Below are positions 1 through 64,000 of a DNA stretch of 64,000 nt, one piece after another. Made by a program: the position numbers and the translations under genes. The notes under the pieces were generated by a model. That model was given only the letters and a program-made list of their open reading frames with translations. It searched no databases and was not told the origin of the DNA. How positions within the stretch are numbered: the stretch's first letter is position 1; every line of letters begins with the position of its first letter. The DNA comes from Acanthamoeba sp. SK_2022b (taxonomy: Eukaryota > Discosea > Longamoebia > Acanthamoebidae), in assembly GCA_027943245.1 (NCBI GenBank), contig JANDJZ010000181.1, positions 20,046 through 84,045 on the forward strand. Reading direction: 5' to 3'.

Positions 1-563
1 GACAAACACATTCTTACAGCGCAAGATGAGTTTTGATTGAAGGTACACATAGTTTACATTGACGGTCCCGTCAAGAGTGTTGGAGTATGGGGCTCAGTTG
101 CCAGAAGATGACGAGGAAGAAGACGAGGAAGAAGACGAAGGGCTAAGCAGAGTCTCGGCTCGGCGCAGGCTAAGAGCAGACACGTTAACACGCTTACCTC
201 GCGCCGTGCTGAAGCCTAACTCGAACCGAGCACTGCCCACCTCGCTTGCGCCCCTTGTTGTGTTGTTGTCGTCTTCATCCTGAGCTACACGTGCCTGGCG
301 AGAAAATCAGCACGACTTTCTATCCGAGCTGGGGAGGAGCATGTACTCGTTTGCCGAAGGAGAGGTTGGAAGGAGTGCTTAGGTGATCGAAATTCGTGCT
401 GCACATCGCCCTGTGCGATCGCTTATCACGCCCTTGTTCGAGCGGCTGGATACAACATTCAATTTTATTAAGTGCGCGACGAGGAAACAGAGCAAGCTAT
501 GCATCGTACCGGGACGATTTCCATCAGGTTGTTGTCAACGCGTAGAGCGTAATTGTGAGCCAT
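1..563 (-). CDS. Unrecognised protein, 5' part (runs off left edge)
   Basis: This is a spliced model for the first four exons of a minus-strand gene that continues past the window edge. The proposed start ATG is at 563 and the exons are 563-510, 445-347, 294-198 and 92 to the edge. Reading frame is kept across GT-AG introns of 64, 52 and 105 bp. The first exon begins MAHNYALRVDNN and the third contains an acidic, Asn-rich stretch (QDEDDNNTTRG). The last visible exon reads TLDGTVNVNYVYLQSKL, a beta-strand-rich pattern. It is faintly like a carbohydrate-binding or immunoglobulin-like fold, but I cannot assign a family. The next gene on the same strand ends 97 bp upstream at 661. A GA-rich tract at 105-138 falls in the third intron and is not coding in this model. 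The exon chain is inferred from splice signals and open frame only. Confidence 0.5.
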
Positions 564-660
564 TTTTAAAAGCGACATTAGAATTCTAGGCACAATTCTT
601 GGAACTAGAATTCAATCAATTCTTCTTAATATCAAGAATTGGGCTCGAAAAAACAAAATT

Positions 661-2744
661 TCAGTCGTCGTCATCTTCCGCATCGTCATCTTCGTCAACA
701 ACGCGCGGTCCGGTGACGGTGAAGAATTGGTAGGCCAGCCAGTGGTAGTTCTTTTCCCACAGCCCGCGCCCCTCCAATTCGTCCAGCGATACCTCCTTGC
801 ACGACCGTGCAATAAGCTCCTCGAACTGAAGCGCGCAGACAGACAGGCGGGCCAACTGCGTTAGCAGCGTTCATAAAAGGGTGGCGTTTGGGGGGAGGAT
901 CCTACCCTGTCCTCGAGCTGGTGAGCAAGTGGCGGATCGAGGACGGTGACATTAACCTCCAGATTTCGACTGCTCCAGGCATCGAGGTTGAAGGAACCGA
1001 CGTAGGAGTAGATCCCGTCGATGCTGGCCATCTTGGCATGAAGCTTCTTGTCCCACATTTCATAGATCTTGATTCCTCGCTTCAAGAAGGATGAATAAAT
1101 ATGTTGCTGCGCCGCCCTGATCGTCGGTGAGGCCAGGCAGAGCAAGAGAGTTAACCACAACTTTGAATCGTCTAAGCCTTTCCGATGCGAAGGTACCTGA
1201 TAAAGGGAATATCGCTATCGCCTGCGGTGATTATGCGTACGTCGGAGCCGTTGCGAGCGGCCCGAATGATTGCCCTCTGTTTTAGAAATGATCGAAGGCG
1301 CGCATGGCGTTGGGAAACTCCAATTGGTCAATGAGAGAATGCCTTCGATCGGGGTACCTTGATGTTCCGGGGCGGGAGGAAGTACGGCGAGGAGAGATAG
1401 CAACTGTCGGTGGACGATCGAAGAGCTAACCGCAGAGCGCTCTGCACGTCCCTTCTCTGTCGTCGAATGTTGGATTGGAGCACCTGCACAACGACACGCG
1501 AGGCGCGGCGTAGTGGACACCACGCATGTCGTCAGCACGATCATGCCCGCTATGAGCACCTCTGGTAGGTGGGGCGACCAACCTGTACAAAGACTCCGTC
1601 GTTTGATCGCGGCAGGATTGGTCGCCGCTCCACAATCTGCTCTACCCGGTCGATTTCCCTGTGGCATATGATGTTATCGGGGCGAGGCAAACAGTGAACC
1701 TTCACTGGGCCTTGCCACGAGTGTGGGTGTGAGTGGAGTGAGAGAAGTACTCGAGCGGTATGTGCTCCTGGTTAGCGATCAGGGAGTTGAGGAACACGGT
1801 TTCCAGATCCTTCACGGCCGGGCCCTCCAGTTTGATGTGTGTGTCGCTAAACGTCTCTGCATTCGCGTCATCCCAACGGCCGTAGTGCGATGGTGTAAGA
1901 CGCCATGATAATGAGAAACAGTAACGAGGATCGCGACCGCACCTTTCCCGAACGTGTTGAGGCCAGCGTAATCTTCCGAGACGTTCATCCCTCCTAAGAG
2001 AATAGGTCCAAGTCAGCAGCGAGAGAGGACAGTGAACACAATTTTAGAACCCGGGGAGAGAGGCGGCACCGCAGTAGCCGTGGTCGTCCACAATCAGGAG
2101 CTTTTGGTGGTTGCGGAAGGGCCCGTGCCGCCAGCTCTGGAATCGAGAAACGCGGACCGGACCAAACTCGAGGCATGCTGTGAAGCAAAGACGAGGGTCA
2201 GTGAGCTACGACGAGACGGGAGGAGCCGTGAAGTGGCATACAGGCGCCGGCCTTGCGGAGAGGTGCAAGGAATTCGTTGTTGACGCTGCGGGAGCCGATG
2301 GAGTCATAGAGCAGTATCACGTCGCATCCGCGCCTCTTTGCTTGAGTGAGCAGCTCCACTGTGCGCTTGCCCACGCGGTCAGGCTCCAAGGTATACGCCG
2401 ACCACCAGACCTTTTCCTTTGCCTGTAACACGGAGGGGGGCACAGTGTCAGATTTGTGTCTCACGTTATCGCTTTGCACATCGTGCTAGAAATGCACGTG
2501 CAGGTCGCATGGTGGGGCGTACTTGCTGGATGGCGTCCCATTTGGCACCAAATGCATCGTCCCCGTGAGTGTAGAGGGTGATCTTGTTGCCGTCCGAGTG
2601 CCCACCCAGAGGCAGGAGGGTCTGCAGGGTAGGCTGCCAGCGCTGCGACACGATTTCCCAAAGATTGGCGGCGCGGTGCCACCGCTGGGCCAAGTAGGGC
2701 GAAAAAACCCTCCTTACCTTGTCGGCAATCTCCTTCTCGCTCAT
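661..2744 (-). CDS. Phospholipase D superfamily protein, cardiolipin-synthase-like
   Basis: PLD-superfamily enzymes hydrolyse or transfer phosphodiester bonds of phospholipids; the two-HKD layout is that of bacterial cardiolipin synthases. Both catalytic motifs are visible after splicing. HKD1 is HQKLLIVDDHGYCGGMNVSEDYAG, read across the intron at about 2063-2011. HKD2 is HAKMASIDGIYSYVGSFNLD near 1040-980. Between them are SDTHIKLEGPAVKDLE, typical of the first domain's end, and DVRIITAGDSDIPFIRY. The first domain also has WWSAYTLEPDRVGKRTVELL. A well-defined intron is 2423-2522. The C-terminus is acidic (VDEDDDAEDDDD) and the stop codon is at 661-663. The start is uncertain: ATG 2744 is the first in-frame ATG, but open frame continues upstream without one, so a further 5' exon is possible. 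A 33-nt GTAAGG...CAG stretch just inside the first exon might be a very short intron. Substrate is unknown; mitochondrial cardiolipin synthesis or lipid remodelling are guesses. Confidence 0.8.
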
Positions 2745-2903
2745 CTCGTGCACACTGCACTGACCCCCTTCCTGCAATACGATCTTTTTGATTTACCGGG
2801 AGCGACCACCTTGTGTGGGGGCAGGAAATGCGAGGAAAATCGGGGATCGTGTGTAACAAATATTTGATACATTCCCGTGATGGTGTAGAAAAAAAAATCC
2901 TCG

Positions 2904-3272
2904 CTAGCCCAAGGCCTTCATGGTCTTATACTCGACCAGGGACTTGATTCGGGCGGCCAGCCCATTCTCGACAAATACGGTATCGCCACGCACGATCATT
3001 GCCCTGTACAAGAGGGCCCACGCCGAGACGAGTTGGCGGAAGCCGCGCAAAACAAGGTCCGGGAGGAGTGCATGTACCTTTTTGGTCCTAGAGAGATGAT
3101 GAGGATCCTGGTGCCGGGCTTGTACGGGCGCATAGACTTGCCACTCTCCATGGCTATGATGTTCTTGACGACCACGCTGGCATGCTTCTCGGCATTCTGT
3201 TTGCAATTTATAAGCTTCACGGAGGCAAGGAGATAGACAGACAGAGGAGACAGACAGACAGACAGACAGACA

Positions 3273-3350
<78 letters not shown>

Positions 3351-5142
3351 AGAAAGAGTTGGGGAGCATGCCTGAGCGAGCTTCTCTTCATCAACGTCGG
3401 CCACATCGCCCAACGCAAAGATGTTGGGATGACGCTCGACCTGCAGGTGCTCATTCACCTTGATGTGCCCCTTCTCAGACAGCAGATCGGCGCACTCGGC
3501 CCTCATGAAGTCGGTGTTGGGCACGAAGCCCACGCAGAAGTAGGCCATGTCGGTTTTGACTTTCTCTCCCTTTTACGGAGAACCGCGATGTTAGACACAC
3601 AAGAGATGGGGGGGGTGCGGACTCACCTTGGTGGTGACCAGCGAATCGCCGTCAGAGCCCACCACCTTTTGATCCTTAAGGATGCGAACGTTGGCCGTCG
3701 ATGAGAGGTACCGCTTGATGTTCTTATGAGCCCCTTTGCAACATCGCTCAAGCATTTTCTTGCCCGAGTAAATGAGGGTCAGCTGCTTATCTGCAGCAGA
3801 CAACAAGACTGTCAGCACACTCTTGCGGCCAAGTCGATTGCAATGAGGGAGAGGGCTCGAATGGCAGCGTCTGGTGGCGTACCTGGGCAGTAATGGATGA
3901 TCTCTCCTGCAATCTCGATGCCCACCGGCCCAGCGCCAACGACGGTTATGTGTGTAGCTTTGAGCAGAGCCGGATGATATCTGTGGCGCGAGCGCATTGC
4001 GAGAGATGAGTGTGCGTGCGTGGTGTTAGTGCACGCCAATGAGCGCTGTCGACTGAAAAGCTTGCGAAGGAGGAGCGCATGGCTTACTCTCGGAGTGATG
4101 AGGGATGAAGAGGGTCGACGATGAGCAGTTGGTCGTTGCCCTCAACCGGGATTCGATATCGGGAGCCAGTACAGATCACCAGGTAGTCGTAGGCCAGCGG
4201 CCCGTGGGACTTGAGCTGGAGAGTGTTGCCGTCGGTGTTCAGGCCCACGACTTCATCGACCACGATCGTGCAGTGCTCCAGATACTGAAAGCATGGAGAC
4301 GCGGAGACGTGGAGGTGAGATGACTGCTGATGTGACATTGAGCCGCAGTCATCGAGCCGAAAAAAGGGGGAGCGGTTGAAACGCACGTGCGAGTGCGGCG
4401 CGGAGACTTTGTCGAGGTGGTCGATGTCGCACACGCAGGCGGGAAGCGAGATGTTGCATATGAAGCTGTCTTTGTTGTCCACCAGCGTGACGTCGAACGA
4501 CGACTGCAGCTTCATCGCTACCTTTCGGCCGGCAAAGCCGCCTCCCACCACCACGACCTTCCTCCTCTCCGCGAAGCGGTAGAGCGCGTGCTCTCCCTGG
4601 CATACACACCACGGCCTGGTGAGTGAGATGGAGTCCGGAGAGAAAGACGGGAGGAACAGTACGAGCGCGTGCTTGTCCTCCGCTCCTCCTGCCTCCTTCA
4701 CCGGCACGACCACACCCTCCTCGAGGAGGCGCCGCACTAGCTCGAGAGCTGCGCTGCGATCGCTCGCGCTCGGCCAGTTCTTCATTACCCATTCGACTGC
4801 CTCAGCACCTGTGTGGTTCCCGATGGCGTCAGCCTACTGGCTTGCCCCCCCCCCAACCAGGCGGACCCAAAATAGAAGTGCAAGCAGGGCGGCACCGATG
4901 AAGCAGTCGGCGTGAGAGCGCAGGAAGCCTTCGCGATGGTCTCGCACTGGGAAGCCTGTGCCAGGCCGGCGTACGGCCGCCACCAGCCTCATCCACTCTG
5001 TGAATCCGTCGCCCTCAATTTCAGCCTCGCTTTCCAGTCGTAGCTCTTCCTTGACCACATCAATCTCTTCCTTGGCGGTTTCTATTTCGACTTCTTTGGC
5101 CTCTTCCGTCTCTTCCTTTGCGGTGCCCACCCCGACCTCCAT
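2904..5142 (-). CDS. DEP domain fused to AIFM2/FSP1-like FAD-NAD(P)H oxidoreductase
   Basis: The start ATG at 5142 opens an acidic, Glu/Lys-rich leader, then a DEP domain: FTEWMRLVAAVRR, HADCFIG spliced to AEAVEWVMKNWPSASDRSAA, LVRRLLEEGVVVPV and EHALYRF. DEP domains bind membranes or signalling partners. A class II pyridine-nucleotide oxidoreductase follows directly. It has the FAD-binding Rossmann motif KVVVVGGGFAGRKVA, the ATG-like motif DYLVICTGSRY, the NAD(P)H-binding motif HITVVGAGPVGIEIAGE and a C-terminal FAD motif HPNIFALGDVAD. The order and spacing match the AIFM2/FSP1/NDE family, which moves electrons from NAD(P)H to quinones. A C-terminal KSLVEYKTMKALG precedes the stop at 2904-2906. 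The intron at 3197-3371 appears to be GC-AG and holds a large microsatellite. The DEP fusion is unusual for this family as I know it. Function as a quinone reductase is inferred from family. Confidence 0.85.
3251..3350. repeat. Compound microsatellite (CAGA)n-(CA)n-(GA)n
   Basis: Tandem CAGA units from about 3251 run into roughly 30 CA units up to 3331, then GA units to 3350. All of it lies inside an intron of the oxidoreductase gene. On the transcribed (minus) strand it reads CT, then TG, then TCTG repeats. Copy number from assembled sequence may be inaccurate. Confidence 0.97.
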
Positions 5143-5850
5143 AGCTGTTATGCCTCGTCGACATACAATTTTAGAACGGTTCTAAAAAGCCGCTTCCCCG
5201 CTTGCGGGACCTGACGCCCGCTCGTTGTCTTGCCCTTGCGTAACGTGGTCCGCGAGAACGACCGTAATCGCCAATGCCGAGGATAGTCGCCACAGCTACA
5301 GTGGCAATTCGCAGCAAGACGTAGCTTGCGCTGAAGCCGGGGGAAGAAGGAAGCGAGAAGGGTGCCTCGCGAGGCCTTTGGTGAGGAGAGAGGCAACCCG
5401 CGCAACGTATTAAGGCCGAGTAGCTCCGCTGCTTCGCATTATTTACGTGCATGAGCTCTGGCCAGGAGCGTATGAGCAAAACATCTCGTACACGCCGAGG
5501 GCTTCCTAGGCCTGGGCCGGCGCATAGTTGGTGTGCGTCGCTGCCCCTTAATACTGGGGCCACGTGGGGCAATAAAATCACTTATGCTCGCCCAACCAGC
5601 TGCTCGTGTCCCGAAAAAGCGGTAGAAACGGGAAGCTACGGGGCTGCACTCCGCGGCAAATAGACAACAGACCGCAACCACCCGGGGGACGAAGGCGGTA
5701 CGTATTGACAGTCATTTCTTCCCACCAGCCGCACGCCAGCCGCCCCACCAGCTCGCTCACTTACCCCGGACATAGATCGACGTTGACGCAAGGAGTGGGT
5801 GCGGCAGTTCTCGAGACCTACGCACAACACACAGAAGAATTATAGCGAAG
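5143..5850. promoter_or_regulatory. Divergent intergenic region
   Basis: These 708 bp separate the starts of the minus-strand oxidoreductase (5142) and the plus-strand RhoGEF (5851) and must hold both promoters. Open frames here on both strands are Arg/Ser-rich, have no family signature and look spurious. I see no tRNA or repeat, and no convincing TATA box. Confidence 0.4.
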
Positions 5851-7492
5851 ATGTGGGGACAGTCTTCGAGGGGGTTCGACAGAAGGAACGCCTACTTCAG
5901 GCCCATAGAAGACGAAGAGCAGATGGCGTGTTCGTCGTCTTCCCCATCTGCTGCGTCGTCGCCCGTGTCGTTTTGGTCTTCGACTTCGACGGCTACCAAG
6001 TGCGATAAGCCAGCCGTGAGTGAGGACGATCTGCTGGCCTCTCTCCACGAGGAGGCCCTCAAGGACCGCGAGCGCATGAAACTCATCAACGAGCTTATCC
6101 TCTCCGAACGTGATTACGTTCAGGACCTTGAAACCATCAACTCCGTACTATTCTCCTCCCTTTTTGGGCGGCTCGCACCTGATCATCAGGGTCTCGATCG
6201 CGCCAGCCTTTGGTGGGGGGGGGGTGTAGCGCCACACCATAACTCACTTAATTGTCGACACTTGCCAGTTGTTTTTGCAGCCGCTGCGCAAGCGACGCAT
6301 CGTGCCCGAGAACGACGTGGGGCAGCTCTTCTCGACTCTGCCAGCCATAATCTCCCTCAACAAGGCCCTTCTGGGCGCAGTGGTGGGTAGCTATACGCAA
6401 GCCGAGGCCTACAACCGAAGCATCGACGCCACCGTGGCGTCCCTGATGCAGAACAAGAGCGCGGGTGGCGGAGGCGGCGGTCGCGGGGGCTTCAGCGCCG
6501 TCATGACCGCGCGCGGCCTCATCAGCCTCGCGAGCGTCAAGCGCAAGGAGTGCCTCATCGCCGACGCCTTCCAGCAGATGGCGGGCTATCTGAAGGTGTA
6601 TACGACCTACTCGACCCGCTTCGTGGACGCTGTGGCCATCATCAAGCGCCATAGGACGGCCAACCCGGCGTTTGGAGCCTTCCTCGAGGAGGTCAAGGGC
6701 GCCCCGGAGTGCCGCGGCCGCGACATGAAGACCCTCATGCTGCGGCCGGTCCAGCGCCTGTGCCAATACATCACCATCCTCGACGACCTCGTGCGCAGTA
6801 CCCCGCGCACCCACGGCGACTACGAGCTCCTCGCCCAGACCGCCGCCAAGGTGCAGGACACCGCGCGGGATGCCGAGGAGTCGCTCCTCACGCTCCAGAT
6901 GGCCGCCAAGGATGCCGACGAGACCACCACCACCACGACCGCCCACACCACAGCTACGCTCCGCGGCTCGAGGGGTTCATCCAACTACCGACGGCGGAAG
7001 AGCAGCATGTCCGAGGAGTCCTCCGCGCGAGTCGAGCGAAGGCGCGACAGCCTGGCCGAGATGCCCAACATCGAGCTGCTCGAGCCCAAGTCTGCCACTG
7101 CTGCTGCTGCTGCAGCGGGCGAAAACCGACGGCCTAAGCGACAGGTCAGCTGGCGGTTCAGCCTGAGCCGCTCGGCAGCTCTCTCGACCGTCGGCGGACA
7201 CGCCCAGCGGTCGTTCTCGGTCGGTGACAGCGGCAGTGGTGACAACGGCGAGAGCGGAGAGTCCCTCCTGTCCCTCCTGCAGAGGGAAAAGCAGCAGCAG
7301 CCAACCGCCGGCCCCACCAAGGGCGGCAGCAGCGGCAGCGGCAACCGCAGGCAGCGAGGGCTCAAGCGGGGCGGCTCGCTCACCAACACGGGCAGCGCCA
7401 AGGCCCAGCCTCGACGGGTCAACTCCTCCGCCGCCCTCTGCCGATGCGAGAGCGCCACCGGGGTGACCTTCAAGGGCGGCCTCGTGTGTTAA
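5851..7492 (+). CDS. RhoGEF (Dbl-homology) protein without a visible PH domain
   Basis: Two exons, 5851-6144 and 6269-7492, give 505 residues with the frame preserved. The intron is 124 bp and contains a G10-type homopolymer. Residues of about 75-310 form a Dbl-homology domain: KLINELILSERDYVQDLE (CR1), spliced to FLQPLRKRRIVPENDV, and the CR3 signature LRPVQRLCQYITILDDLV followed by HGDYELLAQTAAKVQ. DH domains catalyse GDP release from Rho/Rac GTPases at membranes and control actin. The C-terminal 190 residues are low-complexity Ser/Ala/Gly/Arg with basic clusters and short polyalanine and polyglycine runs. I see no PH domain after the DH domain, whereas most Dbl GEFs have DH-PH in tandem. 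The N-terminal 60 residues are Ser-rich. ATG 5851 is supported by an open frame running straight into the DH domain. Confidence 0.87.
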
Positions 7493-8052
7493 GCGTCTCT
7501 CTTCCATTTTTGTCTCTGCTCGTCTTCGCCGTGGCCTCGAGGAGACGCGAGGCCCAACCGCACGAAGCAACAAGCGCCCAGAATATGTACAAATACACCC
7601 GCGGGCAACGCCTCCGGTTAGGATGAACCCATAAAACAAAATACCACCCTCGAACTCCCCTCCGCTATACCACTTCTCCGTCTCCTCCGTCTTTCCTGGC
7701 TCTTCTCGCAGGGGGTAGTCCACATCTCATCACCCTGTTGGTGCACTTATGCCGCCACACTTCACACCAGCTTCCGTCGAGCGTGAACCCCACGTGTCTG
7801 TCCTGTAAACCGGTGGCCCAAGTCTCCCGTTCGCCAACAAGCTCCCCTTCATTCATTCTCCCACGCTACAGTGAGTGCCTTGATTGGGGGGGGGGGTGTA
7901 GGGAAAGAAAGAGCTAAAGGCAGGGGTCACTCGAACGTGCTTCCTCCATCCGGGGAGCACTGTACTTCATCATCACACATCTGTACATATCCCTTATCTC
8001 GTGTGTCGGTTGACTCCTGCCCTCTTGACCGCATGCGCACCAACGGCGCGTC
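7493..8052. other. Convergent intergenic region (3' UTRs)
   Basis: 560 bp between the stop codons of the RhoGEF (+) and the GOS28-like SNARE (-). It has a G-run at 7887-7896 and no supported gene. It probably carries both 3' UTRs. Confidence 0.5.
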
Positions 8053-9120
8053 TTAGCTGCGGAGCCAGTAGAAGAGGAGGAAGCAGATGCAAAAGGCGAT
8101 GAACGAGCCCAAGATGACCATGTCCTTGTACTTCTTCTTCTTGATCGAGCCCATAATTGAGTTGATTCCCGGCAACGAGCCTGCAGAGCCGGATGACATT
8201 AGATACCAGCGGCACCACCAGCTCTGAAGTGATCAGTACCTCGCATGCCGGCGAGGGTAGCCAGCGTGTTCTGGAGCAGCGACCTTTGGCCAGCGAGCTG
8301 CTCTCGAGCCTCCTGTGCTTGGCTGGTCGCGCGCACCCGGACGCGGGAGGGTAAGGGCCACGAGGCGAGTGCCGAGAAGGGAAGGCCCCGTACCCAATGA
8401 GCTGGTCCGCGATGTGATCGATTCCGTGAATGCTGCCCCGCTCTCGCAGCATGTTCTCCGTTCGTGAGTTCATGCCCGTGTTCTTCTTGTACTCGCTGAT
8501 GGCCACGATGGAAAGCACCATTGCATGACACAAGGCATGAGAAACAGGCCGATTGGCAAGCGCAGGGCAGCGAAGCAAAGAGGACTCCGCACAGCGAAGA
8601 AGTTTGAAACTTACCTGATGTCATCGCGCACAGAGAGCAACAGGTCGGCGTGCTCCCGTGTCTGCATGATGTTTGCCTACACGTGCCAAGTGAAGTTCAA
8701 TCAACACTGCACAGTGCAAACAAGGAGGAAGTAGGGCTTACCCTGGTCTTCTTGTAATCAAGTTGAAAGTCGTGCAGCTTGCCTCGGTGATGCTGCAAAA
8801 TGTGAGGCAAGGCCACGCTGGCGTCGCATCGGCTCATTTTATCGTTGATTTCAGACAGCTGCGCGAGAGAAATCAGCAAGCTGCGGTGAGGCTGGGGGGG
8901 GGGGTTGGCGCTCTACTTTAAGCAGCAACTGATCAATCTCTAGGGCCATCGAGTTAGAGACATCTTCAGACCATGGGCTAGTGGTGAGGCTGTGATCTTC
9001 CTCTCGCAACAGGGTCGAATGCGCGAAATTGGCACCCAGCTTTGAGTAAGATACCAATTTGACATCTAGCATGCTCTCAATCTTGCGGGCGTCCTTCCTC
9101 AGTTCTTCCAGCGATGCCAT
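8053..9120 (-). CDS. GOSR1: Golgi SNAP receptor, Qb-SNARE of the GOS28/GOS1 type
   Basis: GOS28 is a Golgi Qb-SNARE in ER-Golgi and intra-Golgi membrane fusion. The ATG at 9120 starts MASLEELRKDARKIESMLD followed by KLVSYSKLGANF, the characteristic N-terminus. Spliced exons continue with LSEINDKMSRCDASVALPHI, KLHDFQLDYKKTR, ANIMQTREHADLLLSVRDDI and EYKKNTGMNSRTENMLRERG. The SNARE helix is IDHIADQLIGQAQEAREQLA then GQRSLLQNTLATLAGM; the Q of LAGQRS fits the zero-layer glutamine. The protein ends with a basic KKKKYKD, a single membrane anchor (MVILGSFIAFCICFLLFYWL) and RS, as expected for a tail-anchored SNARE. The stop is at 8053-8055. About five short introns are present. The start lies 143 bp from the divergent PARP16-like gene. 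Confidence 0.92.
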
Positions 9121-9263
9121 TGTTCCCTCAACCCAACGCGTGCGTGAAGCGAGTGATGTTGCTGTTCTCCGCCACGTCAGCGGTGTTTTTATATATATTT
9201 CTTTTTCAGTTTCGGGAAACTGAATAAAAAAACAATCACACAGAAAGTTCAACACACCGGTTG
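9121..9263. promoter_or_regulatory. Short shared promoter region between SNARE and PARP16-like genes
   Basis: Only 143 bp separate the two divergent start codons. An A/T-rich core (GTTTTTATATATATTTC, about 9183-9199) could serve as a TATA-like element on either strand. Bidirectional use is an inference. Confidence 0.45.
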
Positions 9264-10755
9264 ATGGATAGGGCAGAGAGCGAAACAAGGCAGGTGCCGA
9301 CTCCAGAAGCTGAGGAGGTGCTGCATAAAAAAGACCTGGAAGTACGTGTCAGCAGTCAGTTGGCTAGCAGGTATGCTGCACCTTCCAAAAAGAACGGTGG
9401 CTGGCGCTAGTCATCTCACCTCTCACGTCACGGCAGCATCTTAGGGTGTGATCTTCTGTTGAGTCTCTTTTTCACAGCACTTAACAGCTACAGACGAGCA
9501 ACAATCTGTCAACCGTTCCCCACCTTCTTCTCGACAGGAGCTTTGCACGCAAAGATCAGGGATTTTGATCAACTTGTACACTACCCCACCCCCACGCCTT
9601 TCATTGATCTTGACACTCACTCTGTGACATGGGATGCAGGTAAATATTCTGCAAACGCTACCTCCCCTGAGAACACTTGCTGCTGACGAAGGTGCCCACA
9701 TCACGGCCTCAACCAGCACTGGGCAACTTTCTTTGTTGGCTGATGTCTCTTTGTCATGTAGAGGCTGTACGCAAGCTGCCGCTCAATTCGTTGCGACTCC
9801 TCGATTGGCTCTTCAGTCCTCCGGCTTTCCGCTTGAAACCGATCGCCGTAGACGAGGTGGCTGTTCCCCCTCTCTCTTCTATCGAACCTCAACCAGAAGT
9901 GATGTTGAGCATGTCAATTGATGTCGCCGCGCAGTTCAATGCCAGAACCTCCTTCCTCTCCGCGACTGCTCTGGCATCCAAATCGGGGTCACTGCCACAA
10001 CACATCTTCGAAGTTGTCTACGGGGAGTCACCTTCGTCCTCCGTCTCAGGAGCAGGTACGCCGTCTCCATACCTTCCTTTCCACGAGTCGGTTGGTTCGC
10101 AAGTGCCAATCCTTGTCACTTGTGCAGCGTCTTTTGCTATAGAAGCCCTGCATCGATATCGGTCTGTCGCCCAGAAGCACGGCACAGTGATAGGGTAGGG
10201 CACCCCCGACCCACGTCCCCTCTTTCTTTACGCCGCGTCCCGTCACTAGTCACATCTGTTGATTGCCACGGCGCGTGTCAGGTACCACGCTTCGTCGCTG
10301 GAGAACTTCCACTCCATATTGTGGAACGGGCTTGACACCAAGTATGCGAAGGAGGGTCTCTTTGGCGAAGGTAAGACCGCAGCTCGACTCTGTCTATCGT
10401 GTGTTTTCCGTTTGCATGGCGCGCAAGGGAAGCTCACGCGATACAAACATCCATCAAGGGATCTACCTTTCGACCGACGCTTCCGTGTGCATGACCTTCT
10501 GGACATCCGCTCCTTCGTGGGAACGGAGCATCATTGGCCCACGAATAGGACTCATTGCCGGGTGTGAGGTGAGTGTCTCTTCCTCTGTGAGTTTCTTCAC
10601 CTAATCACTATGATCTCCCAGGTGGCCAATGATCCCGAGTACGTATCCCACGGCAAGCGAGAGACCAACAGCTCGCAATTGCCGGAGCAGTACCTCCTCT
10701 CCAAGAGTAACGATCACGTCCGAGTACGTTTGAAGGCCGGCCCTGCGCGCGCGCG

Positions 10756-10820
<65 letters not shown>

Positions 10821-11039
10821 CGTCACCGAGACTTTGGTGTTCTTACTTTGCGCATGATGGCTGACCAGGTCAAGTATCTGCTCGTGCTCTCGGAAGCGCC
10901 CAAGCCCAAGGCGCCACCAAGGAAGATTAACAAGAACGCGCTGGTGATCTTCCTCTTCGTGCTCCTTCTCGCCTTCGTGGCCTTCCTACGTTCTCCCACC
11001 TGGAAGCGTCTTCGCAACAAGTGGCTCGCTCACTATTGA
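9264..11039 (+). CDS. PARP16: PARP16-like mono-ADP-ribosyltransferase, tail-anchored
   Basis: PARP16 (ARTD15) is an ER tail-anchored enzyme that adds single ADP-ribose units to proteins and acts in the unfolded-protein response in animals. Exon 1 is about 9264-9345 (MDRAESETRQVPTPEAEE). Exon 2, from about 9445, carries SLFFTALNSYRRATICQPFP, matching the family's alpha-helical N-terminal domain. The catalytic part is spread over several exons: RYHASSLENFHSILWNGLD (NAD-binding His), LFGEG spliced to GIYLSTDASVCMTF (second-position Tyr), and RVKYLLVLSEAPKPKAP (third-position Tyr). This H-Y-Y set is the one seen in mono-ADP-ribosylating members. The C-terminus has one hydrophobic segment, ALVIFLFVLLLAFVAFL, followed by a short basic tail. 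A (GC)n(AC)n microsatellite fills one intron. Exon boundaries in the middle are approximate. Confidence 0.9.
10745..10819. repeat. Microsatellite (GC)n-(AC)n
   Basis: About 9 GC units (10745-10763) run directly into about 27 AC units (to 10819), inside an intron of the PARP16-like gene. The GC half can form Z-DNA or hairpins. Confidence 0.97.
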
Positions 11040-11204
11040 GTTGGCGCTATGCGCGTAGAAGAAAACATGCCCTGTTTTTTTGTATGCCCTTCGTAGTGAC
11101 CTTCAGTGAAAACTGGGGGATCCCACAATGGGGTGCGACAGGCAAGAGGCACACCATCAAGTAGCGCTCTCCTTCAATCATAAGCACAGGCAAAACCGCC
11201 GCCA

Positions 11205-11417
11205 AGGGTTGGGGGGTAGGTAACTTGCTCTCCCTCTGTCTAATATCAAACCCTCCTCCGCAAGGAGTACTGAGGGCCGCTGATATGGGAGAGCTATGAT
11301 CGGAGACTGAAGCCTGTCAGTGCCTACCCGGGGGGTTCAACTCCCGACGGTAACCCTCACCTTTTGCCTCCAACAGGTCTACGCGTGGGCCTCGGCGTTT
11401 CCAGGCAAGTTTTTTTT
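11205..11417 (+). ncRNA. Candidate structured Pol III non-coding RNA, family unknown
   Basis: This gene-free block can fold into nested, perfectly paired helices. P1 is 11205-11210 with 11352-11357. P2 is 11214-11220 with 11323-11329. P3 is 11227-11234 with 11287-11294 (8 bp). P4 is 11243-11248 with 11281-11286, stacked on P3. P5 is 11251-11255 with 11272-11276, and P6 is 11256-11259 with 11264-11267, closed by a GCAA (GNRA) tetraloop. A hairpin at 11333-11345 has the loop TTCAACT, a tRNA T-loop consensus, and the same bases form a perfect B box, GGTTCAACTCC (11334-11344). Eight T residues at 11410-11417 fit a Pol III terminator. A weak A-box-like TAGGTAACTTG is at 11217. It matches no family I can recall (not 7SL, RNase P/MRP, U3, U1, U2, U4, U5 or U6). 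The 5' end is unknown. It could instead be a structured 5' UTR of the ZSWIM7-like gene. Confidence 0.5.
11410..11417 (+). terminator. T8 run, possible Pol III terminator
   Basis: Eight consecutive T residues on the plus strand lie 66 bp after the B box of the candidate RNA. Pol III stops at runs of four or more T residues. Confidence 0.45.
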
Positions 11418-11479
11418 CTAGGAAATACAATCAATAAATAAAACAAATAGAAAACCAATAAAGATCAGAAAGAGTTTAC

Positions 11480-12183
11480 ATGTCCTCCGCAGATCCCGTC
11501 AGTCTTGAGGCAGTGGCCGAAGAGCTGTTCATGAAGGTGAAGATTGCCGGCCGATGTACGTATAAATGCAATATATCGCGGCTACCCACGTGAAAGCTTT
11601 CTTCCTACTGATTCCGGTGCCCTCCCAGTCACCGACGAGCTGTTGCTTTCGTACGCTCTCCTGTGTACTTCTCTCTCTTCTGTTGTGATTGACCCCCCAC
11701 CCCGTCCTTTAGGCTCTATTTCGTGTTTGATGCGGTGCTGTTTGCTGCGTTGGACATCATCGACCGCAACCGCGTGGTGCAGGTCGTTGCCGCCCCCTCT
11801 GGCCGCAGTTACTATCAGGCACTCTCTGCCCCACCTACCGGTTTTTGCCTGTAGGGCCTGACTGTAGCTCGCCGTCCAGCTGGCGGGCCAGGGGAAGAAG
11901 TCTGGCAAATGGAGCGCCAAGTACATCTGCTTTAGCCACTACTGCTCGTGCCCCGCCTTCACCTACTCAGTGCTCAAGGGCGATCCGCGTGAGACGCCCT
12001 TCATGGTACGTGCAACAACTGTCCACTCGCCTCTTGCGCGACGATGTTAACTGCGGGGGCGTGTAGTGCAAGCACCAGCTGGCGGTGCGGTTGGCCCCAT
12101 TGGTGGGCAAGTGCCGCAGGAAGGAGGTCACCGACGACCAATTCGCAGACGAGCTGCTCACCAACGGCCCCGCGCCAGTCTAG
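11480..12183 (+). CDS. ZSWIM7: ZSWIM7/SWS1-like SWIM zinc-finger protein
   Basis: ZSWIM7 (SWS1) forms a Shu-type complex with a RAD51 paralogue and promotes homologous recombination. The model has five exons: 11480-11555, 11629-11650, 11713-11782, 11868-12005 and 12067-12183. All four junctions keep frame and use GT-AG. The predicted length is 140 residues, the same as the human protein. It begins MSSADPVSLEAVAEELF and contains SLYFVFDAVLFAALDIIDRN, a family hallmark. The SWIM motif C-x-C-xn-C-x-H is HYCSCPAFTYSVLKGD spliced to CKHQLAVRLAPLVGK, where the Cys and His residues would bind zinc. The second exon is only 22 nt. The stop codon is followed by the convergent end of the next gene 152 bp away. 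Confidence 0.9.
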
Positions 12184-12334
12184 CGGCCTCGCGCCTCTGT
12201 TCTGTACATACGATATTGCAAGCGTCGCTGTTCATACACTCATGCACAGGCTCTGGACGTTGCGCGACTCGGGCCCAAGATGGTGAAGAAAGTGATGGCG
12301 GGCACATAACACATTTGCGCATGGCTGTCTCTTC

Positions 12335-14707
12335 TCAATAGAAGGTCAGCTGCACGGTCCACGTGGCGGATTCCGTGGCCTTCTTCTCGCTGACATCCAC
12401 GCGCCCATCCCCGCTAGCCGTGACGTTGCGGTCGATCACCTTGGACCGGATGACGAGCCTGTTCTCGCCCTGCACGAACCGCCAGAATCGCTCGGACTCG
12501 GTCACCGTCCGCGATCGCGCGTTCAGCGTCCCGCCAGCCACGCTGAATAGCCACATTGCTTGTGATGAGCTTTCCGGGCGCTTGGCGGGCAGAGGGGTGA
12601 GGGGCAATCGCTCACCTCAGGTAGTAGCCCCACGAAGAGAGGAGGGTGAGCTTGCGTTCGTCGTCGTGGAGAGTCCACCGCTCCTGCGGGCCGGGCTCGC
12701 CGCAGGTCGCGAGCACCACCGTGCCGTCGGGGTTGGCCGACATATAGCGCCCACCCTCCAACTCCGACCGGAACGTGGCGTAGACCCCTTGGCCCAGCCC
12801 CCCCCCCACCCAACACAAAACGCCGTCAGCCAGGCAGCAGGGCTGGGTCCCGGGTCCGCAGCGACAGAGTTTGTGTGAAGTGCGCTACCGCTGGTGACTG
12901 GGAGGAGGCTCAGAGTCCACGAGTACGCCTTGTCCGACTGGGCCGCTACCGCGTCGCTGCCGTAACAAACAACGCACGAGGCACACTTCAGTCCGGAGGG
13001 GAGCATATGCGGGCGTTGTGCGTGCGTTTGGAACATACCTGTCGGCGCTACGAGGCACGGTGAGGTACTTGCCCAGGTGGGACTTGAGGCTGATCTTGTC
13101 GCTGACGATCATCACCTCGAACTCCTGGGGCTCGCCCCCCGCCGTCGGCACGCCTGTCAGCTTACCTGATGGCTCGCACGACAGGTAGAGGCCGTGCCGG
13201 TTCATTAACCTGGCCTTCTGCTGCGTCTGGATCATCGTCCACACCTCCTCGGGCTCCCCTGTGGTACCCCGCCGCGGGTCACTATGGCCCGGTGGCAGGG
13301 AGAACAGCTGGGCGCGAAGAGGGTGGCGGTTACCGGAGGTGTCGTCTTGGGCACCGGTCCAACACGACGTGAAGGCCTCACCACTCTCTCGGAGCCGCAG
13401 GAAGCGACCGTTGTGAGACATCAGGGTGACCTTCCTCCCTGCGCGCAAGGCAGTGAGATCGCTCTGTTGCCCCACAACTCCCTCCCGCAGACATGGCCCA
13501 TCTCACTCACCTTGGCGCGCGCTGTTGGTGCTGTCAGGGTCGGCCTTGCTAGCTTGGTGGAGCTTTGTCTGGTCCTTGAGGACATACGGCTGCAGCAGCA
13601 GTGGAAAGCAGTGGGACCTGGTGACAACAAGGCAATGCCGGTCGGCGACTCCCGCAGTCGGACCGGGTGCTCTACAAGCAGGGGAAGGGAAGTGCAAGTA
13701 GTACCAGTCGCTCTTGAAGGTGAAGATGTCGATGCCGTGGTTGTCCTTTGGCCGTGGGCGCCACAGCGAGGCATCGCCATAGGAGCCTGTCCCACAACGT
13801 AGAACAACACGCTAGTGAGCGAGACAGCAGCAGTCTGCTGAGGGACTTCGTGTTGGTCTCACCGCCGCTGCCCGAGTCCCACCATGTTTGAGGGTAGACC
13901 CACTGGCCGCCTATCACCAACGACTTGTGTACGCATCTGCATGTCCCTCCCCAATTAGCAACAACGAGTTCAATAGAACCGCTACCACGCATCCAGGGTT
14001 GCTCTCGCTCACCTCATCGAGTCCTTCGGTGGCTTCTGGTCGCTCTTGGAGTTGGTGGCAACGTCCCCCAACGCAACATAACCTGAACCCAAGGTCAAGC
14101 CATGGAGCGATGAGCAGTAGCTGATGCAGACAACCCTTGGAGCAAGGCGACGTGTGGACGGGGATGTTACCCGGAGGAGGGATAGGCCGCCAGAGCGACA
14201 CGTAGCCGTACTTGCCTCCGGTCTTGCGGCTGTCCTGCACACGACCGCAGACCATGGTCTATGAGCAGGACAGGGCAAGGAGGCGTCGGCAAGAACTCAC
14301 CCAAGTCTTAACAAAGTCCACCGGCTTGACGAGCAGCTCGGTGTCGCCCTCTACGGCCTGCCGCACCACTATGCCCGCTTCGCGTGGTTCTTCGCTATGA
14401 TGTGGCTCGGCGTGGTCGCCCAAGCAAAAATAGCCTTGACAAGATGGATCGAATTACGATGTGTGACTTTAGCAAGAATGAAAAGCGAAACCTTTGGTTA
14501 TTAGAGAGGAGAGGCCGTGGTACCGGGAGGAGCGACGACATGCCAGATGGAAACATCGCCGCGCGAGCCGGTGCCGTGATCGTCCCACACCTTGGTGAAC
14601 GAGGCACAGGGTATGACCTCCAATCTTGGACTCACCGATGCTTGCTGCCACCCTCCAGAACGGCCTCCTTCCTTCGAGGCCTGGTTCCCTCCATCTTCGT
14701 GCTCCAT
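12335..14707 (-). CDS. VPS62-like repeats followed by fascin-like beta-trefoil repeats
   Basis: The start ATG at 14707 gives MEHEDGGNQASKEGGRSGG. Three W-rich VPS62-type (DUF946-like) repeats follow: FTKVWDDHGTGSRGDVSIWH then VVAPPG joined to YFCLGD; VDFVKTW joined to DSRKTGGKYGYVSLWRPIPP then GYVALGD; and YPQTWWDSGSGG joined to SYGDASLWRPRPK. The C-terminal half has beta-trefoil repeats like those of fascin and hisactophilin: KVTLMSHNGRFLRLRESGE, KARLMNRHGLYLSCEPSG, DKISLKSHLGKYLTVP, GGRYMSANPDGTVVLATCGE and KLTLLSSWGYYLR. Fascin-type trefoils bundle actin or bind lipids; VPS62 repeats were named from a yeast vacuolar-sorting protein but lack a known biochemical role. About ten short introns are present, and the stop is at 12335-12337. 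Joining both halves in one gene is supported by continuous splice phases, but the 13420-13500 junction is the least certain and two genes cannot be excluded. Confidence 0.7.
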
Positions 14708-14930
14708 CGGGGCTGTGTAGCCTCGTCTATATTACGGCACCCCCCATTACATTTTTGTTGTAACTATTTGCAACTATCATGACGTTTGCAGGATAGCACC
14801 GGCGCGGCATCTTGTTTTGGGCTGATGACCACCCAAAAAAGGGCCGCCGCCCAGAGAGACGAAGAGCGTTGAGCCCTGATAGAAGAGGAAGGGAGCAAGC
14901 GAGCGAGTAGGGGCGAGCGGGCGTGCGAAG
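14708..14930. promoter_or_regulatory. Divergent promoter region
   Basis: 223 bp between the starts of the VPS62/trefoil gene (-) and the PH/coiled-coil gene (+). The AT-rich centre near 14745-14785 contrasts with GC-rich flanks. No specific element can be identified. Confidence 0.4.
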
Positions 14931-17706
14931 ATGGAAGGATATCTGGAGAAACAGAAGAAGAAGGGAAAGAGCCGCTCGAGATGGGTGAGGCGGTACTTCA
15001 AGACCATAGGTAATCATCTCTGCTACTCGGAAAAGAAGGAGCCCTACAAGGTCATCGGCTCTATTCCACTCGACGAGACACAGTTCTTTCGAACCGATCC
15101 ACGAGAGCCTCTCACAATCACACTGTCTGTCAAGGACGGCCGCTTCTACGACCTGCGGGCCGATAACGAGCATGAGGCAGTCGCCTGGCGCAACTTCTTC
15201 TCCTCCTTTGGCCTGCAGATCGGGCAATCCAACATGCTCTCGCCCCGCACGGAACACGGGCGAGATAAGGCCGCCACGGGTGTATTGTCGACGCCACAGA
15301 TGGCCTTGGACAGCACACAAAATGGATTTTGGGGTACCCCTCCCTTCTTCCCATGCACTACATTGAGTCAAGTCATCTCCCCTGTAGAACTCACCCATTG
15401 TGATAAACAATTCTATTCACAGCATCTGTTGCTCCCCTGGCGCGCTCCCGCCATCCGCCGCGACAGGTCTCAGACCACCGAGGCACCCGCCAGCGGCATA
15501 TGGCTGTCCCCCCCATGCAAGCCCTCCCGGCCCTCCACCTGGAGCGTGCGCCGCAAACCTCGGACTTGAGGGGGCAGGACCACGCGCGCAATGCTGACCC
15601 CGCTGTGGAGGACGGGCGACACACCAAGTCGCGCGTGCGAAGGATTACCATAACCAAGATCGAAGAGGCAAAGAAGCTCAACGTGACCTACGGCAATCTC
15701 GACGACGTGCTTCAACGCGTCGAGGAGGAAGAGCGGCGCAAGGAGGAGGCCACCGCTGAGCAGTTCCGAAACGAGAAGGAGATGCTGGCCCAGCAGGAGG
15801 TCGAGTTGCGGGGCAAGGACGAGCATCTGATGGAGATGCGGCGGGAGCTCCTGCGCATGAGTCAGCGACTCCTGCTCGTCGCCTCCCAGGCCGTCCAACC
15901 GAAGTCCGACGACAAGGCCTCGGTAGAAGATCCAGAGCGAAGAAAGGCAGAGGTCGAGGAGCAGAGGCTACGCGAAGAGGAGAAGAAACACGAGGAAGAG
16001 GAAGAAGGAGAGCGCCAGGAAGAGAAGGAGAGGAAATGGGAGGAGGAGGAAGCAAGAAAACGCGAGGAGGAGGCAGAAGGGAAGCGCCAGGAAGAGGCAG
16101 AAAAGCGACAGGAGGAGGAGGAGAAGCGCAAGGAAGAGGAGGAGGAGAGGAGGCTCAAGGAAGAGGAGGAGGAGAGGAAGCGCGAGGAAGAGGAGGCAGA
16201 GAGGAGGTTCCTCGAGCAGGAGCGCCTGCTGCTCGAAGAGGAGGAGCGGATATGGCGTGAGGAGGAGGAAGAGCACATGCGCCGGGAGCGGGAACGGCTG
16301 CGGAGGGAGGAGGAGGAGCGGCGGCATAGGCTCGAGGAGGAGCGGTTGCGAAAGGAGGAAAAGGAACGGCGTCGGAAGGAGGAGGAGGCACGGCTACGAC
16401 AGGAGGCAGAAAGAATGGCCGCGGAGGCGGAGGAGCGCAGGCAGAAGGAGGAGCAGCTTAAACGGGAGATGGCCGACCTCGAGGAGCGGAGGCGCGCGCT
16501 CGAGCAGAAGCTTCAGCTAGAGGAAGAGGAGAGGCGCAAGAAGGAGGAAGAGCTCAGACGCAAGAAGGAGGACGAGGAGCGGCGGGAGCGCGAGTGGGAA
16601 GTGTGGAAGCAGCAGGAGCGGGAGCGTGTGCAGGCGCTGGTCGAGCAGGTCCGCCAAGAGGCTCGCGAACAGGTTACACGCCCTCACCGAGCTTGTTTTG
16701 ATTTCTCTCCTCTCCCAAGTGCGTGAGCCGGTTTTTGACCGAGTTGGGGCGCAGCTGAAAGTGAAGCTGGCCCCGTTGCTGCCGTCTGGGTTCGAGAATC
16801 ATGTTGCGGAGGACAACCCTAGGGCGACCCTTCTCGTTGCCATCAAGGGCGCCAGGGTCGCCAACCTCAACCACGTACGCATTGCGCGTGATATGTGTGC
16901 GCGCATGGTGCGTGTCTTGTGGAGCGATGCTAAAGGCTGATGTGCATCGACAGGTACCGACAGCACCGGCGGCACCGGCCGCAGGCGCGGCAGCCGAAGG
17001 CGGCATTCGCGAGTCGCTCCTCGAGGCGCTGAACTCGCGTCGGTTTTTCATCCTCACCGACGAGCAGAAAGCGAGAAGCTGTGATAACAGCGATGACGAC
17101 GTCGAGGAAGAGGAGTGGACGGACGACTCGGAGGACGAGCCTTGGTCCAGCACGACCAGCAGCCGACCAGACCTTGTTACCAGCAACCAAGGCTCCAGAG
17201 TTCCCGTGGTCGAGGGTGAGGACGACGGCGTCTCGGAGGAAGCCCCAGTGCTGGACGGTCAAACCAGGGAAGGCGTCTCAGACGAGCCAGCGGCATTGCG
17301 CCCCGAGGAAGAAGCGCAAAAGCGAGAGGCGGTCGCTGGAAACAGCAAAGGAAGGGAAGAGGAGAGGGAGAAGGAAGAGGGCGAGAAGGAAGTGGGCGAG
17401 AAGCAAGAGGGCGAGAAGCAAGAGGAGGAAGCGGAGCCGACCAAGGCGGCGGAAGCAGTGGCGCCGAGCAGCCAGATCGAGCTCGAGAGTGAAAAGGAAT
17501 CGGAAGGGGAAAAGGAGCCAGCAACAGGCTCCGAACGCACAGCCGGAGGAGCAGCCTTCGCTGTAAAAGAAGAGGCCAACGCCCACCAAACAGCCAAGGG
17601 AGAAGCCGTGACTGAGGAAAAGGACTCGCGAGAGGAATGCGCAATGAGGCCACGGAGGGCGCGCGTGCTCGTGCGGGAGTTGGTGAACGAGAACGCTAAT
17701 AGCTAA
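14931..17706 (+). CDS. PH domain plus long charged coiled-coil protein
   Basis: Exon 1 (14931-15279) encodes an N-terminal pleckstrin-homology domain starting at the first residue: MEGYLEKQKKKGKSRSRWV, RRYFKTIGNHLCYSEKKE, IGSIPLDETQFFRTDP, and the conserved tryptophan in HEAVAWRNFFSSFGL. PH domains bind phosphoinositides or proteins at membranes. Exon 2 starts at 15423 and encodes about 280 residues of nearly uninterrupted Glu/Arg/Lys heptad-like sequence (EEERRKEEATAEQF, RREEEERRHRLEEERLRKEE), predicted to form a long single or coiled helix. The last exons encode KVKLAPLLPSGFENH, SRRFFILTDEQKARSCDN, an acidic DDDVEEEEW patch and a repetitive Glu/Lys/Ala tail ending at 17706. The acceptor of exon 3 is uncertain: the AG at 16753-16754, just before CTGAAAGTG, keeps frame best. 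The family is not assigned; it resembles cytoskeletal scaffold proteins in composition only. Confidence 0.8.
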
Positions 17707-17812
17707 GCACGCGAAGCACTGCAGCTAATTATTGTTTTATTATTTAGCTTTTAATCATAAATATTATAAACTATAAATGGAAAATTGATTGGTGAGAGCT
17801 CTGGGAGGAGTT

Positions 17813-20800
17813 CTAGAACGGCTTCTTGTACGTGAGCAGGGTGCGGAAGGTGGCTCCGGGCATGTAGTTGGGCTTGTTCATTTCGTCCTCCTTCCTCTTC
17901 TCTAGCACCAGCTTCTCCACCGTCTTCTCGAGCGCCTGCACGACTTGGCCAGCCTGGCGGGGAGAGAAGAGCATTCACGACCTGAGTTGTAGGGGGGAGG
18001 GGAGGAAGGCAGTAGCGAGCGTGTGTACCTGCGGGGTAGTGAACACGAGTCGCTGGGGGTTCATGAGCGAGCCGGCGACAACGCCGAGGGTGTCGTTCTT
18101 GGTCGACGACCAGTTGGAGATAGCTGTGAAGAAGAAGAGCAAGGCATCAGTTATGCTGTCATGATACGCGTTTGCGATGGTACTTATGGCATCGTAGTAG
18201 TAGTAGTAGTAGTCGTACCCTTGAAGGTGGCGATGGCCAACGGCTCCTTTTGAGGCAAGCGGAGGATGATGAGGCCTTCACGGCTGATGCCAATCGCATT
18301 CGTTCCCGGGTATTGCTTGTTCTGCTCGCGGGGAGGTTAGAGTGCGAACGGCTGAGATGTGAGGGGAGAGAGCTGCTCACCTCGCAGAAGAAAATGGTGG
18401 CGCCGTAGTACTTCCACCTCCTTACGGTGGCGAGGTAGAGACCCTCTGCCGCCTGCACGGGCATCTCCTTATCGAGGTCCTCGAACTCGTTGTAGATGGC
18501 GAGCAGCCACTCGCTCTCCGTTTTCCTAATTTGTTGTGAGCGTAGGCAGCGTGAAAGGTAAGCATATATACATATAGATCAGGGGGCAGGGGTCGATGTA
18601 CATTTGCAGGGCGAACGGGGGCAGGAAGCGGACGGCTTGCATGAACTCGTTGCTCTTGCTCACCATCGATGCGCGGCCCTTATCCTTGACGGTGCGTGAC
18701 ACTTGGATGAAGTACTGCAGCGCCGAGAGGTAGGCCGCCTGATGATGTCGATCACCGCTTAGTCGGATTCAACCACCCGCCCACCCACCCACAGTCTCCC
18801 CTTTTTGAAATCGTGCTGCCAACAAGCGACGGTTTGACAAGCGTACCTCGCCTTCGGTGACGGGTTGCTTGCCTGAGTTCACGAGACCCATTGCCTGAGG
18901 AGGGGAATGTGTCAATAAGCAATGTTTACCACCAGTCCACCACCAACGGCAACTTCATCAACAACGACGAGGCAATTAAGCTGGACCTGGTGGCAGAGTA
19001 GATGGTTGGCAACGGGATCGGTGAGCTCGATCTGCGGATTGAGCGACATTGATTCCTGGAACACGAATTGGAGCGCCTCCTTGCCCTTGGTGTTGAGCTC
19101 AAACTTGGCCATGACATCGCAGATACTGTCACGCTCCTGCAGCAAATTGCCGATGGCTGCGAGAGGAGAAACCGATCGTCAGGCATCACGGCGAGTCATG
19201 CACGCGCACAATCAAGACGGAGAGGCAGACCTCCATTGAATCGCCTGGAGGCGTCCTGCTCGCTGCCCATGAAGGCGTAGAGCTTCCAGTCTCGCTTGGT
19301 CAGCGCGTCGGGCGTGAGTCTGAAGTCCTTGATCAGCTGCAACGTGGTGTCACGCACGGTGGCGGCCATGTCCACCAAGACCTACGCGAGCACGGACAAG
19401 TCAACGGATAGGCGTGAGTTGGCTGTGAACGATGTGGGGACCCACATCCAACATGTGGGCGAGGCAGGCGCCTCGTACTCCCTTGGTGGCCGTGTCGTAT
19501 GTCCACACGCGGACCTGAAACGGGCTGCCCAACTGCGAACGCACACATAGGCGCAAGTTAGAGAAGAGTATGAGCCAAGCATAGACGCAGGAGTGACGGT
19601 ACGCGAATGGCCGCGAATTCGGCCTGCGAGGGAGCAAAGTAGCGCGCGCCCGCAGCTCGCAAACGGTCCAGACGGCTCACGCCCGCCGTAGCCAACCGCG
19701 CGATGTCCTATGTCGTAAAATATGTTAATAATAAATCCAAGCAATCTTTAAAAATAAAAGTGGCTGTGAACCTGCGCGATCTTCTCGTCGTCGGTGGTGA
19801 GCTTCGTGTGCACGTGGAGGAAGTCGAGTAGGTAGGGCCCCAAAGTGCGTGAGGGATTGAACAGACCGCAGCAGATGGAGATCAGCTCCATGCCCTTCAC
19901 CTGGCTCGCCCTGATGGTGTATGTCTGTGTTTAGTCGATTTGCGTGGAAAAGAGAGGAGGGTTGAGGGAGGTACGGCTTGGGATGCTTGTTGGCCTGCCT
20001 GAGCAGCTGGCCAAAGATCTCGTCCCTGAGGTTTGGCTTGTCGATGCCCGTTTGGCAGACCTTGGACATCAGCTCTGGAAAACAGAACCACTATCAGAAC
20101 ATGCGGCGGCGGGAGGAGGAGGAGGAGGAGGAGGAAAGGTTAGCAATACCGTAAGCGCTCTTCTTTGATGGATAGTCGCCCATGTACTGCATGATGAGGA
20201 TGGACAAGTCAATAGCGATCTTGGCCGTGGCCTCGTCGAAGTTCTTGTGGAGGGGACACTTGAGCGGGCTGTCAGAGTAGCGTGACAGGATGTCGGCGGC
20301 AGTCGAGCCGGGCTTGGGGGTGATCTTCTCCTCCTTGGTGAGCTCGTCGATGTTGAAGTGCTTGGTGGCGTACTCCGCGAAATGATACCTCTTAACGCTG
20401 CTAGAGGGGAGATAGATCGTGTTCCTCCACGATTCCTCATTCGAGTTGGTCTGCTGGTAGAAGGCCTTGCTACTCTTCCGCGGCACGCCCTTCATTTCCG
20501 TGGGCTTCGCTACCGAGCCTGCGCCTATTCAAATTCGAATACAGACAACTGGCGTAAGTGGCCAGTCCAGTGAGTTGAACAACGTAAGCACTGCTTACCG
20601 CTACGCTCAGAGCCGTCGTCGCTGGTATGTAATGCTCCACTCTGTGGTGATTGGCAAGCCAGCTGAGTGAAAAGAATGCTCGCCATGACCAACACGAGGT
20701 GGCGGCGGAAGTGGCGTGTACCAAGAGGCGCTGCTTCAGGGATGGCGCGCGAGGCGAGTTGGCGTACTCCTCGACCGTGCTACCGGGTTTGAGGATGACG

Positions 20801-22099
20801 ACCTCGACGTTATCCTTGGGGAACTGACCGACTTTGTCTGTGTGTTTGGTTTTGGACGAGGAGTGCGGGCGTGAGTGAACACGTCCCTGTCCACCTCATC
20901 CCATCTCCAAGTCAGGCGTGAAGGAAACGCCGACTTACCGCCGAGCCTGCCCTTCCACCAACCGGAGGAGTCTCTGTTGATGAGGGTGATGACATCGTTC
21001 TTGTGGAACGAGAGCAAGCTCTTGTCACGCGGCAAGTAATCCACCAGAGCCCGTGCCACCCTGCATGATCATGTATAGAACTGTAGCGTGAGCAGGCGTG
21101 ACCCAGAATACGATAGTGATTCGCCGTGCGGAGCGGAGGCGTACGAGGAGTCCTCACGCAACCAAAACATGTAGTCTTCCAGGACGCTCGCCATTTCCAC
21201 TCCCTACACAACACACATGCACACGCAATCTGTCAGCAAAAGCAATAGCCCTAAATTGGAACCAAGAAGACCATACCTCCAGAGTAAGGAACTTCACCGA
21301 CCCCAACTCGTACTTGGAGGTGACGGTGCAGGAGTTGACGGTGAAACTAATGTCCGTGATGTCCCAGAAGGGGATGTGCCGCAGCTTTTGCCTGGCCGAC
21401 GACAGATCAACATGAACAGTTCTTTGATTAAAAACGGGCTAATACCGCTTCTGTATATGGTGACGCGTACTGGGTGGCGGGATCGTAGATCATCAGCCCG
21501 GGAATGCCAATGCCGACCATGCACTCATCGGGCAAGTCCAAATCGGTCGTCTCCAGCTTCACGGCAGGGAATACGCTCTGCACGACAGAGAGGTTTGGTG
21601 AGACGAGAAGGGAGCTGCGGCAACCGGGGCCGGATGCTGCGAACCAAGCCGTAGAACGGCAGCTCCTTCGCCAACCTCAAGTATTCCCTGAGAACTTTGT
21701 CACCGTCGTCCTGTTGTGGCGAGGATGCCCCCAGGGTCAGCAACAAGAAAGACCGAGCGTCGAGGTGACATCGGGGGGGGGGGGAGATGGGGCAGGGGCA
21801 GAGAGTCTCGAGAATATGCGCACCAACTTCATCCTCTTGATGCGGGCCACCTCGGTTTCGATCAGGATTCCCCATTCTCCCGCCGACTTGGCGATCAGGT
21901 GCGAAGGAGGCACAAGCGAAGAGACGCTGGATCCCAGGCAACGTGAGCGGTAACAATGGTGGCGAGGAAATATAACGAACGTTGACAAACTACGTACATG
22001 CTGGTCGGGTTGGTCGCAAGGGTCTGCTGGGCGCCGTCGATGATCGCTTTGGCCGCGGCCAGCCCCGCCACGTGCTCTTCACGAATGGGCAGGCGTTCG

Positions 22100-22159
<60 letters not shown>

Positions 22160-23550
22160 AGTGCATCGGAGGGGTCAGATGAGTAGCACGGGCGTCATTG
22201 ACGCTGAGTCCACGTGAGACGGATTATCACCTGATGATGTAGCTGTGCAGTTGGAACACCTCGAGCCTGTTCTCAGAGGGATCGTCGGAGAGGTAGGCCG
22301 GGTCGAGCCACATCTTCTTCTTTAGGTACAGCTTCACTTCGAGGCCGTGCTTCTCGGCCTTGGCCAGGATATCAGCGATGAAGTCCGTGGGCGCAAGACT
22401 TCGCTCTGCGTTCGAGGAACCGAGGCACGAGCGTGAGCGAACGCGTTCGCAGGAGGACATGTGTGCGAGGGTAAGGCTATACCGAGCTTGCTCTGAGGAT
22501 AGACCTCGTAAATGGCGAACTCCGAGGGGTCATTCAGCCGCACGGCCTTGGTCGTGAGCGGCGTGAAAACGTCGGCAGCCGTAGACACGGGGTCGATCTG
22601 TACCGCGGCTTCGCTTCCGCTGGGCAGCGTGAACCAAACTCGTATCTGCCTTCGCTCCTATTGACGCAGGCAAAGAAAAAAAAAAGGCCATTGTCACGGT
22701 CACAACCGTCTGTCTCAGCGAGGCGGGCCAAGGTAGTAATACCTTGTTGGCCTCAAGCTCGAGCATGGACGGGGGATACTGCCTGTTCTCCTTCTGCTTG
22801 ACGCGGAAGGCCAGCATTTTGAGCTTGTCGTAGGCGTAGCGCGCGAATGCGCCGAGATCCGTCGGAATGGTGGAGGCCTCGAGCAAGAAGGCGCCCAGAT
22901 AGGGAAGGAAGGCCTCGGTCGGCGGGAAGACACCACAGCACGCAGCCAGGATCTCCCAAGCGCGCAGCGTGCCCTCCCTAATGAGGAGAGACGACACAAA
23001 TATCTAGTTGAGAACGGAGGGAGCACAGTGTGTAGGCGGAGTAACGTGCAGCAGGGAGGGGAGTTACTTGGATGGGTTCAGGGTGGCCTGCTTCATGATC
23101 TGCGCGTAGATCTCATTCCTGAATGCGGCGGGATGGGCGATACCAGCCACGAATACGTCCTTAAGGACCGGATAACCCTCCTCGCCCTCGATGAAGCGGG
23201 TGATCTTGCGGAATAGCGTCAGCGACAGGTTGACGTAGTTCACGCTGCTGGTCTTGTGCAACGGAGAGTCGAGTTTCTGTTGCGGAACAGCGCATTAACA
23301 AATAAATCGCCTCCAAGCTCCAACAACGTGCGCGGCAAGACAAAGGACTGACATTAATACCTTGGAGTAGGCGCAGATCTGCTGCGTAGAGAACGACCTC
23401 TGTCGACGCAGCGAAAGGGCACTCTTGCGCTTGGCCATGTTGAAGTTGGAGCGCGCGTATTCCTCGAAAGAGTACCGGAGCAGATCGGCCTGGCTCACAA
23501 TTTCGGGTATCTCCCTGCCACGACAGATTACAAACCTACGCTCGAAAAGC

Positions 23551-23611
<61 letters not shown>

Positions 23612-24771
23612 CGTACTCGTTTCCTTCCTTGCGGTGCATAGGAGTGTGCTGCTTGTTCTGCTGAAGCTTCTCGACGACACGCCTACGCAGGGAGGTCACG
23701 CGCGGCGATTCGTAGTACATGGCCGGCTTGACAGGCTGCAGGGAAGTGTTGAGGGCTGCCGCGTGCAGCACCTTATCGGCTTCCTGGCCGCTCTCGGTGA
23801 TGGGCTCCATGGCATCGGTCTCCAGCACGATGTCCGGCAGCTTGTTCACCTCAAACAGCACTGAGTCGGGGTCTCCCTGTGCCTCCCCCTGGGTCTGGAG
23901 CGCTCCAGACGACCCTTCGCTCTGCAACTGAGCACTGCGCTGTGCGTTGATCAACTCCCGCTCCCGGAGCTTCTCCTCGGCCTCCTTCTGGCGTCGCAGC
24001 TCCTCCTCGCGCCGCCTGGCCTCCTCCAACCTCCTTCTCCGCTCGTACTCGGCCCGTCGCATCTCGTAGAAGATTCTACGTGCCAGGAATGCGCGGATGT
24101 CTGGTTTGCGCAAGGAGAGTTTGTTAAGGCAGGCAACATCTCCTCTAAAGCCCCTGAGCTTCTTGGCTTGGTGAATGCGTACAGGCCTGTATCTTAATCG
24201 CGGATGCTCTGTAATGGCAGTAGTAGTTGCGCACCCACACCATTCGCCACCTGTACACAACCATGTCCACGTTCATACTGGGGTACTGGTGAAGCTGCGC
24301 AGGGCAGGGTCAGTGCGAAGAGGTGTACCAGCTCTGAATCTGGATTACACGGCCTCTCAGGGCTGCGCCCTTCGCTGATTCGAGGCGGTTGTACTGTGGT
24401 GTTTTTAATAAAAGCGATTAGAGATGGCGGTTTGAACATGCATGTGTGTTGTGGGCAGTCACCAACCTGGTCATCTTTCATGAAGATCTTGGTTCGACCA
24501 GGCTGCCAGGCGTCGCCAGGGGCTCCCAGTTTGTTCATGATGGCCACGCTGTGAGAGAGCATATCACCCTAGAACGTGGCAGCCAAGGATCGTGAGCCGA
24601 GAAGGCTGTGCAGATAGATTCGCCTGTGCACACGCAAGAGGGAAGCACACCGCAGCCGGCCGACCGCCTGTTTTGGACATCAACACGTGGTAGCGGGCGA
24701 GGAACTCCTTGGCAGGGAAACGAATAGGGTAGCCCATTCTGCGAATGCGAATAGTTTCCATCATCCCTGCG

Positions 24772-24835
<64 letters not shown>

Positions 24836-27800
24836 AGTCAGTCCACTGAGATGTGAGCTACCGCGGTACGGCCGGAATCGGACGAACCTGAGCTGAGCCA
24901 ACACCATATCGTCGTCGAAGATACCGGCCTGCTTCAGAGTGTTGGGCTTGATGCATCGCACATAGTGAGGCGATGTCGCGCCGAGCGTGGCCATCAGTTC
25001 GTTCAATTGGTTCTGACCATGATTAAGCATGAAGGGGTGAGGCACGTTGTTTGGAAGATCATTGAGGTTAAAGAGAGAAACCTTGAATATGGTGCCCACT
25101 GTGGCGGCCTTCCTGCCGGTCTTAGGATTGTCGATTTCGGCGGCTACGGGCGTGAAGATCGTCTTGATCAAATTCACCGAACTGTTGTGCAGCACACGGA
25201 CCAGATCCTCCGGCAGCGTGTCCTTATTCTTGTCGAGGAACCCAGCCACCTCGTACGCCACCTGCCGCGCTATCATGTTTATACTTCCTTTCTTTCGTGT
25301 CGTGGTGCCCCTCCCCCGTATGATGAGTGGAGCTCCGAACCTCTCCAGCGTAGTGCTTAATGATGAAGCTGGTGCGCGACTTCTTGGGCATTTCAAACTT
25401 GTTGTGCTTGCCGTGGTTGGTGGCAAGCTTGCCGAGGAAAGTCAAGTCGGTAGCCTTGGGGAAGCGGCACTCTTCGTCCAGCAGCGCGATGATGCCGGGG
25501 GGCCTGGTCAACATTTACGAGGTGAGCGACGTTTTCGTGAATTGCCGCACAGACTACTGCTTACCTGACTTTTTCAATAAGATCGAGACAGTCTTGGTTA
25601 TCTGCGTAGACGACAGCTGAGACGGGGATGCCCTCTGCTTGGTATTCCTACGTAAAACATGGTGTTGCATCCAGAACGAACCGAGTGAGTGATGTAGACG
25701 CGTGGGTGCACGGCACAACATGGGCCAAAAAGCACCTCTTGCTCCAATTTGAAGATCGTAACGTTGAAGAAGTTCTGCAGCTTTTCATTGGCAAAGTTGA
25801 TGCACATCTGTTCGAAGCTGTTGACCTACAGCGAGACAGGAAGGTGAGGAGAGCGCCAACGTGCGTGTATAATGCAGCTTCCCTTCAATCGAGAGGAGAG
25901 GAGAGGAGAGGAGAGGAGAGGAGAGGAGAGGAACCTTGAAGTTCTCGAAACCGAAAATGTCGAGCACGCCAATGAATGACTTGGTCAGCTTGGGCTTGTG
26001 GATAACCCGGTTGATCGACTCCACAATCCAATCGAACATGTAGCTGTACAGGGACTACGCGAGCACAGGAGTATCAACAGGTCGACCCGCTTCAATTATG
26101 AATGCGATAAAGGCGAGAGAGAGAGAGAGAGAGGATACCTTAGCCAAGGCGTCGCGAGTATCGGTGGCCTGTTCAGGTTTGAGGTTGAGCATGATCTTCT
26201 GGCCCGATACAGCCATCGCCCGCGTGGTCAGGGCGCTGTTGAGTGCATCGGCCTTAACGCCAAGCAACCGGGCGACCACCTCCAGGTCTGATGTGCCGCA
26301 GCCAAACGCAGAGTCGCTTAGTTAACAGAGACTTCTTGGCCCAGCGCCAATTAATGAAACCTCACCCACACACGTCGTCCATACACAGGGGGCGCTCATA
26401 CCCTTAGGGTTCATGACCTTGGAAACTTCGCCGCCCTCGAACTTGATGTTGCCCAGACGCAAGATACCTGTGTAGAGATAGAAGTGAGCCTTGAACACAA
26501 GCAGAGAGAGAGAGAGAGAGGATCGAACCGGAGAGAATTCTGAACATCTGTTCTTCGGTTTCAGTGGGAATGTCCAGGGCGGACAGAGCCATCTGCAAAA
26601 GAGGAAGGGGCGTGAGATTGACTGTCGGCAACGCAGCGTTAGGGAAGGAAGGAACTCTGGCGTACACGTAAGCGATCAAAGTCTTGCTCGTCGTGAATGT
26701 GCGGGACCGTGTGGCATCCGCTTTGATTTAGGTAGTGATATTCTTCGAGCGGCAGAAGGGACCAGGCCTCTGTCATGCGTGGGAGGGTAAGGCGACGTCC
26801 ACGCCATGGGAAAAAAATCAAACAAACGTTGAAGGCGAACCTCGTTCGCTCGGGGTACACCCCTTGAGCAGTTGATAGAAGACGTGGTAGTTGCGTTCGC
26901 CCTCGGCTTGCGACACAAGGCGTGACTAAGGCGAGTAAATCGAGGTCAGCCACCATGGCCTCTAATGAAGGCCAACAGCAAACATGCTGCATGGCGCTAA
27001 CACCCATGTCACACGTACTCTTTCCAACAGATCTGCGCACGGGAAAGACCACGTCAGCACACGGGCTAATAAACAGCAGAAGGAACCTATTTTGGAGAAG
27101 CGTACAGTTGATGATCCTTGCTCCCACGATCTGGCCGGAGGCTCCGAAGTGGATCTCGATAAACTTACCCTGTGTGTGGGAGTCGAAACACATGGTTGCT
27201 GAGTGAGCACGGTAGTTCGCGAGCAATGGCAACCGGAATACGTACGAAGCGGGAGCTATTGTCGTTACGGACGGTTTTTGCATTACCGAAGGCCTCCAGC
27301 ACAGGACTGCGGCACGATGAGTGATAAGGACAAGGTATGGTCACTCCGTGAGCAAGACGGGCGTACCTAGACTCGAGGATCATCTGCTCTACCTCCGAGT
27401 GCCGGTTGGTACGAGCAGCTAGGTATTGCAGAATAAGCTTCGTGGCCTCTGTTTTACCGGCACCACTCTCACCGCTGCTCAGAAACGGTGTCGCATTAGC
27501 GTATTGGTTGCCACGATTGCCTATGGAAGGGGAGCGGGTCTGAACGAGTTCGCACCTGATAATGACCGACTGGTTTTGGTTATCTTCGCGCATGTCGTGG
27601 TAGCAGCTCTCGGCCGTGGCGAAGATGTGGGGCGGCGGGCGGATCGATCCTGCAGCTCGACCGATGTACTCACGTACCACCTCTTGGCTGTAGATGGGAA
27701 GCTCCCGGTATGGATTGAGAGAAACCAGGATGGAACCCGTGTTGGTCTGAATCAAACGTAGTAGAGGGAGAGGGGAGAGAGAGATAGATCATGATGCTCG

Positions 27801-27986
27801 TGAGAGGCCAAGAAGATGAGATTAATGAAGAGAGCAGAGGAGCAGTACGTAGATGAGATTCTTCGTGTAACGTAGCTTCAGGTTCTTCAGGATTCCCTCC
27901 TCGGAAAGATTGCCCATCTTTATCATGTCGTCGATGCCACTGCTCGTGAGGTTGACATCGCTAACTACGTCGTCGCGCTCCAACAT
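17813..27986 (-). CDS. Unconventional myosin, class VII-like: motor-IQ-MyTH4-FERM-SH3-MyTH4-FERM
   Basis: This is one long minus-strand gene with about 35 short introns. Motor domain: [19 protein letters not shown]-loop [20 protein letters not shown], switch I RNDNSSRF spliced to GKFIEIHFG, switch [21 protein letters not shown], actin-binding region [17 protein letters not shown], and converter region [19 protein letters not shown]. An IQ/charged neck follows (AIKIQAC, then [20 protein letters not shown]). First MyTH4: [40 protein letters not shown]. First [58 protein letters not shown]3: [30 protein letters not shown]. Second MyTH4: [20 protein letters not shown]. Second FERM ends [12 protein letters not shown], stop 17813-17815. 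This layout matches Dictyostelium-type myosin VII, which works in filopodia and adhesion. ATG 27986 begins [13 protein letters not shown] just before the motor core; a further 5' exon is possible. Confidence 0.9.
18192..18216. repeat. Short (TAG)n trinucleotide repeat
   Basis: About seven TAG/GTA units in a myosin-gene intron near its 3' end. Confidence 0.8.
22101..22157. repeat. (TG)n microsatellite
   Basis: About 28 TG units on the plus strand in a myosin intron; the transcript would read (CA)n. Confidence 0.97.
23553..23610. repeat. (TG)n microsatellite
   Basis: About 29 TG units on the plus strand in a myosin intron; the transcript would read (CA)n. Confidence 0.97.
24777..24832. repeat. 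(AC)n microsatellite
   Basis: 28 AC units on the plus strand in a myosin intron. The transcript reads (UG)n, complementary to the (CA)n runs of the 22101 and 23553 introns of the same pre-mRNA. Confidence 0.97.
25892..25932. repeat. (GAGAG)n pentanucleotide repeat
   Basis: About eight GAGAG units in a myosin intron. Short (GA)n tracts also occur at about 26110-26131 and 26503-26520 in other introns of this gene. Confidence 0.95.
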
Positions 27987-28360
27987 GATGATGACGTGAG
28001 GCTCCCCTCAAAGTTGCACCTTAATGGCAAGAGATGAAAGGTGGGGTCCGTGGAGCCACTGTGGTACACCTCTTTCGAGAAAGGTGGCCTGCTTGCCTTC
28101 TCCTCTCTTGAACGCAACTGTTCAAAAATATGTTTTTCGCATCGGTGGCAGCGCGAAAAGGTAGGTGCCTATTTGGGGCGAGTTACCTTGTCTGGCCGAG
28201 TTTGGGCTATGGAGCTAAGGGCGCGTAACGCGGAAAACGGAAGCATGCACTTACATGACGGGTTAGCCTCATGCTTAGATAGATAATAAACTATAACAAA
28301 CGTGGCGTTTTTCCATCGAAATTACATTACTAATAAGTTTGCAAAAAACTTAAACTACCG
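27987..28360. other. Intergenic region upstream of the myosin
   Basis: 374 bp between the myosin start and the stop of the next minus-strand gene. It must hold the myosin promoter and 5' UTR, and perhaps an unseen 5' exon. The part at 28280-28360 is AT-rich. No other gene is supported. Confidence 0.4.
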
Positions 28361-29920
28361 TTAAACACTGTTTGGTGGCCGCGGGGCACCCTGTGGGGGC
28401 ACAGCTCCCGACGGCGTGCGCTGAGGCGGTGCATTGGCGAGCACGGCGGCTGCTCTCGTCCCGGGACCCGGCCGGGCGAGCCGCGCTGCTGGTCGACTGG
28501 GCGGTCGAGATGGGGGAGAGGGAGAGGGCGAAGGGACCTGAGTGAAGTGTGGAGGCAGCTTGCCTGTGGGCGGTCGAATGGAGGGCGGCAGGCCGGGAGG
28601 AAGCGTGGGGCCCGTGGGCGGCCGATGGGCGGGCGGCCGGCCGAGGGGAAGCGCGGAGCCAGATGGAGGCCGTGACGCAGAAGGCCCTGGAGGGGGTTGG
28701 CGTCCGGCTACCATTGACGTGGGCGCTGGCCCAAAGAGCGTGCCTCGGGGAGGGAGGCCCATCGCTGGCGTCGAGATGACGGGAGCTGCATAGGGCTGTG
28801 GTAAACGGCTAGTCGCTGCGGGGCTTAGCGCTGGCCTTGGCACCGCCGGCGCTGTGGCGGCGAAGGCAGTGGTAGCGGTGGTTGTGGCCACCGCGCCGGT
28901 GGGAGGTGGGAGGCGAGCTGGCGGGGTGGATGGCGGTCTGCCTCGGCCTCGCCTTGTGGGCGGTCGCGCTGGTGGAGGAGCAGCGTGGGATGGTGGCTTT
29001 GGCGTTGTGGCAGTGGCTACGGTGGCTGAAGGAGCGACTGCCGAAGTGATGGTAGGAGCAGAGGATGATGACGACGAAGATGATGAAGATGCGATAGGAG
29101 GAGTGGACAAGGTTGTCGATGAAACGGGGTTCGGCGGTGGCGAGTGCGGCAACGAGTCGGCGAACGATTCCGGCTCGCGTTTGGCCGCCTGCTTCTTGGT
29201 CTTGATGACGTCGATCTCTGGACGAGGCGGTACCACCTCGAGCAAGAAGTCGAGGTTGTCCCCCTGCGCTACCGTTCTCGCTGTTGGCAGGCATGCACGC
29301 ACACGCACAAACACACGTGAGGAGCGGCAGCGCGAATGAGCACAAGAGGACCCGTACCGACGTCACGGTAGTAGACCATCTTCCGTTGTTCGTGTTGCGT
29401 GTGCTCGTAGGCCTTTTTGATCAGCAGCTCGCACAGCAGCTCCTGCGCACCGCCAAACCACGTATACGTGTGACCATGAGCCAACACAACGGGTGAGAGC
29501 GAGAGGAGTTGGGCGGCGTACGGCCGAGCGGCACATAAGGAGAGCGGCATCATTGCTGATGAGCTTGACGTCCGGATCGGTCTTGAGGATGCGCTTCACC
29601 CGCGCTAGCGGCAGGGTGTTGAGGCAGCTCTTCTTTGCCTTGGTGCGCTTGACTCGCTCACCGCCCCTCCTGCCCTTGGCGGGCGTGGTGCCTTCCTCTT
29701 CCATGTGCCCTCGCCCGCCCTTCCCCACGCGCCCCTTTCCCTTCACGTCCCCCTCCTCTTCCTCGTCCATGTCGTCGTCATCTTCATCTTCGTCCAATTT
29801 CACCTCTCGAGATGCTTCGTGGCCGACACGATCGCTGGGAGGCAGTTGTGCGGCTAACGTTACCACCCCCTCCTCTTCCACCACATCGGTCGAGGTGTCC
29901 TCCACCGGATCCAGCTCCAT
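28361..29920 (-). CDS. Histone-fold (CBF/NF-Y, CHRAC/POLE4-like) protein with proline-rich tail
   Basis: The ATG at 29920 gives an acidic, then Lys/Gly-rich N-terminus of about 97 residues (DEDEDDDDMDEEEEGDVKGK). The histone fold occupies about 98-200: CLNTLPLARVKRILKTDPD, VKLISNDAALLMCRSA spliced to ELLCELLIKKAYEHTQHEQR, KMVYYRDV spliced on toward NLDFLLEVVPPRPE. LPxxRVKxILKxDPDV is the signature of the NF-YC/DRAP1/CHRAC/POLE4 branch. Such proteins pair with an NF-YB-type partner in transcription, chromatin-remodelling or DNA-polymerase-epsilon complexes. The C-terminal 250 residues are Pro/Ala/Thr/Ser-rich with polyserine and repeated PPxRPPxG units, much longer than in CHRAC or POLE4. Stop at 28361-28363. 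The start is only 66 bp from the divergent EF-hand gene. Which complex it joins cannot be told from sequence. Confidence 0.82.
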
Positions 29921-29986
29921 TTAAACAAATGCCGGCGGAAAAAGCTTTTCTTTTCTTAGAGTGGGAGGAAAGAAGTAACCATAAAG
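29921..29986. promoter_or_regulatory. Very short shared promoter/5' UTR region
   Basis: 66 bp separate the divergent start codons of the histone-fold gene and the EF-hand gene. The sequence includes AAAGCTTTTCTTTTC. Both genes must share regulatory DNA or use promoter elements inside the neighbour. Confidence 0.45.
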
Positions 29987-32267
29987 ATGAGCACGCCTCA
30001 GCAGCAGCCCTTGTTTGGGTACACAGCCACAACGTCCGGCGCTTCTGCCCCACCAGCAGGTACAACTATTCCTCGCGCCTCTCGTTACCTGCGTGCTCCA
30101 CCTTTCTTCTTTCTTTTGGTTGACGCACTGGGGCAGGAGGTGGGGGTGGTGGCTACTACGCCCCGGGTCAGCAGGCAGCAGCAGCAAGCTCTTCCCCCTG
30201 GAGCCAGCCTCAGCAAGCCTGGAACGGGCCTGGTGGCTCTTCTTCCTCAACTGCCTACCCGCCCCAGCAGCAGCAACAGCAGCCCGGCGGCGCGCAAGGA
30301 CCTCAAGGAGGCGCTCCTGGGGCCTATACACCACACACCGCCGGCCAGCAACAACCACCACAGCAGCAGGGCGGTGGCTTTCCTCAAGCCGGCCCACTAC
30401 AACCGCAGCAGCAGCAGCAGGCGTGGAGCGGGGGACAGCAGCCCAGCTCGCCCGGCGGCGCGCTGGATGCAAGCAAGACCTATCCCTCATCGCCTCAGCC
30501 GGCGTGGCAGACGCCTGGCGGCCCTGGCCCTACCGGCGGCTCCTATCCTCAACAGCAGGGAGGACCCTTGCCCGGTGGCTACCCACCACAGCAGCAGCAA
30601 CCGCAACAGCAGCCAGCGCAGCCACAGGGAGGCCCGCCCTACCCGCAGCAGCAGTCTGGAGGACCAGGAGGCTGGAACCAGCCGTCACAGGGAGCCCAAC
30701 AGGGCTACCGCCAGCAGCAGCAACAGGGCGGGGGGTACCCACCCTACGGCGGATCCTTCCCTCCTCAGCAGCAACAGCAACAGCAGCAGCAACAGCAGCA
30801 ACACCAACAGCCCGCCGGATCAGGCGGCTGGGGCCAGCAACAGCCTACCTACCCACAGCAGCCACCACAGGCGGGCGGCTATCCTCAGAGCGGATGGGGA
30901 GGGCAGGCACAGGGGCAGCAGGGATGGGGCGGTCCCCCTGCGCCTGCCGGAGCTCAGATGCAGGGCGGTCCCGGCGGGATCACGCCGACATCGGCCACCG
31001 TCTACACCAAGACGACGACCTATGGCGCGGGCCCCGCTCCGGCCTACGGAGGACCGGCGCCCTATCCGCCGCAACAGCAGCCGCCCGCCTCAGGCGGCCC
31101 GTGGGGCGGGCTCGCCCCGGGCTCGTCCTCCTTTGCCTCTCTCCCGTCCAAGAGTTTTAACGTCACCCAGGGCTGGGTACCCACTTCACGCGCGCGCGCG
31201 TGCGCACACACAATGCCCTTGAAGTTAAATTTGACCAATCATGCGCGCGGGGGTCGCACTGGCAGCTCTCCTACTACGGGCAGCCATCGCCGGACGAGAT
31301 GATGATCCTGCGGGAGTGGTTCAATGCGGTTGATCAGGACGGTCCGCGCCTGCCCCCTCCTCTTTTTCTTTTTTCTTTTTTGCCGTCGCTGGTTGGTCGT
31401 GTCATGGTGCGTCTCTCTTACTGGGACACAGGCAGCGGAGAGATCGACACGGAAGAGCTGCAGCGCGCGCTGGCAGCGAGTGGGGACAACTTTGACAAGC
31501 AAGCGCGTACGGACCGCCGCCCTTCTCGTTTCCGCATACACGTGGCTCCTCGCTGACGCCTCCAAGCGCTGCTGCTGGGCATACAGTGGACCTGATGGTG
31601 TCCATGTTCGACGACACCGGGAGCGGCACCATCGACATCTCCGGTACGTGCACTCGCCTCCCTTCCTCTTCAAACGCCTCAGCGCTGATCGTTTCGCGTC
31701 GCGTGTCCGCGTGCGGATGAGTGCACACAGAGTTCATTTCGCTGTTTCGGTACATCAACGCCATCCGGCAGGCCTTTGACTTCTACGACCCGCGCCAGAC
31801 CGGTGCCATCGACCTCCCGCAAGTGGTACACACCAGCCTTGGTCTGTGAGGCCTCCTCTCTTCGCTGCCACGGCTTATCTTGGTCATGAATCCACACACA
31901 CACACGCAGGGCGAGGCGCTCGGAAGAGCCAACTTCCAGCTGCCGCAGGTGACCGTGCAGGCGCTCTTCTTCAAGTTCGACAAGCAGAAGCGAGGACGAC
32001 TCAACTTTGCCCAGTTCCTCGAGATGTCGATGTACCATTCCCTGCCACTCACCTCCTCACGCAACCACGCCAACAACGTTGACCGCAACAACGCGGTGGT
32101 GGGGGACAATGGTTGCGGTGGGCCTGTGATTTGGCCACAAACAACACAGGTATCTGGGCAACCTGCGCACGGCGTTTGAGCGACAGGCGTTCGGGCAGGA
32201 GAAGCTGCGCCTCGACTTGGAGGGCTTCACGTCGGTCATGGCCACCATCTACCAGCCGCAGCCCTGA
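29987..32267 (+). CDS. Penta-EF-hand protein with very long Gln/Pro/Gly-rich N-terminus
   Basis: Penta-EF-hand proteins (ALG-2, peflin, sorcin, calpain small subunit) bind calcium and pair through EF5. The ATG at 29987 (MSTPQQQPLFGYTATTSG) leads by splicing into about 370 residues rich in Gln, Pro, Gly and Tyr, with a polyglutamine run of mixed CAG/CAA codons at about 30764-30810. The C-terminal EF-hand region is split by short introns: LREWFNAVDQDG joined to SGEIDTEELQRALA (EF1, canonical), MVSMFDDTGSGTIDISEF (EF2, canonical), AFDFYDPRQTGAIDLPQV (EF3, degenerate), ALFFKFDKQKRGRLNFAQF (EF4, degenerate) and LRLDLEGFTSVMATIYQP (EF5). Stop at 32265-32267. The N-terminus is far longer than in ALG-2 or peflin, whose N-termini are Gly/Pro-rich but short, and is probably disordered and possibly phase-separating. 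Closest type: peflin/ALG-2. Confidence 0.87.
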
Positions 32268-32591
32268 CCGACACCATGACTCGATGGCGATGGTGGTTCT
32301 CCCCCATACCTCGAGAGCGCTCCGTCTTGTTACCCTTTTCAGACCCTCCCCGCCGCTCACCGACCCTGCTTCACGCCCTTGGCCTTCGAAGAAAACGCAG
32401 TGTTCGCGAGTCGTGCTGCCAGTTTAGTGCACTTTCACGCGCTTGCCTCGCACTCCCTCTCCTCCACGGCCTATGTCTTGAACGAGAGGGAGTAGAGAGA
32501 CAGGGCACAGGTAGAGACAGAGAGAGGGGGAGAGGGCACGGCGGGCCGTGATGTGAGTCTCAGGGCCATTCGCTCTGTTTAGGGACTCGGC
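32268..32591. other. Convergent intergenic region (3' UTRs)
   Basis: 324 bp between the ends of the EF-hand gene (+) and the hydrolase gene (-). It contains a GA-rich stretch near 32500-32535. No gene is supported. Confidence 0.5.
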
Positions 32592-34281
32592 TCAGTGGAT
32601 GGAAGGCACCGTCGGTCCGGCCGGTGTCCCCCACAATCCTTCCTCTCGCGCCTCCTTCTTCTTCACGCTCTCGCCGATGAACGTCGCCAGCTCCTCGTTG
32701 AATCTGAACGCGAGCCCCACCCCCACGTCACTTTCTCGCTTCGACGAGCAGCCGACAAAGAGGGAGAGAGAAAGAGAGAGCAGATGCGGTACCGTTCTGG
32801 GCTCTCTAGGTTGAGCATGTGGCCAGAGTTCTCGATCACCACCATCTTGGCGTCGAGCAGTTCATGCAACATCTTGGTGTTCTGCGTTCGTACCATCTGT
32901 AGCGCCGCGTCGCTGTAGTGAGGCACAACACGCGCGCTAGAACGGCAGACAAGCAGCCGGCGAGGAAGCAATGGCGTGTGCACCACGCGGCATACCCGGT
33001 CTTCGGAGCCCACCATGAGAAGAATGGGGAAGGAGCTGGCCTTGAGCCTTTCCATGCGTTCGTAGGTGATGTAGTGCCCCGTGACGGCGAACATGTGCGC
33101 CACGATGGAACTCATATGTACGTGTCGGTAGGTGTCCATGTGCCATTCAAACACCGTGTCCTCGTATTTCTTGAAACCAGCGATACCAACGATGAGCCAC
33201 GTGTGTGGTGGTGTGGTGTGGTGTGGTGTGGTGTGGTGTGGTGTGGTGTGGTGTGGTGTGGTGTGGTGTGGTGTGGTGTGTGCATGTACCTTGAGGAACT
33301 TCTTGGAGTAGCAAAAAGGTAGGAGTGCCCTGACTTTCTCTTCCTTGTTTCGAGCAACCGCCCATCGCAGCATGTCTGGGACTGCACTCGTTGCAAACAC
33401 ACTGCAATGAGCGAGAGGGGGGGGGCAGCGTGGCAGCTTAAGCTTACCTGACGAGATGGGCAACGCGACCGCATAGCGACCGCCGGCATGCGTCACGGCT
33501 GGTGCGCGCGCGCCAACGCGACATGGGGAGTGAGACAATCGTTTCAAGAAGCAACGCCTCGAGAGAGGGAGAGGGAGTGGCCATACCCAGGGTGAGAGAG
33601 GCGATCCGTTTGGGCGATAGCAGGAGCGCGAGCTCCTGTGCGATCATCCCGCCCATGGAAAGCCCCACGATGTGTACGTTGTCCCACTTCAAGTGGTCCA
33701 ATAGCTCCTGTGTATCCCGCGCCAACATCGACGTGCTGGTTGTGTGCCGTCGACGCACATGCACCACGCATCTTAGTTAAGCAGAGCGAGCGCGAGAAGG
33801 AGAGGGAGCGATGGAGGGGAGGCACCTGGTGTAGAGGACGGAGGAGACCGAATCGCCGTGGCCTCGGTTGTCAAAAACGCAGACCTGATACTGTGGCTGC
33901 TCGGCAAAGTACTCCACCTGCGGCTCCCACGATTGGCGAGGCATGCAGAAGCCTGCAACCACAGGAAGAGTTTGGGGGGGGGGGGGCAAAGTGTCTGAGC
34001 ACCACGCAAAGAGAAGAACATTCGATCCACAGCGGAAGGAAAGAGGAACCCATGATGAAGAGTATCTTCTGTGGTCCGGTGCCGTAGAGTTCGTAGTAGA
34101 TAGAGCACGGCAATCCGCGCTCGTAACCCACGGAGGCGGTGAGCACGTCCGCTTCCACGGGGGTCATCCCGCCGAAGCCTGCCCACAAAACAATTCAGCA
34201 AGCGATCATCGGCTGCGAATCTTGTACGAAGGGCAAGATGTACAAACCGTGTTGATTTTCCTCATAAGAAGTGCCGAACAT
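32592..34281 (-). CDS. Alpha/beta-hydrolase fold protein
   Basis: Exon 1 starts at ATG 34281 (MFGTSYEENQH) and splices to GFGGMTPVEADVLTASVGYE, then LPCSIYYELYGTGPQKILFI, the usual strand leading to the oxyanion loop. Further exons give YQVCVFDNRGHGDSVSS, the nucleophile elbow VHIVGLSMGGMIAQELALLL (catalytic Ser in GLSMGG), FPILLMVGSEDRV (acidic residue) and VVIENSGHMLNLE (His). All three catalytic positions are therefore present. A cap region includes KKYEDTVFEWHMDTYRHV. The C-terminus FNEELATFIGESVKKKEARE ends at 32592. The pattern fits esterases, epoxide hydrolases or lipases of the AB_hydrolase_1 group; the substrate cannot be predicted. One intron (about 33172-33290) is filled by a TGTGG minisatellite. 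Confidence 0.85.
33203..33279. repeat. (GTGTG)n pentanucleotide repeat
   Basis: About 15 copies of the 5-bp unit TGTGG in the hydrolase intron. Its translation on the minus strand as HTTPHHTTP is an artefact, because the splice sites CAAG|GTACATG and TTTCAAG|AAATAC bracket it. Confidence 0.95.
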
Positions 34282-34611
34282 GATTAAAATGTAAAGGGAA
34301 AGTGATCACAATAAATAATAAAGTAATAAATCAGGGAAAGAGTGTTTGCTTGCGTAGTGACGGCCGGGTGTAGTTGTTTTGCGTTTGTTGTTGAAGATGG
34401 ATAGGGTTACTAGGCTCAAGTCTCACAGGCCCTGTAGCTTTCCCGCTTCGCACATGTTCATTCACCTCGCTTCGGGCGAATCGGCAAAATTTCCAGCGCC
34501 ATGAGAGGCAATTTTCCAAAGCATTTGCCGTCTCTGTGGCCTACCCACAACCTCCCACGACACGGGCGAGATGGCCTCGAGAGCAAGCCCCCCTCCCCCG
34601 CGAGATGTCGC
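34282..34611. other. Tandem intergenic region
   Basis: 330 bp between the EngB-type gene's stop and the hydrolase start, both minus. The AT-rich core at 34280-34335 (AATAAATAATAAAGTAATAAATC) is next to the hydrolase start and may hold its promoter. No gene is supported. Confidence 0.4.
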
Positions 34612-36674
34612 CTACGATGATCGCCGTGGGTTGGTAGCCCCACGGCCGCGGCCACGTCCGCGTCCGGCTGGGCCCTGCGTTCTGTCGCGTCCGTGGCCAC
34701 GCACGCCCCGCGGACCGCCTCGGCCGACGTCCCTGCCGCGCGCTCGCGTGCTGCCGCCTTGGTGTCTTGTGGGTTCTCCATCGCTCCTCGATCGTCCCCC
34801 TCGGCCTCGGCCCGCGCTGCCCCGTCGTGGTCGCTGCTGCGAGTGAGCGTCTTCTTCTGGTTGGTAGGCTTCGTAGTCGGGCAGGAGATCCGCCGGTTGT
34901 TCGGGCTTGGGCGGTTCCCTCACGCCAGCCATGAGGTTCGCGAGCTCGGTTCGAATGGCGCTCAATCCCGTGGCATTCCATGAGCTCACCATCAGTATGC
35001 GCTCCAGCCCGTGGCGTCGCTTCTTCATTGCCTGGAGCGGGCAGCGGGGAGTGAGGGCCACACACATGTGCCCCTAGTTGTCATAAAGGAGTACCTGTTG
35101 TACAAGGTGGTAGCGTCTGGCAAGGTCTGGTGGGGTGACGAGATCGGCCTTGGTCATCACGATCTGATATTTTCGCTTGGCCCTGCGCACACGGTGAATC
35201 AGCAGTGCGGCAAATGAGTGACGCTCACCTCGCAGTGGGGAAGACTGGAGGATACTTCTCAAGCATGTCGATGAAGTCGAGGTCCGCAGGTTTGAAGCCG
35301 TGGCGTGCGTCGATCAACACGCATATCCGTTTCAGTGCTTTTCGGCTGGTCAAGAACTCGCACATCTGGGAAACGATCTTTTAGACCATTGCGCAATGGT
35401 CACCAGCCACCGGGGGGGGGGGCTAGAGCAAGCTATTTGAACAACATACCAGCTCAGTCCACGCCTTCACTTTCTCTTCGGCAGCAAATGCGAAGCCGTA
35501 TCTGCAGATGATGCCCGCGGACAACACCAAGGTGGTGGTTAATGAGGAGTCCAGTGACTGTCGGGCGAGTTGAGTCGAAGAGAGGACAAAGGGAGAGTGC
35601 CCTGGAAGATCGACCAGCGCTAGATGCTTGCCCACACGGTACCAGTTGATCTGTTGTGTCTCTCCGGGAGTGTCGGACACTCTGCACACCACCAGCGGTT
35701 TAACTTTAGGCCCAGCAACTGGATCGACGCATGCTTATCATCGCCCAAAACGCACCTCACTTTCCCCTGAGCTGTAAGCGCGTTGATGAGCGAAGACTTG
35801 CCCACATTGCTTCTTCCTGCAAAAGAGAACGAAAGGCGAGATAAGCATGCAACTCTGATCAAAGACGGAGCGACGCGAGGCATGACAGGCAAACCGATGA
35901 ACGCAATCTCGGGCAGGTCCTCCGGGAGGAAAGATTCTCTCGACGTAGCGCCGCCCAAGAAGGTGACCTTGCGTTCCCACAGCTATGGCCCATGGACATT
36001 GTACGCCATTGTGAGAACAACATGACATAACGAAGAAGGCGACAGGGAGTGTTGGGAGCCTACCTTGTCGGTCGCCGTTCTGGCCTTGGCCAGCTGCTCC
36101 TGGCGTTTGCCGTCGGTGATTGGGGGCGGCTCGTCCCTCCGCCTGCCTAGCTTGAGTCGGTTGATGTAATCCAGCACCTTGGTGGCCACACTCCGTCAGT
36201 TGCCATCACGCGCCAAGTGAGCGGGGAAGTGCCAGTACCTTGGAATCGACCGGAGTCATGCGGAAGATCTTGTTTTGGCTTAGCTCTGTGGTGGGCTTTT
36301 CTTTCTGTGGGGACAGGAGTCAGCTCAGATCTCTCAGAGCACAAAGGACTCCATATGATATGTGGCGGCGGGGGTTCCACCTGGCGCTTGTGCCACTGCT
36401 CTCGTTCCCAGGCTAGCAGAGCGCGTGCACGCTTACTTAGTTGTCCATCTCCCTCTTTCTCAGTATTCTTGTGCAATTTCGGATCTTCATCTCGACCCTC
36501 GTGCCCGCGTCCGAACGTAGAAACTGAGCGTCCCGCGAGGACATATCTACCGAATATTGACGGAATACCCTGTGGGCGGAATGGCAGCACGGAGGAAATG
36601 AGAGTGGAGTGCGCGGAAGGAGGGACAAAGAATCGATTGCAGGCGAGCGTGGCTTGGACGCGCAGAGAACGCAT
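34612..36674 (-). CDS. EngB/YihA-type GTPase with organelle presequence and RGG tail
   Basis: EngB-family GTPases help assemble the large subunit of bacterial and organellar ribosomes. The ATG at 36674 gives MRSLRVQATLACNRFFVPPS, Arg-rich and lacking acids, as in a mitochondrial presequence. The GTPase core is spread over several exons: LPEIAFIG spliced to RSNVGKSSLINALTAQGKV (G1), DTPGETQQINWYRVG (G2), LALVDLPGHSPFVLSS (G3, DxPG), ICVLIDARHGFKPADLDFID, and YQIVMTKADLVTPPDLARR (G4, TKAD). ERILMVSSWNATGL is the G5 region. The C-terminus is an unusual 90-residue Arg/Gly-rich extension with RGRGG and RGRGRGRG stretches. Such tails bind RNA and are methylated in nucleolar proteins. The stop is at 34612-34614. 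A mitochondrial location is inferred from the presequence; Acanthamoeba has no chloroplast. Confidence 0.88.
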
Positions 36675-36811
36675 CCTCTCTTCAATCTTTCCTTCTTTGT
36701 TTTCTATGATCTTTTCTTTTACTTTTGGCCTCTCTGTGCCTCAGTCCGAAAAATAAAACGAATATCTTTCCATTTGTTCGGTGCTCCCGAGCTCCGACTG
36801 CCAGAGGGAAG
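36675..36811. promoter_or_regulatory. Short divergent promoter region
   Basis: 137 bp between the divergent starts of the EngB-type GTPase and the GCPII-like peptidase. It is T-rich near 36705-36725. Bidirectional use is inferred from distance. Confidence 0.4.
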
Positions 36812-39297
36812 ATGGAGCATCTAGTTGGCGAGAGCGATCCGCTGCAGCGAGCAGAAGATGAAGAGGAGGAGATCAGTCTAAGCTCAGCAGAGTCATCCCG
36901 CAATAACAGCAGAGATGAGCTGGTGGCGAACAGCCCTACCACATCTCGGGAGCGACAGTTGTCCGCGACAGAAGACTATGGAGAGGATTTGGAAAAGAAG
37001 CGCATCATAAACGAGGGACAGATGGAGGAAGATATGCTTGAGTTTGGTCACACCACGAACTGCTACACGCTGTTCTTCCAGAACGCGGTGAGCTACTTCT
37101 ACGACCATCGCCACCGGCTTCGTGGGGTGCTGCTTGCGAGCACGCTCGTCGCTGTGCTCCTTATTGTCGCCGTTCTCTTCATCTCCATCTACGATCCCGA
37201 CGGCACCACCGAACGCAGCAGTACCTCCACCATCTTATTGACTCGAATATTTATGATTATTTATTTATTTATTTATTTATTGATCATCAATTCGAACACT
37301 CATTTAATTTAATCTTATTGGAGGCGTAGTCCCCACTGTTCGATGTTTGAGGCCAACTTTGTTTACTTTTGCCGATGTCCTATTGCACGTGCTCAGCGGA
37401 GGACATCCTCATCACCACTATCTCTGCGGGAATCATCCGAGAACACTTGCAAGAGCTTACCAAGGAGCCCCACGTCGCTGGCACCGCTGCCGACCACGCA
37501 AACGCCATCTACGTTAGAGACAAGTACGCACGCTCGAACAGCCTCCGTCTCGTCATCATGCACGTGACGCAGCCGCTAACCCGCCTGCTCATTGACCACA
37601 TGGCTGCTTCTACTCCTCATCCAATAGGCTGAAAGCATACGGTTTAGAGGATGTCAACATCGAAACAGTGCCCGTGTTGACAAACATGCCTGTGGAGAGG
37701 GTTGTCGAGATAGTGTATCCCGACAGCCTTCGCTTCAAGGCCTCACTAACCGAGCCGGCACGATTTCATCTCCCCTTTCGCTCATGCCCCGAAATGCTGC
37801 GAAAATCACAAAGCGATAGGACCTACCGCTCACGCCCGCATCGGCCCACCCTAGGCCGTTCCCCAGGACCCCAGGACGGAGAACCCCGACGTGGTGCCCA
37901 CCTTCAATGGATTTTCGGCCGACGGCAACGTTACCGCCGAGCTAGTCTATGTCAACTACGGCCGGGCGGAGGACTATGCCCTGCTGGCGCAACTGGTACC
38001 CCGTTACCCTTCTTAATCGCTCGCGATGGCCGTGGTCGTCTGTTAACAACGTTGCCCTGCATGGCTGCAGAACATCTCGGTGCGCGACAAGATAGCAATC
38101 GCTCGGTATGGCCACGGTTTTCGGGGGAACAAGGCTAAGCTTGCCGAGGTGGAAGGTAGGCGTGCTCGCCATATTGACAATGGCAGCTCTTTGCTCACTG
38201 GCGCTACGCCTCGACCCGCGCTCAGGTGCTGTTGGGCTGCTTCTCTACTCCGACCCGCACGATGATGGATTCGCCCTGGGTGAGGTCTATCCCAATGGTC
38301 CCTGGCGCCCGGCCGAGAGCGCCCAACGCGGCAGCGTCTGGCAAGGTAAACGCCTGCTTGCTTGCTGCTCATCACGCTCGATGCAATGGACTACCTGCTC
38401 GCCTTGATTCGCCGCTAACCATGCCCCCTCTCCCCGGCAGGTCAAGGAGATCCGTTGACTCCTGGCTGGCCGTCAACGCCTGAAGGCCCACGACTCGACA
38501 TCACGCAGGCCTACGATGGAGATGACGCTAAGATGAAGGTACTGCTTGCCGCGTTTGCACTTTGTTATTTATTTTTGCTCTTACAATGCTTTTTCTTCTT
38601 ATTATATTTTCTCCAAGCTCTTACCGTGTCCCTTTTCACGCAGGGCTATTCCACGTTGCCAAAGATACCCGTGCAGCCTCTATCATGGGCCGATGCGCTG
38701 CCCTTGCTCTCTGGGCTGGCAGGACCACTGCCGTCCGAGAGCTGGCGAGGAGGTCTCCCCCTCCCTCTGTATCACTGTGTTCATGTGGTTCCCCCACATG
38801 GACACACACAAACTGGAAAGCTAACAGCAATTGAAATCAACAGCGCTGAACGTATCGTATGCCGCTGGCCCTGGTCCGGTGCGGGTGCACATGCAGCTGG
38901 GGTTCAACTACACCACCAAGGACATTTGGAACGTGTTCGGTAGCATCAGAGGCCACGAGGAGCCCGACCGCTTGGTCATCATCGGTAAGCCATTCCGCTC
39001 CTCTATACATCAGACGCGACAACGACAATCATCCCGAGCCTTGGACTCTGATCACGCGCAAACCGCAACAGGGAATCACAGGGATGCGTGGGTGTACGGA
39101 GCAGGCGATCCACATTCCGGAACTTCGACGATGCTCGAAATCGCACGCGCTCTGGCCATCTGCGTCGAAGGCGGCTGGAAGCCCAGGAGAACGATCATGT
39201 TCGCCAGGTACAGCCTTACCCACGCAGCTTTCGTTCCACACCGTGTACAAAACGCGAAGAACGGGTGCTGGCTTTGTGGTTTAGCTCATGTCCGTCG

Positions 39298-39350
<53 letters not shown>

Positions 39351-40564
39351 GCGCAGCTGGGACGGCGAGGAGTACGGTATCCTGGGGAGCGTTGAGTTCG
39401 TGGAGAAGCACGCCCATCTCCTTAACGCGCAAGCGGTGGCCTACATCAACGTCGACTTTGGCGTCAAGGGCACCACCCAGCTGCAAGCTCTGGGTAAGCT
39501 GGAGCCCCTCTTTCTTGTTGCCATCGTTCGCTGTGCCACCTTCTCCCTCAAAGCCAACTCAACAAAATTTGTCGGGGGCTGCAGGCACGCCGAATCTGCA
39601 GAGCCTGCTTGCCCGTGTGGTGGAAAAGGTGAACATGCCCGACGGGCGCGAGGTTCGTGAGCTCTGGGAGAACGGACGGCTCGGCCCGCTCGGGGCCACC
39701 TCCGACTTCATGCCCTTCCTCCAGGTAGATCCGCCACCTCTCCCCACGCACGGGGGGTCTTCTCCCTGGCCCACACATGCAGTCGTTGAGCGTGCGCGGC
39801 CTTGATAAGGTCTCACGCGTGCTCGTGCAGGAAATCGGCATTGCCTCGATGGACTTGAGATTCATCGATCCCAAGCCGCTCATCGGCGTCTATCACTCGA
39901 TCTACGACACTCCCTACTGGATAGAGGTACTTCTCTCCTCCTCGTTCTCCATTCGTTCGTCGGTGCGCTCCCTCCTGACCGCTGGGCTTCATTCACATAA
40001 CACGCACGAATTCGACTGCGCCAGCACTTTGTGGATCCCACGTTCGAAATCCACGCCACGCTAGGGAAGCTGTTGGGCATCAGCCTCATGCGACTCTCGG
40101 GGGAGGACATTTTGCCCTTCGACTACATTCCCTACGCCACACTCCTGCAGTACTTGCTTCTTCACACCTCCCCCTGCTGCCGCAGGCTGACCTTTGCGCG
40201 CCCTCCCACCCTCTTCCCTTTTCGTCTTCGCAGGGAGACGATTGAACATGTGAAGGAGATCGCCCCCGAGCACTTGAACGAGTCCCTGACCGTTCTCGAG
40301 GAAGCTGGTGAGCGATTTAGGACCGAGGCGGGCGAGGTGATGCGATACCTCCACGATCACGCTGGAGAGCTCAGGCGAGATGTTTTGGTGCGGCTTCGCC
40401 TTCAGCACTGCACTGTGCGCGTAAGTGCGATTCCTTAGGATAGTCGTCTATGGTACACTGCAGGGCCTTCGCATCGTCAATGACAAGCTCATGCGGGCAG
40501 AGCGTGGGTTCATCGAGGCCAAGTAACCATTGCCCCCATTCCCCGTGCCGCTCGACACGTATTG

Positions 40565-40603
<39 letters not shown>

Positions 40604-40631
40604 ACACACACACACCACACACACACACACA

Positions 40632-40669
<38 letters not shown>

Positions 40670-40976
40670 CAATCTCTTGCTTTCCCTAATCACCAGGGGC
40701 ACGCTCGGGCGAGCTCTCTTGCGCCACGTCATCTACGCGCCAGCCCTGACCGACTCGTGCGCAACGCCCTTCCCCCTCCCTTACCCTGTCGTGTGACCGG
40801 CTTCTGACCACCTACTGCGCCTGTACTATGCTAGGGCTTCGGGAGAGCTGATGCTGCCGATCACTCATTCGATACGGGCCTCAGACTGGGACGAGGCGCA
40901 GTTCCAAATCCGCCGCACGGCCCAGATACTCGACTCGGTCGGGGAGATTCTTCGTGGTCGCCCCACCTTCGACTAG
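36812..40976 (+). CDS. Glutamate carboxypeptidase II-like M28B metallopeptidase, type II membrane protein
   Basis: GCPII/transferrin-receptor family. The ATG at 36812 starts an acidic cytosolic tail of about 105 residues, then one membrane anchor (GVLLASTLVAVLLIVAVLFI). The luminal part is built from many exons. It has the N-terminal peptidase strand (EDILITTISAGIIREHLQEL), a protease-associated domain (NISVRDKIAIARYGHGFRGN, GAVGLLLYSDPHDDGFALG) and the M28 zinc site. NHRDAWVYGAGDPHSGTS supplies His and bridging Asp, WDGEEYGILGS supplies catalytic Glu plus ligand, YINVDFGV supplies Asp, and VYHSIYDTPYW supplies His. All five zinc ligands and the general base are present, so it should be active, unlike transferrin receptor. 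The C-terminal helical dimerisation domain ends RGRPTFD, stop 40974-40976. Likely job: removing C-terminal Glu or other residues from peptides at the cell surface or in lysosomes. Microsatellites fill two introns. Confidence 0.92.
39299..39349. repeat. (TG)n microsatellite
   Basis: About 25 TG units in an intron of the GCPII-like gene, ending immediately before the TTGCGCAG acceptor. The transcript reads (UG)n. Confidence 0.97.
40566..40663. repeat. (AC)n microsatellite with ACC interruptions
   Basis: About 98 bp of AC units broken by several CACC interruptions, in the penultimate intron of the GCPII-like gene. The transcript reads (CA)n, complementary to the (UG)n of the 39299 intron. Confidence 0.97.
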
Positions 40977-42063
40977 ACCAATGTTCCTATTTGCCAAAGT
41001 GGAACCAGGCCTGGCAGCTTTTTCTTCTGGGACAGAGGCAGTAAATTGGGCTATGAAATCAGCAATGTGCATGCAAGCCCATAATGTGCCACATTCACAC
41101 AATTCACAGAAACACTAACAATGTGCTTGATGGTTGGCCTCTCCTGATGCATGATATTCTCATCTCTCTTGTCACCCAAGCCCTGGTGTTCAGAAAACGA
41201 GCTGCTGGAGTCGTAACGTATTGGGTAGCGCTCGCGCTGAGGTGCTGTTGCCCTACTAGAACAAGGATTGTTGTGGAGAGTGGGTGTAACGCTACAAAGG
41301 CCCATGTGGCGTCCAACCCTCCACCCCAAAGTGTCCTGACGAAGTGAGTCCCTCGAGGCGAGCGTGCTACGCAGCCTGGGAATGCGGGGACAATGTAACA
41401 AATGACTTTTGTGCACTTTTAACACACAAACTGTATAAAAACACACTTATGCCTGGCCTCAAAAAATAAAAAAAGAAGCTTAAAAGTCTATCCCCATTCC
41501 CTGGACCTTAGTTCAAATTGAAGTTGTGGCAGAATGTCTCAGAGGAACCCTTGCCTGGGTCTTCTCAACAGAGTGTTTGGAAAAAAGTAACAATGACTCT
41601 TTTGACTACTCAGCACATCACCAACACACACATAGATAGAAGAGCTGTTGGTGGCAGGCAGGTATCATATAATTGATACCATATGCTCATGCAGAGTATC
41701 CTTGAGAGTGGTGGATCAGGTGGAGCAGGAACAAGGGGACAGGGCCATCATGGAATCATCACCATGAGCTCTTCACCCTTAAGGGTGATAAGAATCCAGC
41801 CATGTCTTGAATGGCCAACATTACACAGGTGACCCACCAGCACAAAAGAGATGGTGAAAAACAGAAGATATGGTTGTGCACCAGCCAGCAACAGTAAACC
41901 AGCCAATGCAAAGATCAAGCTGCAGACACATGGTACTTTTCCAAAATAACTCCCTTAGGGATAAATAAGGCATTTAGATTTATGTCCAGCTGGTATGTGT
42001 CCTCCAGAGTGGCAGAGAGAGCATGAGCATGAGGAAGAGGGAGGCAGAGCAAAACGGGGGAAA
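40977..42063. other. AT-richer intergenic island, left of 5S
   Basis: About 1.1 kb without a supported gene and visibly richer in A/T than surrounding genes. It holds a TATA-like CTGTATAAAAAC at about 41429, an A-rich stretch at 41461-41475 and a perfect 14-bp palindrome CACCCTTAAGGGTG at 41774-41787. Open frames are short with no family resemblance. Confidence 0.5.
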
Positions 42064-42182
42064 AGGATACGGCACGGTGGATTCCCGGGTGGTCGCCCAC
42101 CCCAGTACTAACACCGCCTGGCGCAGCTTAACTTCGCTGTTCGGATGGGAAGCGGTGCTTTCTGCGCAGTGTGGCCGTATCC
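42064..42182 (-). rRNA. 5S ribosomal RNA
   Basis: The minus strand reads GGATACGGCCACACTGCGCA from 42182 and ends ...GTGCCGTATCCT at 42064, 119 nt. Its two ends are complementary (GGATACGG with CCGTATCC), forming helix I. The internal promoter A-box/C-box regions are intact (for example AGTTAAGCTGCGCCAGGCGG and GTACTGGGGTGGG). The sequence fits eukaryotic 5S closely and agrees with Acanthamoeba 5S as I remember it. A run of AAAA at 42061-42064 gives a TTTT Pol III terminator on the minus strand. This is a solitary copy in the window, so the 5S genes here are dispersed and not in the rDNA repeat. Confidence 0.97.
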
Positions 42183-42886
42183 AACATTACTGTTTAACTC
42201 CTTTGTTGTCCACCACACCAGAGCCAATGTGTAGCAGCAAATTGGCTTGATTATCAGACTGTATGTCTGAGACAAGCAAAAGAGTTTCCTTAGGATTTAT
42301 ATGCTCACCACACTATTTCTCTATCAACTCTTGTGCACCACCTCTGAAGCTCCTTTTCAGATCAGGACTCTCCATCACTCATATGCTTGTGGTAAGTGTG
42401 GCTGAGTACAAGATTGCACAGGAGGACTGGTACCCTTTCAGGTGATGATGCTTCCTCTGGCATTTTGTCTGCTCACTCTCTCTTGAAGTGTGGAAACTGC
42501 AGCAACAAGCCTCTGCTGTCCTCTTGGCCCAGCCCCAAGAGGGGTCCAGGCAGCAGCAAGTATTGCTCCTGGAGGTTAACAAACTCAACAATTTGAACCA
42601 AGGGCCATCAATCTGATTTTGACTATGCTGATAGAGGTCAATTTCCAATTTAAACTTTGTTCTATTGGGGATGTTCATGAGTACAAAACATCACAAAAAA
42701 TTGGAGAGCTTTTAGCTTTGTGCCCAAGAGATGCAACCTGTTTCTTGGTGGTGCGAAAAACTTGGAGTTTTGGTGGTGAGGAAACAAGAAAGAATATAGT
42801 GTTTTCAGTGCTTTTTCGTTTTGGTGTCTCTCAGAGTGTAACAGAGAAGGAGAGCGAGGCAGGTCTGCCTTTTGTCTCGAACAACC
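42183..42886. other. AT-richer intergenic island, right of 5S
   Basis: About 700 bp between the 5S gene and the repair protein. It has weak open frames on both strands, such as a 99-codon Ser/Cys-rich minus-strand frame at 42379-42678, without recognisable homology. It probably holds the promoter of the downstream gene. The base composition is unlike the coding regions on either side. Confidence 0.45.
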
Positions 42887-45800
42887 ATGGAAGCTGGGCG
42901 GAGCAAGGTGCGACTACAGCTTGTTCCCAACACGGGACAAAAGAGCCGGGGTCTCCCTGTCGTTGTGGAGGGACCGACCTATGCAGCCATTGCCCAGGCT
43001 GCCCGCAACAAGCTACTCGCCCGCCGCGCTACCTCCTCACACAAAAACAGGCGCAGCCACGCCAACAAGAAGGGCAGTGTCGGAGGCAGCAGCGGCACTA
43101 TCCGCCTCTTTCTCCAGGACGGGCGCGAGCTACAACCCCTCGGTGACGACGACAACCAAGACGTGCTGCCACTAAAACAAGACACCGTTGTAGTCGTCTC
43201 CTCGGGCGAGGCCTATGTCTCCAGCGCTGGTAGACTCTTGGAGGATACTACGCCGACACCTCGTCGTGCCGACACTGCTGTCGAAGGTGGCAAAGCGGAG
43301 GCAGCCACAACCTCAACGTCGCCTTTAGGCGCCAACACCGGCCTAACTCTTGGCCAGCTCGTAACTTCCCTCCTGGAGCAGTTACCATCGTTGCCGGTCG
43401 AAGTCGTGGCAGACGACTACGCTACCCTCAAGGAGGAGGAGGAGGAGGAGGAGGAAGACGTCGTTAACAACGATGGAAGGGGAACAGGTGGCATCAACGA
43501 TAACGAAGGCTTCGGTCTTGGGCAGCTAGGAAGAGAAAACCTGAACGAAGCAGGAGAGGCGAACGCCGCAGCACCACGCGCCACCGCTGCTGTTGGAGCC
43601 ACGGCGGCAGCCTCGCCGCATTGCAAGAAGGCTCCGGTGATGACAGCGTTTGACTTGGAGGGACCGTTTCCGGTGATGGAGGGCAACGTGCTGCCGCTGC
43701 TTCGGGAGGCCATCAAGGATTGCGACGACTTTGTGGTGGCCAACTGCGGCGACTACCTCGCATTCGATTACCGGCGAGTAACGCGGGACACCTTCCCCGA
43801 CCCGGTGCACGTGCCCAAGAAGAATGCACGCCTTCGATGGCTGATGGCAGCACGCCGTGAATGCCGTGGCCTATTGGTGTCGCAAGCCACAGGCTGCGTG
43901 GTCGCCCGCCGGTTCCACAAGTTCTTCAACGTCGATGAGCGGCCCGAGTCCGCAGCCGCTCTCGTCCCGCTTACGGACTCGGTCGTGCTCACGGAGAAGA
44001 TTGATGGCTGTCTGGTCTCCCCCTTGGTGCTCGACCACCAACACTCAGAAGTACGAGGCGTACGGTGGGTGACCAAGGTTCAGCCGTCCAAGCAGATCGA
44101 AGAGTTTGTGGCTGCAGCTTGTACCAACATCGATGGCGCCGACTACGGGGGACTTGCGGTGGAGTGGGCGACCCAGGGCCTCACGCCGCTCTTCGAGTGG
44201 TGCGATCGCTCGCTCGGGCTCATCGAACACCATGCCCAGTCGCTTGTCCTTCTTGCCGCGCGCCACAACGTGACCGGCCGATACCTCGAGCGAGCGGCGC
44301 TGGAATCGACTGCCGCCAGGTTTCGCGTGCCCGTGGCCGCCCGCGTGCCGCTTGATCTACAGGTGACGCCCACCACGGCCAGTCTCAAGGCACACGTAGA
44401 CTCCTGGGCTCCCGGTGCCGAGGGCCTCGTGATGTTCCTCCCAGAATCCGGCCTCATGTACAAGCTCAAGAGTCACTGGTATCGCACGCTTCACGCCAAC
44501 AGCGGCATCACCAACCTGGCCAAAGTGCTGGCCGAGCGGCCCTCGCTCGTTGGTGTGCCGCCGGCCATGGTCTGGAGCGCCGTCGTCTCGGGTCGTGTGG
44601 ACGATCTCCTCCCGCTACTGCGGGCAGCCGGCAACAACGGCGACGCCGACCTGCTATCAGGCTTCGTCACAGCCCACCACGCCGGCCAAACCCGCCTCCT
44701 CAAGCGACTCCAGGCCTGGGGCGTCCGCGTGAGGCAGCTGATTCGCGGCCGCGTCGAAGCGACTCCTACGCACGAGATCAGCGCCGCCGGCATTGCCGCT
44801 CCGTCGCACTGTTGGAACGACAAGGTGGAGGATCTCGTGCTGCAGCAGCTAGCTCTGAAGCTGGCAAGCTCGCTCGGCGCCATCCTCGCGCAGCACTGTA
44901 ACAAGCGTGCGCTCCAATGCTTCGTCAAGCCGGAATCCGTCGACCGGCAGGAAAAGGTCATCGACGAAATGGTGCGGCGCCTGGCCGCCCGTGGCAGGTG
45001 GCGACAGCTGGAGGCCCTCCTCGGGCTCAGCTGGCAGCGGTACTTCGAGGTGGGCAACCCAGCGCTGCTCTTCGACGAGGCATGCGCGGAGGATGGTGAG
45101 GACACCGCCCAGACGCCAGTCGGTAACGACAGCAACCATCATCAGGAGACTTCTACCTCCATCGAGGAGACCGTTCCGCAGCTTCAGGTTTTCTGCGACT
45201 TGGATGATGTGCTGGCCGACTTTACCGCCGGGATTCGGCGGATCGGCAGGACCACCCACCAAGCTGCAGACGGCAGCCCGCAGATGTGGGCCCTGATCCG
45301 GAAGCACAAGACCTTCTGGTCTGGGCTCGACAAGACGGAGGGCGCGGACGCTCTGTGGGACTACCTCCGCTCGCAGCCCCACGACTCGGCCTTTCCCAAG
45401 ATCCTCACGGGTGTGCCGGAGGGCAAGATGGGCCTCGTGGCGCGGGAACAAAAGCTGGCTTGGTGCCGCCGACACCTCCAGACATCAGGCGATGGCCGCG
45501 GCGAGCCGGTCGAAGTGATCACCTGCCAGAGCAGCAAGAAGTACGAGTACAGCCGTTTCGGCCATGTGCTCATCGACGACCGCGAGACCATGCGCACCGA
45601 CTGGGAACGGATGGGCGGTGCCTTCGTGCTGCACACCGATACGGTCTCCACATTGGCGCAGCTTCAGACGCTGCTGCCGGAGCTCAGTCAACAGCTCGAT
45701 GCTGTACGAGAGCTGATAGCGCCTGCTGCACACCTGCCACTCGTCGACGCCTTTAGCGTGCCGGAGGCGGCCATTAGTCTCGTCGAGGGCGAGCGCGGGC

Positions 45801-48800
45801 TGGCCGAGTTCGCAGAGGCGATGGCGAGCGCGCGCGTTGTCGGACTAGATGTCGAATGGACGCCCGACACTCCCGGCGGGCCCCAGAACAGGGCTGCCCT
45901 GCTGCAAGTGGCCGTGTCAGAGGACCGCGTATTCCTCGTGGACCTCTTGTGTCTCTGTCGCGAAGCTGAGCAGACCATCACGCAGCTGCTCGAGGCCGCA
46001 TCAGTGCTAAAGCTTGGCTTTGGCCTCCAAGAGGACTTGCACAGGCTCGGCCTGGAGTGCGCCGCCGTCCGATCGACGCTCGACCTGGCACAGGCGGTTT
46101 CCAAGCTCGTGCCAGGCTTCCCTGCCACGCCGCCACTCAGCCGTGTGGTGGAGCAGCTGCTGGGCGTGAGGCTACAGAAGAGCAAGCTCCTGCAGGCCTT
46201 CGACTGGTCTCTTCGCCCGCTGCCAGTCACTCATCGTCAATACGCGGCTTCCGACGCCGCGTGTCTGCTGCGCCTACACGCAACCATCACTCGACGACCA
46301 GCTCTTCGCGCCCTTGTTAGCGCTGCCTTCACCGTCGATCTCGACCCGCCCTCCAAGCGACAGCGCCAGCAGTACTGCCAGCCAGCCGCCAATACGGGCG
46401 CATCCAGAGTCTCTAAGCAGCGCGTCACGCTTCAGTACTCGGCCGTTTTCCTTGATCCGGACTCGCGCGCGCCTGCTTGCTGCGTTCCCCGCGCAGCTGC
46501 CTACTGTTCACGCCGATCACGTGACGTTGGCCTACGCCCCATCGATGGACGACATCCGGGGCTTGTCAGTGGGCGAGGAGGCCTCCGTGCGCGTGCTGGG
46601 CCATGCCGTCGATGGCAACGCGCAGGCTGTCGCTGTGGAGCTCACCGAAACTGCTGCCACTGGCCCCGTGCCTGCCGCCAAGATCCTCCACATCACCATC
46701 GCCACTCGGCCAGGCGTGCCCATGAGCTACGCCAACGAGCTACTCGCTCGCGGCTTCGTTCCGGTGGCTGCGCCGCAGGCTGCACTTGAACTATCTGGTC
46801 AGGTCGGCCTCGTGGTGGCCAACGAGTTCGTGATGGCGGAGCTACCGCCCAAGATCCTGAGCGAGATGCAAGAGTTCGCAACCAACGGACTGCCGGGCCA
46901 GTGCCTCGAGCTCGGCAAGAAGCAACCCCTCACGGCGATGGAGCGACAGGCCGTCCACAGGTTCGCCGAGATCCACGGCCTGGAAAGCGAGAGCGTTGGG
47001 CGCAAGCACCAACGAGTGGTGACGCTCCGCATCCCGCATCGGCCGATGCGCAACCGAGACGACCAGCAGGTGGGCGTTGTACACGACCTCCGAATCATGA
47101 AATCAGGCAACGAGGACGAGAACCGGCGACTCATGCGACAGAACGCGAGGTCGCGAACGAAGGCCGGCGAGGCGCCGCACATCATTCGTGTTACGGACGC
47201 CGCATCTCTGCAGTCCCTCCAGCTGGTCTTCCAGAGCCTCGAGCGCGCCGGCGGCGGCGGCGGCAGCACATCGGGGCATCCTGAGTCCGTGCATGGACGT
47301 CTGCGTGCGAACGGCGCCGTGCAGTTGTACCCGTCCTTCCACTTGCTTGCGGCCGATAACCTAAGATCAGGCTGGCATGAGCTGGCCCTTGACCTACTCT
47401 CGGGTGATCGTGATCCCGACGCCAATCCAGTCGTCGTCATCATGCGCGGCCTGCCCGGTTCTGGCAAGAGTTCGCTCGTGCGTGCTCTCATCGGATCTCG
47501 CAACGAGGAGGAGCACGGTGCGACGCAGGCATCCGACAAGCACCAAGAACGCGAACGCGACGATGATGACATCATTGACTTGGGAACCGACGGCGGCGTC
47601 GACAAAGCAACGTGGAGGGTGCCGGTATGTAGCGCAGACGAGTTCTGGGAGCGAGGCGCCGGCAGGAGCAGACGGGAGCTCAAGCGCATGCAAGAAGATG
47701 GCCTGAGCGCCGAAGACATCTACGAGCACTGTTGGGACGAGCGGCGACTGGGCGAAGCGCACGACTACTGCTTCGCACGCTTCCGAGAGGCCCTGGACGC
47801 CGGCCGCCGGCTGGTGGTCGTCGATAACGTTAATGCTTTGCTGCGTGACTACGCCGGATACGTGGGCCACGCGACCGCTGCAGGCTACGCCGTGCTCAAG
47901 CTGGAAATCGTTTGCAGCAGCGATCACGAGCTGGCGGCCTTCCACCGGCGCGGTCGGCATCGCGTGCCGATGGCCGCTATGGCAGCCATCTGGCGCCGCT
48001 GGGAGGTCGATCCCGAGGCCATTCTCCTGTCGCCTTTCCTCGGCACTGACGCTGACGGCGACGACGACGACGAGGAAGGCGCGATGGAGGCCGGGCAGTC
48101 CCTGCTTCAGTGGCTGAGTCAGAATAAGCTGTTCGGGGCTCGGAGCAAGCACCGCAGGCCCAGCCACATGATGGCCGAGCTCGAGGACCGGCCGTCCAAG
48201 TTCGTCTTCGTGCCGCCGGAGCGTCACGAGGAGTTCCTGCGACGCTACGCTGCCGACTCCAGCCCCAAGTTCCTCATAGAGCACTTCTCCACGCCCGTGT
48301 GCCCGTTGCTCTTTGACGTTGACTATGTCGCCGAACGCGAGATGACCCCCGAAGTCCAGCGCGACATCATCCACTCCCTGCAGCGCACCCTGCGGGCGTG
48401 CTACCCCGACCTCGGCCCGACCCGCGACGCTGCCATCTTTGGCGGCGTGGTTGTCACAGGCGGCTTGTGCTACCAGCACTGCGGGCTCATCAAATCGGGC
48501 CGCCACGTCCTCTTCCCCGGGGTGCTGGTCACCCTCGAGCAGGCCATCTGCATTGCTGATGCGGCAGCGGCACGCCTGGAGGCCGAGCAGGTGGGCCGAG
48601 GCGACCCCCGGCAGCCGGCGTGGGACCAGATGCTCGACACGGCCATCTACCGTGGCGCCGAACCGGGCGTGCGCATGTTTGGCAGTCGCAAGACGGTTCG
48701 TAACGTCGCCAGTGGCCAGTGGGTCGACGCCGGCATCGGCGTGCACACGCTGCGAGCTGTCTTTGACGTCAGAGGAGAGCTCGACGAGCGCGCCTTCGCT

Positions 48801-49697
48801 TCCCTTCTTCAGGATCCGGTGGCGCTGCTGCAGGTCACCACGCTCCGATCGTGGGCGGCGGCGCCTACGCCTGGGTTCTGTGCGCCGGCCGGCGCTGGCC
48901 TCTCGACCGGGTTAGCCCAGCAGCCGCCAACGGAGCAGCGCGAAGCCTCGGTCTCCATGACGGCCGTTGATTTGGACGATATCGAGCTGAGGCCGGCCAG
49001 GGACGACCTGGTGGAGCACGTGATCGAGCGGTACCTCCCGCGCAAGCTGGCCAACTACCTGGGCCTCCCGCTGAAGGACGTCAACGACGAAACGCGCATA
49101 GAGCTGTCCCGCGAGCACGGCCCCAGCGAGGGCAAGATCCGCGGGATGTGGGAGCAGTTCGGCAAGAGCGGAATCATCGACCTGCGGGTCGACCTGCAGC
49201 CGCGCCGCAAGCAGGGCCGCACGAGCCACTACGGCGACGACGAGTTCGCCAACTGGCAGGTGCAGTTCGGGGCCTCGCAGGTCTGCAAGGCGTCGTCGCG
49301 CGCCCGACCCGGCCAGACCGACGTCGGCGCCTTTGCTGGCGTGTTCATGCGCACGGGGATATCCTTCCGCGTCGGAGACCTGAGGAAGGCGATGGCGCTA
49401 AGCTTCGAGCAGAGCAAGTATGTCTGCCTGGACATCGTGGGCCTGTCGCCGCCGGTGGTCGCGCCTTCTCGCAGCCTTCCCAGCGCTGACCAGTTAACGG
49501 CCTCGAGTTCTGAGGATGAGGACAAAGATGATGGAGACGACGAGGAAGAGGAACACGACGAGGGGAGTGACGAAGAAAAGGAAGACGAGGAAGACGCGAA
49601 CACGAAACGGAGGACACGGATCTACGCACGTGGCAAAAAGGAGAAGCACACACGCAAGAACAAACGCTTGGCCAAGCACCAGCGTGGCTTTGTGTAG
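42887..49697 (+). CDS. Giant multidomain nucleic-acid repair protein (ligase-phosphatase-exonuclease-2H-R3H-kinase-primase), one frame slip
   Basis: An intron-free reading frame of about 2270 codons. ATG 42887 gives MEAGRSKVRLQLVPNTGQ. Domains in order: a possible ubiquitin-like N-terminal domain (about 1-110); an acidic/Ala linker; an RNA-ligase nucleotidyltransferase with CRGLLV, the AMP-lysine motif EKIDGCLVSP (Lys about 371), LFEWCD, EGLVMFLPES and YKLKSHWY; a HAD phosphatase (FCDLDDVLADF about 770, IDDRETMRTDW); an RNase D-type 3'-5' exonuclease (VVGLDVEWTPD, YAASDAACLLRL); a 2H phosphodiesterase with HVTLAYAP and HITIATRP; an R3H domain (LTAMERQAVHRFAEIHGLES); a P-loop kinase (MRGLPGSGKSSLVRAL, VVVDNVNALLRDY); an archaeo-eukaryotic primase-like domain (PLLFDVDYV, SGRHVLFPG, RMFGSRKT); and an acidic/basic tail. 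The frame changes in a CG run at 46464-46472, although domain similarity continues across it, so the span is 6811 nt rather than a multiple of three. Likely role: healing and sealing broken RNA or DNA ends. Confidence 0.85.
46464..46472 (+). other. Frame slip in a CGCGCGCGC run inside the repair gene
   Basis: Upstream the frame reads LQYSAVFLDPDSRA, then runs into unrelated sequence. The next frame takes over as RLLAAFPAQLPTVHADHVTL. The join lies in a CG dinucleotide run and needs one base fewer or two bases more. No GT-AG intron can bridge it. Slippage during evolution, recoding, or a sequencing error are the choices. Confidence 0.8.
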
Positions 49698-49822
49698 GCG
49701 TCCCACAAAAGGGAAAAACAGATAAAGCGTGATTATTCTTATTGTTCTGATTTTCCTCTATTATTAATTTTTGCGCTTTTCTGTCGGTTCTAGCGTGTTG
49801 GCCACGGTCAAACAAGCGCACC

Positions 49823-52302
49823 ATGCTGGGCTGGGTGGACGTGGTGGTAGTGGTACTTTACCTTGTGCTGGTGCTAGCTATCGGCCTTGGTGCGCGGTAC
49901 TTCCCTGGCAAAGGACACAACCGGAAGACGGAAGGAGGCAAGGACGTTGCGGAATACTTCCTTGCTGGGCGGAACGTGGCCTGGTGGGCCGTCGGCATGT
50001 CCTTATTTTCCTCCAACATTGGCAGCGAACACTTCGTCGGTACCACCCCCCCCCCTCCTCTTTTTTCCTCCCCAGCCCTGCTTCTTGCCGGAGCTTTCGT
50101 GAAGGTTCACCCATCCCCAGGCTTGGCCGGCTCCGGAGCTGCAAGTGGGCTGGCGGTGGCTCATTTTGAGTGCGCACAGCCTTGTCCTCACCTCCTCCCA
50201 TACTAAGAGTATGGCTACTCACGGTGGCGGGGCCATTCATAGAATCAACTCCGCAGTGTTCGTGCTACTGCTGGGATGGGTGTTCGTCCCGTACTATTTG
50301 AGCAGCACCGTTTTTACCATGCCCGGTATTCCTCACAGCCTGTTGTGGGCTCGGGTTGCATGTGCGCTTTTCAGAGTCTGACTTTCGCGCTAACCCCTGC
50401 GCCGCCACTCTGTTCTCCGCACAGAATATCTCGAGAAACGGTTCAACAAGTATTGCCGAAGCTGGCTAGCCGCGGTGTGCATGGTTGAATACGTCATTGC
50501 AAAGATCTCGGTGTCTCTCTACGCCGGAGCTATAATCTTCCAAGTAGTGTTGGGAGTCTCCAGTCAGTGGGTGAGCGCAGTCTGCATCCTCGTCGCCACC
50601 GCTTTATACACGTACTCCTCCTTCCCCACGTGTTGGGTGTCTCAAAGATTTCACGAAGGTCAGGGCGGCCAGCGAGTTCTCTTCTCCTACGCCTCTCTCA
50701 CTCTGGTGTTGCGCTGCAGGGTAATCGGTGGTCTGCGCGCAGTAATGTACACTGGTACAACACCACTTCGCGAGTAGTGTGGTGCTTGTGATTTTATGCG
50801 ACTTTCTATACGGGCTCATGCGGAGGGCCTTGAATCTTCTCTCTCTCTCTCTCTCAGAGGTGCTCCAGACCGTGATTTTAGTGGCTGGAGCCGTGATTCT
50901 GCTGGTCATAGGAATGGTGCATGTCGGTGGACTTCCCGGATTGCGGCAAGAGTGCGCCACCACGCCTCTCGCCCCGCAGAATACGTGTCGAGACCTCACC
51001 TGGACGCTGCCGCCATTGTATGCGCAACAGGCTGCCAGAATCCTACTTCCACATGTTCCGCAGTGCGGATGACCCCAACTTCCCGTGGACGGGCATTCTC
51101 CTGGGGTATCCCATCAACGCCATGTGGTATTGGTGCACTGACCAGGTACTACCCTCAGCTCTCATGACCCGCAGACATACACCAACAAGAAGCAGAGGGA
51201 GAACATTCACACATGATTACAACAATGTGACGCCAGGTCATAGTACAGCGAGTGCTGGCTGCACATAACATCGAGAGCGCGCGCAGCGGTATGTTTGTTT
51301 GTGATCTTGTCGATGGAAGATCCTGATTCCCATCGTTACTTGTTTTTGTTGGTCTTGTTGGCTGTCGCCAGGAACAATTCTTGCCGGCTATCTTAAGCTT
51401 TTGCCGTTGTTCATGCTGGTTATGCCTGGAATGATCGCTCGTGTACTCTTCCCTCAGGAGATGGCAGAGGTAACCTGACAACTTCCCCCCCCCCCTTGTG
51501 CAATGCATACGCTGGCTCGCGCGTGCTCTTATAAGATATTTCGCCCCCCCCCCCAAAACCCTTCAGGACAGTAATACAGCCTACCCGCTACTGGTCATCA
51601 AGCTCATGCCCGTCGGCCTCGCTGGCCTCGTCGTGGCGGCGATGCTGGCGGCGCTGATGTCGTCGTTTGCCTCTCTTTTCAACAGCTGCTCGACCATCTT
51701 CATGAACGATGTCTGAAGATCTCGTAATTGGGGGGATAGTTATGGCCAGTGAGCACCGTGCTTTGACTTACGCGCGGGCTCGATAGGTGTTCGGGCACTG
51801 TCTGGGACTGCTGCGGCTGGCCTTGCGGCTTTGGTTCGGTTCCGTTGCTGCCGACAACTCAAACTGGTTCATGCGGCTGGTGGCCTACTCGCACTTCTTA
51901 CACTTTATCTTCTTCACTTTCGCGTCTTGTGTGGCTGTCATTTTCGCGGTACGACACCCACCTCTTCCGCGCACACCCGCCCTACTCACAGGAAAGGGTT
52001 TTATTCCAATTGGGCAGGTGAGTTGGGTCACGCGAAGGCAAGGAGACTCATTAACCCAGGAGCAGTCCAAGCTGGTGTGGAACAAAGACAAGGAGGAGGA
52101 AATCCTCATCGAGGAGGAGAACGAGCAGTGGGAGGAGAAGCTGTCGGAGGAGGAACGGCGACCGCTTGTGGCGGCTGCCCCAATGCTTGGTGGAGGAAAC
52201 CGTTGGCGCCGCTGGTTCCGGGAGCACCGGAGAGAGGTCAAGATAGGCTTGTCCGTGCTCCTTGTGATCTGTGTCTACTCTGTCGAGTTTGTCTTCCGGT
52301 GA
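49823..52302 (+). CDS. SGLT/SLC5-type sodium-solute symporter, apparently missing an internal segment
   Basis: SSS-family symporters import sugars, inositol, vitamins or other solutes with sodium. The ATG at 49823 starts [20 protein letters not shown] (TM1), then the family signature [20 protein letters not shown] and [11 protein letters not shown]. Later exons give [118 protein letters not shown] and [20 protein letters not shown]. The next exon jumps to [15 protein letters not shown] and later hydrophobic segments, with a hydrophilic loop and a last membrane helix ([20 protein letters not shown]). In relatives about 75-80 residues with roughly two membrane helices lie between those points, but only a 70-bp intron-like gap is present (51717-51786). 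About ten introns. The solute cannot be predicted. Confidence 0.82.
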
Positions 52303-52448
52303 CGGTCTGCCAACCAAGGGTTTCACTGCCTTGTTTTATTATTTTTTTATTAATTGGTTGGTGAAAACTAAACTCCTATGCGGGACAACGTGGCTGCCCG
52401 CAATCGCGTGGTTGAGAAGCTTGAGACGAATGGGGCAAGGTGTGAAAC

Positions 52449-54003
52449 ATGGCACGGGCTGGGCACTTCTTGCTTTTTCTCCTTCTTACCACTATAATGC
52501 TGGCGGCCTTGTCGTACCACTCCTACGTGCTGCCCTTGGGGACCAAGGTTAAAACTCCTGGCACTGTTGATGTGAAGCGAATGTTAATATCGATTTAATC
52601 CTACAGCTCCCACTGGCTGCCGACCACACTGAAAGAACGTCGCAAGCAGTTCCCAACTGCTCTTGCCCACCGTACCGCAGTTGGGCTCCCGTGAAGTACA
52701 CGGAAAGTTCAAACAGCAGTTTGGTGGCGAACAGTGCGCTTCGGCCGCTCTTTGCCTTCTGGGATGCTGTGGACGACATGCGTGAATATGAATGGACGTT
52801 CAACGTACTGCTGGCCAAAGTAGAAAACCCTATCATGTACGCATGCCCTCTCTCCCACTCTGCAAACCTGTTCTCAACCTGTTTTGCTTCTGGACTTGCA
52901 CGCAGCATCGTGAGGAGTGAACAAGAGCTGGGTTCACTCACACAAGGTGTGGATGAAGTGAACCTCTTGTACATCTACTCGGAACAGGCCCCATTGAGGG
53001 CGACCTCATTCTATCAGAACAAAGGACCACGTAAGTGGAGAGAGAAGTGGGGCCAGCGATTGCGGCTGGGTTTGTTTCAGTTGTCTGATGAGGTAGCACT
53101 CCAAACCCTCTCGCAGTTCTGCCCCTTCTTGTCGCTTGATGATGGTTGTTTGCTTATCATCGCCCGACATCGCCTATGTAGCATGTAGCTCATACAGAGT
53201 TCTACGATGTGGCTGACTATGTCTATCGGAACTACTGGAGCGCCCAACTCGAAAACAAGATAGCGCAGATACAAATGACCAATCCTGGTACGGCGTCCTC
53301 CTCATATATGAGCTTCAATAAGGCCAGTCACGTCAGTTGACACGTCACTCTTTATCCTCCAGGATTGACGGTGCGGTGGATGATCCTCGGATACTCCAAT
53401 GTTCGGCCGCACAGTCCGGGCCTCGTGGTGCCTTCATCCACGCGACCCCTGGTGTGCAATTTTTATGGCAACCAGAATAGAGGAAATCGAAAACAACTGC
53501 TTCAGGCCCTTGCCAAGGTATCACCGTCCTTCCCTCTGATGATGCTATTCCGTCATCTCCATCTGATTCTCGAACACTATGGGAAATGGCAGCAACCTGG
53601 GATCAAATCCTCATCAAACCAGGAGGTGACGTGCCAAGTCGGATATGGTCTTGCTCCACGCCGCTATCAGGAAGTTCTCCACAGATCTGTGTTCACCTTG
53701 TGCCCCAGTGGCAACGGCGCGGAGACGTACAGACTGGCGGAAGCAATGACCAGTGGCAGCATTCCCATCATGGTGGCCACCTACTACGCCACAAGGTGGC
53801 TCTCGAATTCGCCGCTCATCATATTGGACTCGTGGGATGGGATCAACGAGTTCCTCACGGGCCAGCTGGCTACGAACACCCGCAACACCACCTACCTTGA
53901 CCAGCTGCAAGCGCAGGTGGTACACTGGTGGCACAGCTACAAGAGCGAACTGCAGTCACAGATCTCTTGGGACGTGAGTCGAAGAACAAGCCCACCAACC
54001 TGA
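52449..54003 (+). CDS. Exostosin/RXYLT1-like Golgi glycosyltransferase
   Basis: The ATG at 52449 opens with a short cytosolic tail and signal anchor (GHFLLFLLLTTIMLAALSY), typical of type II Golgi transferases. The next exon, from about 52607, has two Cys (NCSCPPY) and several NxS/T sites. Spliced exons continue FYDVADYVYRNYWSAQLENK, LTVRWMILGYSNVRP and LVCNFYGNQNRGNRKQLLQA. The C-terminal core is HRSVFTLCPSGNGAETYRLA followed by EAMTSGSIPIMV, the conserved exostosin-type nucleotide-sugar motif found also in RXYLT1 (TMEM5). The frame used here stops at 54001-54003. One base over, a plausible tail (ESKNKPTNLMFSPLAKNLF) runs to 54041, so the true end may differ by a frame slip near 53972-53976. 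Whether 53518-53570 is intron or coding is unclear. Product sugar unknown. Confidence 0.78.
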
Positions 54004-54095
54004 TGTTTTCGCCCTTGGCCAAGAACCTCTTTCGGACCTAGTTTGGGGGGAAGATCATTTCTTGGAAAGAGAGCTGTCCATGGCGCCTCGTCCGC

Positions 54096-56031
54096 TCAGA
54101 GGTTGGGCTGGACCTCCCGCACCAGGCCTTCGCCCATGGCGGCAAAGTCGTGCAGCAACTCAAAGACGTTGGTCACCACCTGCGGCGCCTTGCTCTTGGT
54201 GTTTTCGTCCGCCTTGATGTTCAGCTTCTACACCGCGACACGCAAGCGCGACACGTCAGCCACCACACCGGTACCATGACCTGAACCAAGTGGCAACATC
54301 TTAGATGTCTGACATACCTTGATCAAGGGCGAGTCTGCGGGGAGGAGGGACACGGGCGCGGCGAACTCGGCGTGCATGACCTTGAAGGCTTTGGGCGTGA
54401 AGGTGCCGGGCTTCCACACGACGCCGATCACTCGGCCCTCGAGGGCGTTGTGGAAGAAGAGGGCCAGGTGCCCGAATCGCGCCCTGAGCTCGTCGAGGTA
54501 GTTCTCCACCAGGTCGAGACCCACGTAGACAGGCTGCTTGGCCGGCAGCTGCATGTTCTTGTACTTGCTCGAGCCCTTGGCGCCGACGGCCGACTCCAGG
54601 TGGATCAACACGTCGTACGGCGCTAGCGGCGTCACGAACATGGTCTTCCACTTGGCCTCGGGGGTGGACGGGTTCTCGATCAGTTGGCGCAGGATGCGGT
54701 AGGACTGCTGCGCGTAGGCCACCACCCGCTTGAAGATCAGCGGCGTAGGCGAATGCCTGAAACCGCGCAAGACATCCATGCACCCCCAATCGACCATCGC
54801 GTCAGCCACGCAACACGACCCCATTTTTGTCTCGAGAACGCCAAAGGGAGAGGCGATGCCGCGGTACCGGGTGAGCTTGGCGTATTTGTCCGACGGGGTG
54901 GAGATGTAGAGCGCTGTCTCCTTGATCTTAGTGCCCCGCTCCTTGGCCGATCGCTAACCCAACGTGACAGGAGAAGCGGCAGTGTGAGGTCTCTTCTGTT
55001 TCCCGGGGGCGGGGGGAGACAGTTGTACCTGGAGGCTGCGGAGGCGTTCGTAGGTCGCCTGGATGTGCTGGTGGTCGTCGTAGTCGAACTCGCCGTCGAT
55101 GTCCACGACCAGGGCCGTCTCCTCCCAGTTGAAGGTGCTCAGCAGGTGGAGGAAGCGCAAGAATCCCGCGACGTGGTTATGCGGCTCCTCGAACGGACGC
55201 GGGTCGGTGTAGGCGTGGGCCACGAGCAGCTCAATGACCTCCTGTTCGTATGACCGTTTGAAACGCGGTCAGAGACCGTGGATACGCAATTGCTTGCGTT
55301 ATGCCAGAGAGAGAGAGAGAGAGAGAAAGAGGGATTTGGGTCGCGTACGTCGGCCAAATAGCCAGAGAACATGTGAGAATGGACCCAGAGCTTGGCCAGT
55401 CGAGTGGCCATGGCATAGGAGATGTGGCGGTGGGAGAAGCCGTGCATGCGGCCAGCGTGCTGAGCCGCCTGCAGAACTCTCTCGGGCAGCGCTGCCTTCT
55501 CATCGACTGCCTCCTCTACGAGCCCAATGGGGGAGGGATGCGAGCGACGCGTCAGCAGAGTGTCGGTGTGGCAGTGAAACTGAGGCGGATGAGGGATAGG
55601 AGGAAGGCCCGAGGGAGCCCATACCAGATTTGGTCATGAGGACGATCTCCTTCTGCTGGTGGAGGAAGAAGCGGAACACGAAGCCCTCCCTCTTCAGCTG
55701 CACGTCCACCCACTGCGGGGTGGGAGTGCACACGTGGCCGTGCTTCTTGTGCAGCCCCTCGGCCAGCTTGATATAGAACGCTGCCTTGAGCTTGCGAATG
55801 GCAGCCAGGTCATCGGGCCAAGCGGCACTGGGCTCCAGCTACGCGTGCCCCGGAGAAGGAGCGAGGGTCAGACACGGAGAGAAGGGCTGTAGCTGAGGGA
55901 CTCGGTGGGTTACCTGGATTGCGACAGTGATGGGCTCGACGCAGGTCATTCCGAGGTGGTTGGGCCTCGTCTTGTTGATGGGCTGCTGCGGGTACACCTC
56001 CGTCATCCGGAAGGCGGCGCTCACCTGGTCG

Positions 56032-56090
<59 letters not shown>

Positions 56091-59000
56091 ATTCAGTCAC
56101 CGCGACGCGCGAGATTCGGGGGGCAGCTCGTTCGCACCTGATAGAGAGCGACAATGCTGAGCGGGAGGTACTCCTCACCGAGGGTTCGCAGCTGCACCGA
56201 TAGCTGATCAAACGCCGTGATGATGGTCGGCGAAGTATCGACGATCTTGGCTGTGGTGCACCACCACGGCAAGACGGAGGTGGATAGTTGGTTGGCGTGG
56301 GCTCGGCTCGGTGCGCACACAAAGGGAGTGCTTGGGGGGTGTACCCTTGCCGCGGTGAGAAAGGAGGCCGTCGAACTGGTCGATGACAGCGCGAACCGAG
56401 GAGCTGGGGATGTTGAGGTGCCGGTTGAGCAAGTAATGGGCCGCATCCCTCACGATGACATAACGCGAGCCTCCCTCGGGACTCCACACTGCAATGTGGG
56501 GCGAAGGGGCCGTGAGTCAGCACCGGCGCGCGGTTGTGCTCCACAGACTCGCTGTTTAAGAGAGGCGCCTGGTTCAGGGAACGCACCAACGGACTCGTTG
56601 ATCTTGCCGTCCTTGAACCTGCGCATCTCCGACTTGGGACCCCAGAACTGGCGGAACTCGGCGGCCTAACGTAGGAAGGGAGGGGCGATGTTTAGCCATT
56701 GAGCGGTGAGAAGTGGCCAAATAGGTGATCACCTTGGCGGCGTCGTCAGCGGGAGGACCCAAGTCGACCAGTCGCTGCGCGGTCTCGGGGTTGAGGATGA
56801 GACCCACCACCACTTGACGACCCAACCCCGTGGGGGGCTGGTCGAGTTCGTACTGGTCGAGAACCAGCGCTCGGGTCCGCAGAAGAGTGACTCGATCGGT
56901 GAGGCCCCGCGCGAGCACCTGCGCGGTGCGGCGGGCAAGCCACGTCGGCCACGAAAGGTCGCGCGCCCTCTCCTCATCTTCGGTGGCCTCCGCCGGCAGA
57001 TCGATGCTGCAGTGGCACGCAAAACGCGGAGCACCAAGCCACGAGCCGATCACCAGGTGTCAGTCAAACGAGCGAGAGGTTTTGCGCGGTGAGCTGGCGA
57101 GAGTGTGCGGTGCGGTCGTGTCAGATAGCCATAATTTACACGCGCTTGTCGAGACACGAGGCCGACAAGCATTCATATGACACGCAAAAATGACGTTGTC
57201 ATCATCCATCCCCCGAGGATGAGAAGGGTTAAGGAAGGGATGTGGACACGCCGGCGTACTGGATGTAATTGTCGAACTTGAGCCAGAAGTCCACCGGCGA
57301 AATGAAGACCGAATCAAATCCGTCCACGACTTCGTTGGCGAAGAACTTCATCGTTTGCTGCGCCTCAAATCTCAACTGCATTATCGGTGCGCACGCGTAT
57401 TTTTTGTCAACCACCAAGATCTTTGGGCGTTTGACGCAAGTGTGTGTGTACCTCGTCGTAGGCATTCTTTGTCATGCGTGCAAAGAGGTTGAGTCGACCA
57501 GAGTTGTCCAGGAAGGTGAGCTCGTACTTTGACGTGAACAGAGCCACGTGCTGCAAATGGTACAACACGTGTGTGAGCATAGAGCGCCCAAGAGCAGAAT
57601 AGGAGTTGCCCGTACGTCCGCGCCAGACAGGGCCTCGTTTTCGCACTTCATGGCCACGCCTGTGGTAAAATCGGCTCTCACTGCGATAAATGAAGATACG
57701 GCATGTGTGAGTGTTCATCGGAGAACTGGTGGAGGAGGATATGTAACGCTCGTGATTGGGCCGAACGGGAGTGTGGGTGTGCGTACCGATGAAATCGAGA
57801 GCTGCCCTAAAGATTTGGTAGGAAGACATTTCCCTGTTCACCTTGCGCTGCTGCAAAAGGTGGAGGAGAAGCATGGATGCCAGGAAGCCGTTCAAGGTGT
57901 CAGCGCCCACGTGCATGCGTCGCTGCCTCAGCCAAACCTGCAACAGAGGCGGTTAGTGGCGTCTGGCGAGTAAAAGGCAAGGAGAGAAAGTGAGAGCGCT
58001 CTCGAAAGGGGCAAGAGACCTTGAACAGGAGAATGGCATCTACGACGGCCGGAGAGTTTTGCAGCTGCTCGTGGATGAGCTTCTGGTGCGTTTGATAGAG
58101 CATGTCCTCCACGATCGCGTTGTTGTAGTATGGAGTCGCCGCTTCGGGTTTCTCTTGTGGTTTTTCCTCTGTATCATCAGTTCACAATACATATAGAACA
58201 AATCCAATTGCAACTGCATGGTGAGATGACACCCGCAAAGCATGGTAGGCCTGCGTCGATAGATAAATAAGCAGGTGTTGTTGGGTGATTGTGAGTTACC
58301 AGTCTCGGCCGAGGACTCGTGGAGGTTGGACTTGTTGGGCAGGAGTCGATCAAGCTTGAAGGCAGTGGGCGGAATGAAGGGAATGATGCGAATCACAAAA
58401 TCGGTCTTGGCCTGGGCGTACTCGTCGCCCGCGATCGTCTTGGGCTTGATAGTAAGGATCGGCTTCTCCACGTCGTCCCTGGAGACATTGTGCGTGGGGA
58501 GCGGGTCAGTGTTAGGATCCCCATGTTTGTCCATCATCAGGCCTGATTTTACCTGAAACCAGTCCATTTGACCTCGGCGAAGCGCTTGTCTTTCTGCAGC
58601 TCCTTGGCCAGCAGGTGGAGGTAAGCGGCACGCTTGTAACCGTAGCGGTGGTTGAGCACATCCTTCTCCTTGCGCACGAGACCCTGCGGTAGTTGGTGGT
58701 AAGAAGCGAGCCGAGAGAGCCCATACAGCCGGGGCCAGCGCATGTCGGGGACAGCAGCACCTTGGGCAGCTCGATGCCGACGTCAATGTTGAGCACAGGC
58801 TTGGCGACAGTACGGAGGAGGTAGCTGCCCAGAACGAGCACATCATCGGGCGGGGCAAACTTGAATTTGAGCTTCTGTGCTTCGCTTTCGTTGATGGGCA
58901 CGGCCTTGGTCAAGGGAACGTCCTTGATCATCTCCCACGTCACCTACACGAAGTTAAAGAGATATGTTGTTGGAGTACCAGTCAGCACAACGTCGCTACA

Positions 59001-59884
59001 GGGTTCACCTCCACACGACAAAAGGAAGATACGTGAGAGCAGGAACCACATACCTCCTGCTCTGGCACATTCTGGACAACCTCGTAGAGCTTGCGAAGAA
59101 GATGCTGAATCACGACGGTCTTGTCGTAGTTCACCCTCACCTCCGACAGCAGCTCTGTGATCTGAAACGAGCGCACAGAGCCACCATCAGAATCACTTTG
59201 GCAAAGCCAAAAGCGTTCTTTCGCAGCAAAGGGGGTCAATGACACCTACCTGGAGGCGGAACAGGTTGGACTTGAACAGTTCCTCGGTTTCCTTGAGGCG
59301 TTTGATCTCCTCAAAGGTGGGCGCCGCGTAGGGTCGCAGCTTCTTCTCTGCTGCAGCCTTCTTCGCTTTGTAATGGCCACCGTCCTCCTCCTCACCCACC
59401 TTGTCATCCTCGTTGTCATCTTCGTCCTCACCAAAATCAACAAAATCGCCGTCCTCTTCGCTGTCGGAGCCTCCCTCGCCGTCCTTGACCACTGCCATCT
59501 CATCTTCGACCTCAGCTTCCTCCTCTTTTTCCTCTTTCTTGGGCTTGTGCTGCTTGGACGGTGATTTGGCCTGTTGTTGCTGTCCCTTCACCATCTTTGC
59601 CGTCTTCTGCAAACCAGCGGCGCGGGTAGGGGCTCCATTCTCCAACTTGGGCTTCTTAGTAGCACCATTGGGTGCAGAATGCGGCCGGTCGGCCGGTGAT
59701 TTCCTTTCCACCGCGCGCTTCCGCTTGCCCTGTCCAAATTTGTAAGAATCCAAGACCAGAGCAAAAGATTGCAAATGTGATTTCCGCACTAGACGCAAAA
59801 TCAATGCAAAATCCTGCGTGGATTTTAATCTGGAAGATGTATAAAATGGGGACGCACCTGATTCTGGTTGCGGACGGTTGACAT
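54096..59884 (-). CDS. NOL6: NOL6/Nrap/Utp22 family small-subunit processome protein
   Basis: Nrap/Utp22 is a nucleolar component of the UTP-C module needed for 18S rRNA processing. The ATG at 59884 (MSTVRNQNQ) splices to a basic, nuclear-signal-like region (GKRKRAVERKSPADRP) and an acidic stretch (EEEAEVEDEMAVVKDGEGGS, DEDDNEDDKVGEEEDGG). The Nrap body begins KETEELFKSNLFRLQ, ITELLSEVRVNYDKTVVIQH, LLRKLYEVVQNVPEQEV, then KFAPPDDVLVLGSYLLRTVA, RYGYKRAAYLHLLAKELQKD, KVWLRQRRMHVGADTLNGFL and FTSKYELTFLDNSGRLNLFA. Its end is diagnostic: LAPYDVLIHLESAVG, FHNALEGRVIGVVWKPGTFT and HDFAAMGEGLVREVQPNL, stop 54096-54098. About twenty short introns are present, one with a CA microsatellite. The predicted length is similar to the human protein of about 1150 residues. 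Divergent from topoisomerase III with 256 bp between starts. Confidence 0.92.
56034..56088. repeat. (AC)n microsatellite
   Basis: About 27 AC units in a NOL6 intron; the transcript reads (UG)n. Confidence 0.97.
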
Positions 59885-60140
59885 CTCAGTCGCTACAAAT
59901 AATAGGTGGCGTTGCAGACAGAGATGGACAAGGAACGGACCGGCAAGAGAGAGAAGCGGACCCAAGCGCGCTCTCCGGAAAACAAAGAAAGAACGAAGAA
60001 AGCTAAAATTTCTTCTCTTTTCTCTCCTGCGGTGTGGGACCAAATTTTTCCTTGAACGCCAAAGGGGTCGTGTGCATTGTTGAATGGACAACAGCCGGTT
60101 TGCGTTGCTGCGCGACTAGAACCTGCATCAGGTGTTGAAC
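59885..60140. promoter_or_regulatory. Divergent promoter region NOL6/TOP3A
   Basis: 256 bp between the two start codons. It is A-rich and GA-rich on the plus strand near 59940-60020. No defined box is identifiable. Confidence 0.4.
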
Positions 60141-63100
60141 ATGGGCAAGCGCGTACTCTCTGTGGCAGAGAAACCAAGCGTAGCCAAGGAGTTGGCGAAA
60201 ATCTTGTCAGATGGAAGATTTCAGACGGTTCATTCTCGCCCACTTTTGAGACAGTGATCTAGGATCCTTGGATGGCTTATCTTGCATACTTGGCTTTTTT
60301 TTTTGTAGAGAAAAGGAAGATCGAAGTACAACATGATATTTGAATTTCAATACGAGATCAACGGCATCGCTTGCGACATGGCCGTCACTTCCGTCACGGG
60401 ACACCTTATGGAAACAGATTTTGCACCCGAGTACAAGCGGTGGCAATCATGCGAACCAGCTGCTCTCTTGGATTTGAGCTGCCCGGTTATCAAGTTCGTT
60501 CGGCAGGTACAAAGTTGCCTGGTCTTTCGCTGGCTCGTGTGCTGCTTGGCCTGATTGAATCCACGGACTGTGTTGTGGTGGCGCTGGTATAGGACGCCAA
60601 GGATATCGAGTTTACCCTCATGCAGGAGGCAAGGAGGGCTGACTGGCTCGTGCTCTGGCTGGACTGCGACCGCGAGGGAGAAAACATCGCCTTTGAGGTG
60701 ATAGACGTGTGCAAGAAGGCCAACAGACGCTTAGAGGTTTATCGAGCTCACTTCTCTGCACTTATCCCAAGGTAATGGCTGCGAGCTCTTGGCCAACTAC
60801 TCAATCATGTTTTGTCCTCAATTGAGTTGACGGAGGGGGCCCACGCCCACGCCATCAGGGACATTCATCGCGCCTGCAAGACCTTGACGCCGCCCGACGA
60901 ATTCGCCGCGATGGCAGTCGACGCCCGCCAAGAACTAGACCTTCGGATCGGTGCCTCGTTCACTCGATACCAAACGTTGCGGCTACGTCACAAGTTTCAA
61001 GGTGACCTTTCCCTTTTCGTCGATGGCCCCAGCCTCGCGTGAACATTCATAGCTCTTTTTCATCTGATACCATGACACCATCAACAGGATTGCAAGATAA
61101 TGTGATAAGCTACGGGCCTTGTCAGTTCCCGACCCTTGGCTTTGTTGTTGAGAGGTAAGGCCTCTGTTTGTAGCTCCTTAGCTGGCTCGCTGACTGACTG
61201 CTCTTGTGTCCTGCATGCGACCTCTGACCAGGTATTGGGAGATACAGAACTTTCGGTCAGAAAAGTTCTGGACGATACAGTGCACCATTACGAAGGACGG
61301 CGGCTACTGCTCTCCCACCTGGCGTCGACGCCGCTTCTTCGACCGACTTTCGTGCCTGCTGCTGTACGAGTTATGCATGGAGGCTCCGATGGCCACAGTT
61401 ACCAGCGTGTCGAGGAAGCCCAAACGCAAGTTGTACGTTCCACCTCTCATTCCTCCCACGATCCACACAATATGGCTCTGTGCTGGTTACCAGACGGGAC
61501 GGAGTGAGCTGACCCGCTTTTTTGCCTACCTAGTCGTCCCTTTCCGTTAACAACGGTCGCTTTGCAAAAGTTGGCTGCGCGAAAGCTCAAGTTTTCATCT
61601 CAGCACACGATGATGGTACTCTAGGATAGCTCAGACACAGTGCCGCGTCTTCTCTGATAATTCTGTACTGCACACCCGCCGGGTGACATGCATCACAGGT
61701 TGCTGAGACGCTTTACAATCGAGGCTTCATCAGCTATCCGCGTACAGAAACAGACTCGTTTGTAGCTGGGACAGATCTCAACGGGCTCATTGCCATCCAC
61801 ACAGCCGACCCAAATTGGGGAAACTATGCTCAACAGTACGTAGAAGGCCTGTCCTTCAAAGTTGGACATCTTGCCTCCGATGATGCTAGATGCTAATGGC
61901 CCTTTCTCCTTCCATTCTAACTATGCTTTCAGGCTCTTGAACGGCAAGTTCAAAACTCCGAAGAATGGCAAGAACAACGACAACTCGCATCCACCCATTC
62001 ACCCCACAAAGCACACGCGTCTTGAGGCGCTGCCCGACAATGACCAACGCAAGCTGTACGAGCTGGTAACTCGGCACTTTCTCGCGTGCTGCTCCGATGA
62101 CGCGATCGGTACCTCTTGCTGCACCTAGACCTACGACATTTGTTTGGTGTGTGGTCTCATGTTCGACCGGGGCGGTTTCTTGCAGGAAGCGAAACCGTTA
62201 TCGATTTCGACATCAATGGAGAAGCCTTCACAGCAAAGGGGCTAATGGTGGAGCAACTCAACTATCTCGAAGTGTATCCCTATGATCGATGGACCGACAA
62301 GGCACTTCCGGTCTTCCAGGAGGGCGAACAAATCATGCCTTCAGGTGCTTCTGATGCTCCACATCGCGTGTGCCAATCGTGTATATTTCCGTGCGCGTTC
62401 ACCTCCTTACGGTGACCTTTGGAGCAGCTCTGGAAATGCACGAGGGCGAGACGACGGCTCCTCCGATGCTGACGGAAGCGGAGTTGATTAGGAAAATGGA
62501 TGACAATGGTATCGGTACCGACGCCACGATTGCTACGCACATCCAGACGATACAGGTACCATGACCCCATGCAAGCTCTGCACGCGGTGCGAGTACAATT
62601 CAGTAACGATCCTGATTCAGGATCGAGGATACGCAAATAAGATGGGCCCAAATGGAGAGTTTGTGCCCACTACTCTTGGCGTTGCTCTTGTGGATGGCTA
62701 CAACTCGATGCCACTAGCGTTCAGGCTCTCTGCTCCCCAGCTCCGGGCAAAGGTGTTCCCCGCTCTCCTTTGCTCGAAGATTTTTCACCAGGTGGCTCTC
62801 ACACATGGTTTTTTTCCCGAAGAACAGATGGAAAAGGACATGATCAACATCAGCCAGAAGAAAATGACCAAGGAAGAGGTGCTGCGGGTGAATGCGGAGC
62901 TGTACAGAAGGCTGTTTCTTCAAGTGATGAACGAGTGTGACAAGCTGGATCAGGTGCACAGCCATCCCCTCGAAAGGAGACACTTACCTGTCGAGCTTAA
63001 GACCGCACCTGCTCAATCCCACTACGTCCTTGTGTAGGCCTGCGCGAAGTACTTTGATCCTCTTGGCACCTCGTTTACGAGCGAGAAGAGAAACTTTTCT

Positions 63101-64000
63101 GCCTGCGGTCGGTGCGGCGACCAAATGAGCCTTCGTGTTATGGAGCGGGTACGCCCTATCTGCTGGGTGGCTTGGCCAAGCCAGTGCGCCAGCACCATGG
63201 TGAGCACCTCCATTAACGACGGCGTCAGTCGCAAGTGCTGTTTTGTGCTCAGTGCAACCAAAGCTTATCTGTCCCCAACACCGGCACGCTGAAACCGCTG
63301 GATCACCGTTGCCCATTGTGCCAATACCAGGTCAACTCAACGAACTCCCTGCGCACTCGGCTTTGTGGGCGCCACCTTCCTGACGTCATGTGCGCCATTT
63401 GTAAACAGGTAGTCTGTGTGGAAAAGGAGGCAAGCTCCTATAATGTTTGCCCTTGGTGCTACAACAATCCGCCCAAGGAACAGAACGCCGAGGGGACGAC
63501 GTTACCATGCTTTAAGTGCTCTGAAAAGAGCTGCCCGCTTGCCAAGAAGGTAGTGTCCCTTGGAAGTTCTCCTCCTTCCTTACGCGTGTCCTAAAACCGA
63601 CCTTCATCTCCCTCTCTTACCAAGGTGTCGGGAGACCCGGTGCGACCATGCCCGAGATGCAACATGCCCATGGCACTGCGCAAGAAGAAGGAGTCCAAGG
63701 GCTATTTTCTGGGTTCGTGTTCTTTTCCTCATTTCTCACCTTTAGTGCGGCGATATAGTCCTGCTACGACTCTGTATGACGTCATTATTCTCATGCGCCA
63801 CAGGGTGTACTGGCTTCCCCAAGTGCAAAGCCATCTTATCAATGCCCGAGGCCGAGTCGATAGCTGTGGCCGACCCCTGTCCGAAATGTAGCACGAGCAA
63901 CGCCGCCGTGCGGATGCTCGAGTTCAACTTCAACCGCAGCCAAGTGTCCTACTCCATGCCACTCCAGGTACGCGAATCTCTATAGCGATGAATCGTGCAG
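60141..64000 (+). CDS. TOP3A: DNA topoisomerase III alpha (5' part, runs off right edge)
   Basis: A type IA topoisomerase that cuts one DNA strand through a 5'-phosphotyrosine and, with RecQ-type helicases, dissolves double Holliday junctions. The ATG at 60141 starts [20 protein letters not shown]. Exon 1 splices to [19 protein letters not shown]. The TOPRIM acidic motif is [19 protein letters not shown], followed by [16 protein letters not shown]. The catalytic tyrosine is in [13 protein letters not shown]. Further core motifs are [25 protein letters not shown] and [17 protein letters not shown]. The C-terminal region carries zinc-ribbon motifs (CGRCGDQ, CAQCNQS with [39 protein letters not shown]), as in TOP3A. 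The frame is still open at 63967, where a GTACGCG donor suggests another intron. At least 12 introns are visible. The zinc-rich tail favours alpha over beta, though some amoebae have only one paralogue. Confidence 0.94.

Follow-up and report, generated by a model that had tools for sequence, protein, structure and literature searches.

Can a single eukaryotic polypeptide unite the activities needed to mend broken RNA? The question is raised by a gene in a 64,000-nucleotide stretch of DNA from Acanthamoeba sp. SK_2022b (hereafter, the window), which an initial annotation had described as one chain of seven modules. Analysis of sequence and structure shows that the encoded protein comprises nine modules, six of which are enzymes with intact active-site residues, and that this arrangement is kept in distant eukaryotes. 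We consider it likely, with a probability of about three in four, that the product of the gene, in an Acanthamoeba-like host, is a single-chain machine for processing and rejoining RNA ends.

Reading frame and genomic setting

The gene occupies positions 42887–49697 of the + strand, with the ATG at 42887 and the stop codon at 49695–49697, which agrees with the bounds given earlier. The single 2270-codon frame proposed at the same time did not hold up: the length of 6,811 nt is not divisible by three, and the open reading frames listed for the + strand form two overlapping frames instead, 42872–46789 (half 1) and 46314–49697 (half 2). The GC content by codon phase, in 300-base steps, shows the first frame's coding pattern to approximately 46.4 kb and the second frame's directly after, with a coding signature that is continuous along the whole gene. 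The switch takes place at a (CG)4 run (46464–46471, + strand), between 'LDPDSRA' and 'RLLAAFP', at the boundary of the exonuclease and 2H modules. There is no room for an intron at this position, and none was seen in the gene; an intron at the break was rejected, as the coding phases abut around 46464–46471 with no gap. The two frames constitute one gene unit, since 13 homologs with all nine modules are continuous across the break point. The locus is thus a single gene, interrupted in this assembly by one frame break. A chance or stitched reading frame was rejected on the strength of the profile E-values and the presence of the same nine modules in 13 other chains.

Both halves are single copy in the genome assembly (45 Mb in 1129 contigs, one of which contains the window). 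A profilin encoded in this assembly differs from profilin IA of PDB 1prq, an Acanthamoeba structure, at 5 of 125 aligned positions, which makes an Acanthamoeba host very probable. A Pfam scan of ten window ORFs gave matches for four. Three of these lie downstream, one being exostosin/RXYLT1-like and two being pieces of Nrap; the fourth lies upstream and matches YoqO below the cut-off. The genome contains four other T4-type ligase genes, which comprise ligase pieces only, spread across several ORFs (two of the four stretches fetched around them stop at contig ends). A further match to PF09511, below the cut-off, is present on contig C94. Another RNA ligase family, PF09414, is found at eight places on six contigs, none of which is the window, and homologs of RtcB and Tpt1 are present. 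A scan of the genome with the PPL4 profile gave no match, and its control likewise matched nowhere.

Nine modules along the chain

The seven modules first described, and their order, were confirmed, except that the 2H module has no Pfam match in the window protein. The two missed were the N-terminal domain and a second domain near the C terminus, module X. The ligase, kinase and primase domains, without which the earlier reading would have failed, were each recovered by profile searches (PF09511, PF13671 and PF23162, respectively). Module HMMs were run on 26 sequences, including the two window halves; the window protein is among the training rows of its own module HMMs, so that its E-values against them are circular and carry no weight here. 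Across the aligned family the active-site residues vary hardly at all, and the window protein has them; the counts below cover the rows that are not gapped at the respective column, with P0023 left out, and we take the role of each individual residue from knowledge of the enzyme families. All modules lie on the + strand.

Half 1 begins with an N-terminal domain of unknown fold (42902–43210), which is recognized by its own HMM (the window being a training row) in 17 members; the homolog alignment has one inserted stretch within it. It is followed by the nucleotidyltransferase domain of a T4 Rnl1-type RNA ligase (43655–44491), with the KIDG motif at residues 376–379 of half 1. The assignment to the T4 RNA ligase 1 family follows from a PF09511 match well above the cut-off (E-value 1.1e-20; 74.9 bits compared with 28.3) together with the nucleotidyltransferase motifs; the domain also matches phrog_562 (4.4e-30). 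Residues K376, D378, G379, E442, E517, K531 and K533 are each conserved in 20 of the 20 aligned members. The HAD phosphatase (45185–45634; DLDDVLADF ... LTG ... LIDDR) matches phrog_2643 (1.4e-22), with D776 present in 17/17 and D778, K861, D902 and D903 in 18/18 aligned members; the HAD domains of homologs match NT5C below the cut-off of that family. The last enzyme of half 1 is a DEDDy 3'-5' exonuclease of the WRN/RNase D superfamily (45782–46294; PF01612, 2.4e-15), whose closest solved relatives are the Werner exonucleases (5.1e-13). Its catalytic pattern is conserved in nearly all aligned members (D993, 17/17; E995, Y1124 and D1128, 16/17; D1055, 15/16).

Half 2 contributes the 2H phosphoesterase (46458–46751), identified from its two HxT motifs (HVTL and HITI), of which H40, T42, H97 and T99 are each found in 19 of 20 aligned members. 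Homolog P0009 matches tRNA_lig_CPD just below the cut-off (1.7e-4; 21.6 compared with 23 bits), and a viral ORF matched by the 2H HMM of the family at 8.9e-20 is itself above the cut-off for tRNA_lig_CPD. An R3H nucleic-acid-binding domain (46842–47036; PF01424, 6.4e-7) precedes a P-loop domain of the 5'-OH polynucleotide kinase type (47430–48014; AAA_33, PF13671, 2.8e-6). The P-loop kinase fold and the conservation of the Walker A, SAD and R..H motifs (G353, K356 and S357, 20/20; D413, D475 and R517, 21/21) mark it as a putative Pnkp-type 5'-kinase, and structure matches include the DNA-repair PNK.

The archaeo-eukaryotic primase (AEP) domain (48189–48767; PF23162, 3.9e-8) is a primase-polymerase of the African swine fever virus (ASFV) C962R type, with the AEP fold, a DxD motif, an SxH-like motif and a third acidic motif (D639, H702, D746 and K764, 18/18; D641 and R763, 17/18). 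A structure match to a viral primase-polymerase was obtained, and both the AEP and the kinase were matched again using an AF2 model of half 2, which is of middling quality overall (pLDDT 65.9, pTM 0.38). The AEP is on average the least conserved module, with 24–30% identity to the window protein across the 13 homologs; PF23162 matches three and PPL4 four of 18 rows tested, a set in which the X piece of the window protein and P0001 are without an AEP. Module X (49005–49433) follows, and an acidic, then basic, low-complexity tail (49434–49694), found likewise in P0006, completes the chain.

Module X is uncharacterised and carries an invariant RxDxQ motif (R929, D931 and Q933 of half 2). The motif reads LRxD(L/V)QP in 18 of 18 members and lies on the strand that follows a helical insertion of the domain; outside X, the pattern R.D.Q occurs once in the 26 sequences (36,512 residues). 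The effector domain of CCTX2, a nematotoxin, has a conserved RxDxQ motif of its own (R685, D687 and Q689), located directly after a two-helix insertion (residues 656–683) and exposed on the central sheet (PMC13324453). In that protein, D687A and Q689A lower toxicity by two orders of magnitude and R685A alone has a weak effect (PMC13324453). In a Foldseek search of X against the PDB, the CCTX2 effector entry 9s11 ranked third (E-value 0.70), and position 8 of the X model falls at CCTX2 residue 621, which places 71, 73 and 75 within one residue of 685, 687 and 689 by arithmetic on the reported range rather than by residue alignment. No match reached an E-value of 0.001 in the Foldseek search of the PDB or in a search of X against BFVD, and a six-row X profile matched no PDB sequence at E 10 or better. 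Of 20000 shuffled X sequences, 1022 contain R.D.Q, so the motif by itself says little about homology; taken together, its invariance, its position and the tentative fold match suggest that X is probably homologous to the CCTX2 effector domain. The CCTX2 authors state that, to their knowledge, the motif is undescribed in other proteins and that the biochemical function of the effector domain is unknown (PMC13324453); by their own statement on the motif, the link to X appears to be new. The architectures differ: in CCTX2, a toxin of the mushroom Coprinopsis cinerea, the effector is joined to four lectin domains (PMC13324453).

Relatives in eukaryotes and viruses

Three protein searches, covering approximately 5.8 billion proteins with some 8000 candidates scored in each, retrieved at least 13 homologs with all nine modules (P0003, P0007, P0011–P0018 and P0020–P0022; 1602–2487 amino acids); for the third search the best 120 of 363 matches were considered. 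The search profile contained two full-length members, which biases the result toward full-length matches, and 11 of the 13 lie outside the training set of the module HMMs. Their modules are arranged as N-terminal domain, ligase, X, HAD, exonuclease, 2H, R3H, kinase and AEP, and parts of the same order are present in P0001, P0004 and P0019. X is C-terminal in the window protein and likewise in P0006, which shares 49% identity across 59% of half 2. One of the 13 belongs to the green alga Cymbomonas tetramitiformis, and others were drawn from MMETSP, EukProt and metagenome collections.

X, the exonuclease and the AEP are jointly absent from P0002 (ligase, HAD, 2H, R3H and kinase) and P0009 (N-terminal domain, ligase, 2H, R3H and kinase), which fits a separable resect-and-refill set. 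The same three modules are missing from P0005, P0023 and P0024, which are short and probably fragments; P0005, consisting of the N-terminal domain and ligase only, belongs to the haptophyte Pavlova sp. CCMP459 (taxon 298111). In an unrooted tree of 56 ligase rows, some of them long, one branch (support 98/92) separates the 21 rows of the family from 35 other ligases of 384–682 amino acids, taken from the 105 shorter ligases among the matches considered in the third search. Co-inheritance of the modules as judged from identity correlation was set aside: a group of closely similar rows largely determines the values over 91 pairs (rho 0.73–0.92), and over the 15 divergent pairs only, rho ranges from 0.00 to 0.92.

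A pattern scan of viral contigs with query A1 returned 263 relatives, 80 of which were kept. These 80 loci and L089, one match in a prokaryotic genome, contain 81 ORFs with the ligase pattern (295–511 amino acids), and the X, AEP and 2H HMMs, the three applied here, matched none of their 6059 ORFs. L089 itself was discarded as an apparent chimeric contig in which, by eye, bacterial genes abut a fragment that seems to contain an intron. Query A5 returned 30 viral loci, each with an ORF matched by the kinase HMM; L106 has an additional 2H match, a separate ligase ORF is present in L104, L116 and L119, and none of the 30 matches the N-terminal, X, HAD, exonuclease, R3H or AEP HMMs. When viral contigs were scanned with P0007, with P0022 and with the alignment A4, which is led by X, no relative was confirmed, although such pattern scans may overlook divergent ones, and tblastn of half 2 against phage records gave no match.

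Proposed function and alternatives

The chain was originally proposed to be able, in principle, to trim 3' ends, open cyclic phosphates, remove or add terminal phosphates, seal and perhaps extend; this proposal gains from homologs that share the modules and their near-invariant active sites. A role in countering ribotoxins or viruses, suggested at the same time, is hypothetical. The predicted substrate is RNA whose break leaves a 2',3'-cyclic phosphate on one side and a 5'-OH on the other; R3H would grip it, perhaps aided by X and the N-terminal domain. The 2H module would open the cyclic phosphate, the HAD phosphatase would take off the remaining phosphate and the kinase would phosphorylate the 5'-OH. 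Damaged 3' nucleotides may be trimmed by the exonuclease and refilled by the AEP polymerase, after which the ligase would seal the strand via an enzyme-AMP intermediate. From its resemblance to the CCTX2 effector, X may act on or bind RNA ends.

A role chiefly in host tRNA splicing or unconventional mRNA splicing, as a Trl1-like housekeeping ligase rather than in damage repair, is unlikely. Trl1 of fungi and plants is a single polypeptide with ligase, kinase and cyclic phosphodiesterase activities, to which the ligase, kinase and 2H modules correspond, and the genome encodes a homolog of Tpt1, which removes the 2'-phosphate left by Trl1. It also encodes RtcB, an alternative splicing ligase; Trl1 has fewer modules, with no known exonuclease, HAD or AEP, and its ligase-kinase-phosphodiesterase order differs from the one found here, in which the ligase is separated from a series of 2H, R3H, kinase, AEP and X. 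That DNA is the substrate instead of RNA is very unlikely: the ligase is of the T4 RNA ligase 1 type, 2H and R3H are associated with RNA, and no DNA ligase family is among the Pfam matches of the window protein, even though the exonuclease is nearest to Werner exonuclease, DNA-repair PNK is among the matches of the kinase, and a viral primase-polymerase is matched by the AEP. Relatives of all three, that is, WRN-type exonucleases, PNK and PrimPol, are active on DNA too.

The frame break could mark a dead allele, and the gene would then be a decaying copy in this strain; the break at 46464–46471 does split the halves of what is the sole copy in the assembly. The long open stretches on either side, the intact active-site residues and the strong coding signature make this quite improbable, and dinucleotide runs are frequent sites of insertions and deletions. 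A programmed frameshift yielding a short and a long product would fit the location of the break at the boundary of the exonuclease and 2H modules, but with 13 nine-module homologs continuous at that point it is scarcely credible. Insertion of a giant-virus gene into the amoeba genome, which would be compatible with a repair function, draws on the ASFV type of the AEP and on the lack of a visible intron in 6.8 kb, compared with four other ligase genes apparently split into short exons. Set against it are the viral contig scans with P0007, the X-led alignment and P0022, the short ORFs that hold the 80 viral ligase stretches kept of 263, without X, AEP or 2H matches, and the host genes downstream in the window; we regard such an origin as improbable. 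The preferred reading is still that of a host RNA end-processing and rejoining protein.

There is precedent for RNA repair proteins built as a single chain, for healing-and-sealing chemistry and for T4-type ligases. RNA ligase 1 and Pnkp of phage T4, which belong to the same ligase family (PF09511) and have the same kinase fold, together heal and seal RNA as two separate proteins, to our knowledge without exonuclease, 2H, R3H, AEP or X. The Swiss Army Knife RNA repair proteins, represented by P0010, unite kinase, 2H, HAD and R3H in one chain, as here. A search with half 2 retrieved P0010 (1.2e-23), which also matches the R3H HMM (2.1e-8). Its matches to the kinase and 2H HMMs are circular, P0010 being a training row. 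It contains MJ1316, an AKAP7-type 2H and HAD_SAK_1 (the last just below the cut-off) and, unlike the window protein, has no match to the T4-type ligase, DEDDy exonuclease, AEP or X. The window protein likewise carries kinase, 2H and R3H in one chain; its halves match neither HAD_SAK_1, at an E-value of 1, nor MJ1316. The ASFV PrimPol (C962R) carries a helicase, whereas the AEP here stands within an RNA-repair chain. Bacterial LigD, similar to the window protein, joins an AEP polymerase, a phosphoesterase and a ligase in one end-joining chain, but its ligase is a DNA ligase acting on DNA breaks and its phosphoesterase is unrelated; by layout, the protein may be proposed as an RNA counterpart of LigD.

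The earlier statement that no described system has this order stands in a weaker form, as multi-domain eukaryotic RNA-repair chains are known (a Pfam HAD family is named for 'Swiss Army Knife RNA repair proteins'). A survey by Burroughs and Aravind in 2016 reportedly covers RNA repair systems and RNA-acting prim-pol domains. No description of a nine-module chain was found in the portions of the RNA-repair literature available to us, and the 2016 survey may hold an earlier drawing of the architecture. A more far-reaching combination is tentative and, as a whole, doubtful: a conserved eukaryotic RNA excision-and-resynthesis enzyme that trims, refills through templated AEP synthesis and religates in one chain, with X homologous to the CCTX2 effector, CCTX2 attacking RNA, and X being a domesticated or opposing version of a ribotoxin.

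Were the proposed function correct, protists that include an amoeba and a green alga would share one enzyme for every RNA-mending step, including refilling; we know of no healing-and-sealing system that refills lost nucleotides. The nine-module protein would offer a ready construct for testing RNA excision-resynthesis repair, and the link between X and CCTX2 would provide a concrete hypothesis, that of RNA, for the function of the toxin domain.

Charged C terminus of the window protein

The C-terminal tail of the window protein (window positions 49434-49694) comprises an acidic run followed by the basic sequence KKEKHTRKNKR. This charged tail is common to the homologue P0006, and may act as a nuclear or nucleolar signal.

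Related modules on viral contigs

Two overlapping ORFs (8489-10300 and 10182-11228) are present at locus L106 on the viral contig IMGVR_UViG_3300037137_001341. By profile matches, one ORF combines a 2H/tRNA_lig_CPD domain with a head of the poly(A) polymerase/CCA-adding type (PF01743, 1.9e-15), and the second ORF, which overlaps it, carries an AAA_33 kinase. Together, the two ORFs have the appearance of a compact set for tRNA repair. At viral locus L107 (9263-10588), a histidine phosphatase is fused to a P-loop kinase (matches to PF00300 and PF13671), making this fusion a candidate PFKFB-like protein or end-healing pair. On three further viral contigs (loci L104, L116 and L119), a T4-type ligase ORF lies a few kb from a PNK-type kinase ORF; these two modules, joined in the window protein, are here unfused, each in its own ORF.

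Ligase sequences in a bacterial assembly and in the host genome

A fragment of the ligase family of the window protein is located at about 3480-4129 of the Phycisphaerales MAG contig JACVCK010000203.1 (locus L089). The fragment is eukaryotic-looking, with an apparent intron, and is joined to bacterial genes on the same contig, which looks chimeric.

Besides the gene for the window protein, the host genome contains at least four ligase genes of the T4 Rnl1 type, on contigs C491, C578, C117 and C796. These are apparently intron-split, and no other modules of the window protein were found in the stretches around them. Matches to PF09414, a distinct RNA ligase family, are present on six other host contigs (C173, C1057, C770, C539, C704 and C298). 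The host is therefore rich in RNA ligase-like genes.
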